This document shows positions 1 to 64,000 of a stretch of 64,000 nt of DNA, piece after piece (position 1 is the first letter of the stretch; each line of letters begins with the position of its first letter). A program made the position numbers and the translations under genes. The DNA lies in contig NZ_JAQOSQ010000001.1 of the NCBI RefSeq assembly GCF_030068455.1, forward strand, positions 372,001 to 436,000, written 5' to 3'. The notes beneath the pieces are model-generated. The model was not told the origin of the DNA and searched no databases. It saw nothing but the letters and a program-made list of their open reading frames with translations. Source of the stretch: Roseofilum casamattae BLCC-M143. GTDB lineage: Bacteria > Cyanobacteriota > Cyanobacteriia > Cyanobacteriales > Desertifilaceae.

Positions 1-1
1 C

Positions 2-1282
2 AATTTGCGCCGCCAGATTTTGTTTGATATTTCTGTCGAAGTGCACGCGGGTGAAATTGTGATTATGACCGGGCCCTCTGGCTCGGGAAAAACTACGTTA
101 TTGACCCTTATGGGAGGATTGCGATCGGTACAAGAAGGTAGCCTAAAAATTTTAGGGTACGAAATGCAGGGGGCAAGTAACCGTCGGCTCGAGAAGATTC
201 GCAAGCAAATTGGGTTTATTTTCCAAGCACACAATCTGTTAACGTCCCTCAATGCCACGCAAAATGTACAGATGGCAACGGTTCTGTTTCGGACTTCCAT
301 GGGGCGATCGCGAAAGAAGGCTCGGGAAATGTTAGAGGCTGTGGGTTTGGGCGAGCGTTTGTATCATATGCCCGACCAGTTATCGGGAGGACAAAAACAG
401 CGAGTGGCGATCGCCCGCGCTTTAGTCAACCAACCGAGAATTATTCTGGCTGACGAGCCAACTGCCGCTTTAGATAAAGCCTCTGGGCGCGAGGTGGTGG
501 AAATTATGCAACGATTGGCAAAACAACAGGGCTGTACGATTTTGATGGTAACCCACGATAATCGGATTCTCGATATTGCCGATCGCATCATTAGCTTGGA
601 AGATGGTTACCTGTCTGCCTCGAAAGGTGAGTTGCTCCTCAACTTGAACAACTTGATGGAGGCGGTATTAAGTACGGACATGCAGTCGGTTAAATCCCTC
701 ATTCAGCCCCTCTCCAACCCGCAATTCTCCGATTTTCTCCACAAGCTCAACCAAGAATTCGCCCAATTGTTGCAGGCCATGAATCTGCTGGGCGATCGCT
801 CGTTGCAAGCCAAGCTGGATGTTACCTTAAGAACTGTTTCCTGGAAAATAGCCGAGATTTTAGAAGCGGAACATGTCACCTTTTTTGTGGCGGACTCCGA
901 GGCGCAACAGCTCTGGTCGAAAAATGCGATCGGGCCGAATGGAACCCAAATCGATTTAGCCATTCCCATGGATGTCGGAATTGCCGGTCATGTGGCCCGG
1001 ACTGGAGAAAGTCTGAATGTGCCCGATCCCTATCAAGACGAGCGCTTTAACCCCAATATCGATCGCGAAACGGGCTTTACCACCCGTAATATTCTTTGCT
1101 TGCCCCTGTTGGATGAGAGCGATCGCATTTTTGCCGTCGTGCAAGCCTTAAATAAGCAGGGCGATGGCTCCTTCGGCCCTGAAGACGAACAGCGCTTTGT
1201 CGAACTGGTTAGCTCCTTGGGAACCGTATTACAAACCAGCGTCTTTCAAGCCCAACAAAGTCGAGCTAACTTTCAGTCCTAG
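2..1282 (+). CDS. DevA-like ABC transporter ATPase with C-terminal GAF domain (5' partial)
   Basis: This is the ATPase subunit of a MacB/LolD/DevA-type ABC exporter, which works with DevB/DevC-like membrane partners to move lipids or envelope material. The frame is open to the window edge and the first usable codon is TTG, so the true start probably lies upstream. Counting from that TTG, Walker A (GPSGSGKT) is at about 23-30, the signature LSGGQ at 126-130 and Walker B (IILADEP) at about 147-152. From about residue 270 the protein continues into a GAF-type sensor domain (around 285-415, with MDVGIAGHVARTGE). The GAF fusion implies that export responds to a small ligand or redox signal, but the ligand is unknown. 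The partner permease genes are presumably upstream of the window. Confidence 0.88.
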   Translation, partial: NLRRQILFDISVEVHAGEIVIMTGPSGSGKTTLLTLMGGLRSVQEGSLKILGYEMQGASNRRLEKIRKQIGFIFQAHNLLTSLNATQNVQMATVLFRTSMGRSRKKAREMLEAVGLGERLYHMPDQLSGGQKQRVAIARALVNQPRIILADEPTAALDKASGREVVEIMQRLAKQQGCTILMVTHDNRILDIADRIISLEDGYLSASKGELLLNLNNLMEAVLSTDMQSVKSLIQPLSNPQFSDFLHKLNQEFAQLLQAMNLLGDRSLQAKLDVTLRTVSWKIAEILEAEHVTFFVADSEAQQLWSKNAIGPNGTQIDLAIPMDVGIAGHVARTGESLNVPDPYQDERFNPNIDRETGFTTRNILCLPLLDESDRIFAVVQALNKQGDGSFGPEDEQRFVELVSSLGTVLQTSVFQAQQSRANFQS

Positions 1283-1385
1283 CCTATCTCCTTGTAAGAT
1301 AAACTCAGTGGAGCCTACTAGATAAATATGCCATGAGTTTCGAGACCGTGAATCATTCGTTGATATTGGGAGACAAAGAGTAAAG

Positions 1386-2501
1386 ATGTTGGAAAAATTT
1401 GCACTGCTCGAAAACTTTAGCCCCACGCTTTTAGAGCAAGTCGAGCAAGCTTGCGATCGCCGAACTTATGCTCGTGGAGAACAGATTTTGCGGGAAGGAG
1501 ATTGCGATGGCGATATTTACTTCTTACTAGAAGGAACGGTTGATATTTACAAGCTGGAAGAGAGTACGCAAAAAAATCTCAAATTTAACCAACTCACAGC
1601 CGGTGAAAGTTTTGGCGAGATCTCATTTATCGATGGTTCGCCGCGCAGCGCCTCCGTACAAGCCCTCACCTCCTGCGAACTCTATGTCTTATCGAAACAG
1701 AAGTTGGTCGATGGCGCGCCGAACTGTTTCCAAATCCTCAATATTCTTAGCTCTCGGATTACCGAAGATATTGGCGATCGCTTGCGATTTTTAACCGGAC
1801 AACATGCATCGACGCTGCAAAAACAAATTCAATTTTTGCAAGAAAGAAACTATTTTGGTATTATTTTCATTTGCCTGGCTGCATTTTTTGGATTTAATGT
1901 CCTTCTCACTGAAGTGCTGCGGGACTTTTTCCCAAGTTTTGATATCTATTCCTTAGAGTTTGTCTGGAGCTATACTATTTTCTCCACAGTGCCCATTATC
2001 TTACTAATGAGAAGATTTAAGGTTCCTCCTCAAATTTTTGGGATAACTCGCCGAAAAATGAAAAAATCGATCGTCGAGGCACTCATTGTCAGCTTCTCAA
2101 TTTTACTCCTGCTCTATGGAATCGCTTATTTAGGGGATTCGATCAATCCAAATTTCAAGTTAATCGAACAATTCTTTTCCTTTTCTTGGCGCGACATTGT
2201 CACCTCAGAAACATTTTGGTCTTACCTACCCCATAGTTATATACAAGAGCTGCTATCCAGAGGATTTGTCCAAACCTCTTTAGAACAGTTTATTGGCGAA
2301 AAGCGCAGTTATAAGGCGGTAATCTGTACCTCCTATTTTTTCGCAGTAACCCATGCTGCTTACGGACTATCCGCGATCGTCATGGTATTTTTCGCCAGCT
2401 TAATTTTTGGTTTCTTTTACCTGCGCACCCGCAATCTCGCTGGAGTTAGTATCGTTCACTATCTTCTCGGATATTTACCAGTAGCAGCCCAAGCCTTATA
2501 G
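1386..2501 (+). CDS. Cyclic-nucleotide-binding domain fused to CPBP-family membrane protein
   Basis: The 371-residue protein begins with a cNMP-binding/Crp-like domain (about 1-125, with GESFGEISFIDGSPRSASV). It is followed by hydrophobic segments from about 155 onward. The C-terminal half resembles CPBP (Abi/CAAX-type) intramembrane proteases. The family's EExxxR motif appears as QELLSR at 287-292, and the FxxxH motif is FAVTH at 319-323. The first Glu of EExxxR, the presumed general base in Rce1-type enzymes, is replaced by Gln, so proteolytic activity is doubtful. The gene starts about 100 bp after the ABC ATPase on the same strand. A cyclic-nucleotide-gated membrane protein is the simplest reading, and its partner or substrate is unknown. 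Confidence 0.75.
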   Translation: MLEKFALLENFSPTLLEQVEQACDRRTYARGEQILREGDCDGDIYFLLEGTVDIYKLEESTQKNLKFNQLTAGESFGEISFIDGSPRSASVQALTSCELYVLSKQKLVDGAPNCFQILNILSSRITEDIGDRLRFLTGQHASTLQKQIQFLQERNYFGIIFICLAAFFGFNVLLTEVLRDFFPSFDIYSLEFVWSYTIFSTVPIILLMRRFKVPPQIFGITRRKMKKSIVEALIVSFSILLLLYGIAYLGDSINPNFKLIEQFFSFSWRDIVTSETFWSYLPHSYIQELLSRGFVQTSLEQFIGEKRSYKAVICTSYFFAVTHAAYGLSAIVMVFFASLIFGFFYLRTRNLAGVSIVHYLLGYLPVAAQAL

Positions 2502-2544
2502 CCGTTATCCAACTTTCTTCATCTTGCACAATATATAAAAATGA

Positions 2545-4044
2545 TTACCCAATTCCCAGGCGGCCGGCTAAACTGGGGGTTAAAGGCATTAAAGTGGCGA
2601 TCGCCAAAAATAGAGCTAATAATGCTAGAGCTGCACGAGCATCGTTGGGTTCGGCAACTTCATTTAAACTGGGTCGTTCTAAGTTCCGTTGCAAGACCAA
2701 AATTGCGATCGCCCAATACAGTGCCAGGGGCGTAACAAATGAGGCAAACCCCAACACGATTAAAGTAGCAACGGTGGTAATGCCGACGGTTTTTCTTCCA
2801 TAAATCGCTTGGACTATTCTGCCGCCATCGAGTTGACCGGCAGGCATAATATTAATCGCACTGAGCACTAATCCCAACCAGCCAATTAAGGTGAGAGGAT
2901 GAACGTCAACTAAGGAATTTTGCAAGACATCGCCTAAAATTCCGCGCGCTAAAGTTCCCACTAATAGAGAACCTTGGAAAAATTGCGAAGGTAATTGAAA
3001 GAGGCTTCCGGGATGAGACCAAGAGAGTCCGACAATTAAGAAAATTAAGGATAATAAACCGCTAACAGCAGGGCCGGCAAAGGCAATATCAAATAACACG
3101 GAACGGTTGGGTAGAACCGATTCAAATCGGGTGATGGCTCCGAAAGCACCAATCTGCCACGTGGGGAGTAAAAACGGCCAGCTTAAACGAATATTGTATC
3201 GATTTGCCATCCACCAGTGACCCAGTTCGTGGGCAATTAAAATTGTCCAGAGTCCCGCCGCAATGGGCATCGCTTCCGGCCAGCGCTCCAACTCGTTCGC
3301 CCAGTCGAAGCCTTGAAAAATGCCGCCCGCTTCTAAACTAGTGAAAATAGTTGCGATCGCTAAGGCAATGGCTAGAACTTTACGTCCGGCAGTGAGAGTG
3401 GAAGGATCGGTAGTGTTGGGTAAAATAATAATAATCGGTTTATTTTCCGGTCCCATGACAAAAAAGAGCCGGTAGCGATCGCCAACTTTTTCGGAGAGCT
3501 TTTCCGATAGCTTTTCGTAAGTGCGATCGCTATCTCCGCGCAAATTTCCCTTGAAGACGACTCCTTCTTGATAGGGCAAGGTTTCGGTAATAAAATAAGT
3601 ATCCAGACCAAAAATACTCTTAATGTCTGCTAGCTCTTCTTCCGGAATGCCAAACGGTTCTGCGATCGAAGAGGTTGGGGTTGCCGCCTCCGGAGACTCA
3701 GCTGCGAAGGCCTCTTCCACATCCTGCCGTTGTTTCAAACGTTCTGCCACTTGTTGGCGCAGCAGTTCATCGCGACCGGAAACCCGTAACTGCCGTCCCA
3801 AGGCAATATAAACTCCGGCTGAAACGACTAACAAGAATAAAATTCCTGCCAAATTCAAATAAATCCCAAAAGAAAATAGCCCGAAAAACAAGAACCACGG
3901 CAGCATCAGAACCACCGATTGCAACCAGGCTAAAATCCCTAATTTTCCGTAGGGACGAGCGCGTTGAAATCCCCAAACCAAGATGCCCAAAGCCACCAGC
4001 AGGAGAAGAAATGTGAGGGAATTATCAGAAACAGCAGAGATCAT
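2545..4044 (-). CDS. Site-2 protease family (M50) intramembrane metalloprotease, EGY-like
   Basis: This 499-residue multi-pass membrane protease has two N-terminal membrane segments (about 10-25 and 40-82) and a soluble region of about 90-215. The soluble region carries a GNLR motif (166-169), which is characteristic of plant-chloroplast and cyanobacterial EGY proteins. The zinc-binding HELGH is at 272-276, and the second catalytic motif, NIMPAGQLDGGR, ends near 409. Family members cleave membrane proteins such as anti-sigma factors, but the substrate here is unknown. The start is ATG at 4044. A small hairpin repeat lies immediately upstream (4056-4081). Confidence 0.88.
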   Translation of the reverse strand: MISAVSDNSLTFLLLLVALGILVWGFQRARPYGKLGILAWLQSVVLMLPWFLFFGLFSFGIYLNLAGILFLLVVSAGVYIALGRQLRVSGRDELLRQQVAERLKQRQDVEEAFAAESPEAATPTSSIAEPFGIPEEELADIKSIFGLDTYFITETLPYQEGVVFKGNLRGDSDRTYEKLSEKLSEKVGDRYRLFFVMGPENKPIIIILPNTTDPSTLTAGRKVLAIALAIATIFTSLEAGGIFQGFDWANELERWPEAMPIAAGLWTILIAHELGHWWMANRYNIRLSWPFLLPTWQIGAFGAITRFESVLPNRSVLFDIAFAGPAVSGLLSLIFLIVGLSWSHPGSLFQLPSQFFQGSLLVGTLARGILGDVLQNSLVDVHPLTLIGWLGLVLSAINIMPAGQLDGGRIVQAIYGRKTVGITTVATLIVLGFASFVTPLALYWAIAILVLQRNLERPSLNEVAEPNDARAALALLALFLAIATLMPLTPSLAGRLGIG

Positions 4045-4055
4045 AACGTCAATTT

Positions 4056-4100
4056 ACAGCGCTTCGCACTAGGGAATGGGGAAATAAGGAATCAGGGAAT
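4056..4100 (-). repeat. Dispersed hairpin repeat just upstream of a start codon (copy 1)
   Basis: On the minus strand the sequence AGTGC-GAA-GCGCT can form a short hairpin, and it is preceded by runs of the type ATTCCC. It ends 12 bases before the ATG of the protease gene. Related copies sit at 25532-25582 and 53265-53302, each within about 12 bases of a minus-strand start codon. A function at the mRNA leader is possible but unproven. Confidence 0.6.
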
Positions 4101-4225
4101 GGGTTCTCCCATTAAACTCTGTCCTAACCTTTTCTTACTTTGCCATAATTCCTGCTTCTTACCCTCGAAAATTATCCCTCAACCTCTCAGTAGAGGTGAG
4201 GGATAAGAGATTATGGGAACAACAG

Positions 4226-6019
4226 TTAGCGCTGTCTGGCGAACTTCTTGCTCACTTTGCGCAAGCGTACTGATTCCGGAGTAATTTCGACCAGTTCGTC
4301 GGAGCCTATATATTCTAGAGCGCGCTCTAAACTCATTTCCACTGGGGATTGGAGTTGTACCAGCTCGTCTCCAGTGGACGATCGCATGTTGGTTAGCTGC
4401 TTCGTTTTGCAGACATTTAAATCCAAATCTTGCTGGCGGTTGTGTTCGCCAACGATCATACCCTTATAGACTTTAGTACCTGGAGTAATGAAGAATACGC
4501 CTCGATCTTCAGCGTTTTTCATCGCGTAGAATGTTGCCGTTCCTTCTTCAAAGGCGATCAGAACTCCATTTCTGCGGGTTTCAATGTCTCCACTGAGGGG
4601 ACGGTAATCGAAGAAGCTGTGATTCATAATACCTTCACCGCGCGTCAGACGCATGAATTCGCCACGGAAGCCAATTAAGCCTCGTGCCGGAATAATAAAT
4701 TCCAGTTGCGCGCGACCGTTCGATCCCATTTGCATATCTTGCATTTCGCCGCGACGCTCGCCCAAGCGTTCCATACATCCACCCACGGCTTCTTCCGGGA
4801 TGTCGAGAATTAAACACTCGTAAGGCTCGCAAGGCTGTCCGTTCACTTCGCGATAAATCACTTGCGGCTGGGAGACTTGGAATTCGTAACCTTCGCGACG
4901 CATAGTTTCAATGAGAATACCGAGGTGCAGTTCGCCACGTCCGGAGACGGAAAAGCGTTCGGGGGAGTCGGTGTCTTCAATGCGTAGGGCAACGTTGGTT
5001 TCTAGTTCGCGAATTAGGCGATCGCGCACCTGACGTGACGTAACAAATTTTCCTTCTTTACCGGCAAAGGGCGAATCATTCACGGAGAACGTCATCTGCA
5101 ATGTCGGTTCGTCTACCTTAATCAACGGTAGCGCTTGCGGCTCGTTCGGACAGGTAATCGTTTCGCCAATATTGGCATCGCTAAATCCGGCAACCGCAAC
5201 AATATAACCGGCAGAAGCTTCCTCCATCTCCACCCGGCGCAATCCTTCAAATCCCATTAATTTCGAGATTTTGGATTTAACAATGGTGCCATCATCTTTC
5301 ACTAATGCGGCTTGTTGGTTGGCAGCGATGGTACCGTTGTGGATGCGACCGATGACAATCCGACCGAGATATTCGGAATAGTCTAGAGTAGTAACTTGCA
5401 GTTGCAGAGGTTTATTGCGGTCGCCCACTGGTGGGGGAACGTGGCGCAGTACTGCATCAAATAAGGGCTGCATATCCACTCCCTCAGCATCTAAGTCATC
5501 TTTAGCATAGCCTTCGAGACCGGAAGCAAACAGGTAAGGAAACTCGCACTGGTCGTCATCAGCACCCAATTCCAGGAATAAGTCGAGCACCTTGTCAACT
5601 GCTGCATAGGGGTCGGCTCGCGGGCGGTCAATCTTATTGACAACGACAATAGGACGCAACCCTTTCTCCAAGGCTTTTTTCAGGACGAACCGCGTTTGCG
5701 GCATCGGTCCTTCATTGGCATCGACAATCAGGATACATCCATCAACCATACCCAGTACCCGCTCGACTTCACCGCCAAAGTCCGCGTGGCCGGGAGTATC
5801 AACAATATTAATGAGAGTATCTTTATAATGAACGGCTGTATTTTTAGATAGAATCGTAATTCCCCGCTCTCGCTCCAGGGTATTAGAGTCCATAACGCAA
5901 TCCGGAACTTCTTCGCCTTCACGGAAAATACCCGACTGCTTCAATAGAGCATCCACAAGAGTTGTTTTGCCATGATCGACGTGAGCAATGATGGCCACAT
6001 TGCGAATGGGAAGAGACAT
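4226..6019 (-). CDS. typA: Ribosome-associated translational GTPase TypA/BipA
   Basis: The 597-residue length is the usual one for TypA/BipA, an EF-G-like GTPase that binds ribosomes and supports growth under stress. The G1 motif is AHVDHGKT near residues 12-19, followed by [12 protein letters not shown] (G3) and NKIDRPRA (G4). Domain 2, the EF-G-like domains III and V (with [15 protein letters not shown]), and the BipA-specific C-terminal region all follow, so the protein looks intact. It starts at ATG ([10 protein letters not shown]). A separate transcription unit is likely, since the flanking genes show no tight overlap. Confidence 0.96.
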
Positions 6020-6132
6020 ATAGAGCTAAATGGCGTTAACTATAGATTTCTTAACAATCTTATCACGATCGCCCCCGATTTCCCCGATTCGCCATCAACT
6101 CAAGGATCGACTCTCGGTCATTTACTTTTAGC

Positions 6133-7098
6133 TCAATCTGCAAGAATCTGGGTTCTGAACCATGCTAGAGTTTCTAGCAGTCCATCCCAGAGCGATCGCT
6201 CTAAGGAAAAGCCCGTACCGAGCAGTTTTTTATTGCAGCCAATCCAGTGGATGGGGTCGCCACTGCGGCGATCGCCGGTAAAGACAATGCGGTCGGGGTT
6301 GCGATCGGCTAAGGTAACGATTAAAGTGGCTAAGTCGTGGATTGTCGTTCCTTTAGCCGAGCAAATATTGAAAATTGGCGCGCTCATGTCAGCCAGATCG
6401 GCCAGCAAGAGTAATGCCCGCGCAGCATCATTCACGTAAACGAAATCGCGCATTTCGCAGCCGTCTCCCAACAGTTCGATCGGCTCGTCCGAAAGTAGAG
6501 TTTTACACAAGATGTCAAATACCACTTGTTTCCTCTGCCCCGGCCCGTAGAGCGAAAAGAGACGAGCGATCGCGCTTTGAAAGCCATAGCACTGGGAGAA
6601 AACGCGAATGTATTCCTCAGCAGCCAATTTGCTCGCGCCATAAGGAGAAATGGGTTTGGTTGGTGTCATCTCGTCAATGGGAACTTGTCGCGGTTCTCCA
6701 TATACAGCAGCGGTGGAAGCATAGACCAAGCAACCGGAAAATCTACTATTGCGGAGGGCTTCGAGCAGGTTAAACGTTGCTACCAGATTTTGGTTAAAAT
6801 CGAGTACTGGAGTTTTCGTCGAATGGGCAGCATAAACGAATCCTGCTAGGTGGAAAATAACATCAAAATGCTGGTGAGTTAAAACCTCCGACTCATGCAA
6901 GTCAGTCAAATCCAGTTGGATAAAGTCCTGGGGTAACATTAAGTTAGATCGAGCTGCTCCGTCTTTTGCTTCCGGGGCACTTTTATCGAGACCCGTTACG
7001 TAACCGCCATGCTGTCTCAGTTGGTGGCAGACTACCCGTCCCAAAAAACCGCTGACTCCGGTCAGAAGAACGCGCTTCCCTTCAATTGCGATCGCCAT
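6133..7098 (-). CDS. NAD-dependent epimerase/dehydratase (SDR family, UDP-sugar epimerase-like)
   Basis: This 321-residue extended SDR protein has an N-terminal Rossmann motif of the type TGVSGFLGRVVCHQL (GxxGxxG at about 14-20) and the catalytic YxxxK as YGASK in the middle of the protein. It resembles UDP-glucose 4-epimerases and related NDP-sugar epimerases/dehydratases. The exact sugar cannot be read from the sequence. It lies 18 bp downstream of the SPINDLY-like glycosyltransferase gene on the same strand, so the two are probably co-transcribed: one would shape a nucleotide sugar and the other transfer it. Both lie downstream of the lasso precursor on the same strand, so involvement in peptide glycosylation is a speculative possibility. 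Confidence 0.85.
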   Translation of the reverse strand: MAIAIEGKRVLLTGVSGFLGRVVCHQLRQHGGYVTGLDKSAPEAKDGAARSNLMLPQDFIQLDLTDLHESEVLTHQHFDVIFHLAGFVYAAHSTKTPVLDFNQNLVATFNLLEALRNSRFSGCLVYASTAAVYGEPRQVPIDEMTPTKPISPYGASKLAAEEYIRVFSQCYGFQSAIARLFSLYGPGQRKQVVFDILCKTLLSDEPIELLGDGCEMRDFVYVNDAARALLLLADLADMSAPIFNICSAKGTTIHDLATLIVTLADRNPDRIVFTGDRRSGDPIHWIGCNKKLLGTGFSLERSLWDGLLETLAWFRTQILAD

Positions 7099-7116
7099 TA
7101 ATCCGTGTTATTGATA

Positions 7117-8772
7117 TCACAACCGATTCTCGCCTCTGACGGCATGTTCCAGAAAGTCTTCTAAGCCTTCAATGCAGGCCGTATCGGCATAAATCTTATG
7201 TTTGTTTGCCGCCATCCGCGCCCTTACCTGCTCTCGGAAAGCGGCATCTTGACCGAGACGAATGGCGATCGCCACATAATCTTCCGGGGAACTGGCAATG
7301 GTTTCGCTAACTCCCATATGTTGCAGAATGCCGGTGCTGACGCGGCCGCGCAAAAATTCCCCAGTTAGAGTAACGATGGGGAGATTGTGGGCGATCGCTT
7401 CTAGAGTTGTGTTGGTGCCAGCTACACCGATGCTGTCGAGGAAAATATCGGCGAGATCGTTGAGACGATGGTAGCCAGCATTAGATACAGCCGGCTGCAT
7501 GACGACATACTGTTCTAGGTCGAGACCCTCAGCAGCAAAGGCATTCTGCAATCGTTTGCTCAATATTTTCGTCTGTGCTTCTGAGGTTTTGTGCTTCATA
7601 AAGATAAACTGACAATCGCCCACCAATCGGGCAATGTGCGGGTAAAGCCAATCGTATTGTGGCAAATATTTAAACAGAGACTGAGCACAAAAGTAGACGA
7701 TAGCTGATGGGCGCAAGCCAAAGTCGTTCCGTTGCTCCGATGCCAGAGTTTCCTGGAGCGGAGTGTAGTACATGCCGAGATTGGGCAGTTGAACCAGTTT
7801 TTCCAGGTACTGTTCTTCCGCGCGCTTGGGTTCGATGAGCGCTCCAGTTAAAAAATAATCTATAGTCGGTAAACCGCTAGTGACATAAGTCGCCCAAGTG
7901 GTAGCTTGCACTGGAGCCAGTCGCAAGGCAGAAAGCTGAATGGACTTGCTATTCATGCTGACTTCAGGATAGAGCAAGATATGCGGTCGATCTGCCTGGA
8001 TGAGCTGCCCCCATTCCTCAGTCTTGTGGGAGCCAGTGACTAATTTCGACAAACAACTCCGAGCAAACTCGGTCTCTTCATCCTGAGTTTTGTTGAGCGC
8101 ATAGCCAATGAGGTGGAATTTTTCGCGATCGAGTCGAGCTATCCATCCTTTGACGATCGCTTTCCAGACTGAATGACGATAAAAATTTCCCGAGACAATA
8201 CCGACTCGGATGGCTTCATCAGGCTGTGGGGAAACGATGGGTAGCTCTTGTGCCCACTGCGGATAGCGAGCGGCCATAATCTGGGTAACGATCTGGCCGT
8301 AGAGGCGCATCAATTCCAGATCGTCGCCACTTTGGTAGGCGAGATAAAAAGGCGTCATATAACCCACAGTGTCTGCTAAGGCCGCAACACTAGATCGCCT
8401 AGCTTGCACCAGTTTCTCGCTCAAAGTGATTAATTGCTGCTCGTATTGCTGGCGGCTGTACAACACTTCTTCTGGCTGCCGATAGACAATGGGAAGTTGC
8501 AACATGCACCGATAAAAGTCTGGCAGTAAAGATTCCGGGTCAATTGCCGCTGCTTTGTTAGAGCAATCCTGCGCTTGAGCCAATTGACCGATCTGATGAT
8601 GAGCCTTTGCTAAACCCATATAGGTTGCAATGCAATTCGGTTCCACCTCCAGAGACCTCCGATACCAAGTAACAGCTAACGCACTGAGTTTGGGATCTGG
8701 TGGATGCTGAAGATAGGAGATCGCTATGCGGTTGTATTCAGCGGCTTGAGCTGGTAGCTGGGGAGCTAGCAA
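7117..8772 (-). CDS. TPR / SPINDLY-like (OGT-type, GT41) glycosyltransferase
   Basis: The 551-residue protein has short N-terminal TPR-like repeats (about 1-110). Its catalytic region resembles SPINDLY/O-GlcNAc transferase proteins: SGNFYRHSVWKAI in the first half, TSGLPTIDYFLTG in the middle, and the nucleotide-sugar-binding segment DSIGVAGTNTTLEAIAHNLP followed by VTLTGEFLRGR near the C-terminus. Family members transfer GlcNAc or fucose to Ser/Thr, or build other glycans in bacteria. The gene is 18 bp upstream of an NDP-sugar epimerase on the same strand and 210 bp downstream of the lasso precursor. A TATAAT hexamer on the minus strand (8889-8894) may give it its own promoter. Donor and acceptor are unknown. 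Confidence 0.85.
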   Translation of the reverse strand: MLAPQLPAQAAEYNRIAISYLQHPPDPKLSALAVTWYRRSLEVEPNCIATYMGLAKAHHQIGQLAQAQDCSNKAAAIDPESLLPDFYRCMLQLPIVYRQPEEVLYSRQQYEQQLITLSEKLVQARRSSVAALADTVGYMTPFYLAYQSGDDLELMRLYGQIVTQIMAARYPQWAQELPIVSPQPDEAIRVGIVSGNFYRHSVWKAIVKGWIARLDREKFHLIGYALNKTQDEETEFARSCLSKLVTGSHKTEEWGQLIQADRPHILLYPEVSMNSKSIQLSALRLAPVQATTWATYVTSGLPTIDYFLTGALIEPKRAEEQYLEKLVQLPNLGMYYTPLQETLASEQRNDFGLRPSAIVYFCAQSLFKYLPQYDWLYPHIARLVGDCQFIFMKHKTSEAQTKILSKRLQNAFAAEGLDLEQYVVMQPAVSNAGYHRLNDLADIFLDSIGVAGTNTTLEAIAHNLPIVTLTGEFLRGRVSTGILQHMGVSETIASSPEDYVAIAIRLGQDAAFREQVRARMAANKHKIYADTACIEGLEDFLEHAVRGENRL

Positions 8773-8981
8773 TAGCGACCTCCTTGTGGTTTAGCGATCG
8801 GCTTTGGCAACTGGGGAGTATCAAGTCCGCCAGAATAGTTGTCATTGCGACTTTTTGTCTGTTGGCGATCGCCGGAATGCAATGATTAATTATAATTGAT
8901 TCAGCGGACTCGATCTGACTGGAGGTATACACCCAACTCAACTCCCCTTTCCAGGGAATGCTTTATCCAAGCAATGTTGCA

Positions 8982-9128
8982 TTAAGAAGGCACAGGTTGG
9001 CATGCACCACTTTCAGCATTAGGTTGGAAGGGACCGCCTTCTGTTTCTCGTACCGAAATTTTATTCAGTTCGGGGGCCAGCCAGATTTTTTTTGCTTGTT
9101 GCGACTGGTTGTTTGGATCTGCATTCAT
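8982..9128 (-). CDS. Lasso peptide precursor (A gene), 48 aa
   Basis: This short gene would be missed by length cut-offs. Translation gives a 30-residue leader and an 18-residue core. The leader contains WLAPEL (16-21), the YxxPxL motif bound by lasso B1 proteins with Trp for Tyr, and ends in RETE with Thr at position -2, the hallmark of lasso cleavage sites. The core GGPFQPNAESGACQPVPS (residues 31-48, DNA 8985-9038) has Gly1 and its only acidic residue, Glu9, which predicts a nine-residue macrolactam ring. The C-terminus is Ser, matching the kinase encoded in the cluster. There is one Cys (core 13). The start is ATG at 9128. An in-frame TTG at 9212 would add 28 hydrophobic residues and is less likely. 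The Shine-Dalgarno sequence is weak. Confidence 0.85.
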   Translation of the reverse strand: MNADPNNQSQQAKKIWLAPELNKISVRETEGGPFQPNAESGACQPVPS

Positions 9129-9161
9129 AGGATTAAACTTAATTTCTAAGGGGCTGTTTAT

Positions 9162-9190
9162 AAGATAACCATTGAAATAGTATTTGCCAA
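9162..9190 (-). promoter_or_regulatory. Putative sigma-70 promoter of the lasso precursor gene
   Basis: On the minus strand, TTGGCA (9185-9190) and TATCTT (9162-9167) are separated by 17 bases. Transcription would begin near 9155, giving a leader of about 27 nt before the ATG at 9128. A separate promoter would allow high expression of the precursor relative to the upstream biosynthetic genes. This is inferred from sequence only. Confidence 0.4.
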
Positions 9191-9405
9191 GGAAAAATAA
9201 AAAAAGGAGCAATCACTGAGAAGAGTCGGGAAAATTCAGGAGTTGAGTTTAAGCTAGAAGAATTACGAATCAAAATGAATAGAAATACTACTCCAAGTGC
9301 CAGCTCAACTTATTCTCAGTCAGTGAAAACCACTAGTAAAAGGGGAGGTATAGGGATTTCGATATTTTCTTTTAAACAGTCTCTAAGATAAAGTGACGAA
9401 ACTAG

Positions 9406-11307
9406 TTAGACTCTAAAGCTATTCACACAGGCTAGGGTAATCAAAAGGACTTCTACATCCCGTTTCATTTCCTTGGTTTGCGATATTACCTCCTTTAGCT
9501 TGTTCAAATCTACATACTTCGCTGCCAGAAGATCGCCCTCCTGCAAGCCGAGACGATCGCTTAACGCAGGTAGAGCTGGCGGCCATACGCGATCGAGAAC
9601 GGCAAAAGCAGCGGCTTCTCGTTTGGAACGATTCTGTTGTACTGCTGCTGGTAATATACACTCAACTGCTCTACGCATCAAGGATCGCCTGCAGCCTTGC
9701 CGGACGAACTGCTCTGGTGGCGAACCGAGACCAAACTCTAAGATGCGCCGGTCTAGCAGAGGGTAAGAATAGAGCATTCCCTGGCGATCGCCATTGACTG
9801 CCCAGGCTTCAATTCGTTTGGTCAAATGCCCGTTATTGAGCCAACGCCACTGATTGGCTTGCACCCCCGGACGTTCCCGCAAAGAGGGCCCGCGCATGGC
9901 CATCACTGCATCTTTATGCTGCTTGGCAAAACTGGGATTGATGCAGGTCAGAGGATAGCAACTGTTTCGGCTGTTCGGGCCGTGCCACCAAGACCAGATC
10001 GGTTCGGGGATTAGAGTCCGTGACACCTTACTATAGGCTACGCGAGCATCTAATCTGAGAGCGTATAATAGGTTAGCGCCTTCTTGGTGGGACACAATGC
10101 GAATTTCTCGATGGAGTTGTCTCCAACGTCCCTGCAAAAACAGCTCGGACAAAAAGCCCCAGCCGTGACCGGTAATACATTCATCTCCGCCCCAACCGGA
10201 AAGCATGACACGAACCCCGTTCCGGGCGGCTTGCTTTTGGACGAGTTGCTCGCGAAACATCATCTCTGCTGGGTCGCGGCTGAAGTCTCGAGAGTAGGTC
10301 CCGACCACATCTTCAACCTGTAAGTCAACATATTGGCATTCAAGACCTTCTTGTTGACAAAGGAGCTGGATTAATCGGCGCTCGTCGTCGGGGCATTTGC
10401 CTGTCGTTGGAGGTGGCGGAGACCAGGAATAGGCGGTGGGGGTTTTACCTTTCTGGCGGAGCAATTGGGCGGCGATCGCAGTCACGCTAGACGAGTCCAG
10501 TCCTCCACTTAGATGACAGCCAACCGGGAAGGGAGTCTGAATCCGGCACTCTACTGCTTGGAAGAGTAGCTCGCGCAACTGTTCGGCATAAGCTTCATCG
10601 GAGGAAAGACGCACTTCCCTGACATTATCGAGAGACCAGTATTGAGTCAGTTGGCTACTTTTTGCGGTCACCGTCAATTGATGAGCTGGCGGTAGTTTGA
10701 CAATATCGGCTAAAAAAGTTTGGCGTTTTTCGGGAAAGTAAGTATCTTCCTGTAAATAGGCCGCTAGTAACGGTTCGTTCGGGCGGTGCGGCACTTCTGG
10801 GCGAGAGAGCACTCCCTCGATATCGGAAGCGAAGATAAAGCAGCGGTTATCTTCGTAATAATAAAACGGTTTGAAACCCATATGATCTCGACCGCAAAAG
10901 AGTTTTTGTTCCCTGCGATCCCAAATGGCAAAGGCAAATTCACCGATGAGACGACTGACACAGTCTTGTCCCCATCTTTCGTAAGCGAATAAAACAAGAG
11001 TACTGTCGGGTATGGTGCGACTCTCGGCTGGCGTTATGTTGAGGGCTGCAAAGAGATCCTGTCGATTATCGATGCGCGCGTCGGCAGTAATGACCCAATG
11101 TGGATTCTGGGGATGGGAAACGGGTAATTTTTCGTAGAGTGATTGAGGGGTTGAGTGCAACATCAAATGACCCAAACCCACGGATTCTTTGCACCAAGAA
11201 CCCCGGCCGTCCTTGCCCCAAGATGCCATGGCGTTTTCGATCGGCGCGATCGCCTCTGAGGTCACTGCTGTACCGTCTTTATAAAAAATGCCGTATATTC
11301 CGCTCAA
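9406..11307 (-). CDS. Lasso cyclase (C protein), asparagine synthetase B-like
   Basis: Lasso C enzymes adenylate the Glu/Asp side chain and form the isopeptide ring with the core N-terminus. The protein is 633 residues from a TTG start at 11307, preceded by GGGAG nine bases upstream. The open frame extends upstream to 11472, but that would overlap the previous gene, and asparagine-synthetase homology begins at SGIYGIFYKDG. Position 2 is Ser instead of the Cys of true glutamine amidotransferases, as expected for a cyclase. The pyrophosphate-loop motif SGGLDSS is at 267-273, and a conserved SGWGGDE follows. The gene ends 277 bp before the precursor, and an upstream gene stop lies at 11343. Confidence 0.88.
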   Translation of the reverse strand: MSGIYGIFYKDGTAVTSEAIAPIENAMASWGKDGRGSWCKESVGLGHLMLHSTPQSLYEKLPVSHPQNPHWVITADARIDNRQDLFAALNITPAESRTIPDSTLVLFAYERWGQDCVSRLIGEFAFAIWDRREQKLFCGRDHMGFKPFYYYEDNRCFIFASDIEGVLSRPEVPHRPNEPLLAAYLQEDTYFPEKRQTFLADIVKLPPAHQLTVTAKSSQLTQYWSLDNVREVRLSSDEAYAEQLRELLFQAVECRIQTPFPVGCHLSGGLDSSSVTAIAAQLLRQKGKTPTAYSWSPPPPTTGKCPDDERRLIQLLCQQEGLECQYVDLQVEDVVGTYSRDFSRDPAEMMFREQLVQKQAARNGVRVMLSGWGGDECITGHGWGFLSELFLQGRWRQLHREIRIVSHQEGANLLYALRLDARVAYSKVSRTLIPEPIWSWWHGPNSRNSCYPLTCINPSFAKQHKDAVMAMRGPSLRERPGVQANQWRWLNNGHLTKRIEAWAVNGDRQGMLYSYPLLDRRILEFGLGSPPEQFVRQGCRRSLMRRAVECILPAAVQQNRSKREAAAFAVLDRVWPPALPALSDRLGLQEGDLLAAKYVDLNKLKEVISQTKEMKRDVEVLLITLACVNSFRV

Positions 11308-11342
11308 GGTCTGTAAGCTCCCAAGAAATTTTAGTACAGGAC

Positions 11343-11840
11343 TTACGCTATTAACTCGTAAGACCAAACTGCACCCGGCCCGACCTTGAGAAGCATTCTG
11401 GAAGGGGCAAACCATTCCCAGTAAGGCAAACGGGTATCTGCTTCCGGTTTGGGAAAAAGTGTCAGTTTGCATTCATTGTCAAACTCTATCGCTAGTCCTA
11501 ATTCGGAATAGCTGGTTTCTAAGGCTGTTATCTGGGCTTGTTCTAGTATCTGAATTTTTTGTTTCAGACTGGTTGCCTCTTCATCAAAAGTGGCAATAAT
11601 TTCGCCCGCGCGCTCGAGGCTCCACGCCGTTGCTCTCGTTCCGAGTATCCATTCTCCTTTTTCTTTGCCCGACATAGACTTTTGAGCATAAGGAAGTCTT
11701 TTTCCCATATGAAGGCTCAACTCGTCGCCATAACCCAGGTTTGCTCTCCAGCATACTTCACCGATCGCCCTATTAATTATTTCTTGGAGTGGTTCTAGAT
11801 CCTTAGCTGTTGTCACCTTGTTAATTAAGTTACTTACCAT
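11343..11840 (-). CDS. Unknown 165-aa protein inside the lasso cluster
   Basis: I do not recognise this family. The protein is soluble, with no signal peptide or membrane segment. Features are a helical N-terminus, a WILGTRATAWSLERAGEII segment at about 64-82, a short charged helix (EEATSLKQKIQILEQAQ), and a Trp-rich C-terminus (YWEWFAPSRMLL). It lies on the same strand between the B2 gene (ends 11883) and the cyclase (starts 11307), with gaps of 42 and 35 bp, so it is very probably co-transcribed. Possible roles are an accessory tailoring factor, a chaperone of the synthetase, or self-protection. Nothing in the sequence decides among these. Confidence 0.65.
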   Translation of the reverse strand: MVSNLINKVTTAKDLEPLQEIINRAIGEVCWRANLGYGDELSLHMGKRLPYAQKSMSGKEKGEWILGTRATAWSLERAGEIIATFDEEATSLKQKIQILEQAQITALETSYSELGLAIEFDNECKLTLFPKPEADTRLPYWEWFAPSRMLLKVGPGAVWSYELIA

Positions 11841-11882
11841 TGCTCAATATGATTAACCCACAATTTAAGGTTTGACATGGCA

Positions 11883-12347
11883 CTAGCCACCAAAGAAAGA
11901 AATTGCTTTAAATTGAGATTGAATGACACCACCGGTGACGATTTCCTGTCCGACTCTGAGCCACGCATGGGCTTCGAGTCCATTGGCATTCTTTTTCAGT
12001 CCCAGATAGAGGGTGCTGGCAATTTTGCGCCGTCGCAACATGATTTTACCGGCGATCGCCCGAGCCAAACAGTTGCTACGCCAGGGAGTATAGCGGCTGC
12101 TAGTGGCGATCGCCCAAACGATCTGCTCGACGATGGGCTGTTCCGCTGGTTGGATGCTAGCTTCTGGGGTTTCTTGGTTGAGCTGGCCCAAATAGGGGGC
12201 GATCGACCGAAAGGGCAAAAGCAACACGCAGCCCCGAGCTAAACCGAGCCAGAGAAACGCTTCGAGAAACGTCAGTTTTCTCGGGAGGGGTTGCTCGTAA
12301 AATCTCGCGGCTTTAATCCTCAATAATGCGAACCAGCTTTTCATCAA
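11883..12347 (-). CDS. Lasso peptide leader protease (B2, transglutaminase-like)
   Basis: This 154-residue protein is of the lasso B2 type, a transglutaminase-like cysteine protease that removes the leader peptide. The catalytic Cys is in SNCLARAIAGK (Cys93) and the His in EAHAWLRVG (His127). A hydrophobic stretch (about 28-46) precedes the catalytic part, as is usual. The start ATG at 12347 overlaps the 3' end of the B1 gene by about 35 bp in another frame. A second ATG directly follows, so the true start may be either one. B1 and B2 are separate proteins here, as in paeninodin-type clusters. Confidence 0.88.
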   Translation of the reverse strand: MMKSWFALLRIKAARFYEQPLPRKLTFLEAFLWLGLARGCVLLLPFRSIAPYLGQLNQETPEASIQPAEQPIVEQIVWAIATSSRYTPWRSNCLARAIAGKIMLRRRKIASTLYLGLKKNANGLEAHAWLRVGQEIVTGGVIQSQFKAISFFGG

Positions 12348-12609
12348 TTATCTTTTCTACGAAAGGCAATACATCTCGCTGACAGGTTTCATCATCCACG
12401 TCAAATTCCTGTTGCAGTTTAGCACAGAGTTCGCCAACAGTCAGAGGCTGCTCCAGCAACTCCCAAATTCGCGTACCAACAGTATTCGCACCGTAGTAGC
12501 TATCTGTCTGTAAATTCATCATCACGACTTCATCCTCCATAACAGAGGCCAAAATCTCTTCATTACGAACGATTGTTTGCTCCAGAGCAATTGTGCCATC
12601 TGATCCCAT
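12313..12609 (-). CDS. Lasso leader-recognition protein (B1, PqqD-like RRE)
   Basis: This 98-residue PqqD-family protein is the RiPP recognition element that binds the precursor leader and delivers it to B2 and the cyclase. Typical features are VMEDEVVMMNLQTDSYYGAN followed by VGTRIWELLEQPLTVGELC and a C-terminal helix pair. It has a clear ribosome-binding site (GAGG, nine bases before the ATG). It begins 21 bp after the kinase gene and overlaps the B2 start, so the three genes form an operon. Its expected ligand is the WLAPEL motif of the precursor. Confidence 0.9.
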   Translation of the reverse strand: MGSDGTIALEQTIVRNEEILASVMEDEVVMMNLQTDSYYGANTVGTRIWELLEQPLTVGELCAKLQQEFDVDDETCQRDVLPFVEKIIDEKLVRIIED

Positions 12610-12630
12610 ATTTATCTATCCTCGATTGGT

Positions 12631-13548
12631 CTATTTTGTCGTTCTGGCAATATCTTCTTCTAAACATTCGATGACTTCATCGAGGCAAAAATGACTTTGC
12701 GGTCGAATCACCTGTTTAACCTGGCAATGGTTCAGTACTTGAGAGACTTGCTGGAACATTCTGCCTCCCACGCCCAAACCGTTAGTACATTCCATTCGGA
12801 ATACATTGCGCATCAATACCTCAAACTGCTTGACTTTGGTTAAAGATATGACTGAAACCGTTGATACATCAGCCGGTTCGAGTAAATAAATACCGTGCAG
12901 TTTGCTGGACTGACCGGCCGGCAAGTCGGACAAATATTTCGTGTATTTATCTTCTTTATGCCATACTCGCTGCATGGTCTGGCGATCGTAGTCTAACTGT
13001 TGTAAGGCATCATTCCACAATCGAATTTGAGCCAAGGCGGGAAACACTTGCGGTTCTCGATCGGGAGAACAGCCAACTACACATAAGTCATCTGCCAAAA
13101 TTGGATAACCTGCCTTGAGCAACCCAGCCGCTAAGGTTGATTTGCCCGCACCGGACGGCCCTAAGAATATGACGGCACCGCGATCGCTGTCAATCGCGCT
13201 GGCATGGAAGACTAAATGACCGCGTTGATGCAGCAAGGCGCCAAACCCTTGGGAGAAAAGGTAGAGACGTATGAGGTCTTCAGGGCAACCGGCAGCAGGA
13301 TCGATAATAATTTCTTTGCCATCGATCGCTAAATATTTGGCAATTTCATTCACTTTGAGCAGGTAAGCTCCGGGTTTGATTTGACTGAACCAGTCTTCAT
13401 AGACCGCTCCAACTAGGCGATCGCTGACCGGCCCGACAGAAATACGAACGTCAAAATCAGAGCCGTTGCCAGAGTGGGGGCGCAATTCAGGACAGGCTAA
13501 CTCAGAGACAATATTTAAGCCGCAAGCCCTATATCGATACAGGGTCAT
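12631..13548 (-). CDS. HPr-kinase-like lasso peptide kinase
   Basis: The 305-residue protein is related to HPr kinase/phosphorylase. Walker A GPSGAGKS is at 130-137 and is followed by LADDLCVV (Asp153/Asp154). In paeninodin-type lasso clusters such kinases phosphorylate the C-terminal Ser of the precursor. The precursor here ends in Ser, which fits. The best start is ATG at 13548, preceded by AAGGGTG. An upstream in-frame ATG at 13566 would add six residues. It is the first gene of the minus-strand biosynthetic run and diverges from the exporter gene, 158 bp away. Confidence 0.85.
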   Translation of the reverse strand: MTLYRYRACGLNIVSELACPELRPHSGNGSDFDVRISVGPVSDRLVGAVYEDWFSQIKPGAYLLKVNEIAKYLAIDGKEIIIDPAAGCPEDLIRLYLFSQGFGALLHQRGHLVFHASAIDSDRGAVIFLGPSGAGKSTLAAGLLKAGYPILADDLCVVGCSPDREPQVFPALAQIRLWNDALQQLDYDRQTMQRVWHKEDKYTKYLSDLPAGQSSKLHGIYLLEPADVSTVSVISLTKVKQFEVLMRNVFRMECTNGLGVGGRMFQQVSQVLNHCQVKQVIRPQSHFCLDEVIECLEEDIARTTK

Positions 13549-13706
13549 AGATTTTTCACCCTTCATAACTCTTGTCTAGTTATACCCCTCATATGCTATT
13601 TTCATTTCACGTAAACCTCTCCTCTCTAGGAGAGACTTTCTCTGTTTGAGTGCTGGGGGGCGGTCAACGATCGACTTTATTTTTTCCTATAGTATAGTAA
13701 CGTGCT

Positions 13707-15506
13707 TTGAATAATCGACTACAACTCCTCAAAAATCTGAAACGAGCTACCGGTTTAGTTTGGCAAAGCACTCCGGTTTGGACGGCTCTGACGATTATTC
13801 TTGTCATCTTACAAGGTTTGTTGCCATTAGTTTCATTGTACTTAATGAAGTTACTCATCGATACGGTGACCGCAAGCGTTGGCAATGGCATGTCTGCGTT
13901 TTATGATGTCCTAAAGATTGTCTTGGCGATCGGCATAACCTTACTCGCGAGAAATCTGTTTGGGGCATTGTCTGGATATGCCCGAGATGCTCAGTCTCAG
14001 ATCGTAACTGATGTGGTTAACGATCTGTTGCATAGTAAATCGATTGAGCTTGACCTAGAATATTACGAAAATGCGAGTTTTTATAATTCTCTGCATCGCG
14101 CGCAACAAGAAGCAATCTATCGACCGCAGAATATCCTCAACAGTTTGCTGCAACTGGCTCAAAATGGGGTTTCGATTGTGGCGATCGCCGGATTGCTCCT
14201 GTCTCTCCATTGGTCAATTAGTACGGTATTAGTTTTCGCCGCAATTCCGGTTTTACTCGTTCGTTTGCAGTACAGCAAAAAACTCTATAAACAGCAAAAA
14301 ACCTGGACGGAGAAAGAACGGATTGCTTGGTATTTTCATTGGATGCTGACTGCCGAAGCTTATGCCAAAGAAGTACGGCTCTTCGATCTCGGTTCCTTGT
14401 TTCGCCAGCGTTACCGCAATCTACGGCAGCAGATTCGCGAAGAAAAACTAACGTTGTCTCGGCAGCGCGCGATCGCTCGCTTTTTCAGTCAATTTGGCGG
14501 TCTGGTTGCTATCTTTTCTGCGTTTAGTTTTATTGCCTATCAGACCATTATCGGAGCGATTACTCTAGGTAGCTTGGTCATGTACTATCAAGGGTTTCAA
14601 CAAGGTCAAGCATTTTTAGCACAGCTTCTCGCAAGTTTCGCTACTTTATATGAAAATAGTTTATTTCTCTCCAATCTATACGAATTTCTCGATTTAAATC
14701 CGAGAATTGCTAATCTGCGATCGCCTCAAGTTATTCCTACTCCAATTAAACATAGCTTAAAATTTGAAAATGTCTCGTTTCAATATCCCCATAGCACTCG
14801 TTCCTTACTGCATGATATCAATCTCACTATTCCCGCCGGAGAAACTGTAGCTTTAGTCGGAGAAAATGGAGCGGGGAAAACAACATTAATTAAATTATTA
14901 TGTCGTCTTTACGATCCGACGAGCGGACAAATTACCATCGATGGTATCGACCTGCGCGATGTCAATACCACAGACTGGCGAAGAGAAATTAGTGTCGTCT
15001 TTCAAGATTATGTGCGCTACGATTTAACAGTTCGCGAAAATATTGGATTCGGTCATATTGCCAATATTAATAACCATGAAGAAATTATCAGAGCAGCAAA
15101 AAAATCCGGAGCAGAACGAGCGATTTCTCGACTCCCACAGGGATACGATACTATGCTTGGAACGCAGTTTGCTGAAGGAGAAGAATTGAGCATTGGTGAA
15201 TGGCAAAAAATTGCGATCGCCCGTGCTTTTTTGCGTCCCGCTCAACTTCTAATTCTCGACGAACCCACCAGCGCTCTCGATGCGGAAGCGGAATATGAAG
15301 TCTTCGAGCAATTCCGCCAATTAATTCAGGGAAGAACAGCTATTCTCATTAGTCATCGCTTGTCTACCGTGAAGATGGTCGATCGCATTTTTGTCTTAGA
15401 AAAAGGTCGAATTGTAGAAACTGGTTCTCATAAAGAATTATTGAAACTAGGCGGCACTTATGCTCGCTTATTCGCCATTCAAGCCAAGTATTATCAATCA
15501 AATTAA
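13707..15506 (+). CDS. Lasso peptide ABC exporter (D protein)
   Basis: This 599-residue half-transporter has six predicted membrane helices (about 25-300) followed by an ATPase domain. Walker A GENGAGKT is at 385-392, the signature appears as LSIGEWQK near 490-500, and Walker B is ILDEPTSALD. It has no N-terminal peptidase domain, which agrees with leader removal by B2. It would export the mature peptide and may give self-protection. An in-frame stop at 13698 leaves TTG at 13707 as the first possible start. A TATAGT-like hexamer lies only about 15 bases before it. The gene is divergent from the kinase gene. Confidence 0.88.
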   Translation: MNNRLQLLKNLKRATGLVWQSTPVWTALTIILVILQGLLPLVSLYLMKLLIDTVTASVGNGMSAFYDVLKIVLAIGITLLARNLFGALSGYARDAQSQIVTDVVNDLLHSKSIELDLEYYENASFYNSLHRAQQEAIYRPQNILNSLLQLAQNGVSIVAIAGLLLSLHWSISTVLVFAAIPVLLVRLQYSKKLYKQQKTWTEKERIAWYFHWMLTAEAYAKEVRLFDLGSLFRQRYRNLRQQIREEKLTLSRQRAIARFFSQFGGLVAIFSAFSFIAYQTIIGAITLGSLVMYYQGFQQGQAFLAQLLASFATLYENSLFLSNLYEFLDLNPRIANLRSPQVIPTPIKHSLKFENVSFQYPHSTRSLLHDINLTIPAGETVALVGENGAGKTTLIKLLCRLYDPTSGQITIDGIDLRDVNTTDWRREISVVFQDYVRYDLTVRENIGFGHIANINNHEEIIRAAKKSGAERAISRLPQGYDTMLGTQFAEGEELSIGEWQKIAIARAFLRPAQLLILDEPTSALDAEAEYEVFEQFRQLIQGRTAILISHRLSTVKMVDRIFVLEKGRIVETGSHKELLKLGGTYARLFAIQAKYYQSN

Positions 15507-16732
15507 CCTTTGAATAAGTTCCGGAGAGATGATAGTTTTTCCGAGTTTAGTTTATAACTCGTAATTAACCGGAAAATCCGCAGGGGATAATAGAGAAAAA
15601 ACAAAATATTCGGCAGGGGAAATGATTCGCGATCGCTTGCCCTTACAGTCAAAACAATATTGAGCACGTATTGGATTTTACTCCACAAGGTAGTTTCTTT
15701 TTTCTCCCACAAACTGATAATATAGAATATATAGCCATATTCCATATTTTTATAATACATATACTCCTTATGTTGTCTGGCAATTTTCAACACTTCTGGA
15801 AACTGTTTTAGCTTTTCTGCAAGTATCTCTGGAAGGGAAATTCGTAGATAGATTTCGGCGATCGCAACTCCGAGCCAAAATACGCGATCGTTCTCATCGG
15901 TTTCGCATCGATCCATAACTTCCAGCCAATTTGCCTCTGGATAAGTCTGAATTAACTTGCCAAAATCGCATATTCTTTTCAATGAATTCCAACTGTCTTT
16001 TGTGCCTTGAAGATAGCTAATTGCGAGAGAATTTTCTGGAGAAAAGGTAGCTACTTTCTTACCCAAAAAAGATAAAGTTTGCAAGTCCTCAAAAAAGGAT
16101 TCCGTCTCGACCTGTAGATAAAAATCTCGTGGCGTTAACTTATAGTGTACATCGATGTTCGTTCGGCGATCGGGTAACACCATCTGGGCTTCTCCCAGAC
16201 TCTCTTCATTAGCACCAAAGTTTTTGTCATAATATCCTCGCTCGATGAGGATATCTTTCGCTTTCGAGAAGTCTTCAGGACGAACTAAAATATCTAAATC
16301 GCAAAAATCTCTTAAAGCTATATTGCCATAACCTAACTGTGCCCAAATCGGACCTTTAAAAGGAATAGCTTGAATATTATGCTGTGTGAATAGATTTACT
16401 AACTCTACAAGGGTTCCGCTTAAGAATAAATTATACATCCTCCGTTTCTGAAACTCAACTCCCATAAGCTCGAATACAGAAGCTGGTAGCGCAGATGACT
16501 TTATTTCTTTCAAAGTTTGATAGACGAGCATAGATATACCATGGGCAAGGGCAAGTTCCCACACAATACTCCAATTAATATCTGTTTTGAGTAAATCAGT
16601 AATATCCGCAGAATTAGCTGTCTTCAATTGATAGCGAGCGCAAAATAAAAGCAATTTATTGACCGGCAATTTTCTTTCATTTTGGCTAGAGCCTTGAGAA
16701 TTAGTAGAATGGAGATTTGTTTGTCTCATCAA
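15503..16732 (-). CDS. Nucleotidyltransferase-like protein (NTP_transf_5 type) next to lasso cluster
   Basis: This 409-residue protein resembles the uncharacterised nucleotidyltransferase family often found near lasso and other peptide clusters. The likely nucleotidyltransferase core is IPFKGPIWAQLGYGN followed by RDFCDLDILVRPEDF, with DLDILV carrying the two acidic metal ligands, and then DVHYKL. Its reaction in such clusters is not established. Its stop codon overlaps the exporter stop by four bases in convergent orientation. It has its own promoter region at about 16733-16800 and runs toward the exporter. Assignment to the cluster rests on position and on recurrence in similar clusters. 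Confidence 0.75.
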   Translation of the reverse strand: MMRQTNLHSTNSQGSSQNERKLPVNKLLLFCARYQLKTANSADITDLLKTDINWSIVWELALAHGISMLVYQTLKEIKSSALPASVFELMGVEFQKRRMYNLFLSGTLVELVNLFTQHNIQAIPFKGPIWAQLGYGNIALRDFCDLDILVRPEDFSKAKDILIERGYYDKNFGANEESLGEAQMVLPDRRTNIDVHYKLTPRDFYLQVETESFFEDLQTLSFLGKKVATFSPENSLAISYLQGTKDSWNSLKRICDFGKLIQTYPEANWLEVMDRCETDENDRVFWLGVAIAEIYLRISLPEILAEKLKQFPEVLKIARQHKEYMYYKNMEYGYIFYIISLWEKKETTLWSKIQYVLNIVLTVRASDRESFPLPNILFFLYYPLRIFRLITSYKLNSEKLSSLRNLFKG

Positions 16733-16804
16733 GATTGAGATATTATTATGGAGAAATAGTATAACCTAAAATTCAACACTTATGCTGGCTAAGGAGAACG
16801 GGCA

Positions 16805-17263
16805 ATGAGCCTTAAAGACCGAATTTCCGAAGAGATCAAGGCAGCGATGAAAGCCAAAGACAAAATCCGCCTCGAAACCGTGCGCGGCATCAAAAAGCTG
16901 ATCCTGGAAAAAGAAACAGAGGTGCGCGCCAAAGGTCAAGACGCGCTGAATGGCGACCAAGAGCTGGCTATTCTCTCTCAACTCGCCAAACAGCGCCGTG
17001 ACTCTATCGAGCAATATCGCAACGCCGGACGAGATGAATTAGCAGAAAAAGAAGCGCAAGAGCTGGCAATTTTAGAAGAATACATGCCGCGTCAGCTTTC
17101 GGAGGCAGAAGTGGCCGAGACGATCGATCGCATCATCGCACAAGTTGGCGCCACTTCTGCCAAAGATATGGGTAAGGTCATGGGCCCGGTGATGAAAGAA
17201 CTCAAAGGAAAAGCAGATGGCAAAATGGTGCAAGATCTGGTGAAGCAGAAGTTAGCCGGATAA
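16805..17263 (+). CDS. GatB/YqeY domain protein
   Basis: This 152-residue protein is the single-domain YqeY form of the GatB C-terminal domain, related to the tRNA-binding tail of Asp/Glu-tRNA amidotransferase. Typical motifs are MSLKDRISEEIKAAMKAKDK at the start, ILEEYMPRQLSE in the middle, and GATSAKDMGKVMGPVMKELKG near the end. It may act with tRNA or in amidation, but the function of YqeY is unsettled. The length is normal. A double-hairpin repeat (17274-17337) follows directly after the stop. Confidence 0.93.
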   Translation: MSLKDRISEEIKAAMKAKDKIRLETVRGIKKLILEKETEVRAKGQDALNGDQELAILSQLAKQRRDSIEQYRNAGRDELAEKEAQELAILEEYMPRQLSEAEVAETIDRIIAQVGATSAKDMGKVMGPVMKELKGKADGKMVQDLVKQKLAG

Positions 17264-17273
17264 TAGAGAAACC

Positions 17274-17337
17274 AGAAACCGGGTTTCTAGCTCGACTTGC
17301 AGCCAATCTCGGCTCTCCAGGAGAAACCCGGTTTCTG
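17274..17337. repeat. Double palindrome repeat (AGAAACCGGGTTTCT type), copy 1
   Basis: Two 15-bp near-palindromes, AGAAACCGGGTTTCT (17274-17288) and AGAAACCCGGTTTCT (17322-17336), flank a 33-bp centre. The whole can also fold as one long hairpin. It sits 11 bp after a gene end, as do copies 24436-24499 and 46844-46906, so it may act as a transcript terminator or 3' stabiliser. Such elements are common in cyanobacterial intergenic DNA. Confidence 0.75.
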
Positions 17338-17484
17338 TCCGACCCATTTTTAGTTGACATGTCCTCATCTAAAATTTCTATAGCTTTGCTACAATTAGAC
17401 GAATGAGTGCGGCTTAGCTAGCCTGGCTGTTACGACATTTCAACGACTAATGCCCATTATTAATTGTTAATTATTAATTATTAA

Positions 17485-19314
17485 TTGATATCACCCTTGG
17501 GATCGATTTTGCAAAACCGCTATCGCCTCGTGCAGCAACTGGGACAAGGCGGGTTTGGCTGTACTTATCTGGCAGAAGATTTAGCGCGGTTTAACGAACT
17601 CTGCGCCATCAAAGAATTAATTCCCAATACCCAGAATGGGCAAGGGTTAGCCAAAGCACGAGAACTCTTCGAGCGCGAAGCCGCCATTCTTTATCGGCTC
17701 CAGCATTTACAGATTCCGCGATTCCAAGCCAATTTCGAGCAGGACGGGCGGTTATTTCTGGTTCAGGATTATGTTGAAGGAAAATCCTATCAAACCTTGC
17801 TTGAGGAGCGGCAAAGTCAGGGATGGGCATTTTCTGAGGATGAGGTGAAGCGCCTGCTCAAACAGATTTTACCAGTGTTGGGCTATCTGCACGCCCAAGG
17901 AACTATTCATCGCGATATTGCTCCGGATAATATTATGTGGCGGCAGGAAGATGGATTGCCGGTGTTGATTGACTTTGGCGTTGGCAAAACCATCGCGACT
18001 CAATTGTATCTAGGATCTGCCGAGCAAGGCGCAGTGGCCACCACCGTGGGCAAAATCGGCTATGCTCCCCGAGAACAGATGCAAGGAGGTTTGGTTTACC
18101 CCAACAGCGACTTATACGCTTTGGGAGTAACGGCGCTAGTCTTGCTGACGGGCAAAAGTCCAGGACAACTGCTGGATTTGGAGACCTTGAGGTGGACGAT
18201 TCCGTCTCCTCCCATCTCGCCACAGTTCGCCCAGAGCTTACACCGAATGGTAGCAGAAACACCGGGCGATCGCTTCCCCAGTGCCGATCGCGTCCTTGCT
18301 GCGTTGCGAGGTGCTCCCGTGGCTCCTCCTACCTCCGAACTGCCCACTCAAGCCGTCATTTCTCCAGCCAACGTGTCTTCTCCTCAACCCAACAACTCCT
18401 CCGCTTTCATCTTCCTCCTCGGCAGTATTATTGCCCTCGGTGCTGGAGTCAGCTCGTGGATGGCTGTCAATTATTTCTTTAGCTCGCAACAGGTACAAAC
18501 ACCGCCGCAAAAGGTTGTTACTCCTTCTCCTTCGGTGTCGCCTTCTCCTACTCCTATCCCCATCCCGACACCAACTCCCTCGCCTTCTCCCACTCCCCTG
18601 CAAGCGCCACAACCTCCGACGGCCCCAGCGGTTTATCGAGAAGCTTTAGCCGTAGAAGCAGGAACCACCACCATTACGGAAGGGAGCTTGCAGGCGAATG
18701 AGGTTCAGTATTACTTAATTAATGCGGAAGCTAACGATCGCTTTAGTCTCTTCATTACCGGAGATGGCGTCTTAATGACCATTTTAACCCCGGAAGGCGA
18801 ACCCATTGGCGATCGCGCTACAGATATTTCAGTTTGGGAAGGAGTTTTTCCAACTGCAGGAGAATATGCCATAGTCGTCACTCCCATTCGCGGCTTATCG
18901 GAAACCGACTACCAACTGGATATTGGACTGGAGCGGGTTACAGCATCCGTCCCCGATCTCAACCCGAACCCAACTCCCGCACCCATACTAGAGCCTACAC
19001 CAGAGGCGATCGTAAATACAGAAATCGTACAGTTTGCTCCCGGAACGACGGAACAAGAAATTAATAGTCGCACCGATGCGGGATATATTCAGCGCTATGC
19101 CCTCCGCGTTCGGCAAGGTCAACTAATGCAAGCTAAAGTAATTGAAGGAAACGTTACCCTCAATATCCGCTATCCTAGTGGAGATTTGATTGAGGAGGCG
19201 TATGAGTTAGTCTTCTGGGAAGGGGAAGCTGCCGAAGATGGGGTGTATAGTATTGATGTTATCGCAACTGAGACTGCGAGCTTTAGCTTGAATTTGAGCA
19301 TTACGGACGAATAA
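17485..19314 (+). CDS. Ser/Thr protein kinase with Pro-rich linker and PPC-like domains
   Basis: This 609-residue Hanks-type kinase has its kinase domain at about 12-275: GQGGFGCTYLAED (glycine loop), CAIKEL (Lys), HRDIAPDNIMW (catalytic loop), IDFGVGK (DFG) and a TTVGKIGYAPREQ segment. The Lys of HRDxKPxN is Ala here. Cyanobacterial kinases often vary at this site, so activity is still possible. One membrane helix lies near 308-330. A Pro/Thr/Ser-rich linker follows (about 340-380), then two extracytoplasmic domains resembling PPC-type beta domains. The frame starts at TTG 17485 (MISPLGSILQNRYRL). The substrate is unknown. The outer part suggests sensing outside the membrane. Confidence 0.88.
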   Translation: MISPLGSILQNRYRLVQQLGQGGFGCTYLAEDLARFNELCAIKELIPNTQNGQGLAKARELFEREAAILYRLQHLQIPRFQANFEQDGRLFLVQDYVEGKSYQTLLEERQSQGWAFSEDEVKRLLKQILPVLGYLHAQGTIHRDIAPDNIMWRQEDGLPVLIDFGVGKTIATQLYLGSAEQGAVATTVGKIGYAPREQMQGGLVYPNSDLYALGVTALVLLTGKSPGQLLDLETLRWTIPSPPISPQFAQSLHRMVAETPGDRFPSADRVLAALRGAPVAPPTSELPTQAVISPANVSSPQPNNSSAFIFLLGSIIALGAGVSSWMAVNYFFSSQQVQTPPQKVVTPSPSVSPSPTPIPIPTPTPSPSPTPLQAPQPPTAPAVYREALAVEAGTTTITEGSLQANEVQYYLINAEANDRFSLFITGDGVLMTILTPEGEPIGDRATDISVWEGVFPTAGEYAIVVTPIRGLSETDYQLDIGLERVTASVPDLNPNPTPAPILEPTPEAIVNTEIVQFAPGTTEQEINSRTDAGYIQRYALRVRQGQLMQAKVIEGNVTLNIRYPSGDLIEEAYELVFWEGEAAEDGVYSIDVIATETASFSLNLSITDE

Positions 19315-19334
19315 TCGCGGATTATTGAGATTGA

Positions 19335-20378
19335 ATGGGAATTAGGGAAAGGCTGAATACATTGAGGAATATTGGTTTAATTCTCCTGATTTCGCTAGGA
19401 CTGACGGAGGTCTTATTCCGCTGTTATAATTTTTTCCAACCGAGCTTTATTTTTCACGATAGTTCCTATAATCGGTTTCGCGGACAACCCCGAGCACCGG
19501 AATATGATTTTCGCTTAAATTCTCAGGGGTTTAAAGATGTTGAGTTCAAACCCGAGAAAGATCCGGAGGTGAAGCGGATTTTGGGATTGGGAGACTCGTT
19601 TGCTTATGGAGTTGTGCCCTATGAATATAACTACTATACTCGCTTGGAAGAAAAGCTGAGACAGCGCGATCGCAATCTGGAAATTATTAATATGGGCATT
19701 CCAAATCTGGCACCCAAAGATTATTTGGCGCTGCTGGTTGCCGAAGGTTTACCCCTGAAACCGGATAAAGCGATCGTTAGTTTTTTTATTGGGAACGATT
19801 TAGAAAATTCGCAGCGCAGCATTTGGTCTTATTCTTATGCCATCTCGTTTCTCAAGTTTTTACTCGATCTGAGAAATAGTTATGAAGGTACAATTATTCA
19901 TGGCGGTTTGGAATATCAGGACGAGCTACCCACCTTGAGCGACGAACGGTTCTTGCAAATGCAGGTGAGTCGCAGCAAAATCTTTGCGGTGGAAAATGAG
20001 GAGATTCCAGAAAGAGTTCGGGGAGCCGTTGCTTATTTGAAAGAAATGAAGGAATTGTGCGATCGCCAAGGTATCGATCTTTTTGTCGTTCTCATTCCTG
20101 ACGAGTTACAAGTTAACCCAGAGTTGCAAGCTCGAGTGATTAATTCTCTGGAGATTCCCGTGCAACAACTCGATTTGAGTCTGCCCAATCAATATTTAGA
20201 AGAAGAACTGGTGCAAGCGGAAATTAACTTTCTCGATCTCTTGCCTTATTTTCAAGGATATTCCGAAATGAAAGTTTTATATAAACCGAATGACAGTCAT
20301 TGGAATATTGCGGGAAACGAACTGGCAGCCGAACTTATTTTCCAATACTTAGAACGAACGGCTGTAAACGAGGATTGA
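19335..20378 (+). CDS. SGNH-hydrolase-like membrane-anchored protein
   Basis: This 347-residue protein has an N-terminal membrane helix (about 10-28). An SGNH/GDSL-type fold follows: LGLGDSFAYG (block I, nucleophile Ser88), FFIGNDLEN (Asn block) and a C-terminal DSHWNIAGN carrying the Asp-x-x-His pair. Relatives include acyl-esterases and the AlgX/DltD-like modifiers of polysaccharides, and the substrate here cannot be told. It begins 20 bp after the kinase gene on the same strand, so co-transcription is likely. Confidence 0.8.
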   Translation: MGIRERLNTLRNIGLILLISLGLTEVLFRCYNFFQPSFIFHDSSYNRFRGQPRAPEYDFRLNSQGFKDVEFKPEKDPEVKRILGLGDSFAYGVVPYEYNYYTRLEEKLRQRDRNLEIINMGIPNLAPKDYLALLVAEGLPLKPDKAIVSFFIGNDLENSQRSIWSYSYAISFLKFLLDLRNSYEGTIIHGGLEYQDELPTLSDERFLQMQVSRSKIFAVENEEIPERVRGAVAYLKEMKELCDRQGIDLFVVLIPDELQVNPELQARVINSLEIPVQQLDLSLPNQYLEEELVQAEINFLDLLPYFQGYSEMKVLYKPNDSHWNIAGNELAAELIFQYLERTAVNED

Positions 20379-20624
20379 GATGGTATCATTTCTTGAATGC
20401 TAGATTTTCAATGTTTAATCGATTTGAGATTCCTGTCTGTGACCTCGCACCGGTTCGAGAAACTCGTGGGAGCAATTCTTGGATTTTAGTCTACATATAG
20501 CGTACAATTGCTCATTTGTCAATCGGCATTCACTACATCTAGAAAAAAGCGATCGCGAAATCCGAAAAATAGAGTACATTAAAAAACGATCGCGTCATCA
20601 GACTGACCATAGTACCTCATCAAG

Positions 20625-22889
20625 ATGATCCAACCAACTCTCCCCATAACAGCGACCAGCACTCATACCAGCGAGATTCAGGCGATTAAGCGCGATGGAA
20701 CCCGCGCTCCCCTCGACATCACTAAAATCCGCACGGTGGTGGGATGGGCCTGTGAGGGAACCAACGCCAATCCCATTTCTCTGGAAGCCGGACTGACAAC
20801 AAGGCTGCGCGACGGGGTGACGACGAGAGAAATTCAGGAAAATTTAATTAATTGTTCCCTAGAGCTGTGCTCTCCCGAAGAACCAGATTGGCGTTATGTG
20901 GCCGGACGGTTACATATCTGGAATTTATGGAAAGAGACCTTAGTTTCGCGCGGCTATCGATATGGAGATTATCCGAAAACCGTGGCGCGCAAAGTAGCGG
21001 CTGACGAATATGACGAACGTATTTTAACTTATACTCCAGACGAGTTAGTCATTGCCAATAGTTGGATTAATCCAGATTGGGATGCCGATTACGATTACGC
21101 TGGAGCGGTATTGCTCACCAAGCGCTACTTACTGAAAGACGAGCTACCCCAAGAAGCTTACTTGACCTGCGCGCTGCTGCTGGCTTCCGTAGAAGATCGG
21201 GAGCATCGCTTGCAACGGGCCGAGCAATTTTACCAGGCGATCGCAAAACGGAAAATTTCCTTAGCTACTCCTATTCTGGCTAACCTGCGCGTGCCGGGAG
21301 GTTCCTTATCGAGCTGCTTCATTACCGCCATGGACGACAACCTGGAGAGCATTTACGAAACCTTAACCGATACGGCGCGCATTTCCAAGAATGGCGGCGG
21401 TGTAGGCGTAAATGTGAGTCGCATTCGCGCTACCAGTTCTTGGGTGATGGGGAAAGAGAATGCCTCTGGCGGGATAATTCCGTGGATTAAGCTACTTAAT
21501 GATACTGCGATCGCCGTCAATCAGGGAGGTCGTCGTGCCGGTGCGGTTACCGTCAGCGTCGATATCTGGCATTTAGATGTCATTGAATTCCTAGAAATGC
21601 AAACCGAAAACGGCGACCAACGACGGAAAGCTTACGATATTTTCCCGCAGTTGGTTGTCCCCGATGAGTTTATGCGCCGGGTTATTGCCAAAGAAGATTG
21701 GACATTGGTCGATCCCTATGAAGTGAAGGCGAAATTAGGCATCAATTTACCCACATTGTGGGGAGAAGAGTTCGAGCGAGCCTACCAAATTATTGAAGCC
21801 GAAATTGGTAAAACTCTGGTACTGTACAACCAAATTAATGCCAGGGAACTGTTTAAGTCCATTATGCGGACGCAAGTAGAAACCGGGATGCCGTATCTGG
21901 CATTTAAAGATACCATTAATCGCGCCAACCCCAACCAGCACGAAGGCTATATTCCAGGCGTTAATTTATGCTGCGAATCCTTTAGTAATGTTAGTCCTTC
22001 TAAGGAGGCTCATTGCTGTAATTTGAACAGTTTGAATTTAGCCAATTTGGAAGTAGAGGATCTACCCGAAATTTGTCGCATTGCCGTGCGCATGTTGGAT
22101 AACACAATCGAGTTAACTCATGCTCCCTTTGCTGCCTCTCGAGCGCATAATGATAAGTATCGCACCATTGGCGTAGGAGCAATGGGACTGGCGGATTGGA
22201 TTGCCAAAAAACAACTTTCCTACGATAGTTTGCCAGAAATTAGTCATTTCTTTGAAGAGATGGGCTATTGGTGTACGGTAGCGTCTATGGAGCTAGCAAA
22301 AGAGCGCGGAGCTTATGCGAGTTTTGCTGGAAGCGAATGGAGTAAAGGGCATTTAATTGGTGCAAAACCCGTCGAATGGTTTACCGAGAATTCCGATAAT
22401 CCAGAGCGATGGATGCAGCTTTCCGAAGATATTAAAACTCACGGAATTCGCAATTCTCATATTACCGCGATCGCACCCAACACCTCCTCCTCTCTCGTCC
22501 AAGGCTGTACCGCCAGCGTCCTGCCCGCCTATAGCCGCTTCTTCTACGATAAATGGGCAAAAGGAAGCGTTCCTATCGCTCCTCCATTTATTAGCGATCG
22601 CTTATGGTTTTATCAAGAAAATAAACACGCGAAACAGCAGAAAGTAGTTCGCGTTGTTTCTGTAATTCAACAATGGATCGATACCGGAATTTCCATGGAA
22701 CTTCTGTTTAACCTGAATGCTGGGGTTTACTTTCCTGACGAACCCGAGAAAACCCTAAAAGCGAAAGATATTTTTGACACCTTGGTCATGGCTTGGCAAG
22801 AACAGTGTAAAGCCGTCTATTATGTCAGAACCGTACAACGGGATGACTTCAAAGAATCGGGAAATGACTGTACCTCCTGTGCGAATTAA
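20625..22889 (+). CDS. nrdA: Class I ribonucleotide reductase large subunit (NrdA)
   Basis: This 754-residue catalytic subunit reduces ribonucleotides to deoxyribonucleotides. It has an N-terminal ATP-cone-like region (IKRDGTRAPLDITKIRT, about 20-90). The redox Cys block is PGGSLSSCFI, the active site CCESFSNVSPSKEAHCC lies in the finger-loop region, and GCTASVLPAYSRFFYDK lies near the substrate site. It ends with NDCTSCAN, the C-terminal redox pair as CxxC. It is followed 86 bp later by nrdB on the same strand. No NrdR-box pair was recognised in the 246 bp upstream. Confidence 0.95.
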   Translation: MIQPTLPITATSTHTSEIQAIKRDGTRAPLDITKIRTVVGWACEGTNANPISLEAGLTTRLRDGVTTREIQENLINCSLELCSPEEPDWRYVAGRLHIWNLWKETLVSRGYRYGDYPKTVARKVAADEYDERILTYTPDELVIANSWINPDWDADYDYAGAVLLTKRYLLKDELPQEAYLTCALLLASVEDREHRLQRAEQFYQAIAKRKISLATPILANLRVPGGSLSSCFITAMDDNLESIYETLTDTARISKNGGGVGVNVSRIRATSSWVMGKENASGGIIPWIKLLNDTAIAVNQGGRRAGAVTVSVDIWHLDVIEFLEMQTENGDQRRKAYDIFPQLVVPDEFMRRVIAKEDWTLVDPYEVKAKLGINLPTLWGEEFERAYQIIEAEIGKTLVLYNQINARELFKSIMRTQVETGMPYLAFKDTINRANPNQHEGYIPGVNLCCESFSNVSPSKEAHCCNLNSLNLANLEVEDLPEICRIAVRMLDNTIELTHAPFAASRAHNDKYRTIGVGAMGLADWIAKKQLSYDSLPEISHFFEEMGYWCTVASMELAKERGAYASFAGSEWSKGHLIGAKPVEWFTENSDNPERWMQLSEDIKTHGIRNSHITAIAPNTSSSLVQGCTASVLPAYSRFFYDKWAKGSVPIAPPFISDRLWFYQENKHAKQQKVVRVVSVIQQWIDTGISMELLFNLNAGVYFPDEPEKTLKAKDIFDTLVMAWQEQCKAVYYVRTVQRDDFKESGNDCTSCAN

Positions 22890-22975
22890 TTCTCAATTGA
22901 GAACCTCGCTGCGATCGCCTTTCAATTGGGCGATCGCATTCTTTTCTTTCCCATACATTACCTATCAATAATAAT

Positions 22976-24061
22976 ATGCCACTCGATCTTCCCGTCCGAG
23001 AAAAAAACTCATCGACCTCAGAGAAAATGGTCGTGAATCCCATCTTCAATCCTGGGGGAAATGATGACACCGCACACCGCACCATCTGGTTTGGCGAAAC
23101 CACTAATTTGATGCAGCTTAACGACGTTCGCTATCCTTGGGCGACAAATCTTTATAAAATGATGCGGGAGAATTTCTGGATTCCGGAAAAACTGGATATT
23201 ACCCAAGATGTAGTAGACTACTGGAACTTAACTCCAGCCGAACAAAAAGCGTTTGACGGAATTTTATCCTATCTCACGTTTTTAGATTCAATCCAAACTT
23301 GCAATATTCCGCACTTAAAAAGCACGATTACCGCGCCGGAAGTTAGTCTGTGTCTGGCGGAGCAAATTGCCCAAGAAGGAATGCACAATCAGTCTTATCA
23401 ATACACGATCGAGACGATTATTCCCGCCGAGCGCCGCAGCCAAGTCTACGATTTTTGGCGGACGGATAACATCCTGAAAGAACGCTGTACGTTTGTTGCC
23501 AGTCTCTATCAGCAATATGTCGATAATCCGACACAAGAACACTATTTTGTTGCCTTATTGGCTGATTATCTTTTAGAAGGAATCTATTTCTACAATGGAT
23601 TTTGCTTTTTCTACAATCTAGCTTCGCGAATGTTAATGCCCGGAACTGCGGATATTATTAAATTGATTAACCGCGATGAATTATCTCACGTGCGGCTCTA
23701 TCAAAAATTAATTCCCGAAGCGCGCCAGGTGTTTCCTCATTCTATCGAACAAATTTATGAAATGTTCGATCGCGCCGTACAACAAGAATGCCAATGGACG
23801 AATCATATTATTGGCAATCAAATTCTGGGAATCACCGAAGGTAGCACGGAGCAGTATACCAAATATTTAGCCAATATTCGCTTAGGGGCGATCGGTCTGC
23901 CGCCATTGTACAAAGATCCGATTTATAAGAAAAGTCCTTATGCCCATTTAGAGCGCTTTTCCGATACGAAGAAAGAAGGACATACGAAAGCCAATTTCTT
24001 TGAAGCCGGAGTTACCAGTTATGTGATGTCTTCCGGACTCACCGGTTGGGACGAAATCTGA
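22976..24061 (+). CDS. nrdB: Class I ribonucleotide reductase small subunit (NrdB)
   Basis: The 361-residue subunit houses the diiron or manganese cofactor and the tyrosyl radical. Metal ligands visible by comparison with E. coli NrdB are Asp104 (FLDSIQ), Glu134 and His137 (QEGMHNQSY), with the radical Tyr at 141. The second Glu/His set is in DYLLEGIYFYNG and INRDELSHVRL. The protein therefore looks like a classic Tyr-radical enzyme and not a Tyr-less (class Ic) variant. It pairs with nrdA, which ends 86 bp upstream. A repeat cluster follows the gene. Confidence 0.95.
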   Translation: MPLDLPVREKNSSTSEKMVVNPIFNPGGNDDTAHRTIWFGETTNLMQLNDVRYPWATNLYKMMRENFWIPEKLDITQDVVDYWNLTPAEQKAFDGILSYLTFLDSIQTCNIPHLKSTITAPEVSLCLAEQIAQEGMHNQSYQYTIETIIPAERRSQVYDFWRTDNILKERCTFVASLYQQYVDNPTQEHYFVALLADYLLEGIYFYNGFCFFYNLASRMLMPGTADIIKLINRDELSHVRLYQKLIPEARQVFPHSIEQIYEMFDRAVQQECQWTNHIIGNQILGITEGSTEQYTKYLANIRLGAIGLPPLYKDPIYKKSPYAHLERFSDTKKEGHTKANFFEAGVTSYVMSSGLTGWDEI

Positions 24062-24102
24062 TACCAAATCCGATTACTACAGAATGTATAGTGCAAAATC
24101 TG

Positions 24103-24130
24103 GTAGGGGCGAACGGCCGTTCGCCCCTAC
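24103..24130. repeat. Perfect 28-bp palindrome
   Basis: The half-site GTAGGGGCGAACGG is followed by its exact reverse complement. It sits 42 bp after the nrdB stop and could act as a terminator stem. Palindromes of this kind are widespread in cyanobacterial intergenic DNA. Confidence 0.8.
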
Positions 24131-24137
24131 AACCACA

Positions 24138-24276
24138 GGGCAAACGCATACTCCATATTTTTCTCGATAAGAGGCTTGAATTACCATCTTGTTGAGAGAT
24201 ATCTGAGGTAAACTCAACCGCTCGATCCTTGAAGTCCCTATCCTTTCGTTGAGCAAAAATTAGTATGCGTTTGCCC
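24138..24276. mobile_element. MITE-like element, copy 1
   Basis: This is a 139-bp element bounded by exact 15-bp terminal inverted repeats, GGGCAAACGCATACT and AGTATGCGTTTGCCC. Its interior closely matches a second copy 15 bases further on, and no transposase is encoded. Frames crossing it are accidental. It is probably a non-autonomous element mobilised by a transposase encoded elsewhere. Confidence 0.8.
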
Positions 24277-24290
24277 TGACTAGAAACCCA

Positions 24291-24430
24291 GGGCAAACGC
24301 ATACTCCATATTTTTCTCGATAAGAGGCTTGGATTGCCGTTGTGTTGAAAGGTATCTGAAGTTAAATTCAACAGCTCGATCCTTGAAATCTCGATCCTTT
24401 CGTTGAGCGAAAATTAGTATGCGTTTGCCC
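24291..24430. mobile_element. MITE-like element, copy 2 (same orientation as copy 1)
   Basis: This 140-bp copy has the same exact 15-bp terminal inverted repeats as copy 1 and the same orientation. The two are separated by 14 bp (24277-24290). The interior differs from copy 1 at scattered positions, including compensated changes that keep stems such as AAACTCAACCGC versus AAATTCAACAGC. A double-palindrome repeat follows it directly. Confidence 0.8.
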
Positions 24431-24435
24431 TAACC

Positions 24436-24499
24436 AGAAACCGGGTTTCTGCAAGAGACTCTATCTCAATTTTGAGAGCGAACGAGAAACCCGGTTTCT
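24436..24499. repeat. Double palindrome repeat (AGAAACCGGGTTTCT type), copy 2
   Basis: The arms are AGAAACCGGGTTTCT (24436-24450) and AGAAACCCGGTTTCT (24485-24499), with a 34-bp centre unlike that of copy 1. It lies in the convergent space between nrdB and the sugar kinase, 12 bp from the latter's stop, which fits a bidirectional terminator role. Confidence 0.75.
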
Positions 24500-24511
24500 G
24501 TTATCGCCAGG

Positions 24512-25519
24512 TTAACTTCCCATGACGCGAGCCATATCCGCAACCGGAGCTTTCTCCAACCGAGGGCCTTGGATCTGCACGATCGCCGATCCTAAATAAT
24601 TCCCCCAGCGAGCGGCTTGCACCGTGCTATACCCATTAGTGAGACCGTAGAGTACGCCACCCGCAAAGGCATCGCCAGCGCCAACCGTATCCAGAGGTTT
24701 CACCGGAAACCCTTCGACTGCGGTTACGGTTTTCTGGTTGACGACCAAACAGCCGTTATCGCTATCGGTAATAAAGGCTAAATCTACCATCTCTCCCAGT
24801 TTCTGCGCGCATTCGTCTAAGGAGTCGATCTGCAAAAACTGGCGGACTTCATCGGCATTGCAAAAGAGCAGATCGCAATAGTCAGTCACCACGCGCTGAA
24901 AATCATCGCGGAAGCTATTGAGCAAGAACGGATCGGAAAGAGTAAACGACACCTTGACGCCATGACGTTTGGACTGCTCCATGGTCTCAATACTTGCCGC
25001 TTGCGGATCGGGAGCCGTCCACAAGTATCCTTCGACATAACTGTATTGGCACTGTTTCAGTTGCTCTACATTAATATCGCTGGGTGCAAGAGTACCGGAT
25101 ATCGACAGATTCGTACACATGGTACGTTCCGCATCTGGAGTGGTTAAAACCACGCAAGTTCCAGTGGGACCATCGGTTGCAGACGCGGGAGGAACATCAA
25201 AACCAACCCCGACGTCCTGCATGTCTTGCCGGTAAAAGACTCCGTTTTCATCGTCGGAGACTTTACCGGTATAGAAGGCACTACCGCCACTTTGAGCGAT
25301 CGCAATTATTGTATTTGCTGCCGAGCCTCCCGATCGCAGTTTCAGCGAAGCGCGATCGAGTTGACTGAGAATGCGTCCTTGCACCTCAGCATCAACGAGG
25401 GTCATCACCCCGCGATCGAGCTTCTGTTCTGTAATAAATGGGTCTTCCACAAATGCCAAGATATCAACTAGGGCATTACCCACACCAAAGACACCCACAG
25501 GGCGAGAATTATCGGTCAT
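24512..25519 (-). CDS. PfkB-family sugar kinase, adenosine kinase type
   Basis: This 335-residue ribokinase-family enzyme has an N-terminal substrate-binding part (GVGNALVDILAF), an internal GGSAANTI element (PfkB signature 1) and the C-terminal signature DTVGAGDAFAGGVLYGL with the catalytic Asp. Cyanobacterial homologues are usually annotated as adenosine kinase, which salvages adenosine to AMP, but fructose and ribose kinases share the motifs. A hairpin repeat (25532-25582) lies right before the ATG. Confidence 0.88.
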   Translation of the reverse strand: MTDNSRPVGVFGVGNALVDILAFVEDPFITEQKLDRGVMTLVDAEVQGRILSQLDRASLKLRSGGSAANTIIAIAQSGGSAFYTGKVSDDENGVFYRQDMQDVGVGFDVPPASATDGPTGTCVVLTTPDAERTMCTNLSISGTLAPSDINVEQLKQCQYSYVEGYLWTAPDPQAASIETMEQSKRHGVKVSFTLSDPFLLNSFRDDFQRVVTDYCDLLFCNADEVRQFLQIDSLDECAQKLGEMVDLAFITDSDNGCLVVNQKTVTAVEGFPVKPLDTVGAGDAFAGGVLYGLTNGYSTVQAARWGNYLGSAIVQIQGPRLEKAPVADMARVMGS

Positions 25520-25531
25520 AGTTTAATTAAT

Positions 25532-25582
25532 ACAGCGCTTAACGCTGGAGAACGGAGAACAGAGAATAGGAAACGGAGAATA
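25532..25582 (-). repeat. Dispersed hairpin repeat just upstream of a start codon (copy 2)
   Basis: On the minus strand CAGCG-TTAAG-CGCTG forms a short stem ending 12 bases before the kinase ATG (25519), preceded by repeated TTCTCC/TTCTCT runs. It shares layout and sequence with 4056-4100 and 53265-53302. Confidence 0.55.
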
Positions 25583-25598
25583 AATTGTTGTATGCCGA

Positions 25599-26192
25599 TT
25601 ATCCTTCTTGCTCCTCTTCTGCCATCTTCCGGGTAACGCGAGAAGCGAGGACGGTAACGACCAACTGTTTCGGTTCTGCCATAATCGTAATTCCTTCCGG
25701 AATATCCAAGTCTTTTACGGCTAAGAAATTACCAACCGCTAGGTCAGAAACATCCACATTAATCGATTCCGGAATGCGATCGGGAGGGCATTGCACGCGC
25801 ACTTCACTAATGGGAGAATCCAAAAGTCCGCCGGATTGTTTTACCCCGATCGCAGTTCCGACAAAGTTGAGTTTCACTAACACTTCGACTTTCTTCTGAG
25901 CGGCAATAGAGAAAAAGCTCAGATGGTAGGGAAACCCTTTCCAAGGATGGCGTTGCACTTCCCGTAACAATGCTTTTCCGTTCCAAGACAGCTCGGGAAT
26001 ATTGACATCAATCAGCGTATTATTCACCGTGGCTGCTTTCAATAAATTCTGTACGGTTTTGCTGTCTACGGTTAGAGAAATAGACTCAGCCCCTTTATGA
26101 CCGTAAAGATTGGCGGGAATTAAACCGGCACGGCGCAGCGCTCTAGCTTTACTGCCTGCTTCTCTGGGATGGCATTCGATAGTAAATTCCAT
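25599..26192 (-). CDS. rplY: 50S ribosomal protein L25 (Ctc/TL5 form)
   Basis: This 197-residue protein has the N-terminal L25 domain ([26 protein letters not shown]) that binds 5S rRNA. A C-terminal TL5-type beta domain follows (about 95-190, including [22 protein letters not shown]). This long form is usual in bacteria other than the gamma-proteobacteria. It lies downstream of purA on the same strand, with an 88-bp gap. Confidence 0.93.
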
Positions 26193-26280
26193 AAATTTGT
26201 CTGGGATTGATTTGAGTAGGGTTGACTTTAAAAAACGAGGACAGGCCCATCTTCAGCGATCGCAATATCGCTGAAGAAAG

Positions 26281-28522
<2,242 letters not shown>

Positions 28523-28667
28523 AGGCTTCTCAGGCAACAGAATAGTGCGAACTATGCACAACTATAGCCCTGCACGAGAAGCTTAACCTTAAAACAATCT
28601 CGCGATCGAACCATCACCCTCTCAGCGCTCTGGGTGCCTCTGTGGTTCTTATCTTCTCCCAACCTGC

Positions 28668-29390
28668 CTAAACTGCCAAAAACTCCTGAATCACATCTTG
28701 ACTCAAATCTTCCGTCGGCCCCGAAGCAACAATACCGCCCTTTTGCATCGCGTAATACCAGTCAGCTTGGCGAACAAAATGCAGGTGCTGTTCCACAAGG
28801 AGAACGGAGATACCAGTCGTTTCAATAATTTTACGCACGGCATCCTCAATCTCGAGTATAATCGATGGCTGGATTCCTTCTGTGGGTTCGTCAAGTACCA
28901 GCAGTTGCGGCTTGCCCATGAGGGCGCGGGCGATCGCCAATTGTTGCTGTTGTCCGCCGCTCAAATCTCCTCCCATACGCCAGAGCATGGTTTCCAGTAC
29001 TGGAAAGAGTTCGTAAATTTCTCTCGGAATCTCTTGGGTCTTCCCGGCTCGGCCGGACTCTAATCCCAGTAACAAATTTTCTTTAACCGTAACTCGGGGA
29101 ATAATTTCGCGACCTTGAGGAACGTAACCGATGCCGAGTTTAGCACGGCGATCGGGCGAGAGTGGAGTAATTTGGTTGCCTTGCAAATAGATATGGCCGC
29201 TGCGAGGTTGCAGCACTCCCATAATGGTTTTTAAGAGTGTGGTTTTTCCCACGCCATTTCGACCAATTAAACAGACCATTTGTCCCGGACGCACGCCTAA
29301 GTCTACGTTGCGCAGAATATGGCTTTCTCCATAAAAGACATTCAGTCCCGAGACCTTCAAAACTTGTTTGTCAGTTGCGATCGCAGTCAT
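28668..29390 (-). CDS. urtE: Urea ABC transporter ATP-binding subunit UrtE
   Basis: This LivF-type ATPase is about 240 residues long: Walker A GRNGVGKTT, signature LSGGQQQQ and Walker B LLVLDEPTEGIQP. The EGIQPSII segment is typical of UrtE. UrtE works with UrtD on the UrtB/UrtC permease for urea uptake under nitrogen limitation. The start at ATG 29390 has GGAG nine bases before it. An upstream ATG at 29405 overlaps the previous gene's stop. In place of urtD, a DUF433/DUF5615 pair precedes it directly on the same strand. Confidence 0.9.
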   Translation of the reverse strand: MTAIATDKQVLKVSGLNVFYGESHILRNVDLGVRPGQMVCLIGRNGVGKTTLLKTIMGVLQPRSGHIYLQGNQITPLSPDRRAKLGIGYVPQGREIIPRVTVKENLLLGLESGRAGKTQEIPREIYELFPVLETMLWRMGGDLSGGQQQQLAIARALMGKPQLLVLDEPTEGIQPSIILEIEDAVRKIIETTGISVLLVEQHLHFVRQADWYYAMQKGGIVASGPTEDLSQDVIQEFLAV

Positions 29391-29404
29391 TAAATAATTC
29401 TCCA

Positions 29405-29764
29405 TTACAAGGGAATATAACTAATACAATTTCTATACTCGATGGGATCCCCAGCTTCTGCAATGAGAATTAAGCTCTCAAGGATATTTGCAATCGAAAA
29501 CTTTTTACGAAATGTCAGAATACCTGGTACTTCGCCACCTCCAGCAAGATGGTCGGCTAAATGCCCCGGCATAGATTTACGGTTATTCGTAACCAGAATA
29601 AAGTTATTTTGCTCGCACCACACTAGAATTTCAGGATCTAGGGTTCCATTGGGAGGAGCAGGGGGCTGGCCAACATTAAGAATCCTGAGATCTGGATAAG
29701 ATTTGTGAAGTTGCTCTTGATAAAGAAAGGAGAGGTTTTCATCAATTAAATATTGGATTTCCAT
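29405..29764 (-). CDS. DUF5615 PIN-like toxin
   Basis: This 119-residue protein is of the Mut7-C/DUF5615 PIN-like type, the presumed toxin of a type II toxin-antitoxin pair. Its start MEIQYLIDENLSFLYQEQL carries the typical Asp/Glu metal ligands. VTNNRKSMPGHLADHLAGGGEVPG includes the conserved Asn/Asp-type active-site loop. It would be a metal-dependent nuclease. The start overlaps the 3' end of the DUF433 gene by 19 bp, and its stop adjoins urtE. Confidence 0.82.
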   Translation of the reverse strand: MEIQYLIDENLSFLYQEQLHKSYPDLRILNVGQPPAPPNGTLDPEILVWCEQNNFILVTNNRKSMPGHLADHLAGGGEVPGILTFRKKFSIANILESLILIAEAGDPIEYRNCISYIPL

Positions 29765-30084
29765 TGTCCTAACTTTCTCTCTGACAGAAGCTTGCGAAGT
29801 CGAAGAATGTGCTCCGGTGGATTATCGAGTTGTTTTTGTTCCGATTCTCGACAATAGTTTAACCAATCGCTCATATACTGAGTAACATCTTCAGGGTTAT
29901 GTAAAAAATAAAGAATTGTTGCATAGATATTGACTAACAACACATTGGGATAGAGTTTTGAGATCTCTTCTGCTGTTTTATGATGATAGATATATTCGTA
30001 GAGAATATTTTCAATCCCAACTCTGGTTCCTTTAATGCGAATGTCATAAGAAGCGTGAAAGTCAAAAAAGTCTTCAAGTTGCAT
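29746..30084 (-). CDS. DUF433 antitoxin
   Basis: This 112-residue protein is of the DUF433 type. It has the helix-turn-helix-like core IRIKGTRVGIENILYEYIYHHKTAEEISKLYP, which in such pairs binds DNA and neutralises the DUF5615 toxin. A charged C-terminal tail (NPPEHILRLRKLLSERKLGQW) likely contacts the toxin. The antitoxin-first order and the 19-bp overlap are typical. It starts 36 bp after urtD ends, so it appears to share the urt operon. Confidence 0.82.
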   Translation of the reverse strand: MQLEDFFDFHASYDIRIKGTRVGIENILYEYIYHHKTAEEISKLYPNVLLVNIYATILYFLHNPEDVTQYMSDWLNYCRESEQKQLDNPPEHILRLRKLLSERKLGQWKSNI

Positions 30085-30119
30085 GAGGTTGACCTCCTGT
30101 AATTACCAGCGGTAGATCT

Positions 30120-30875
30120 TTACTCGGTGAGTTCGTCCGGATTTCCTAAGTATACTTCAATCACGCGCGGGTCGTTTTGTACTTCTTCGATAGAGCCTTC
30201 GCACAAGACCGAACCTTGGTGGAGAACGGTGACTTTACGCGCAATTTGCCGAACGAATTCCATATCGTGCTCGATGACAATAATGGAGTGACTTTCGGCT
30301 AAGCTTAAGAGTAAGTCTCCCGTTTGTTCCGTTTCTTCGTCCGTGAGTCCGGCTACCGGTTCATCGACTAATAGAAGATCGGGAGATTGGGCGACTAACA
30401 TGCCAATTTCCAGCCGTTGTTTTTCGCCATGAGATAAGAGAGCAGCTTGGATATCGCCTTTGAAGGATAGTCCGGTAATGTCTAAGAGATGATTGACCCT
30501 TTGGCGATCGCCTTTTCCAGCTCGTCCTAATAAAGTTGCAAAAACATTCTTATTACGATTGCAACTAAGCTCTAAGTTTTCTCGGGGAGTTAAGTTGAGA
30601 TAAACGCGAGGAGTTTGGAATTTTCGACCGATGCCGAGCCTGGCAATTTGGTGTTCGGCTAACCGGCGAGTATTAAGACCTTTAAAGTAAACTTGACCTT
30701 CCGTGGGTTGGGTTTTGCCAGTAATGACATCTAGAAACGTGGTTTTTCCGGCACCATTAGGCCCGATAATCGTGCGCAGCTCTCCTGTTTCCATGCTGAA
30801 ATCAAGATGATTCAGGGCGCGAAATCCATCAAAATCGACGGTTAGTTGTTCAATATTGAGGATAGTAGTACTCAT
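30120..30875 (-). CDS. urtD: Urea ABC transporter ATP-binding subunit UrtD
   Basis: This 251-residue LivG-type ATPase starts MSTTILNIEQLTVDFDGFRAL. Walker A is GPNGAGKTT, the signature is LSHGEKQR (Ser-His in place of Ser-Gly, common in LivG/UrtD), and Walker B is LLLVDEPVAGLTDEE. The start is ATG at 30875, overlapping the urtC stop in an ATGA junction. A longer upstream frame to 30998 would overlap urtC more and lacks homology. The next gene downstream is the antitoxin, not urtE. Confidence 0.92.
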   Translation of the reverse strand: MSTTILNIEQLTVDFDGFRALNHLDFSMETGELRTIIGPNGAGKTTFLDVITGKTQPTEGQVYFKGLNTRRLAEHQIARLGIGRKFQTPRVYLNLTPRENLELSCNRNKNVFATLLGRAGKGDRQRVNHLLDITGLSFKGDIQAALLSHGEKQRLEIGMLVAQSPDLLLVDEPVAGLTDEETEQTGDLLLSLAESHSIIVIEHDMEFVRQIARKVTVLHQGSVLCEGSIEEVQNDPRVIEVYLGNPDELTE

Positions 30876-32068
30876 GATTTTTCCTGCAATGATTCGTCGG
30901 CAAATTCTTCGCGCTCGTGTTGGACTTCGGGGTCTTCTTCGAGGCTGGGATAAGTTGCTAATGGAGTACTTCCGAAACGCGATCGCAGTAAGTTCCATCC
31001 TTCAGTTCTTATCCATCCCACGACTCCATTGGGCAAGACCATCACCACGATTAAGAATAAAGCTCCTTGGAAAAACAACCAAATTTCTGGAAATTGTTCG
31101 CTTAATCCGCTGCGGGCAAAATTGACAAGCAAAGCACCCACAATGGCTCCAACTAAGCTGGCGCGTCCGCCAACGGCTACCCAAATCACCATCTCAATGG
31201 AAAAGGCAATATCCATAGCTTTTGGTGAAATAATTCCCGTTTGCAGGGTAAATAAAGCACCGGCAAGTCCGGCTAAACCGGCAGAGATGGCAAAGACAAG
31301 AACTTTATATCCGGTGGGGTTATATCCAGAAAATCTAACCCGACTTTCATCATCGCGAATGGCAATAAGCAGGCGACCGAAACGACCGCTAGTGAGCCAG
31401 CGACAAAGAGCATAGGTCGCGCCGAGAAGTAGTATGGTTAAGACATAAAAAAGATATTGCGTTCGGGTTTCGCTTACAGTCATTCCCAGTATTTTTTTAA
31501 AGTCAGTTAACCCATTTGTACCGTTAATAAGTTTTTGTTGACCGTTAAAAAAGTTAAAAAAGACAATCGTGGAAGCTTGGGTGAGAATGGAAAAGTAAAC
31601 GCCTCGGATGCGGTTGCGGAAGACTAAATATCCCAACAGTCCTCCCACGATCGCCGGGACTATAATTACGGCTAAAGCGGCTGCGGGAAAGGAGCGAAAC
31701 GGTTGCCAAAACCACGGCAGTTCTGTAACTCCATAAAGCGTCATGAAGTCCGGAAGTTGGATACTGGCTTCTGGGGGAATTTGTAGTTTAATATGCATGG
31801 CGATCGCATATCCACCCAAGGCAAAAAAGACACCATGTCCCAAACTCAACAGTCCGGTAAATCCCCAAATTAAATCGATACCGAGAGCAACAATAGCGAG
31901 AGCAAGAAACCGTCCGAGAAGGTTAAGCCGAAAATCTGATAGGATAACAGGCATAACCAATATCAGGATTAGGGCAACGCCGACTGCCACACCAATTTCG
32001 ATCCACCGGTCTCGACGGCGTTTTCTTTCTCGGGCAACTCGACCGGTTTCTGGGAGAGTTTCTGACAT
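30872..32068 (-). CDS. urtC: Urea ABC transporter permease UrtC
   Basis: This 398-residue LivM-type permease has about ten hydrophobic segments. Typical motifs are ALGIDLIWGFTGLLSLGHGVFFALGGYAI and RNRIRGVYFSILTQA, and IAIRDDESRVRFSGYNPT matches the ATPase-coupling loop. It is the first gene of this operon. No urtA (binding protein) or urtB lies upstream, since the next gene on that side is a universal stress protein. Those partners must be elsewhere in the genome. Confidence 0.92.
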   Translation of the reverse strand: MSETLPETGRVARERKRRRDRWIEIGVAVGVALILILVMPVILSDFRLNLLGRFLALAIVALGIDLIWGFTGLLSLGHGVFFALGGYAIAMHIKLQIPPEASIQLPDFMTLYGVTELPWFWQPFRSFPAAALAVIIVPAIVGGLLGYLVFRNRIRGVYFSILTQASTIVFFNFFNGQQKLINGTNGLTDFKKILGMTVSETRTQYLFYVLTILLLGATYALCRWLTSGRFGRLLIAIRDDESRVRFSGYNPTGYKVLVFAISAGLAGLAGALFTLQTGIISPKAMDIAFSIEMVIWVAVGGRASLVGAIVGALLVNFARSGLSEQFPEIWLFFQGALFLIVVMVLPNGVVGWIRTEGWNLLRSRFGSTPLATYPSLEEDPEVQHEREEFADESLQEKS

Positions 32069-32124
32069 TTAAAATTACTGGAGTACTTGCTCTAAATGGG
32101 CTAAATCTGACTTGGTTGTAGCTT

Positions 32125-32130
32125 ATTATA
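32125..32130 (-). promoter_or_regulatory. Putative -10 element upstream of urtC
   Basis: The minus strand reads TATAAT about 57 bases before the urtC ATG. No good TTGACA lies at the expected distance, which suggests activator-dependent transcription. A consensus NtcA site (GTA-N8-TAC) was looked for in this gap and not found; GTA-N8-CAC occurs, but too close to the -10. Confidence 0.3.
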
Positions 32131-32208
32131 AATCGGTCAATCTGTGTTGCTCGTTACTGCTCCCAACCCGATCTCATGTATGTTGGATCGTGCACTCGGG
32201 CGTTTAGA

Positions 32209-33072
32209 TTAACGAAAGAGTAACACGGGCCGATCGCACCGCCGCAAAATCTGAGTGGTGGTACTCCCAATCACTAAATGGCGAATCCGTTTGTGTCCGT
32301 AAGCTCCCATCATCAATAAATGTATATCTTCCGCTTGCGCATACCGAGCAATTGCTTCTTCTGGATGTCCCTCCAGTAGATTACAAATGGGAGCAAAACC
32401 GGCGGATGTTGCCCGTTCTTTTGCTTCCTCTAAATGGGCGATCGCGCTTTCATCATCTAAATGTTTACCTACAGTCACAATCGACAACTTTAATCCCTGA
32501 AACAACGGAAAATCCATAGTAAACTGCAACATTTTCTGACAGCTCGGACTCCCATCATAAGCCAGCAAAATCCTCTCAATCGAGCAAAAATGTTCTGGAG
32601 TTACCAAACACGGCTTATAACTGGCACGAATAATTCGTTCCACATTACTACCCAAGTGAGCTGAGGCAAATTGCGCGGCTTCTCCCCGTTTTCCCAAAAT
32701 AATTAAATCTGCATTCGCCTCCAACTGCTCCAAAAAATCCACCAGAAACCCCGTCTCGTGAATCGTCTCCACCTCTGCAATACCGAGACCTTGCAACACC
32801 TCCTTTGCCTCCTGCAAAATCAGCAGTGCATGTTCGCGATCTAACCTGGCTTTTTCCTGCTCCAAACTCACCAAGCGATCGAGCAATGACTTCGACGCAC
32901 CCGCAGACAAACTGCCGCTAAAATTACGTGCTTCCGCTGCCGCTTGCTTCCGTGCATCCGTCACATAGAGAACTCGAATACTTGCCTGCAACCGAGCAGC
33001 AACCCAAGCGGCATAATCGTAACTGCTGCGGCAAAAGGCAGAACCATCCGTACATAATAAAATCTCTTTCAC
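32209..33072 (-). CDS. Universal stress protein (two tandem UspA domains)
   Basis: The 287 residues form two UspA-like domains. The N-terminal one starts MKEILLCTDGSAFCRSSYDYA, and the second begins near RILLAYDGSPSCQKML. The first domain has GKRGEAAQFASAHLGSNVERIIRAS and the second MGAYGHKRIRHLVIGSTTTQILRRCDRPVLLF, the usual nucleotide-binding G-2x-G-9x-G(S/T) regions. It lies 16 bp downstream of the SulP transporter gene on the same strand, so it may modulate that transporter or its stress response. Confidence 0.9.
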   Translation of the reverse strand: MKEILLCTDGSAFCRSSYDYAAWVAARLQASIRVLYVTDARKQAAAEARNFSGSLSAGASKSLLDRLVSLEQEKARLDREHALLILQEAKEVLQGLGIAEVETIHETGFLVDFLEQLEANADLIILGKRGEAAQFASAHLGSNVERIIRASYKPCLVTPEHFCSIERILLAYDGSPSCQKMLQFTMDFPLFQGLKLSIVTVGKHLDDESAIAHLEEAKERATSAGFAPICNLLEGHPEEAIARYAQAEDIHLLMMGAYGHKRIRHLVIGSTTTQILRRCDRPVLLFR

Positions 33073-33088
33073 TGTCCGACTTTCTCCA

Positions 33089-34624
33089 CTAATGATTGGT
33101 CATTTTCTCTAACGCATTCGGGTCGTTATGAGTGCCTAATTTATCGATTAACGCCGCACTCGCCTCATTTAAACCCACCAATTCCACATCCGCTCCAGTC
33201 CGGCGAAATTTAATGACAATTCGGTCAATGGCACCAACAGCCGCCTGATCCCAAATATGAGCGTGAGTCAGATCGATAGTCACCTTTTCCATCTCTTCAT
33301 CGAAATTAAATTGTTCCAATAAATCGTCGATCGCGACAAAGAAAATTTGCCCGCCAATACGATACGTCCGATGCCGACCGTCGTCGCTCAACACTTTATC
33401 GACAAAGACAACTTTCGCAATTTTCCGCGAGAAAAAGACCGTACTTAAAGCAATACCAACCACCACTCCGATCGCCAAATTATGACTAAAAATTGTCACC
33501 AACACTGTTGTCACCATAGCCGCCGTTTCGCTGCGCGGAATCTTCTTAATCTGAGTTAAAGAAGACCAGTTAAACGTTCCGATGGAAACCATAATCATCA
33601 CTGCGACCAACACAGCCATTGGAATTTGTCGCACCCAGTTTCCCAATGCCAGCATAAAAAATAGAAGAAATACGCCAGCACTAAATGTAGATAACCGTCC
33701 CCGTCCTCCCGACTGGATATTAATCACGGATTGTCCGATCATCGCACAACCGGCCATGCCGCCAAAGAAACTGGCCAAAATATTGGCAATTCCTTGACCC
33801 GCTGCTTCCCGATTTTTGTCGCTGGGGGTATTGGTTAATTCATCCAGCAAAGATGCAGTTAATAAAGATTCTAATAAACCAACGATCGCTAATGTAATTG
33901 AATAGGGAAAAATAATCTGTAGCGTTTCTAAATTGAGCGGAACTTGCGGCAGCGAAAACGGCGGAAATGTACTGGGTAACTCTCCCATATTTCCAACCGT
34001 GGGGACATCTAAATTACCAATTATTGCGATCGCCGTCATGCCGACAATGGCGACTAATGGCGAGGGAATTGCGGTGGTGATGCGCGGAAAGAGGTAAATG
34101 ATTCCGAGAGAAGCGGCTGTAATGATATAAACTGCGATGGGGACATTCGTTAATTGCGGCAGTTGTGCCATAAAAATCAGAATGGCGAGAGCGTTTACAA
34201 ACCCGACCATGACAGCGCGCGGAATGTATTTCATCTGTCGCCCCAACTTCAGCAAACCAAAGAGGATTTGCAGAATTCCGGTTAAAATTCCCGCTGCGAA
34301 AAGGTATTCTAGACCGTGGTCTTTCACCAAATAGACCATCAGCAAGGCCATCGCTCCCGTGGCTGCCGAAATTAATCCCGGCCTCCCCCCAAAGATGGCA
34401 GTGGTCATGGCGATAATAAAGGAAGCATACAACCCAACTTTCGGGTCAACTCCCGCAATAATGGAAAATGCGATCGCTTCTGGAATGAGTGCCAGTGCAA
34501 CCACCATTCCCGCTAATAGATCGGCTCGAACATTGGCAAGCCATTCCCGCTTTAGTGTTCTCAGATTCAATGGTTCCCCAGTCGTACAATGAAACAGCGT
34601 CCGGCTATGGTTACGATAGCCCAT
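33089..34624 (-). CDS. SulP-family anion transporter with STAS domain
   Basis: This 511-residue SulP permease has a multi-helix core ([17 protein letters not shown], the conserved signature, and [17 protein letters not shown]). The C-terminal STAS domain (about 420-505, with [20 protein letters not shown]) is a regulatory module. Substrates in the family include sulfate, bicarbonate and dicarboxylates. It does not resemble BicA closely at the N-terminus, so the anion is unassigned. The universal stress gene follows by 16 bp on the same strand. Confidence 0.9.
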
Positions 34625-34724
34625 CTATTCTCCATTGTTCGCTAAGCTTTGTCTATCCCTCTTCTGTCATTCTCGGCGATCTCGATCGCTGTATCCTCTA
34701 TATGAGAGCGCAAAGTGCTGTCAA

Positions 34725-35402
34725 TCAAGTTTTGGCTAGGCTGGAGGTTTTGCCCTGTTTTACTTGTCGCTGAACCCATCGTTTCCAGAGTTGGAATTGG
34801 TCTTCGGGTGGAGAGGTTTGCTGCCAGGCTTCGCGATCGATTAAACTTTGATGCCAATGCTCTAAATTGGGATATGGGGTTAAGGATATTCCTAAGCGAC
34901 AGAATAAGGGAACGGTGGCACCGGCAACAATATCGGCTAAGTTTAAACCATCGCCACCAAAATAGGAATGAGAGCCGAGTTCTTGGCTGAAAAACTGTAA
35001 AACGGTGTCGATATGTTCTAGTAAACTATCGGAGGAGGTTGGCTCGAGTTCTGCGTAAACGAAGGGGGCTAATTTCGGCATCAGTTCGCTCATGGTGACG
35101 CATTGTACCATTCTCATTTTCGCCAGGGCTTCTGGAGATTGGGGAGATAAACTTGGGTGAGGATATTGCTGTTCGAGGTAATCGAGAATGGCCAAAGATT
35201 CAATTATTTGCAAACCGCGATCGCAAATTACGGGAACGTGGTGGAAGGGATTGATGGCTAAAAACTCCGGTTTCATTTGTTCGCCGCGCAAGTCAACCAG
35301 AATGAGTTCAAAGGGAATCGATTTTTCCAGTAAGGCGAGCCAGACGCGACGTGCGATCGGGGAAAGAGGATGGTAGTAGAATTTCAGCATGATACTGGGC
35401 AA
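34725..35402 (-). CDS. Glutathione S-transferase family protein
   Basis: This 225-residue protein has the thioredoxin-like N-terminal half (YYHPLSPIARRVWLALLEKSIPFEL) and a helical C-terminal half. The GSH-binding features are FHHVPVICDRGLQIIESLAIL (with the cis-Pro and the Glu-Ser pair). The catalytic residue could be Ser or Tyr near the start. A second ATG at 35390 (MLKFYYHP) may be the true start, removing four residues. It lies 100 bp upstream of the SulP gene on the same strand. The substrate is unknown. Confidence 0.87.
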   Translation of the reverse strand: MPSIMLKFYYHPLSPIARRVWLALLEKSIPFELILVDLRGEQMKPEFLAINPFHHVPVICDRGLQIIESLAILDYLEQQYPHPSLSPQSPEALAKMRMVQCVTMSELMPKLAPFVYAELEPTSSDSLLEHIDTVLQFFSQELGSHSYFGGDGLNLADIVAGATVPLFCRLGISLTPYPNLEHWHQSLIDREAWQQTSPPEDQFQLWKRWVQRQVKQGKTSSLAKT

Positions 35403-35491
35403 TTATTCAGAATTGGTGTATTGTAGAGCGGGCAAGAGATAGTCTTCGGGCATAGCCCCCTATCATATATATTCGTTCATTTCTATCCTCT

Positions 35492-36811
35492 CTATTGCCA
35501 GTCGAGTTGTTGGAGACACTTTTGCACAGCCGTAGTAACCGAGCCTCGGCCAGCACTAATTTTGCTTCCACCTTTCCCATCTGAAACAACTACTGTATCT
35601 TTCCAACACGATCCTTGTTTTGACCAATCAATACTTTGAGCAATCTCTTTCACCATCTCTTCATCAAAACTATCATGCTTTTGACGAATGTAGTATAAGA
35701 GATTTCCGAGAATTTGTAATCCAACACTAACACCCAAAATACAAGATTCACGAAATTTAGTAGCATCTTTCCAGTAAAGTTTTTCTTTACCCGCTATTTC
35801 TCCAGTTAAACGAGCAGTTCTCTGCCAGTCACGGCTTCTTTCCGGAAACTGCGAAGTTTCTGCATAGAGTAGAAAAAATAAATTCAGACATTCAGTGAGT
35901 TCTTGTCCATATTCTTCAACCAAGTTACGGGTGTTGACTTCAGACAACTTATTAGTAGAACGACCTCCAAATGCACAGCTCACTAATTGTGCTATGTAAT
36001 TAATGGTGTAAATATGACCTGTTCTAGATCCTGGAGTTGCTTTGATCTTTTGAGTTTTTTCATAGAACATATCAACTCTGTCAACAACGAATCTGGCAAT
36101 TGCATCTTTTCCAAAACCACTATAAGCCACTAAAAGAGATTGAGGAATTGAAAGAGTTTGAGCCATATCGCAGAAATCAGTTTGACATTGCTCCAACTCA
36201 GCCTCAATGACTAAATTAATTGGAAAAGTAGCATCTGCGATCAGGTCTCGCTCTATCCCATCTGATTCAATTAATTCAACAATTGCTTTTCTGCGGTGCT
36301 GTCCATCAGTAATATCGAGTGAGGTATTATTGAAGATCACCACAACATATAAATCTCCCCAAATCTTTTGATATTTTATTTTGGACGGATCGACATTAGC
36401 AGTAATCGTTCCCAAAATCCACTTGTTGTTCGATCTGGCTCGCTCAACAATGTAGTCTTTAATACTTTTGACATGGTTTTCATCGATCGGGCGATTTTTT
36501 CCAGAACTTGGATCGTTACCATCATGAGTCACACTTTTTCCTCTCAGGAGGGTAGGAATTTCTGCAGCATGAGCATTAATCTGAAGCATTAAACGCCCCC
36601 CATGCTCGCATCCTATTGCTAAATAGGTTTGTCCGATTCTATACCACTCAACCATAATCGGTTGAATACTCTCCTTGATCGCCTGAGTGAGTTCTGGGGT
36701 AACTAGAGAGTTACCTTCGTTTTGGTTGTCGTTAGCTTCGGAGGAAGTAGCCATTTCATAGATCATAGCACTCGTATACCGTATTATTTGTGTTTCATAC
36801 AGTACAAACAT
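35492..36811 (-). CDS. dndB: DndB-family (DGQHR-domain) protein, orphan
   Basis: This protein of about 440 residues carries the DGQHR motif (DITDGQHRRKAIVELIE) found in DndB proteins, the regulators of DNA phosphorothioation genes. The Dnd partners (dndA, C, D, E) are not in the window. DndB in known systems represses dnd transcription. Three possible ATG starts lie in frame (36811, 36766, 36754), and the later ones look as good as the first. The upstream 470 bp hold regularly spaced GAGATGTGAT repeats. Other DGQHR proteins occur in defence loci. Confidence 0.72.
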   Translation of the reverse strand: MFVLYETQIIRYTSAMIYEMATSSEANDNQNEGNSLVTPELTQAIKESIQPIMVEWYRIGQTYLAIGCEHGGRLMLQINAHAAEIPTLLRGKSVTHDGNDPSSGKNRPIDENHVKSIKDYIVERARSNNKWILGTITANVDPSKIKYQKIWGDLYVVVIFNNTSLDITDGQHRRKAIVELIESDGIERDLIADATFPINLVIEAELEQCQTDFCDMAQTLSIPQSLLVAYSGFGKDAIARFVVDRVDMFYEKTQKIKATPGSRTGHIYTINYIAQLVSCAFGGRSTNKLSEVNTRNLVEEYGQELTECLNLFFLLYAETSQFPERSRDWQRTARLTGEIAGKEKLYWKDATKFRESCILGVSVGLQILGNLLYYIRQKHDSFDEEMVKEIAQSIDWSKQGSCWKDTVVVSDGKGGSKISAGRGSVTTAVQKCLQQLDWQ

Positions 36812-37281
36812 ACTATCACATTATATTTAAGATGTGATACTTAATATTTAAAATATTTAGAAAAATTAGCAACTTACAGCAATTAAATCCCATGCAATTT
36901 GTGCTTTATTTAATTTCTGAGATGTGATTCTCTTTATCTGAGATGTGATATGCAATGCTAGAGATGTGATATGCGATGTTAGAGATGTTAGACGCAAACT
37001 ATAAAAAGAAAAAGAGCTTGACAAAAATGAGAAACTGCTGTAATAATTGAGTTGGAGAGAGTAAATACAGTCATTTTTACTGATTCTCCTTATCTTTAGG
37101 GCTAATCCTGTAGGGTTTTTCAAATTTGATCTTTATGATAACTGAAATTCGGTCATCGAGCTGCCGAAAACGCGATCGCACGATCCTTAATGGATAGGAT
37201 TTCGTAGAAACCCTTACAAGACAAGCTTTAGAGACAGTCTCAGCCTTAATGTATAAACCCTCCAGCTATTGGTAACAAAAT
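36812..37281. other. Intergenic region with 21-bp-spaced direct repeats before the dndB-like gene
   Basis: There is no convincing gene here. GAGATGTGAT occurs at 36919-36928, 36940-36949 and 36961-36970, with a variant GAGATGTTAG at 36982-36991: four units at exactly 21 bp, two turns of the helix. A related AAGATGTGAT lies at 36829-36838, close to the dndB-like start. A 21-bp phase could also give a heptad-repeat reading frame on the minus strand, but the resulting protein looks unnatural. An operator array for a DNA-binding protein is the simplest hypothesis. Confidence 0.75.
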
Positions 37282-37677
37282 ATGCCACAAAATTACACCA
37301 ATATCGATCTCGCTATGGCTGCAATGAATCATCCCAAAGGCGATGAGATCTTAGCTTTAGTCGATCGACTAGTGCAAAAAAGTGCCGCGTTCGATTCTGC
37401 GACTAATGATTCTCCTGTATTCACAACTGTTGAGGTAACTACAAACTCTACCGATCTATCGAGCGATCGGGTTCTGAATTATACTAAGTTGCCGAGAAAG
37501 ATTGAGCTTTGGTACCAAGGCGTCGATCTCAATGATTCACAGTTACTTGAAGTTGCTGCGCAGTATCCACAAAGATTAGGAACTGCAATCAGTGCTTGGT
37601 TAAGATGGGCCAATGGTACACATGTTGAATATCCAACTCTATCTTTAATCAAAGCTATTGAGCGAGATTGGCGCTGA
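37282..37677 (+). CDS. Unknown 131-aa protein
   Basis: I do not recognise this family. The protein is soluble and has no membrane segment. The first half is Ser/Thr-rich and variable (FDSATNDSPVFTT...), and the second half looks folded (KLPRKIELWYQGVDLNDSQLLEVAAQYP, then AISAWLRWANGTHVEYPTLSLIKAIERDW). It is divergent from the dndB-like gene across the repeat region, so both may be controlled by those repeats. The start is ATG at 37282 with a weak ribosome-binding site. Confidence 0.5.
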   Translation: MPQNYTNIDLAMAAMNHPKGDEILALVDRLVQKSAAFDSATNDSPVFTTVEVTTNSTDLSSDRVLNYTKLPRKIELWYQGVDLNDSQLLEVAAQYPQRLGTAISAWLRWANGTHVEYPTLSLIKAIERDWR

Positions 37678-37706
37678 ATATAATAACGTATTTGCTGCTG
37701 TTCACC

Positions 37707-39035
37707 CTATCCGTGACTACGATCGCCTCCCTGGAGATTGTTATAATTCCATTGACGGATGGCTCGTCCTTGAATGGATAACTGCCACCAGGGAGTATTG
37801 GCCGAACGAGAATGGAGGCTAGTCGCATTGACTGTCCAAGCGGCTTTGGGATCGAAGAGAATGGCTTCGATGGGCGCACCGACGGTTAAACTGGCTGGTT
37901 CTTGCTGCAAACATCGGGCGGGGGAACTACTTAAACTCTGCCACAGTTGCAATGCCGAAAGCTTGCCGGTTTCTACTAGTTTTTGCCACAGTAAGGGTAA
38001 TGCTAATTCTAAACCGATCGCACCAGCAGGAGCAGATTGAAAGCCAACGGTCTTTTCTTCGTAGGTATGGGGACTGTGGTCGATCGCGATCGCATCAATA
38101 ATACCCTCTCCAACTCCAGCAACCAAGGCTTGGCGATCGCCCCCATTGCCCAAGGGAGCGGCTAGATTTAGGCTGGGATGGTAGGGCAGGAAACCCCAAG
38201 CATTCTGGGGTGCGATCGCGCTCGTATCCAGAAGTAGATGCATCCAACTCGTGCTCGCGGTAACCGGCAACCCGGACTGTTTCGCTCCGGCAATTAATTC
38301 TACCGATCGCGCCGTGGAAACCCGCATAATATGGACGGCGGTTCCCGTTTGCGCCACCATCTCCAACAAAGCTGCAACCGCAGCCGTTTCCGCATCCACC
38401 GGAATCCCCGGCAGTCCCAACCGAATCGAGAGGGGGCCTTCGCGCATGGTGCCATTTGCGACTAAGGCGGGAATCGCCGGCCAAATGGCGATCGGTTTGG
38501 CTAAAGGACGGGCATATTCCAATAAGCGGCGCAAGAGCAAGAGATTGGCGATCGGCTGACCGTCCGTAAATCCCACCACCTCAGCCCCTGCCAGCTCTGC
38601 CAAGGGAGCCATCTGCTTGCCCTCCACCCCCCGAGTCAGCGCGCCCCACATGGAGACTTGCACCCTTGAGAGCGCATCGACTTTGGCAGAGAGCAGAGAC
38701 AGAGTTGCGGGAGTATCTACCGGCGGATTCGTCGTCGGCAGCAGAGCCACGCGGGTGAATCCTCCCGCGATCGCCGCTTCCATCAACGAGGCAACTGTTT
38801 CTCGCTCTTCAAACCCCGGCTCTCCACTGTGGCTGTAGAGATCCACCAATCCCGGCCCGAGAATCAAGCCCCGGCCGTCGCGGACAATGGTATCGGCCGG
38901 ATAATCTGCGATCGGTTCTTCGGCGATCGCCTTAATCCGACCGTTCTCCAACCACACATCCACGATGCGATCGGTTTGCGACACCGGATCGATCGCCCGC
39001 ACCTGTTGAAACAGCTCGCTCTTGCTCTTCATCAT
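37707..39035 (-). CDS. pyrC: Dihydroorotase homologue with degenerate metal-ligand motifs
   Basis: This 442-residue protein is an amidohydrolase of the class I dihydroorotase type. The usual metal motif HxH is Tyr-Ser-His (DLYSH, 65-69), and the CHVS-type motif is MRVS (residues 237-240). The PHHLL-type motif is WMHLL, and the CED segment is not visible. DHSPH near 319-323, the DH.PH motif, is kept. Class I enzymes need these His ligands, so catalysis of carbamoyl-aspartate cyclisation is doubtful. Inactive homologues that bind aspartate carbamoyltransferase are known in other bacteria, which is one possible role. A true PyrC would then be encoded elsewhere. Confidence 0.78.
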   Translation of the reverse strand: MMKSKSELFQQVRAIDPVSQTDRIVDVWLENGRIKAIAEEPIADYPADTIVRDGRGLILGPGLVDLYSHSGEPGFEERETVASLMEAAIAGGFTRVALLPTTNPPVDTPATLSLLSAKVDALSRVQVSMWGALTRGVEGKQMAPLAELAGAEVVGFTDGQPIANLLLLRRLLEYARPLAKPIAIWPAIPALVANGTMREGPLSIRLGLPGIPVDAETAAVAALLEMVAQTGTAVHIMRVSTARSVELIAGAKQSGLPVTASTSWMHLLLDTSAIAPQNAWGFLPYHPSLNLAAPLGNGGDRQALVAGVGEGIIDAIAIDHSPHTYEEKTVGFQSAPAGAIGLELALPLLWQKLVETGKLSALQLWQSLSSSPARCLQQEPASLTVGAPIEAILFDPKAAWTVNATSLHSRSANTPWWQLSIQGRAIRQWNYNNLQGGDRSHG

Positions 39036-39070
39036 GTTCTGTCAGTTATATCAAGTCCGGTTAAACCCAT

Positions 39071-39155
39071 GTCATTGCGACCGCAGGGAAGCAATCGCTA
39101 AAACTACCGAGATGGAAGGGATTGCTTCATTCCGCTACGCTCCATTCGCAATGAC
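39071..39155. repeat. REP-like inverted repeat between co-directional genes
   Basis: GTCATTGCGA (39071-39080) is matched by its exact reverse complement at 39146-39155, with further inner pairing (AAGCAATC/GATTGCTT). It lies between the dihydroorotase homologue and the histidine phosphatase. Similar repeats are widespread in bacterial intergenic DNA. Function is unknown; a stem for 3' end stability is possible. Confidence 0.6.
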
Positions 39156-39184
39156 TTATTGTGGCTGATTTGGCGAACTTAATT

Positions 39185-40519
39185 TTACAATGCCCCGGCA
39201 GCCGTTTGGTCGAGAATGCCCTCGCTCAGATGGAACGTAATATTATGGCACTTGAGCATTGGTTTTTCATTCGCCCCATAAGGATAATCGATAACCGTCA
39301 CCGCACCATTCCCCTGCTTAAAGTTCCAGAAATACTCCGGACTCAGATTAAATAAATGACAGACGATCGCCTTATTAATCGCATCGTGAGCTACCACTAT
39401 CCCCGTACTGCCCGGTTTTGCCGACTCCACAATCTTGCGCCAAGCTGGAATTGCCCGGTCCCAAACCTGTTGCAAGTTCTCCCCTTCCGGCATTTGCACC
39501 GTTTCTGGCGACTTCTGCCACTCCGCCAACATCCCCGGATAAGCGGCCTCAATCTCCGACTCCAGCATTCCTTCCCAAAGTCCGTGACTGATTTCTTCCA
39601 ACTGCGGTTCTAATTGCAACTCGATATCTGGGTGATGCTCTAAGATTAACTCTGCCGTTTCCTTCGGTCGCAACAGATGGCTGCTCGCGGCAAAATCTAA
39701 AGGAACATCTTTCAACAACTCTGCTGCTTTCCGTCCCTGACTTTTCCCATTCTCATTCAACGGAATATCCTTAATGCCCTGAAAGCGCTTATCGCGGTTC
39801 CATTGAGTTTCCCCATGGCGTACTAATAAAATGCGAATCCGGTCTTTTTCGTAAGCATCGGGTAACGACTGACCGACATGATTGGTTAAATTCATCGACT
39901 CGAGCTGTACTCCCTCTCCCCAAGCTCCAGGAAAATTGAGGATGCTAATGCCGCAGTTCGACTGCAAAATTGACTGGTAATATTCCGGGCCAAATCCCAG
40001 AGCCGTACTCAACAAACAGCGATTAATGCCATTGTGGGCGACCACTAATACGGTTTGGTCTTGGTGTTTTGCTAACAAATCTTGCCAGAACTGTTTGGCT
40101 TGAGCGTGCAATTGGGCGATCGGATAATGTTCCGTCTCGCCCTCTGCCGTCGAAATCGTCATTTTAAACGCTTCCGGTTGCCGTTTCCACAACCGATATT
40201 CTTCCGGAAACTCGCGTTTAATCTCTTTCTTCAGCTTGCCTTCCCACAGCGGTAGATCGACTTCTAAGAGGGTTTCCGGCGTATTGACCGGTAACGATAA
40301 TCCCAGAGTGGTGCGAATTTCTTCCGTCGTTTGTCTTGCTCGTTGCAGAGGACTGGAGTAGATAGCATCTATTGGCAAGCCTTGGAGTGCTTTGCCGACG
40401 GAGCGAGCATCGGCTTTGCCTTGTTCGGTTAACACTGATTCATCGAGGCGGCCTTGAATGCGTTTTTGGGCATTGTAGGTGCTTTGGCCGTGACGGACGA
40501 GGATAACGCGAGTGGTCAT
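39185..40519 (-). CDS. Double-domain histidine phosphatase (phosphoglycerate mutase superfamily)
   Basis: The 444 residues form two tandem histidine-phosphatase domains. The first starts VILVRHGQSTYNAQKRIQG, and the second RILLVRHGETQWNRDKRFQG (near residue 230). The motif RHG with the catalytic His is intact in both, and both have a later His in AHNGINR and AHDAINK. Cyanobacterial relatives include metal-independent phosphoserine phosphatases and broad sugar-phosphate phosphatases. Which substrate applies is not shown by the sequence. Confidence 0.88.
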   Translation of the reverse strand: MTTRVILVRHGQSTYNAQKRIQGRLDESVLTEQGKADARSVGKALQGLPIDAIYSSPLQRARQTTEEIRTTLGLSLPVNTPETLLEVDLPLWEGKLKKEIKREFPEEYRLWKRQPEAFKMTISTAEGETEHYPIAQLHAQAKQFWQDLLAKHQDQTVLVVAHNGINRCLLSTALGFGPEYYQSILQSNCGISILNFPGAWGEGVQLESMNLTNHVGQSLPDAYEKDRIRILLVRHGETQWNRDKRFQGIKDIPLNENGKSQGRKAAELLKDVPLDFAASSHLLRPKETAELILEHHPDIELQLEPQLEEISHGLWEGMLESEIEAAYPGMLAEWQKSPETVQMPEGENLQQVWDRAIPAWRKIVESAKPGSTGIVVAHDAINKAIVCHLFNLSPEYFWNFKQGNGAVTVIDYPYGANEKPMLKCHNITFHLSEGILDQTAAGAL

Positions 40520-40559
40520 GAGATGGGTTAGGGGTTGCGTGGGCAGTTCTCGGTTGCGC

Positions 40560-41738
40560 TCAGCATTGTACCAAGAATAGTCCTAACTCGGCTAATAGAG
40601 AATCTGGAGTTCCGGTGAGCTGACGGGCAAACCGAGGTGCGATCGCCGGAGCGAGAATCATGGGTGTGGTAAACCCTGAAAACAGATGGACTCTCTCCAT
40701 TCCGGGGACGGGGCCGAGGACGGCTAACCGCTTATGAGAAAAGGCCACCAAGCAGGAGTGCCAGTTGCCGCGACATTGTCCTAAACTCGGTAACATGCCC
40801 TCGATTCGTTCTCGCATGGCCTGTTGACTCTGTTGCGCATTGACCCGAGCATTGGGATCGCTCAGGGCCCGGCTAATCTGTCCGAACAAGAGACGACCTC
40901 CGCGAAATTGCACGGCATCGGCATCGATAATGCTCGGCGCTAGCTCCCGTCCGGGCTGGTTCCACAAGGTTTCATTTTCCGCACGACTGGCTTGTTCTTC
41001 GAGGTGGGTGCGATCGCTGTTGACGGAGGTAACGATTGTGGATAAGCGGAAGGGACAATCTGGAATTTCAATGAGTTCGGCATGGGTAAAATAGACGGGA
41101 ATCTTAATACCGGCGTTGCTTAAAAGCTGGCGCGTCCAACCTCCAGCGCAAACGATCGCCTGTTCTGCATAGTAGGTTTCCTCGGAAGTGGCGATCGCGC
41201 AACCCTTACCGTTCCCTTGCAACTGTTCGACTCGTCCCGGCACAATTTTACCGCCATGGCGCTCGATTCCTTGCTGATAGGCTTGGTTCAAAGCTACGGG
41301 ATTAACGTGACCTTGTTCGATGCTCAGAGCGCCGGCGATCGCTCTTGGATTCAGTAAAGGTTCGACTTTCCTAGCTTCTTCCGGCTCGAGCAGCTCGAAC
41401 CCTTCATCGAGGTGCTGATATCGCGCAATGGTTGCCTCTAGGTTGAGATCGTTATGGCAATCTAGAGTAAACAACATCTGACGCCGCTGGAACTGGGTAT
41501 CCATTCCCAACTCTTCCGAGAGTACTTCATGTCTGGCTTTCCCTTCCAGCAACAGTTGTCCGATCGCTCCCGAGGCTCCGTACCAGCAAATCATGCCATA
41601 GCTGTAGCGAGTGGCCCGATCGGAATTGACCATCGGATCGAGCAGCAAGACGCGACAGCCGAGTTTGCTCAATTCGTAGGCGATCGCGCTGCCCGTAATA
41701 CCGGCGCCAATAACAATCCAATCGTAAGCGTTCATCAA
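40560..41738 (-). CDS. FAD-dependent oxidoreductase (DAO family)
   Basis: This 392-residue protein of the glycine/D-amino-acid-oxidase type has the N-terminal Rossmann motif VIGAGITGSAIAYELSKLG (GxGxxG near 10-15). Later motifs include VNPVALNQAYQQGIERHGG and CAGGWTRQLL, which fit the DAO fold. FAD-bound enzymes of this kind oxidise amino acids or amines. The substrate is not known. The C-terminus has a GFTTPMILAPAIAPRFARQL segment near the family's usual flavin end. Confidence 0.85.
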   Translation of the reverse strand: MMNAYDWIVIGAGITGSAIAYELSKLGCRVLLLDPMVNSDRATRYSYGMICWYGASGAIGQLLLEGKARHEVLSEELGMDTQFQRRQMLFTLDCHNDLNLEATIARYQHLDEGFELLEPEEARKVEPLLNPRAIAGALSIEQGHVNPVALNQAYQQGIERHGGKIVPGRVEQLQGNGKGCAIATSEETYYAEQAIVCAGGWTRQLLSNAGIKIPVYFTHAELIEIPDCPFRLSTIVTSVNSDRTHLEEQASRAENETLWNQPGRELAPSIIDADAVQFRGGRLLFGQISRALSDPNARVNAQQSQQAMRERIEGMLPSLGQCRGNWHSCLVAFSHKRLAVLGPVPGMERVHLFSGFTTPMILAPAIAPRFARQLTGTPDSLLAELGLFLVQC

Positions 41739-42487
41739 AAATTTAGTTAGTAATATTGAGCTTGTGGAGTAGTTCTGTACCTCACTAGCCTGCTATTGTT
41801 CCCGAGTATTGATTACCCAGAATATGTGTGGGCTGAAGTGCGATCGTAAAACTCTAGATCGTTGAGTCTATCTAGGCTCCAGAGAAATCTAATCATACCA
41901 GAAACTGACCCACCCCTGGCCCTCCCAAGCTTATCTTGTAGGGGTTTCTACGAAACCCCGTCCAATTGGGCTTATGGGCTAGGGAGTAGGGAAGTAGATC
42001 CGGGAAAACTGACTCAAACCCAGATGGATGGACTAGGAGTAATCCAAGGTAAAGTGCGAGGTTTGATACAGCACAATATCTTACTAGTGAGCGAAACGGG
42101 TGTTCCCTTGGGACTAGGATACATTTGAAGGATGGAAACCGCATTACAGGGCGATTGACAGAAGTCAGTTTAGTCCAGGAACACTTCTTGATTCATGGTA
42201 ACAAAGGCACTCACCCGATCGGGTGGAATAAGATATCTCAAGTGGAGTTGAGGAACGTAGACTTCTATCAAACACTTCCGAGCAATTCTATTCCAACAAT
42301 GGTCCATCCAAAGTTAGGGCAGCAGTGTACTCAAGGTTCTATGGAGTGTGCAGACCGCTAGTGTTGAATATTTTATTATTTATCGAGTCTACTTCATAGC
42401 TTTTTTTCGTCCGTTCAGTTGTAAGGTGGGCAGGAAAATAAGCAATATTATTCGACTTTAAAACCAATAAACTGCCCGCCCTACTGG
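41739..42487 (+). pseudogene. Region without intact gene; remnant of an IS4-type transposase
   Basis: About 750 bp hold no complete gene. A frame at about 42020-42128 reads GLGVIQGKVRGLIQHNILL followed by SETGVPLGL, a pattern resembling the IS4-family (Tn5-like) transposase core, and it stops right after. A short unrelated frame follows (42125-42361, starting LKDGNRITGRLTEVS). A hairpin GGGGTTTC-TAC-GAAACCCC is at 41940-41958. The stretch looks like a decayed insertion, but the match is short and by eye. Confidence 0.4.
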
Positions 42488-44686
42488 TTACGATTCTGGC
42501 AATACCTCAACTCGGGCATAACGGAGTCCGTCAACGCCTTGCAGAGGAGCCACAGCACCAGCAATTATTTGGTCGGAAATCCAGCCCTCCCGTTGTAAAT
42601 ATTCCAGATAAGCGGCGTATTCTTTCCATTCTTCATCGGTGGAATAAACAATGGTGAGCATACCGGGAGCGGTAATGCGATCGCCCGTTTCCTCATCCAC
42701 GCCTTTATCGATCCGTTTCTTCACAATTTCATAGCGAGTATCTCGACTGCCTTGAACGTCGAAAATTTTCTCCGTATTCTCATCGTGAACGATATCAATG
42801 GTGAAATCTTGCACTAACACCAAATGAGTTAACTGTAGGGTAACTCCATGGACTTGATTCAGCATTAATCCCGTGCGCGCGGCATCGCACAAGGCACAAA
42901 GTTGCTCGTAGCGCAGGCTGTGCAAATGGAACTTGGTAAAGCTGTGATGAATGGATTTACCTACATAAACCATGTGGTCGATACCATCAGTCGATTCCAA
43001 ATCGCAGTAGTGGGGAATAATGGACTGCATCCGCTGCTGCCACCGTTCCCAGGTTTCGAGTAAATGGTTATTGATTTTGTCGATAGTACAGTCGTATTTT
43101 TTCCGAGCCATATCAATCGAATGGCGATCGTTGTTGGCGCGATCGCGATATAATTCTACCGCAGCTTGGGCTTGGGGGCCGCATTGATTAAAATAGTCGA
43201 AATAGACCTCTAAATTCTCCTGCAAATACTGCACGGCCGTTAGCTCGGAATCGACGGTGACTTTCTCAGCGATTCGGCGCTTATAAGCCTGTAAATCTAA
43301 TTGCAACTGTTGGATTAAAGGACTCGATTGATAAGATTCGACAGCTTCTAGAATCCCTAATCCAAAGTCAAATTGTTGCAGTAAATCTGCTTGAATGGCA
43401 CGATTGCGCTCCTGAGAGGAACTGCGAATATCGGAAATTCCAAATAATGGATAAACTTTGTCGCAGATAATGGGAGCCGGTTCAAATCCCCAACTGCGGC
43501 GCTCGGCTTCTTGCCGAAAGCGCCAGGCAACGGCAGGATGAATGGGATTTAACTGATGGTGGTTGGCTTGGCGCATGGCGCAAGCCATGGCGGGAATTAA
43601 TTCCTGGGCGTAGTTGCAATCTTGGGCAGTAAAATTGTAGGGGCGATCGCTAATTAATCCAATCAGCCGCAACATTTCTGGCTCGTCGCCAGTTTGCTCG
43701 TATTCCCACTTTAGCGGAATTAAAAGCAGCGATCGCACTCCATCCTGCCAGAGCATTCGTTCGCATTCACTATGACTATCGCCATTGATTTCGCCAATGC
43801 GCATGACTTGATTCGTTTCTAGTGCCTTTAAAAAATGAGGATTATCTAACTCTCCCCGAGGAAACACATAATTTTCTACCGTACCGCAAGCTCGCCCCAC
43901 CAAAATTCGGACTTCATTCATATCCGCATTCAGAATCATCAAATGACTCGCGCGAAATAACACTTGCAACTGATAATTAATCTCTTGCAGTTTATTGCCT
44001 TCCAACAGAGAATGAGGGCTAATCAGCAGTTGACTCAAACGCTGGCGCTGTTCGGTTTGGGTAACTTCTAATCCTTCAACGACTAATTCGCCAGTGATGG
44101 TATAGTTCTCCAACCATTGCAAATCGCTGATGAGATCTTCAAAGCTATCGTCTGCCATTAAGCGCTGGTTAAACACCGTCCATTCATCAAGTTTCGGATG
44201 AACTCCGGTTATGGTTAATGTTTCCGAATTAAACCACAATTTTACCCAACCGGGGGCATCATTTTGACGGTGAAACTGAACCACAGTGGGAGTGCGAATA
44301 AAGTCATCTAGCTCCCGCAGTTGATAGCGCAGGCGATCGCACAACATCGGATCGCTCGTCGTCGTACTTTCCAGTTGCTGCAATAACTGACCGAGCAATT
44401 GATACAATAAATGGCAGGAATACAGTCGTTGCAAGGATGGATGTTCCGCAGCCGGAATGGCGTCAAGGAGGGAGAAATCCCCCGTAGTTTTCCGTCCAAA
44501 ACAGGCAGCAAACCCAGCATTATACTCCTCCACAGTCCAAGACTGTAAATGAGCTGAGTCGCTTCCCGTGCAGCGGAGAACGGCTAACAGCACTCGCTGG
44601 GATTTTCCTTCGTACCCGTTTAAGCGATCGCTCGATAAAGGAGGAGAAAATCGGGAGTCTTCAAGAGGACGATCGAGTTGAGTCAT
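42488..44686 (-). CDS. Cyanobacterial GAF-like sensor protein of unknown function
   Basis: This 732-residue protein has no membrane segments. A GAF-like domain is likely around 240-400 (FRASHLMILNADMNEVRILVG through DGVRSLLLIPLKWEYE, then a GLISDRPYNFTAQD end). The N-terminal 200 residues and the C-terminal 300 are not recognised. The C-terminal part has a long helical region and ends with LQREGWISDQIIAG. No kinase or cyclase domain is evident. The gene stands alone, 180 bp from the next one. The ligand is unknown. Confidence 0.7.
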   Translation of the reverse strand: MTQLDRPLEDSRFSPPLSSDRLNGYEGKSQRVLLAVLRCTGSDSAHLQSWTVEEYNAGFAACFGRKTTGDFSLLDAIPAAEHPSLQRLYSCHLLYQLLGQLLQQLESTTTSDPMLCDRLRYQLRELDDFIRTPTVVQFHRQNDAPGWVKLWFNSETLTITGVHPKLDEWTVFNQRLMADDSFEDLISDLQWLENYTITGELVVEGLEVTQTEQRQRLSQLLISPHSLLEGNKLQEINYQLQVLFRASHLMILNADMNEVRILVGRACGTVENYVFPRGELDNPHFLKALETNQVMRIGEINGDSHSECERMLWQDGVRSLLLIPLKWEYEQTGDEPEMLRLIGLISDRPYNFTAQDCNYAQELIPAMACAMRQANHHQLNPIHPAVAWRFRQEAERRSWGFEPAPIICDKVYPLFGISDIRSSSQERNRAIQADLLQQFDFGLGILEAVESYQSSPLIQQLQLDLQAYKRRIAEKVTVDSELTAVQYLQENLEVYFDYFNQCGPQAQAAVELYRDRANNDRHSIDMARKKYDCTIDKINNHLLETWERWQQRMQSIIPHYCDLESTDGIDHMVYVGKSIHHSFTKFHLHSLRYEQLCALCDAARTGLMLNQVHGVTLQLTHLVLVQDFTIDIVHDENTEKIFDVQGSRDTRYEIVKKRIDKGVDEETGDRITAPGMLTIVYSTDEEWKEYAAYLEYLQREGWISDQIIAGAVAPLQGVDGLRYARVEVLPES

Positions 44687-44867
44687 GGTTGGCAGTTCCT
44701 TCCTATTCGTTTACCACACCCTGAATAGAATCCTACATCTTTACCCGGATCGGCTGGTTCGATCTGGTATTACGATTTAGGCGACGTTGTCGTACTATGG
44801 CATCGCTGTTGCAACCATAGCCATCCTTTGAGTGTAACTCTTCGGAACCGACACGTGTTAAGCCGAG

Positions 44868-46823
44868 ATGAATGTCCAGCTTAATCTCATGGGGATCGAT
44901 CGAAAGAATATGCGCGTTACTAGTCTTTCCGTTTTGGTGTTAGCTACCTTAGCTTCTCTAAATATAACCACAGTTGCCCATGGTGCTCCAGCTTCCCCCG
45001 CACCAGCGAAACCGGCAGCCGCACAAAATACTCAAGCACCACCACCTCCTCCGTCAACAACTCCCTCGAGACTTTCGGCACAAGATTTGGAAGCCTTGAA
45101 ACAAGCGATCGAAAAAACGGTGGAAAATACAGTCAATGAGAAATTTGCCGAAGAGCGAGCCAGACAGGACGAACAACTACAAGAGAGATTTGCGGAAGTC
45201 GATCGCATTCGCGATCGCATTAATCAATTAATGGCGTTAATGGTAGTTTCTATTGCTGGCGTGGTAATTTCTCTCCGATTTATGCGCAGCAATATCATTA
45301 AAGAAATTATCGCATCCGTTAACGATCGCTTGCAAGATTGGCACGAGTCGGAACAGCGCTTGGAAGAATATACAGATACCACTCGCCAATTGGTACAAGA
45401 TTTAACCCAACAAATTGAAGCGGCTAAAACGGAGCGCCAGCGCGGCTATCAACAGGTAAATGAAGAAGTTTTAGAACTCAAAGAGTCGGCTGGAGTCATT
45501 CAGGAAGTGCGCCAAGATTTGGTCAAACAACTGCAAGGACTCGGAAGCGATCTGCAGGTTCAATTGCAACAAATTCGTGCCACAATTAAAACAAGTCCCG
45601 ATCGCCTATCAAGTCAATCCGGGATTTCAGAAATGGAGTTTCTCCAAAATATTGTCGATCTTCCCGACGAGAGAGAGTCGGAACAATCATTGGATTTAGT
45701 CAAGTTAGAAGAAAACGATCTGCTCGTGACGGCAGAAGAATGCGTCGATCAAGGAAACTTGTTGGCGGATGAAGGCTTGTATGAGGAAGCAGTTGCGCTG
45801 TACGATCGCGTCCTAGAGACTCAACCGACGTCCTTTGAAGCCTGGTACGAGCGCGGAAAAACTTTGATGAAGTTGCACCGCTATGACGAAGCGCTGCAAT
45901 CCTACCAACAAGCATTATTACTCGAGTCAGAACATTCTGAGGTTTGGTACCATCAAGGATTGGTTTTGGGGCTGTTGGATCGTCCGATTGAGTCCTTAAA
46001 TGCTTACGATTGTGCCTTAGATTTACAGCCGGAAGGGGCAGAAATTTGGTATCGTCGCGGCAATATGTTGCTGAAGTTAGAGCGCTACGAGGACGCGTTA
46101 GAGGCATATCATCAAACCATTACCCTGCAACCGGAAGATAGCGAAGCATGGCATAATCAAGGAGTAGTCTTGGAGCGCTTGGGAGAGTTTACCGAGGCAG
46201 TTGCCAGCTACGATCGCGCGATCGCCTTAGACGAAGATAAACTAGAAGCCTGGTTCCATCGCGGTAATGCTTTGGTCCGGTTGGAGCGGTATGATGAAGC
46301 GATCGAAGCCTACGATCGCGCTTTATCCATTCCTCTTGCTCCCGAAGATACCGCAGAGCCAGTTGCGCTCTTAAGTGCCATTTGGTTTAATCGCGGTACC
46401 ACATTGGTGAGATTAGAGCGCTACGAACCTGCATTGGAATGTTGCGATCGCGCTTTGCAACTCAATCCCGATGATGCCGAGGCTTGGACGGTGCGCGGCG
46501 AAATGTTGGAGCGAATGCAGCGCTACGAAGAAGCCGTCGATGCTTACGATCAGGTATTAACGTTACACAGTAATAATCATCATGCATGGCGACATCGCGG
46601 CATTTTGTTGGAGAAATTACGCCGCTACGAAGAAGCAATTTCTTCTTACGATCGCGCCATTCAATTAGAAGCCAACGACTACGAAGCATGGCGCGGTAAA
46701 GGAACGGCTTTGGCAGAATTACAACATTATCAAGATGCCATTTCTTGCTTCAGCCAAGCCATGCAAATTCAGCAAAATTTGGGATTAACTCCGAGCGAAG
46801 TTTCTCCTGTCGTTCCGGGATAG
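44868..46823 (+). CDS. Membrane-anchored TPR-repeat protein
   Basis: The 651-residue protein starts with a signal/membrane segment (about 18-38), then a Pro/Ala-rich linker (AAQNTQAPPPPPS). A second hydrophobic segment lies at about 122-140, and a helical coiled-coil-like region at about 150-260. From about 290 on there are ten or so TPR units of the type W..RG..L..L.RY.EA...Y..A. TPR arrays bind partner proteins, and the arrangement suggests a scaffold at the membrane. The partner is not identifiable. The gene ends near a double-palindrome repeat. Confidence 0.85.
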   Translation: MNVQLNLMGIDRKNMRVTSLSVLVLATLASLNITTVAHGAPASPAPAKPAAAQNTQAPPPPPSTTPSRLSAQDLEALKQAIEKTVENTVNEKFAEERARQDEQLQERFAEVDRIRDRINQLMALMVVSIAGVVISLRFMRSNIIKEIIASVNDRLQDWHESEQRLEEYTDTTRQLVQDLTQQIEAAKTERQRGYQQVNEEVLELKESAGVIQEVRQDLVKQLQGLGSDLQVQLQQIRATIKTSPDRLSSQSGISEMEFLQNIVDLPDERESEQSLDLVKLEENDLLVTAEECVDQGNLLADEGLYEEAVALYDRVLETQPTSFEAWYERGKTLMKLHRYDEALQSYQQALLLESEHSEVWYHQGLVLGLLDRPIESLNAYDCALDLQPEGAEIWYRRGNMLLKLERYEDALEAYHQTITLQPEDSEAWHNQGVVLERLGEFTEAVASYDRAIALDEDKLEAWFHRGNALVRLERYDEAIEAYDRALSIPLAPEDTAEPVALLSAIWFNRGTTLVRLERYEPALECCDRALQLNPDDAEAWTVRGEMLERMQRYEEAVDAYDQVLTLHSNNHHAWRHRGILLEKLRRYEEAISSYDRAIQLEANDYEAWRGKGTALAELQHYQDAISCFSQAMQIQQNLGLTPSEVSPVVPG

Positions 46824-46843
46824 CATCAATTGAAGATGAGGCT

Positions 46844-46906
46844 AGAAACCGGGTTTCTCACTTTACCTCAAGCGAGAAGTTGCATTGGGTGCAAAAACCC
46901 GGTTTT
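46844..46906. repeat. Double palindrome repeat (AGAAACCGGGTTTCT type), copy 3
   Basis: The first arm is the same AGAAACCGGGTTTCT (46844-46858). The second is a weaker AAAACCCGGTTTT (46894-46906). It lies between convergent genes and runs into the last bases of the aminotransferase gene, so its second arm includes part of that stop codon. Confidence 0.65.
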
Positions 46907-48098
46907 AAGATCCCATCTGGGAAAGTTGAGAGAATCCTTTATTAAGGCGCTCTAAGGCTTTTTGGATATTATCGACGGAAGTGGCATACGACAGGCGCAA
47001 GTAACCTTCACCGCAATTGCCAAATGACCTTCCCGACAGAAGCGCCACTCCAGCATTGTTCAGTAAATAATCGGCAATTTCTTGCGAACTTAACCCGAAA
47101 CTTTTTACATTGGGAAAGATATAAAATGCACCGGGAGGAGTCAGGCAAGAAACTCCCGGAATTTGGTTGATTCCAGCGACGAGCAAATCTCGGCGATAGC
47201 GAAAGGATTCGATCATTTCTTTCACGCAATATTGCGATCCTTGTAAAGCGGCAACTCCTGCTTTTTGGATAAAGGTACAAGTACAAGAGTTGGAGTTGAG
47301 CATGAGTAATTCCAGTTGCGGCATAATATGCTCTGGAGCAACCGCATAACCCAAGCGCCATCCGGTCATAGAATAAGTCTTAGAAAAGCCATCGACAAGA
47401 ATCGTTCGCTCTGCCATTTCGGGAAAACTGAGAATACTGTAATGTTTGCGATCGTAGAGCAGGCGAGAGTAGATTTCGTCAGAGAGAATATAGAAATTAT
47501 GCTGTTTGGCTAAATTCGCGATCGCCTCAAGATCTCCAGGCAACAGAAATCCTCCCGTCGGGTTGTGCGGCGAGTTGATAATCAGCAATTTAGTTTTCTC
47601 GGAAATAGCATTTTCTAAATCTTCCATCCGGAAGCGAAATTTTTCTGCTTCAACTAATGGTAAAGAGACGGGAATACCGCCAGCAAATTCAATGCAAGAA
47701 CGATAGGTGGGAAATCCGGGATCGGGACAAATGACTTCATCTCCAGGATTGACCAAGGCGAGAATCGTGAAGAACAATAAGGGTTTGGCACCGGGAGCAA
47801 CAATAACGCGATCGCTACTGACTTCCGTATCTCGGGTTATGCTAATATAGTCGGCAATTTCTTCGCGCAACTCTGGTAATCCTAAGGTTAAACTATACCC
47901 AGTCCATCCATCTTTCATTGCCGCGATCGCAGCTTCAGTAATATGAGCTGGAGTCGGAAAATCCGGTTGCCCAATTTCTAAATGGACGATCTTTTTTCCT
48001 TTGGCTTCCAGTGCTTTCGCTTTTGCTAACACTTCAAAGGCAGATTCTCCCGATAATTCACGGGTGCGGGTTGCTATTTGCTCGGATAAATTTACCAT
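46905..48098 (-). CDS. PLP-dependent aminotransferase (class I, aspartate aminotransferase-like)
   Basis: This 397-residue class I aminotransferase has MISFSKTYSMTGWRLGY-type motifs (FSKTYSMTGWRLG), with the Schiff-base Lys in SKTYSMTGWR. It also has DEIYSRLLYD, NSPHNPTGGFLLPGD, the Asn-Pro-x-Gly loop, and a C-terminal LRLSYATSVDNI with the substrate-binding Arg. The fold is intact. Family members use aspartate, glutamate or other amino acids, and the exact substrate is not deducible. Confidence 0.9.
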   Translation of the reverse strand: MVNLSEQIATRTRELSGESAFEVLAKAKALEAKGKKIVHLEIGQPDFPTPAHITEAAIAAMKDGWTGYSLTLGLPELREEIADYISITRDTEVSSDRVIVAPGAKPLLFFTILALVNPGDEVICPDPGFPTYRSCIEFAGGIPVSLPLVEAEKFRFRMEDLENAISEKTKLLIINSPHNPTGGFLLPGDLEAIANLAKQHNFYILSDEIYSRLLYDRKHYSILSFPEMAERTILVDGFSKTYSMTGWRLGYAVAPEHIMPQLELLMLNSNSCTCTFIQKAGVAALQGSQYCVKEMIESFRYRRDLLVAGINQIPGVSCLTPPGAFYIFPNVKSFGLSSQEIADYLLNNAGVALLSGRSFGNCGEGYLRLSYATSVDNIQKALERLNKGFSQLSQMGS

Positions 48099-48442
48099 GC
48101 GATCGCACTCCTCATAGAGATTAATCCCGTCTCTTCAAAAACGTCTGAATTTCAACAACTGGTACTGTCATCTGCTCAAATTTCACTGGCTATGAATACA
48201 AACAAGAGTGACATTAACTACAGTCAATCGGGAAGGATTCATCATCAAACACTGAAAAGAGATTATACCACGACAATGGAGAGCACTGAACTGCGACAAG
48301 CAGAGAAAGGATCGGAAATGGGGAAGTGACGATCGCGCGAGATTGCTAAAACGGCGATCTCGGGATGAGTCTACGATGCGATCGCGCGCCTCACCGGAAT
48401 CAATCCAGTTTTTCAAGTTTCAATGATAAGATAATTAGGTAA
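48099..48442. other. Intergenic stretch, no supported gene
   Basis: No coding sequence is convincing here. The one frame of about 77 codons on the minus strand (48183-48416) has an unnatural composition. GATCGC-rich runs occur, as elsewhere. The only neighbour of interest is the truncated PIN-like remnant that begins at 48443. Confidence 0.5.
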
Positions 48443-48724
48443 GTAAGCAACTTAACCGGACAGTTAAAAGAACCCGATAAAACTAGAGCGTTTTTGGCGA
48501 TCGCAAAGGCAACAAAACGACTGCATGAAGAGTATCAAAGTACTGGTCTTATTGCCGAAAACGATGGATTTACTAAATTTGGATTAACCGATTGTGCGAT
48601 CGTCGAAATGGCGAAAGATAGTTATCTCGTCTTAACCGATGATTTGCGTCTTGCCCATTATTTACAAACTTCGCAACAGATTGATACAATTAATTTTAAT
48701 AATCTCCGAGGTTTGCTAAAATAA
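48443..48724 (+). pseudogene. Truncated PIN-domain nuclease remnant
   Basis: A frame opens just after a stop at 48440-48442 and reads NLTGQLKEPDKTRAFLAIAK, later GLTDCAIVEMAKDSYLVLTDDLRLAHYLQ, then ends at 48724. The later part is the usual C-terminal half of PIN-type toxin proteins (metal-binding Asp residues). The N-terminal half with the first Asp ligands is missing and no ATG is present before the homology (TTG at 48494 is possible). No antitoxin adjoins it. It is probably inactive. Confidence 0.65.
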
Positions 48725-48752
48725 GCTGCTACTTATTGACTCATACATCTCT

Positions 48753-49187
48753 ATGTCTGCCTCATCTAGCATACCCGATAACATCGAACCTACTGGAAAT
48801 AAAACAGTCACGCTCGGCTTCTATATCCTGGCCATCATCTTTAATTTTTGCCTAGCCGCTCAAGTCCTCACCGTTGGACTGGCTCAGTTTGGCGATCCAA
48901 CATGGTGGAATACCCATGTATTGCTCGTTCGAGGGTATAGTATCTTACCTCTGATTATGGTAGCCTTAGTCTATCTCTTTCCGTTCCCCAAACGAGTCAG
49001 AGTTCTCACCACAATTATGCCCGTTCTCTTGCTACTTCTGTTTGGCACAGCTCATGTACCGCTCCCCAGTCTTTTACCTATCGCCATTCTTCATCCCTTA
49101 TTAGGATTTGCCATATTCTCTATGTCCTCAACTATTATTCACCGCGTCGGGCATTTAGTGAAGGAGAAACCGGAAGCAACCGCGTAA
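48753..49187 (+). CDS. DUF6220-like four-helix membrane protein
   Basis: This 144-residue protein has about four hydrophobic helices (around 22-45, 62-77, 85-105 and 108-130). Features are a WWNTHVLLVRGYSILPLIMVALVYLF segment and HPLLGFAIFSMSS. It resembles DUF6220-type proteins of unknown function. It is the last gene before the CRISPR leader. No tie to CRISPR function is shown. Confidence 0.65.
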   Translation: MSASSSIPDNIEPTGNKTVTLGFYILAIIFNFCLAAQVLTVGLAQFGDPTWWNTHVLLVRGYSILPLIMVALVYLFPFPKRVRVLTTIMPVLLLLLFGTAHVPLPSLLPIAILHPLLGFAIFSMSSTIIHRVGHLVKEKPEATA

Positions 49188-49449
49188 GCGTCGAGTTTTT
49201 GTCCGCTCTCGGTTTCCCTCAAATCCGACGCTAGGGGGGTGTGGAAATGACCTCTGAGGCGATCGCCGCTGTATTGCTCTTCCTGTCTGCTTTACAGCGG
49301 TTTGCCATTTCTAGGTAGCGTCGGAACAGGCCGGGTAAGGGTTTCAGCGATTTCACCTTGCGTTTTAGCTTCCGCTAAGGTATCTTTGGAGGTGTGCGTC
49401 GGAAATGTACCTTGAAAACCAAATACAGTAAGGCTCTCAGAACCCAGCA
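49188..49449 (+). promoter_or_regulatory. Likely CRISPR leader
   Basis: These 262 bp without a gene sit at the intact-repeat end of the array. The repeat at the opposite end is degenerate, and the repeats end in ATTGAAAC, both of which place the leader here and transcription on the plus strand. A pair GTAGCGTCGG (49316-49325) and GTGTGCGTCGG (around 49396-49407) repeats a CGTCGG core, and CCTTGAAAACC precedes the first repeat. The exact promoter was not located. Confidence 0.6.
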
Positions 49450-50964
49450 GTTGAAATACACTTAAATCCCTATGAGGGATTGAAACACGTTAGTTATAAC
49501 GAAAACTCCGGGAGTTCTAAGTTGAAATACACTTAAATCCCTATGAGGGATTGAAACGGACAACTTCATTCGATCGCTGCCCCCATCCATTGTTGAAATA
49601 CACTTAAATCCCTATGAGGGATTGAAACTTTGAGAATCTGCGGAACGTAAGCCGATATTTTTGGTTGAAATACACTTAAATCCCTATGAGGGATTGAAAC
49701 TTTAACCCTTCAAATCCTTTCAGGATTGGGGAAACTAACTCAAAGTTGAAATACACTTAAATCCCTATGAGGGATTGAAACCTTTCACAAAAATGGGAGA
49801 AGAAGAGGGGTTTCGGTTTAAAGTTGAAATACACTTAAATCCCTATGAGGGATTGAAACGGATGAAGGGGCGGTATTCGATGCCGAGCAAAACGTGCGCC
49901 CCCTGTTGAAATACACTTAAATCCCTATGAGGGATTGAAACTGACTGAGTCTTCTTATCAGATTCAATATTCTGGTTGAAATACACTTAAATCCCTATGA
50001 GGGATTGAAACTCACCAGGGGCGCTAAATATTCACTAATTAATGTTGAAATACACTTAAATCCCTATGAGGGATTGAAACCAGGTTAGTACCCCATTAAC
50101 TTCTTGCCATTCGGCAACGTTGAAATACACTTAAATCCCTATGAGGGATTGAAACGGCACTGCGGATAATCCTCCGATTAATCCAACTCTATGTTGAAAT
50201 ACACTTAAATCCCTATGAGGGATTGAAACTCTGGACTCTATACCCATAGCCTGCTGTTTCTCCGGGTTGAAATACACTTAAATCCCTATGAGGGATTGAA
50301 ACGTAAGTAAGCACCAAACCTCTTTTCTGGAGGGTTGAAATACACTTAAATCCCTATGAGGGATTGAAACTGAGATTTTCGCAATCTATGAATAATGCAT
50401 TGAAGTTGAAATACACTTAAATCCCTATGAGGGATTGAAACCTTTACTGGCTCTTAACGTACTCAATCGACTACTCAGTTGAAATACACTTAAATCCCTA
50501 TGAGGGATTGAAACACAAAAATAGCTATAAAGAAACGATGCACCATATTGTAAAGTTGAAATACACTTAAATCCCTATGAGGGATTGAAACGAAAGCCGT
50601 CATCTCAAAAATGGGGGGGAAACTTGTTGAGTTGAAATACACTTAAATCCCTATGAGGGATTGAAACCCCCAGACGCCGCAAAGGACTGGATCGCTCAAC
50701 TTGGTTGAAATACACTTAAATCCCTATGAGGGATTGAAACTTGCGAGAAATTCAAGCCGGGATGGGCTTGGCATCAATATAAGTTGAAATACACTTAAAT
50801 CCCTATGAGGGATTGAAACAAATAGCTGACACCAAGACGCCGTCCCTTGAGAGCGTTGAAATACACTTAAATCCCTATGAGGGATTGAAACTACTTTTAT
50901 TTCCCCAATACCCTGCACCCAGTTCCTGTTGAAATACACTTAAATCCCTATAGGGGATACAGCG
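49450..50964 (+). CRISPR. CRISPR array: 21 repeats (20 perfect or near-perfect plus one degenerate), 20 spacers
   Basis: The 37-bp repeat begins GTTGAAATACACTTAAATCC and ends GAGGGATTGAAAC, with a small internal stem AATCCCTATGAGGGATT. Repeats start at 49450, 49521, 49592, 49664, 49745, 49823, 49905, 49975, 50044, 50119, 50193, 50266, 50334, 50405, 50478, 50555, 50631, 50704, 50783, 50855 and 50928. Spacers range from 31 to 45 bp. The last repeat loses identity after CCCTATAGGGGAT, as expected at the leader-distal end. The 8-nt ATTGAAAC end would give the crRNA 5' handle, and the variable spacer lengths fit a type III or I-D system. No cas gene is in the window, so Cas proteins must act from elsewhere. 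Confidence 0.97.
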
Positions 50965-51002
50965 ATCGCGATCTCCGAAAGTGACAGAAGAGGGGTAAAA
51001 CT

Positions 51003-53258
51003 CTACTCTTCCTCAGTCAACTCTTCATTAACTTCTAGCTTAATTGGTAAAGCATTCGTCGAGGGCAGATTAACCTCGCCGATAATGGCACTGTGAATAT
51101 AACCCAAATCCTGCAACAGTTTTAAACACTCCGTCCCTTGCGGACTGGGAACGCTAGCCAGAAGTCCGCCGGAGGTTTGCGGATCGAAGAGCAGAGAATA
51201 GAGAGGATGGGAACTAAAACTGGAAGCATTGCTGGCTGACTGAGACGAGCGACTATTTTCTGCGTGTAAGGGACTGAGCAGTCCGTAATGTGAGGTTTCG
51301 ATCGCCCCTTCCAAAACCGGCAACCGATCTAAATTAATTGTCAAAGAAACATTGCTCTTTTCCACCATGGTAACGGACTCTGTCAACAAACCCGAACTCC
51401 CGATCGCGCGGCAAGCCGTAGCTCCCATTTCCATGAAAGTAACCGCTGCTGGATAATTGGATTGCATCATGGAGGCGATCGCATCTTGCAACCATCGTCC
51501 TTGACCGCGATATTGTTGGTGCGCGGCAAATAAAGTTCCCGTTCCCAAAGGCTTAGTTAAAATCAATACTTGTCCCGGTTGCAAATGTTTTGAGTCCCAA
51601 AGTTGCTCGGGATACGCATAGCCGCGACTGGACAGAGTAACCGAAAGAGTCGGTCCTGCTACAACTTGACAGCCAACAAGCTGGGTTTGACTGACTCCTA
51701 AGGCCTTCGCTATTCCCGAAAGCAGTTGATAGAGGGTTTCTTCCTGGTAAAGGGGTTGGGTTGAGGGTAACTCGATCGCGCAAAGTAAACTTTGCGGCGT
51801 TGCTCCTTTGGCCAGGAGAGCATTTAAACCGTGGTGAACGGCGAGACTGCCGAATTGATAAGGATCTCGGATCGGATCTTCTAAGGTTTCCAGACTTTGG
51901 ACGAGGATTCCTGGAGTCACGGACTCGATCGCGACGTTATCCGGATTTCCAATACAGGGAAGCAAGAGTTCGATTTTCGGATTATCCGTTTGCAGGCGTT
52001 GCAGCACCGAGGAGAGAATGTCTGGAGAAACGCTCTTTGGCTGGCGATCGCGAGCTGGGGTGTCTGAAGTCGGAAACGAAACAAACCGATCCATAAACTT
52101 GCGATCGATCCAATCTTTCCAGCGCCATAATACCGGATTGGGGCCGAATCCCCATTTACCCCAAGAGGCGATCGCCGAACCATCTCCCGTACCGATTAAT
52201 CCCAAAATTTTCGGTTGCGGACGATAGGGTTTGGCAGGCTGACCTAAAACAGCTTGGCGAATATTTTCATACAAGGGTTTCCCCTGACGGACGGCGAAGA
52301 CCCCAGCTTTGGGACGAGTATAGTTCACCATGGTGGCAATATCCCCAGCAGCAAACACTTGGGGATGGGAAATCGACTGAAGAGAATCTTTCACCAGAAT
52401 AAAGCCATCGCGATCCGTGGCTAAACCGGCAGCGTTTAACCAATCCGGTGCTGAAGCTTGGGTCACCCAAAAGACTTTATCGCACTCTAGCTTTAATCCG
52501 GATTGACATTCGATCCCCTCAGCGCTGACTCGAGTAACTTGCTCGTTTAGATGCAGTTGAATATCTCGACGTACGATTAAGTCGGTGAGGCGCTTGCGCA
52601 CAAAGGTGTTGTGGGACGACATCAGCTCTCGTCCGCGATGGAATAAATGGATTTCCGGAAATGAGGCGGTATACATCACGAAGGAGGAGTCTATGTTGCG
52701 CATTCCTCCCCGAGCTTGGCGACAGACAAATAAACCTTGTTGCATAGTCAGCGCCAGTTCGACCCCTCCAGCACCACCGCCGACGATCGCCAATTTTAAC
52801 GGTTGTGTCGGATGGCGAGCGAAGGCTTCAATGGTTTCTCGCCAGCGATCGAGAAATTGGGATACGGGTTTGGCAGGAATGGCATAGGTTTGCGCTCCGG
52901 GAACTTCGAGTCGGTTTGGAGTCGAGCCAATATCAATCGAGACTAAGTCGAAACTGACGGGGGGACGGTTAGCGCAGAGAATTTGGTTGCGCCCCAAATC
53001 CAGTCCGATCGCCTTATCGTGGTAGAGTTGCACTCCTGCATATTCGCACAGACGATACAGGTCAATATGCGATCGCTCGAAGCTATAGAACCCAGCGATA
53101 TGACCCGGTAACATCCCGGAATAGGGAGCGTGTAGGGTATCGGTAATCAGGGTCAGACGTACCCCAGGAATCGGATTTTCGCCAAAATGCCGAAGTGCGA
53201 TCGCATGAGAGTGGCCGCCTCCAATAAACACTATCTCTTTACTCGGGATCTGGGACAT
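51003..53258 (-). CDS. selD: NADH-dehydrogenase-like / SelD fusion with degenerate SelD domain
   Basis: This 751-residue fusion has an N-terminal flavoprotein (about 1-385): FIGGGHSHAIALRHFG (FAD site) and LAIVGGGAGGVELAL (NADH site). The C-terminal part (about 400-751) aligns in order with SelD. The catalytic marks are lost, however: no CGGCGAK-type Cys/Lys site, NPDNVAI in place of DDAAV, VHHGLNALLAKGA in place of ANHALSD-type, GCQVVAG in place of GGHTxxG, and CRAIGSSGLL in place of TDVTGFGLLGHL. DPQTSGGLL is kept. Selenophosphate synthesis is therefore unlikely, and the flavoprotein part may be the active one. A hairpin repeat precedes its ATG. Confidence 0.85.
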   Translation of the reverse strand: MSQIPSKEIVFIGGGHSHAIALRHFGENPIPGVRLTLITDTLHAPYSGMLPGHIAGFYSFERSHIDLYRLCEYAGVQLYHDKAIGLDLGRNQILCANRPPVSFDLVSIDIGSTPNRLEVPGAQTYAIPAKPVSQFLDRWRETIEAFARHPTQPLKLAIVGGGAGGVELALTMQQGLFVCRQARGGMRNIDSSFVMYTASFPEIHLFHRGRELMSSHNTFVRKRLTDLIVRRDIQLHLNEQVTRVSAEGIECQSGLKLECDKVFWVTQASAPDWLNAAGLATDRDGFILVKDSLQSISHPQVFAAGDIATMVNYTRPKAGVFAVRQGKPLYENIRQAVLGQPAKPYRPQPKILGLIGTGDGSAIASWGKWGFGPNPVLWRWKDWIDRKFMDRFVSFPTSDTPARDRQPKSVSPDILSSVLQRLQTDNPKIELLLPCIGNPDNVAIESVTPGILVQSLETLEDPIRDPYQFGSLAVHHGLNALLAKGATPQSLLCAIELPSTQPLYQEETLYQLLSGIAKALGVSQTQLVGCQVVAGPTLSVTLSSRGYAYPEQLWDSKHLQPGQVLILTKPLGTGTLFAAHQQYRGQGRWLQDAIASMMQSNYPAAVTFMEMGATACRAIGSSGLLTESVTMVEKSNVSLTINLDRLPVLEGAIETSHYGLLSPLHAENSRSSQSASNASSFSSHPLYSLLFDPQTSGGLLASVPSPQGTECLKLLQDLGYIHSAIIGEVNLPSTNALPIKLEVNEELTEEE

Positions 53259-53264
53259 TCGCTT

Positions 53265-53302
53265 ACAGCGCTTCGCGCTAGGGAATAGGGAATGGGGAAT
53301 AG
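53265..53302 (-). repeat. Dispersed hairpin repeat just upstream of a start codon (copy 3)
   Basis: On the minus strand AGCGC-GAA-GCGCT ends seven bases before the ATG of the SelD fusion and is preceded by ATTCCCTATTCCC runs. It matches the layout of 4056-4100 and 25532-25582. Confidence 0.6.
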
Positions 53303-53352
53303 CTCCTAACTCATAATAGTAGGGAGTTTGCAGCCTGGGAGCTGAAATTTTT

Positions 53353-54720
53353 CTAAATCCGACCCATCAGTAAATAGGTTTTCATTATTCCTTTCCCTTT
53401 AATGAGAATTTGCTCCCTCTCTTTGAATTTATAATCATGCTTGAGGCGATCGTAAGTCGATTGCGTCATCTGAATCTTTCCTGGAATACCGTGAGATTCC
53501 ATCCGACTGGCAGTATTGACGGTATCTCCCCACAGATCGTAACTAAACTTTTTCGTTCCGATGACTCCAGCAACAACAGGGCCGGTATTAATCCCAATCC
53601 GAATCTGGAACGTTTCGCCACGAGTTTGACTAAAATTGGCGATCGCTTTTTGCATATCAATTGCCATCTCGGCAATGGCTCGAGTATGGTTGACATCTGT
53701 CATGGGAATGCCACCGACGACCATATACGCATCTCCAATAGTCTTAATTTTTTCTAACTGATGGCGTTCGGTCAAAGCATCAAACTCGGAAAAAATTTCA
53801 TTGAGTACTTCGACTAACTCGCGAGGTGAAAACCGATCGGCCAGAGAGGTGAATCCGACGAGATCGGCAAACATAACCGTGACTTCAGGAAACCCATCGG
53901 CAATGGTCGAGCGGCCATTTTTTAACTCCGATGCGATCGCCTCCGGTAAAATATTCAGCAACAATCGCTCGGACTTCTCTTGCTCTTCATGCACTCGACA
54001 AAACATAGAATGAAACGCTTGCATCACTTCCCCTAGCTCGTTGTCCGGTTTTACTGTAAAGGAATAAAATTCCGGACGGCTGTCGTGATGATGAGATAAA
54101 ATTTCTCCAGCCGAAATTAGATCGTCGCGCAAGCGCAAAATCGGAGTAATGACGGTAATGCCTAAAACGAGCAATGTAGAAATCGTAATCGCGATCGCAA
54201 TAATCGCAACCAATCCCATAATTCGCAACTTATAATTTGTTAAAATCGGCTGTAGCCGTTCGGCATTGTGCCGAGCCACTAAGGTATAATCACTATTCAA
54301 ATACTGAGCCGACCAAGCCACATCATAGCGTTGTGTCTTCCAATAATAATCGCGAACAATTTGCTTTTCTTCAACCTCAGCAAAAGAAATCTCAGGAGTG
54401 TCTCCTAGCTCGAAGAGTAACTCTCCCTGGCGATCGTAAATAGAAATTCCCGTGACAATTGAATCTTCTGTCAGGGTTTCAACCTTCTGCCGAAACTGTT
54501 TGTCAGCGTACATTTCTGGCGATGTTAAACTCAAAATCACATCAATAATTGCCCAAGAAACTTCCTCGAGCTGCTCTAATTCATCTTGTTCTTTTTGGTA
54601 ATAAGATGGAATTAAAAGCAAAGCTTCAATGGCGATCAGGCTTAAGAAAATCCAGGTCGCTATTTTTCGAGATAACTGAGCGCTGAACAGATTAATAATT
54701 GTGGAAAACTGAATAGACAT
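53353..54720 (-). CDS. Class III adenylate cyclase, membrane-anchored with HAMP
   Basis: This 455-residue protein has one N-terminal membrane helix (about 20-38), an extracytoplasmic sensor (to about 165), a second helix (about 168-195), a HAMP-like region, and the cyclase domain (about 265-440). The metal Asp is in MFADLVGFTSLADRF. The adenine-specifying Lys is in EKIKTIGDAYMV and the Asp in FSYDLWGDTVN, both as in adenylate (not guanylate) cyclases. It would make cAMP from ATP in response to an outside signal. A cNMP-binding CPBP-like protein is also encoded in the window (1386-2501) and could be a target. Confidence 0.9.
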   Translation of the reverse strand: MSIQFSTIINLFSAQLSRKIATWIFLSLIAIEALLLIPSYYQKEQDELEQLEEVSWAIIDVILSLTSPEMYADKQFRQKVETLTEDSIVTGISIYDRQGELLFELGDTPEISFAEVEEKQIVRDYYWKTQRYDVAWSAQYLNSDYTLVARHNAERLQPILTNYKLRIMGLVAIIAIAITISTLLVLGITVITPILRLRDDLISAGEILSHHHDSRPEFYSFTVKPDNELGEVMQAFHSMFCRVHEEQEKSERLLLNILPEAIASELKNGRSTIADGFPEVTVMFADLVGFTSLADRFSPRELVEVLNEIFSEFDALTERHQLEKIKTIGDAYMVVGGIPMTDVNHTRAIAEMAIDMQKAIANFSQTRGETFQIRIGINTGPVVAGVIGTKKFSYDLWGDTVNTASRMESHGIPGKIQMTQSTYDRLKHDYKFKEREQILIKGKGIMKTYLLMGRI

Positions 54721-54922
54721 CCATCAGATCCTGACGTTACAACCTTAGCTCTTTACAGAGAAGACCTTTGTTCATCGTGATGCCACCTGAAACTGAAGTT
54801 GGGCTGAAGATCGGATTAGTCAATCGAGCGATCGGGGAAATTGCGAGGATTAGTCTACACTAAATCTATAAAATTAAACGTTGATTACATAGACAATACT
54901 GTCGGAGTGCGATCGCTCGCCC

Positions 54923-55714
54923 ATGCTAGACCAACAACCTCAATCCCATACCACTTCGCCAAAGGCGCCGCCCCAGTGGTTTAACCATCCGATGCATCCG
55001 AATGACTCGGGGCTGTTTCTATCCGAAGCAGTTTTTAACCGGACATTGATGCTACTCCCCGTGATGGGCTACACCTTACTATTGTTTGCTCTAATTGATA
55101 GTTTAGTCCTATTTATTCCTCTGCATCCATCCGATCCTATATGGATATTAGACACCTTAGCTCAATCGGTAGAACGCTCTTGGGTAACTCTCTTTGGCTT
55201 AGTCTTAGTCTTTTACGGGCGCTTGGGCTATGCCGATCGCTGGGAACTACAGCTCTGGAGCGCTCTATCTCGCATGGCTTTGTTGTTGGGCACGTGTTAT
55301 CTCCTGGCCTTGCCTCTGGGGGTACAAAATGCCGGTCGGGTGTATCAGCTACAGCAACAGCAGTTTAATGGCGATCGCTCTGCCCAGACTGAAAGATTTG
55401 CAGAAATTAATGCTTATATCGATCGCTCTACCTCGATCGCCGATTTTGGCCCTGTAGCGCTCCAGGCCTTTCCGGAGATGGCTCTACCTATGGCTGAGAC
55501 CGAAGCAGAGTTAGCGGTGAAATGGCAAGCGGAGTTAGCCAAAGCCAAGGCCAGCTCTAGGGCCCGACTCGATGAAAGGCAACAGCGCGATCGCATGGCT
55601 CTGTTCAAACAATCGGCCAAATCTAACTTAGGGACTCTAATTGCGGGCATTGCATTTCTCTGGATTTGGCGCAAAACTAGATGGGCGAGGCATTTACGCC
55701 ATCGACACTTTTAA
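54923..55714 (+). CDS. HpsJ-like membrane protein
   Basis: This 263-residue protein has about four hydrophobic segments (around 44-68, 87-103, 113-133 and 232-250). A central helical region follows the third, rich in Glu/Ala/Gln (SIADFGPVALQAFPEMALPMAETEAEL). The layout and the segment SVERSWVTLFGLVLVFYGRL resemble HpsJ proteins known from cyanobacterial hormogonium polysaccharide loci. No other hps genes are nearby, so the role in polysaccharide secretion is only inferred. The start is ATG at 54923. Confidence 0.7.
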   Translation: MLDQQPQSHTTSPKAPPQWFNHPMHPNDSGLFLSEAVFNRTLMLLPVMGYTLLLFALIDSLVLFIPLHPSDPIWILDTLAQSVERSWVTLFGLVLVFYGRLGYADRWELQLWSALSRMALLLGTCYLLALPLGVQNAGRVYQLQQQQFNGDRSAQTERFAEINAYIDRSTSIADFGPVALQAFPEMALPMAETEAELAVKWQAELAKAKASSRARLDERQQRDRMALFKQSAKSNLGTLIAGIAFLWIWRKTRWARHLRHRHF

Positions 55715-55769
55715 ACTGTTGGTCTGACGCCCTTGTTGTTCCACCGATCGCCCGCGATCGCTACCCCCT

Positions 55770-55928
55770 ATGGATCGTTCTAAATTTATTGCTATTCTAA
55801 CCGGAGCGATCTCCCTGCTCCTGGCGATCGCCTATTTGGTTGTCGTGCAACTGCTCGACATGCGCGGCGAAATGATTCCCGCTCCACCCTTGCAAATGCT
55901 CTTCTTTCTAGGAAACGCCATCATTTAA
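55770..55928 (+). CDS. Small 52-aa membrane protein
   Basis: This gene is too short for standard length cut-offs. ATG at 55770 gives a single hydrophobic helix (FIAILTGAISLLLAIAYLVVV, residues 6-26), then QLLDMRGEMIPAPPLQMLFFLG. It ends TAA at 55926-55928, overlapping the next start by one base (TAATG). The overlap implies translational coupling to the DUF39 protein. The family is not recognised by name; small upstream proteins of this type occur widely in cyanobacteria. Confidence 0.7.
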   Translation: MDRSKFIAILTGAISLLLAIAYLVVVQLLDMRGEMIPAPPLQMLFFLGNAII

Positions 55929-57127
55929 TGCGTACTGTTGCTGAAATTAATGATAAGATTCGCCGCCATCAAGCGGTAGTAGTGACCCTGGAAGAACTCA
56001 AAGCCAGAGTTGCCGAACATGGGATTGCCGAAACAGCCAAAGAGGTTGACGCGATCGCTACCGGAACCTTTGAACCCATGGAATCTTCCGGCGCCATTAT
56101 TAACCTCGGTCAAACCGATCCGCCGATGAAAATTCGCCAATGCTGGATTGATGGAGTCCTGGCCTATTCCGGCTTTGGCGCAGTGGATTTATATCTGGGG
56201 GCGAGCCAGATGGCCGAACCGAGAGAAGGAGACCACCGCAGCGAACATTCAGCCCTTTCCAACAGCGATCGCGGCGGCGGCCATGTCATTGAAGATCTGA
56301 TCGCCGGGAAAGCCTTACCCATCCGGGCCCTCGGTCACGGTACGGACTGCTATCCCCGGCAATCTTTTGAAGCCAGCATCGATGGCCAGAGCATCAATCA
56401 ATTTTATCTGTATAACCCCCGCAACCTGTATCAAAACTTTATCGTCGGTGTCAATGGTGGCGATCGCCCGCTCTACACCTATCTCGGCCCCCTCCTCCCC
56501 CGTCTGGGCAATGCCATCTATGCCAACACTGGCGCCCTATCGCCCCTGCTGAATGACCCCGACTTAGAGTTAATTGGTATCGGCACTCGCATTTTTATCG
56601 GCGGTGCCATCGGTTACATTACCTGGGAAGGCACGCAACACTTTCCCCTACAAAAACGCCTCTCTAACCGCACTCCTATCGGCCCCGCAGCCACCTTAGC
56701 CTTAATCGGCGATGCCAAACAAATGAATCCGAAATGGGTACGGGGATGCTACTTCAAAAACTACGGCCCCTCCCTCATGCTCGGCGTTGGCATTCCTCTT
56801 CCCGTACTGAATGAAGAGGTCGTACAGCGTTGTGCTGTCAGCGATGAAGACATCGTGGCTCCTGTCGTCGATTTTTCCATTCCGCGACGCAACCGCCCCA
56901 CCTTTGGCTTAGTCAGCTACGCCCAACTGAAAACCGGTAAGATCGCCATTGATGGCAAACGCGTGCGCACCGCTCCTTTAGCCAGTATTTACCTTTCTCG
57001 CCAAGTGGCATTAGAGTTAAAACAGATGATAGAAAGTGGAGACTTTACGCTAACCGAACCCGTTGCCCCAATTTCCCGCGATCGCTCCTTCCTTCCCCAA
57101 GACAACCTCCGAGGTATGGATAGTTAA
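55928..57127 (+). CDS. DUF39 / homocysteine biosynthesis (HcyBio) protein
   Basis: This 399-residue protein matches the DUF39 family, implicated in archaea in making homocysteine from aspartate semialdehyde and sulfide. Recognisable parts are MRTVAEINDKIRRHQAVVVTLEELK, then PPMKIRQCWIDGVLAYSGFGAVDLYLGA and VRGCYFKNYGPSLMLGVGIPLPVLNEEV. The archaeal partner domains (CBS, ferredoxin) are absent. The start overlaps the previous small gene by one base. The role in this cyanobacterium is inferred only. Confidence 0.88.
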   Translation: MRTVAEINDKIRRHQAVVVTLEELKARVAEHGIAETAKEVDAIATGTFEPMESSGAIINLGQTDPPMKIRQCWIDGVLAYSGFGAVDLYLGASQMAEPREGDHRSEHSALSNSDRGGGHVIEDLIAGKALPIRALGHGTDCYPRQSFEASIDGQSINQFYLYNPRNLYQNFIVGVNGGDRPLYTYLGPLLPRLGNAIYANTGALSPLLNDPDLELIGIGTRIFIGGAIGYITWEGTQHFPLQKRLSNRTPIGPAATLALIGDAKQMNPKWVRGCYFKNYGPSLMLGVGIPLPVLNEEVVQRCAVSDEDIVAPVVDFSIPRRNRPTFGLVSYAQLKTGKIAIDGKRVRTAPLASIYLSRQVALELKQMIESGDFTLTEPVAPISRDRSFLPQDNLRGMDS

Positions 57128-57170
57128 CCGTCGGTAGGAATGTCACGAACTTACTATCTCCAGGTACTTT

Positions 57171-59465
57171 ATGAAATTTCCCTTCTTTGGTCGTCAGCAG
57201 CGATCGCCGAATCCCCCCATTTCCACCGCCGCTCAACCGGAAGGGCGTTCCCCGACGGCAGGTCTTCGACCATCGCGAAGCAGTGAAAGTAGTGGTCTGG
57301 GCACCTTTGGAGGCGTATACACTCCCTCAATTTTAACCATTTTGGGGGTGATCATGTATTTGCGCTTTGGCTGGGTGGTGGGCAGCGTTGGCTTAATCCC
57401 GACTTTAGCTATTGTTACTCTTTCCACTTCCATTACCTTCCTCACCGCCCTTTCCATTTCCGCGATCGCCACAGACCGAGTGGTACGGGCAGGTGGCGCC
57501 TACTATATGATCAGCCGCTCTCTGGGGATTGAAACTGGCGGTGCAGTGGGCATTCCTCTCTATTTCGCCCAAGCACTCTCCATTGCTCTCTACACTATTG
57601 GTTTTGCTGAAAGTATCGTGCAAACCTTTCCCATGCTCGATCAATTGTATGTGGGACTCATCACGACGGTTTTGGTTGGCGTGGTGGCTCTCACCTCGGC
57701 GAGCGTTGCGATTAAAGCTCAATATTTCATTATGGGAGCGATTCTGCTCTCCCTCATGTCCTTTGTTTGGGGCAATGGCGTTCCCGATACGACACCCATG
57801 GGCTGGACGGGGTCGCCACCGGCTGATGCTGCGCCATTTTGGACAGTCTTTGCGGTCTTTTTCCCCGCCGTAACCGGGATTATGTCTGGGGTGAGCCTTT
57901 CGGGAGATTTGAAGAACCCAGTCCGTTCGATTCCGGATGGAACTTTGGCGGCAGTGGCCACCGGATACGTGGTGTATATGGTGTTGCCGGTTATTTTGTC
58001 GGTGCGTTCGGATGCAGCTACTTTGCTCTCGGAGCCGTTAATTATGCAACAGATGGCTTGGTGGGGGCCGGCAATTTTGTTAGGAGTTTGGGGAGCGACG
58101 CTCTCGAGCGCCTTGGGTAGTATTTTGGGCGCTCCGCGAGTATTGCAAGCTCTGGCCCGAGATGGAGTGCTTCCAGAATGGTTGAGTTTTCTCGGCAGCG
58201 GGAGCGGACCGGAGGACGAACCGCGCATGGGTACAATTGTTACGTTAGGGGTGGCGATCGCGATCGTCTGTTTGGGCGAGTTGGATCTCATCGCTCCCGT
58301 GCTCACCATGTTTTTCCTCACCACGTATCTGGTATTGAATATGGCAGCGGGGATTGAAGGGTTTCTGCAAAGTCCGTCCTATCGACCGGCATTCCGCGTG
58401 CCCTGGTATCTTTCGATTCTTGGCGCCATCGGATGTTTGGCGGTCATGTTTCTCATCGATGCCGTTGCTACCGTCATCGCTGCCGCCATCGTTCTGGCTA
58501 TCTTTATTTGGTTGCAACGGCGAGAGATGGAAGCTACCTGGGGAGATGCGCGGCGCGGGATTTGGATGGCGATTTTGCGACAAGGACTGGTGCAACTGGA
58601 TCATGCGGAAGATCCGAAAAACTGGCGACCTCATATCTTGGTACTTTCTGGAACTCCTCGCAAGCGCTGGCCGTTGATCGAACTGGCAGACGCGCTCACT
58701 CACAATCGCGGATTGATTACGATTTCGACGGTGCTCCCCCAAGGGGCGCGAAATTTGTCACAACAAGCCGAACTAGAACTCACCATTCGCGAATATGTGG
58801 AGAAACGAGGCGTGCAAGCCTTGGTGCGCGTCATTACGGCTCCCGACCCGTTTGAGGGGGCGGTACGCTTGGTGGAAACCTATGGCTTGGGGCCCTTGGT
58901 GCCGAATACGATTGTACTGGGAGATAGCGAATCGATGGAACGGCGCGATCGCTATTGTCAGATGATTTGCCAGTTGCATAGTGCCAAACGCAGTGTCATT
59001 GTTCTGCGCGAGAACCCAGAACGAGGTTTTGGACGCAGGCGGCGGATTGATGTGTGGTGGCGCGGAATGCAAGCTAATGGTGGATTAATGCTGTTGCTGG
59101 CGTATTTGTTGCGCACGGATATAGGGTGGCATGATGCCGAGATTTTCGTGAAGATTATCGTGAATAATGAAACGGCAGTCGAGTCAGCTCGTGCCAGTTT
59201 GGAACAATTTCTCGGTCAACTGCGTATTGGCGCGATCGCTCAGGTGATTATTTCTAACGGTCGCCTATTTGAAGAAATCTTACATGAAAGTTCCGAAAAT
59301 GCGGATTTGATTTTCTTGGGATTAGCCAAACCCGATCTGATTCCTCCCAATCAATACACCCAATATTATGAGAATTTACACGATAAAACAGCTAATCTTC
59401 CGACCATTGTTTACGTGTTAGCCGCACCGGATTTTGCCTTTGAGGAAGTGCTCGCCGAGAATTAA
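57171..59465 (+). CDS. Na-K-Cl-cotransporter-like (cation-chloride / APC superfamily) protein
   Basis: This 764-residue permease has about twelve hydrophobic segments (from 45 to about 450) and a C-terminal cytosolic domain (about 470-760). The permease start FGGVYTPSILTILGVIMYLRFGWVVG is the classic cation-chloride cotransporter signature region, followed by VRAGGAYYMISRSLGIETGGAVG. The C-terminal domain has the RPHILVLSG element seen in CCC regulators. It probably moves Cl- with Na+ or K+, or amino acids as in other APC members. The start is ATG at 57171, 44 bp after the DUF39 gene. Confidence 0.88.
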   Translation: MKFPFFGRQQRSPNPPISTAAQPEGRSPTAGLRPSRSSESSGLGTFGGVYTPSILTILGVIMYLRFGWVVGSVGLIPTLAIVTLSTSITFLTALSISAIATDRVVRAGGAYYMISRSLGIETGGAVGIPLYFAQALSIALYTIGFAESIVQTFPMLDQLYVGLITTVLVGVVALTSASVAIKAQYFIMGAILLSLMSFVWGNGVPDTTPMGWTGSPPADAAPFWTVFAVFFPAVTGIMSGVSLSGDLKNPVRSIPDGTLAAVATGYVVYMVLPVILSVRSDAATLLSEPLIMQQMAWWGPAILLGVWGATLSSALGSILGAPRVLQALARDGVLPEWLSFLGSGSGPEDEPRMGTIVTLGVAIAIVCLGELDLIAPVLTMFFLTTYLVLNMAAGIEGFLQSPSYRPAFRVPWYLSILGAIGCLAVMFLIDAVATVIAAAIVLAIFIWLQRREMEATWGDARRGIWMAILRQGLVQLDHAEDPKNWRPHILVLSGTPRKRWPLIELADALTHNRGLITISTVLPQGARNLSQQAELELTIREYVEKRGVQALVRVITAPDPFEGAVRLVETYGLGPLVPNTIVLGDSESMERRDRYCQMICQLHSAKRSVIVLRENPERGFGRRRRIDVWWRGMQANGGLMLLLAYLLRTDIGWHDAEIFVKIIVNNETAVESARASLEQFLGQLRIGAIAQVIISNGRLFEEILHESSENADLIFLGLAKPDLIPPNQYTQYYENLHDKTANLPTIVYVLAAPDFAFEEVLAEN

Positions 59466-59489
59466 TCCGATTTCTCTTGGCACTTCTCT

Positions 59490-60899
59490 TTAATTCTCAT
59501 CGTTCTCTGTCGTACTCTGCAACGGTAACGTAATAGTAAATACCGATCCGCCATCGGTTACAGAGCGACAGGAGAGATTTCCTCCATGTTTGTCTTCCAC
59601 AATTTTCCGACTAATGGATAACCCTAAACCCGTACCGCGTCCTGCTTCTTTGGTCGTGTATAAATGCTCGAATATTTTCTGAAGAATGTCTTCCGGAATG
59701 CCATTTCCATTATCTTCAATGGCGATAATTGCTTCGGTTTTTGAGGCAGAGAGTTCGGTGTGAATGGTAATTTGGTTGGGATTGCTTTTGATCTCTGAAA
59801 AAGTCAATCCTTGATTAGAGTCTTCAAGGGCGTCAATGGCATTGGCCAGCAGATTCATAAAGACTTGATTCAGTTGACCCGGATAGCACTTAATGTCGGG
59901 CAGATTGCCATAGAGTTTGCTCACGAGGATTTCCGGTCGTCGTTCGTTAGCTTTCAGGCGATGCTTTAGAATCAGTAGGGTACTGTCGATCCCTTCATGA
60001 ATATCAACGCTGACTTTGGTTGGAGTATCGGCGCGAGAAAAAATTCTTAGAGATTGACTGATATTGCGAATGCGATCGGTTCCTTCGCGCATGGAAGAGA
60101 TCAGATCGGGTAAATCTTGGAGGATATAATCGAGTTCTATATCTTCATAATGATCGACAATTTCTGGGTTGGGATTGGGATAATACTGTTGATAAAGTTT
60201 GATATGTTCTATAGTATCTTGAATATATTGCTCCGCATGGCTGAGGTTTCCGACAATAAATCCAACGGGATTGTTTATTTCATGGGCAACTCCAGCAACA
60301 AGCTGCCCCAAAGCAAACATTTTTTCATTTTGCACGAGCTGCAATTGAGTATCTTGCAGGTCTTTCATTGCCTGTTGCAGTTTTTCCGTTCTTTCTAGCA
60401 CTCGTTTTTCTAATTCTTCATTAAACGCTTGCAAGGCCAGCTCGGCACGTTCTCGTTCGGCAATTTCTTGTTTCAGAGATTGATTTTGATCGGCTAATTG
60501 TTTGGCCATTTTCCGTAATTTTAGATGCAATCTAACTCGAGCTAAAACTTCATCTTGAGCAAAGGGTTTGGTAATATAATCGACGGCACCGAGTTCTAAT
60601 CCTTTCACTTTATCAACTGTATCGGAAAGAGCTGTCATGAAAATTATAGGGATTGCTTCGGTATTGGGATCTGCTTTGAGGTGGCGACAGGTTTCAAAAC
60701 CATCGATTCCTGGCATCATTACATCTAACAAGATTAGATCGGGACGAGCATAGTTGACTTTATCGATCGCGCTTTGACCGTCTCGGGCTACCCTGACCTC
60801 AAATCCAGATTCATCTAAAAAATCCGAGAGAACCGCTAAATTATTGGGGTTATCATCGACAATCAAAATAATATCCGACTCTTGTTCGCTAGCATTCAT
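59490..60899 (-). CDS. Response-regulator/histidine kinase (REC-HisKA-HATPase)
   Basis: The 469 residues begin with a REC domain (about 8-125): the acidic pair Asp15-Asp16, phospho-acceptor Asp59 in LILLDVMMPG, and the Lys in YITKPF. A coiled coil follows (about 135-195), then HisKA with VAGVAHEINNPVGF and the HATPase domain with NLLANAIDALED, ENGNGIPE-like (EDNGNGIP) and GRGTGLGLSISRKIVEDKHGG. The order REC-kinase is typical of cyanobacterial input-controlled kinases. The next gene upstream, 40 bp away, is another kinase, so the two may form a phosphorelay. Confidence 0.93.
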   Translation of the reverse strand: MNASEQESDIILIVDDNPNNLAVLSDFLDESGFEVRVARDGQSAIDKVNYARPDLILLDVMMPGIDGFETCRHLKADPNTEAIPIIFMTALSDTVDKVKGLELGAVDYITKPFAQDEVLARVRLHLKLRKMAKQLADQNQSLKQEIAERERAELALQAFNEELEKRVLERTEKLQQAMKDLQDTQLQLVQNEKMFALGQLVAGVAHEINNPVGFIVGNLSHAEQYIQDTIEHIKLYQQYYPNPNPEIVDHYEDIELDYILQDLPDLISSMREGTDRIRNISQSLRIFSRADTPTKVSVDIHEGIDSTLLILKHRLKANERRPEILVSKLYGNLPDIKCYPGQLNQVFMNLLANAIDALEDSNQGLTFSEIKSNPNQITIHTELSASKTEAIIAIEDNGNGIPEDILQKIFEHLYTTKEAGRGTGLGLSISRKIVEDKHGGNLSCRSVTDGGSVFTITLPLQSTTENDEN

Positions 60900-60939
60900 T
60901 GGGTCTTTCCTATCCAGTTATTAATTATATGATAAGTTT

Positions 60940-63711
60940 TTAAGTTAATTCGCTATCTTTAGCATAAGATTCAATGAGTTGTATTAATCCTTGTTCGTCA
61001 AAGGTTTTTACTAATTGTTTAACGCGATCGCAAAACTCCTGCAATTCCGGTCGTTCTTGTTCTAGATCGGCGACTCTTTTTTTGACTTTACGCAAGTTTC
61101 CTTCTAAAGCAAACTGATGTAAAACCGATAAAATCTCTCCATCAGGAGCGAGAATTTCCGAGCTTGCCTCTCGTTGCACTGTCGATGATTCGATCGCTTC
61201 TATATCTTCCAATTCTGGCTGTACAACCCACTCTATATTTAAGAATTTTCCGATGGTTTCGAGGAGCAATTCCGTATTTAATGGCTTGGGCAAAAAGGCA
61301 TTCGCTCCTGCTTCTCGAGCGAGATCGCGATCGCTCTCGAGTACGTGAGCGGATGAAACAATAATTGCCAAGTTTTGGTAAAGATCGTCGGATCTCACTC
61401 GTTCAATTAAGCCAATACCATCGAGTACCGGCATGTGCAAATCGGTAATCATCAAATCTGCTCCAAACTCCGACAGCCGTTCTAATGCTTCGTACCCGTT
61501 ATCTGCCGTCGCTACTGTAAAGCCAATGGGTTCGAGTAGATCGGCAATCATCAATTGATTTTGTTCGCGATCGTCCACCACCATAATTTTTGCTGTTTCC
61601 TTTCCAGTAAATCCAATAACTTTTCTAATATCAATTAATGTTGAACTGTCCTGGCATTGTAGCACTTCTGACACATCTAGGTCTAGGAAAAACGAACTAC
61701 CTTCCCCCGGTATACTCTCTAGCTTAATGGAGCTACCCATCATCGAGACTATTTTTTGACTAATAGCTAAGCCGAGTCCCGTACCTGCCGATTGTTGTCG
61801 GCGGTCTCCGGCTTGTTCAAATGGCAGAAAAATAGAGTCCTGTTGTTCTGGAGGAATACCAATACCGGTATCATTAATTTGAAAGCGAATCTGGTGAATG
61901 GAGCGATCGCTAGCGTCGCTGTTTTCCAGAGATATAATCTGAAATGAAACGCCGCCACGTTCGGTAAACTTAATCGCATTTCCCAGTAAATTCAGCAAGA
62001 CTTGTCGCAATCTTTTCTCGTCGGCAACGATCCATTCAGGCACTTGAGGATCGAGAGAGTAATTAAATTCGATATTTTTCTGAATGGCGCGTACGCGACA
62101 AATTTCAGCAACCCCTTGTAATAAGGCGCGTAAGTTAATTTCGTGCGGGTTTAAATCGAGTTTTCTGGCTTCGATCTTTGCGAGATCGAGAATATCGTTA
62201 ATTAAGGTGAGCAAATGAGTCGCGCATTCATGAATAATGTTAATTCCATTTTGTTCTTTCTCTGCTAGGTTTGAGGAACGCTGCAAGATTTGCGTATATC
62301 CTAAAATTCCATTGAGTGGGGTGCGGAGTTCGTGGCTCATATTTGCCAGAAATTCACTTTTAGCTGAGTTGGCAGAATCGGCGGCTTCTTTGGCTTCTTT
62401 GAGTTCAAACGTGCGCAGGGCGACTCGAATTTCTAGCTCTTCATAGGATTGGCGGAAGCGAGCTGCCATTGTATTAAAAGAATCAGCAAGAATCTCCAAT
62501 TCGCGAATGTGCGGAAATCGAGTGGTTTGAGTCGGAAGAACGCGCTCTAAATCTCCGGTAGAAATTCCTTGTAATGCTTCAATGACATTGAGGATGGGTT
62601 TGGAAATCCAGCGGGAGCTGACTAATGCGAAACTGCCGGCAACGATCGAGGCGATAAAACAGAATAAAATCGTGTTGCGAATATTGTCGTGACTGAATTC
62701 GAGAAAGTCGATATCGGGAATAATGACGGCGATCGCCCATTGAAGATCGCGATCGCCATCTGCTACCGTCATGGGAGTTATGCTGACCCAATAGTTTTGG
62801 TGCTTGAAGAGAACATCGAGTTGATGATTGCCATCGATCGCATTCCAGTCACCCACAGCGGACTCAACCTGTCGCGCGATCGTTCTCAGCAGCGCATGAG
62901 AGCTGCGATTAACTGGAGTTAATGGCGAGTCGGGTTCCGGAATCGAACTGGCGATCGCGTATCCTTGGCCATCGATAATAAATGCTTGTCCCGATTCTCC
63001 AATGTCTAAACCTTGCAGAAACTGACTCATCTCGGACAGCTCAATGGTGCTGTGTAGGACGCCGAACAACCGGTTTTGACTGTCATATAACGGGTGGCTC
63101 GCCGTCAGTTGTAACGGGCCATTTCCCTGCAGTTCTCGACTCCAAACCGGTATTTTTTCTGCCGTTGCTTGTCGATACCCAGACTGTTTGCGAATGTCGA
63201 ACCCCGATTGTTTAATAGTCTCAGTGGTTAGATTTCCCAGGGGATCGAGAATATTAATAATTAATTGGTCGGGGCGATTGGGATGGGTGACTAACCATCG
63301 TAATGAGCCATCGTCTCGGTCTCGAGCAATCCCGTAATAATTTCCGGTTGAGGCGACCCATCCAAGGTTTGCAATACGGGGAAAGAGTTGAATTTGCTGC
63401 CATAAATATCCTCGTGTTGCTGAGGGATTATTGGGATTAATCTGACCGCTAGCGATCGCTCTGGCATTGAGCTGATTAATTAAATCTGTAGCGCTGAGAT
63501 AGCTCTGGAGGCGATCGTCAATCCGAGCCGTTAACTCGCTTCCTAATTTGGCTCTGACGCTGGTGATTGCGCTCTGTCCGTTTTGTAAAGAGAACCAACC
63601 CGTTAAACCCACAGCAGCAAACATCTGTACCAGAAATGGAACGATCGGAATCCAACCAAGGGGGAGTTGTCTGGGTTCGGCGGATACAGGCGATTTAAGT
63701 TTCCCTGGCAT
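60940..63711 (-). CDS. Hybrid histidine kinase (Cache-HAMP-HisKA-HATPase-REC)
   Basis: This 923-residue membrane sensor has an N-terminal membrane helix (about 18-42), an extracytoplasmic dCache-like domain (about 45-340) and a second helix (about 345-370). Then come a HAMP domain, HisKA with [21 protein letters not shown], HATPase ([33 protein letters not shown]) and a C-terminal REC domain ([16 protein letters not shown]). A 110-residue helical tail after REC ([15 protein letters not shown] to the end) is common in cyanobacterial hybrid kinases. It would pass phosphate to the REC-kinase gene that follows. The signal is unknown. Confidence 0.93.
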
Positions 63712-63925
63712 GAAAGGCGTTGAAGAGAGGAGAAAACAATAGATGCCATTGTAGTCGATTGGCGATCGGCTTTATTACAGTCTGAGTGAAAGACAATTAA
63801 ATTTACATGCATCATTTTTTCTCTAGAATAAGGGAAAAGAGGGAGGAAGAAGTGTTCGAGGCGAACAATATCAGAGTTAAGGTGAATGTTTCCTCCCAGA
63901 GACCATCCCAACATGGCTGATTCCC

Positions 63926-64000
63926 TTACGAATTGGATTGGTTGCGAGTTTTCCAAGCCCACTCGAGTAATTTGTTCCACCGTTTTTGCAGTTGTTTGGG
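63926..64000 (-). CDS. Partial CDS at the window edge (C-terminal 24 residues)
   Basis: The minus strand from the window edge reads PKQLQKRWNKLLEWAWKTRN and then QSNS before a TAA at 63926-63928. The composition is that of a natural helical, basic C-terminus. The rest lies beyond the window, so no family can be named. Confidence 0.35.
   Translation of the reverse strand, partial: PKQLQKRWNKLLEWAWKTRNQSNS

Follow-up and report, generated by a model that had tools for sequence, protein, structure and literature searches.

A cyanobacterial lasso peptide operon encoding a putative kinase, a GT41 glycosyltransferase and a sugar-nucleotide epimerase

Phosphorylated and glycosylated lasso peptides

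Phosphorylation of a C-terminal serine has been demonstrated for the lasso peptide paeninodin and for peptides related to it (PMC9266682, PMC13381572). In pseudomycoidin, where the kinase PsmK is accompanied by PsmN, an annotated nucleotidyltransferase, the latter is needed for hexosylation of the phosphoserine (PMC9266682). Kinases, nucleotidyltransferases and some glycosyltransferases (e.g., those of family 2) are also on record beside lasso genes (PMC7533575). The closest possible prior art to the locus described here is a glycosylated lasso peptide that carries, as the product considered below may, a sugar on Ser (Sun et al., 2025, Chem. Sci. 16:6480), represented here by its citations in PMC13352647 and PMC13381572. 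No cluster pairing a lasso peptide with a GT41 enzyme or an O-GlcNAc transferase was found in the open-access literature.

The stretch of DNA analyzed, hereafter the window, comprises 64,000 nucleotides from Roseofilum casamattae BLCC-M143, and its 115 HIP1 sites (GCGATCGC; 1.6 expected) agree with the cyanobacterial origin proposed from the sequence. On the minus strand, from position 13566, it encodes an HprK-like kinase, B1, B2, a gene X, a lasso cyclase, a precursor, a GT41 glycosyltransferase and an epimerase. With the paeninodin cluster (PadeA/K/B1/B2/C/D) it shares a WxxP leader, Thr at -2, a predicted nine-residue ring, separate B1 and B2 proteins, an HprK-like kinase, a C-terminal Ser and an ABC exporter. 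It differs in its core, tail Cys, distinct cyclase clade and kinase, which is distant from NCBIfam HprK-related kinases, and in the presence of GT41 and epimerase genes in the operon. A kinase and an annotated nucleotidyltransferase are likewise shared with pseudomycoidin, for which neither GT41 nor epimerase is described and whose core is unrelated. Other cyanobacterial lasso clusters (Nostoc, Moorena, Cyanocohniella LLY; PMC9332814) have A, B1, B2 and C in common with this one, often with K, ABC and PF14907 genes, but they belong to a separate cyclase clade, their leaders are mostly YxxP, and no GT41 gene lies beside them in the DNA examined. The glycocin hallmark, two nested disulfides stabilizing a helix-loop-helix (PMC9266682), is absent, the core having one Cys only. 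On such testable features, the cluster can be classed with the paeninodin- and pseudomycoidin-like phosphorylated lasso peptides, to which it adds a GT41/epimerase module.

The precursor and its predicted ring

The precursor gene (A) occupies 8982–9128 on the minus strand. Its 48 codons, read from 9128 to 8982, translate as MNADPNNQSQQAKKIWLAPELNKISVRETEGGPFQPNAESGACQPVPS followed by a stop, which divides into a 30-residue leader, MNADPNNQSQQAKKIWLAPELNKISVRETE, and an 18-residue core, GGPFQPNAESGACQPVPS. The original prediction had placed a precursor here with no strand given; the plus strand encodes none. It was also correct in describing WLAPEL in the leader, a Thr at -2 and Glu9 as the sole acid of the core. 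Together with the amine of residue 1 and an Asp or Glu at positions 7–9, these features are those expected of a lasso precursor. A RODEO-like rule recovers the gene, and it is the only match in the cluster, so that no second precursor emerges there to displace it. However, the same rule also matches an unrelated 3′ end at 40560–41792. Since about 0.4 matches are expected in a random 64 kb and two occur in the window, the pattern alone is weak evidence; it is homology and genomic context that raise the precursor call above chance.

Homologues occur in four other genomes, each inside a lasso cluster: two congeners (94% and 77% identity) and two genomes of another family (58%). Their cores follow the consensus [GS]GPxxPNxExGACxP...S, which indicates conservation of the nine-residue ring, of a Cys in the tail and of a Ser at the C-terminus. 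Invariant positions are W16, P19 and T29 (-2) in the leader, and G2, P3, P6, N7, E9, G11, A12, C13, P15 and the last Ser in the core, the latter retained in all five precursors despite varying tail length. Residue 1 is either Gly or Ser, while the ring Glu stays at position 9 and Thr at -2. An eight-residue ring starting at Gly2 was rejected, as it would put Thr at -3 and the Ser-Ser and Ser-Gly relatives keep Glu at 9. Conservation of this kind supports assigning 8982–9128 as a lasso precursor with a Gly1–Glu9 ring, as first proposed, and likely phosphorylation of the C-terminal Ser.

The core had further been described as new. Its exact sequence was indeed found in this genome alone among the same-order and other-order genomes and the plasmid collection searched, but one congener has a core with a single substitution, S for G at residue 1. 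Beyond the homologues above, 391 genomes of the order and 65 of another order yielded no clear member of the family and one weaker relative (G370), and the plasmid collection gave no precursor match. With so few members and a congener core that differs at one residue, the family is uncommon without being confined to this genome.

Lasso enzymes, kinase and nucleotidyltransferase

The enzymes for lasso formation are all present. The macrolactam cyclase (C; 9406–11307, minus strand), with Asn_synthase and GATase domains, matches the lasso-cyclase model NF033535 at E 1e-146, although its 490 bits fall below the cut-off of 525; comparison with the congeners suggests that it probably starts at a TTG near 11307. 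The transglutaminase-like leader peptidase B2 (11883–12347, minus strand; NF033537, 103 bits against 33) and the PqqD-like RiPP recognition element B1 (12313–12609, minus strand; NF033536, 84.8 bits against 80) both exceed the NCBIfam lasso cut-offs. The enzyme set does not, however, surround the precursor as had been described: these genes and the kinase gene (9406–13566) lie upstream, and the GT41 and epimerase genes downstream.

The HprK-like kinase (K; 12631–13566, minus strand) has weak family scores and is a distant relation of the NCBIfam HprK-related kinases (44 bits against a cut-off of 200). By eye, it retains the His-Lys-Asp-Asp motif described in PMC9266682 as His121, the P-loop Lys142 and the Asp-Asp of LADDLC; His121 and Lys142 are invariant in seven cluster kinases. 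These residues uphold the suggestion that the peptide may be phosphorylated, and the C-terminal Ser would be the likely target. Next to the kinase, on the plus strand, is a divergent MsbA-like ABC protein, a probable exporter (D; 13707–15506), with an 81% identical gene in the congener G394. A PF14907 nucleotidyltransferase (15503–16732, minus strand; 165 bits against 31.2) adjoins it and has a 63% identical congener copy. PsmN is itself, we presume, a PF14907 protein.

This inventory lends itself to a conservative reading in which the locus is an ordinary cluster of the paeninodin or pseudomycoidin type: Ser18 would receive its phosphate from the kinase and a hexose on that phosphate from the PF14907 protein, and GT41 and the epimerase would act elsewhere. 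The kinase, B1, B2, C, exporter and PF14907 protein together fit that kind (PMC9266682, PMC13381572), and a C-terminal Ser ends 33 of 42 precursor-like ORFs in related loci. Moreover, cyanobacteria often encode GT41 enzymes, which were found in 100 of 390 genomes searched at E<=1e-50, so this one could act on another protein. The organization and phylogeny of the GT41 gene nevertheless make this reading unlikely.

A GT41 glycosyltransferase in the operon

Directly downstream of the precursor, 7117–8772 on the minus strand encodes a GT41 (OGT/SPINDLY-like) glycosyltransferase with an N-terminal TPR-like region (PF13844, 97 bits against 25). It shares the catalytic domain and TPR with human OGT, SPINDLY, XcOGT and bacterial NGT/HMW1C enzymes, from which it differs by a short TPR region and by being encoded in a RiPP operon. 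Its nearest solved relatives are OGT (E 1e-28), SPINDLY (8e-26) and XcOGT, with HMW1C/NGT much weaker. The equivalents of OGT His498 and Lys842 are H200 (in a structure-relative alignment) and K368, kept in six of six lasso GT41s. The gene that begins 18 bp after it (6133–7098, minus strand; PF01370, 176 bits) encodes an NAD-dependent sugar-nucleotide epimerase/dehydratase of the SDR type. Neither enzyme figured in the original prediction.

GT41 and SDR genes are neighbors in the operons of the window, the congeners G393 and G394, and the two genomes of the other family (G352 and G169). In the latter pair, the GT41 frame lies 3 nt beyond the stop of C, and a gap of 13 nt follows GT41 before a 58% identical SDR gene. 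The precursor has shifted between the families, the order being K-A-B1-B2-C-GT41-SDR in G352 and K-B1-B2-C-A-GT41-SDR in the window, and retention of GT41 and SDR despite this shift counts against their being chance neighbors. G352 and G169 keep both genes even though no PF14907 or ABC homologue occurs near their clusters in the DNA examined, which also speaks against an ordinary cluster with an unconnected GT41. Next to this cluster, G352 carries another of lasso type that runs on the opposite strand (L006, 2740–7790), with cyclase (32%), kinase (26%), B2 (34%) and a precursor-like ORF reading YHSPKF...LTL before TSTTFVGSDGGSGIFQYAS.

Inheritance of GT41 with the lasso cyclase

Seventy-eight lasso-type loci gathered with a cyclase profile were screened for GT41 homologues, which were found in two further loci, each from a single metagenome-assembled genome (MAG) on a long branch. 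One belongs to an uncultured Chloroflexota MAG (L034), where several precursors lie just upstream of GT41; at E<=1e-60, its own genome is the only one with a GT41 among 298 genomes of its class. The other is from a Desulforapulum (Desulfobacterota) MAG (L108), where GT41 adjoins the kinase.

One clade of the GT41 tree (support 98/98) unites the window, G393, G394, G352, G169 and L034, and outside it fall the 27 best-scoring other cyanobacterial GT41s used for comparison. The same six form one clade in the cyclase tree (96/98), their branching is identical in both trees, and the usual cyanobacterial lasso cyclases are placed elsewhere. On these trees, GT41 has been inherited together with the lasso cyclase. 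This agreement, Chloroflexota cluster included, is difficult to reconcile with a GT41 that acts elsewhere, as is the recurrence of GT41 in a Desulfobacterota lasso cluster. The Desulforapulum pairing may be independent, since that locus is far from the six in the cyclase tree and unplaced in the GT41 tree.

Both MAG clusters have further contents of their own. In L034, up to four tandem lasso-type precursors precede GT41 (12530–13808; e.g., SGTFASDFETALCCLPS, SGTAAGFTECFPCCNPS and SGAFFATAELTSPLNAQPLPS), and a sulfotransferase and a PF14907 protein are also encoded. The L108 cluster (4800–12540) comprises GT41, the kinase, two putative sulfotransferase-like ORFs, cyclase and B1, with no B2 match in that interval; its precursor-like ORF reads WIAPQF...KATA before GGANVNSEAFSYHPAS. 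The cyclase profile also reached archaeal-labelled contigs (L072, L075, L097 and L102, from Euryarchaeota, Methanothrix and Methanobacteriaceae MAGs), and on the Halopiger xanaduensis plasmid NC_015658.1 a lasso-type cyclase adjoins a B2 protein.

Candidate sugar acceptors

If GT41 modifies the peptide, conservation narrows the acceptor. Ser10 is replaced by Ala in the G352 precursor and the Ser at residue 1 of relatives by Gly in the window; Cys13 and the C-terminal Ser are the only hydroxyl or thiol groups retained throughout the precursor family. The two corresponding readings are sub-cases of tailoring by phosphorylation and glycosylation, so their likelihoods are not to be added to that of the general explanation.

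Action of GT41 on the C-terminal Ser, at its hydroxyl or at a kinase-placed phosphate, is a realistic possibility, though short of probable. Of the possible acceptors, it alone recurs in the window family, in the L108 core and in three of the four cores of L034. Glycosylation at the same residue is known in pseudomycoidin (PMC9266682), and glycosylation of a lasso peptide Ser is cited in PMC13352647. However, kinase clusters that lack GT41 have a C-terminal Ser just as often, and its presence therefore says nothing specific to this enzyme.

The alternative, that GT41 S-glycosylates the tail Cys13 and the sugar helps to lock the threaded tail, is rather doubtful. Cys13 is invariant, and the tail, SGACQPVPS, contains no obvious bulky plug residue. 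A tail Cys occurs in four of six GT41-linked core types and two of 26 others (Fisher p 0.006), a comparison that is post hoc, small and not between independent cases. OGT is able to modify Cys. Against this, the Cys could instead form disulfides, and it is lacking from one L034 core and from the L108 core, so Cys cannot be the sole acceptor; these two distant GT41-linked cores speak for the C-terminal Ser or for a flexible choice of site. The broadest version, in which lasso tailoring is the dedicated role of an OGT-like GT41 in several phyla, and S-glycosylation of the tail Cys creates a sugar stopper, appears distinctly unlikely.

The remaining weight would lie with other sites or with no action on the peptide. 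Among other sites, N-glycosylation at Asn7 is a possible but disfavored route, there being no N-x-S/T sequon and GT41 lying nearer to OGT and SPINDLY than to NGT.

Insertions and the state of the operon

Two insertions distinguish this copy from those of the congeners. A MITE-like element of about 240 bp (9145–9388) separates the stop codon of the cyclase from the start of the precursor; it was overlooked in the original prediction although it is directly upstream of the precursor. Its 24-nt terminal inverted repeats (9145–9168 and 9365–9388; 79% complementary) are flanked by short CTTAGA-like direct repeats; the element is absent from both congeners and present once in the genome. Both congeners have AAAGGAG before the precursor ATG, and the equivalent place in the window reads AAATTAAG, a poor candidate for a ribosome-binding site. 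The insertion may affect expression of the precursor.

The second insertion adds about 535 bases between B2 and C relative to the congeners and encodes gene X (165 residues; 11343–11840, minus strand), found at this position in this genome only. Gene X has no match in Pfam, NCBIfam or PADLOC. It was rejected as a pathway member, as both congeners lack it and its relatives, in 16 of 59 related cyanobacterial genomes, are without adjacent lasso genes; it is probably extraneous to the lasso pathway. The G394 operon is uninterrupted, and an apparent internal stop in its cyclase was dismissed as the normal terminal stop.

Both insertions and the loss of AAAGGAG raise the prospect that the locus is silent or decaying here, its operon split and its precursor poorly translated. 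The kinase of G393 (L027, 10843–11754) is frameshifted just before the P-loop, being either a pseudogene or an assembly error, so the pathway could be in decay or not needed. Yet every operon gene in the window is open and full length, and the window and G394 cores differ by five synonymous changes and one amino acid change, albeit over few sites. The MITE-like element contains a promoter-like site, though one no better than chance. Shine-Dalgarno sites are, besides, missing from many cyanobacterial genes. A silent or decaying locus seems improbable, although open genes alone are no guarantee of expression.

Proposed pathway and significance

The reading preferred here, to which we give somewhat better than even credence, is that the product of this lasso operon is tailored by both phosphorylation and glycosylation. 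From gene content, gene order, residue conservation and the joint inheritance of GT41 and cyclase, all read directly from sequence, we infer each catalytic step, along with the sugar and the site that receives it. B1 would bind the WxxP leader, the HprK-like kinase would phosphorylate the C-terminal Ser18, B2 would cleave after Thr(-2)-Glu(-1), and the cyclase would thread the tail and join Gly1 to Glu9. With less certainty than for these four steps, GT41 would add a sugar to the peptide, and the epimerase would supply or alter the sugar nucleotide that it uses. The phosphate may carry an additional hexose, attached by the PF14907 protein, and the divergent ABC protein would export the product.

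The original prediction had taken the product to be the plain or mono-phosphorylated lasso. Its masses are reproduced on recalculation (lasso 1723.7624, [M+H]+ 1724.770; mono-phospho [M+H]+ 1804.736), but as a complete account it falls short, having missed GT41 and the epimerase and left the PF14907 protein unweighed. Because GT41 and the epimerase lie in the operon and the PF14907 gene adjoins it, both masses probably correspond to intermediates instead of the end product. Calculated neutral masses for candidate forms are 1803.729 with phosphate, 1885.815 with Hex, 1926.842 with HexNAc, 1965.782 with phosphate and Hex, 2006.808 with phosphate and HexNAc, and 3445.509 for a disulfide dimer.

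The cyclases of these clusters represent a lineage distinct from that of the usual cyanobacterial clusters, one that spans Cyanobacteriota and Chloroflexota. If the proposed pathway is correct, an OGT-type glycosyltransferase would join the lasso peptide toolkit, and a bacterial GT41 enzyme would be paired with a short peptide substrate that is genetically encoded. For most bacterial GT41 proteins we know of no established physiological substrate; a 48-residue candidate encoded in the enzyme's own operon would make the question of substrate directly testable.
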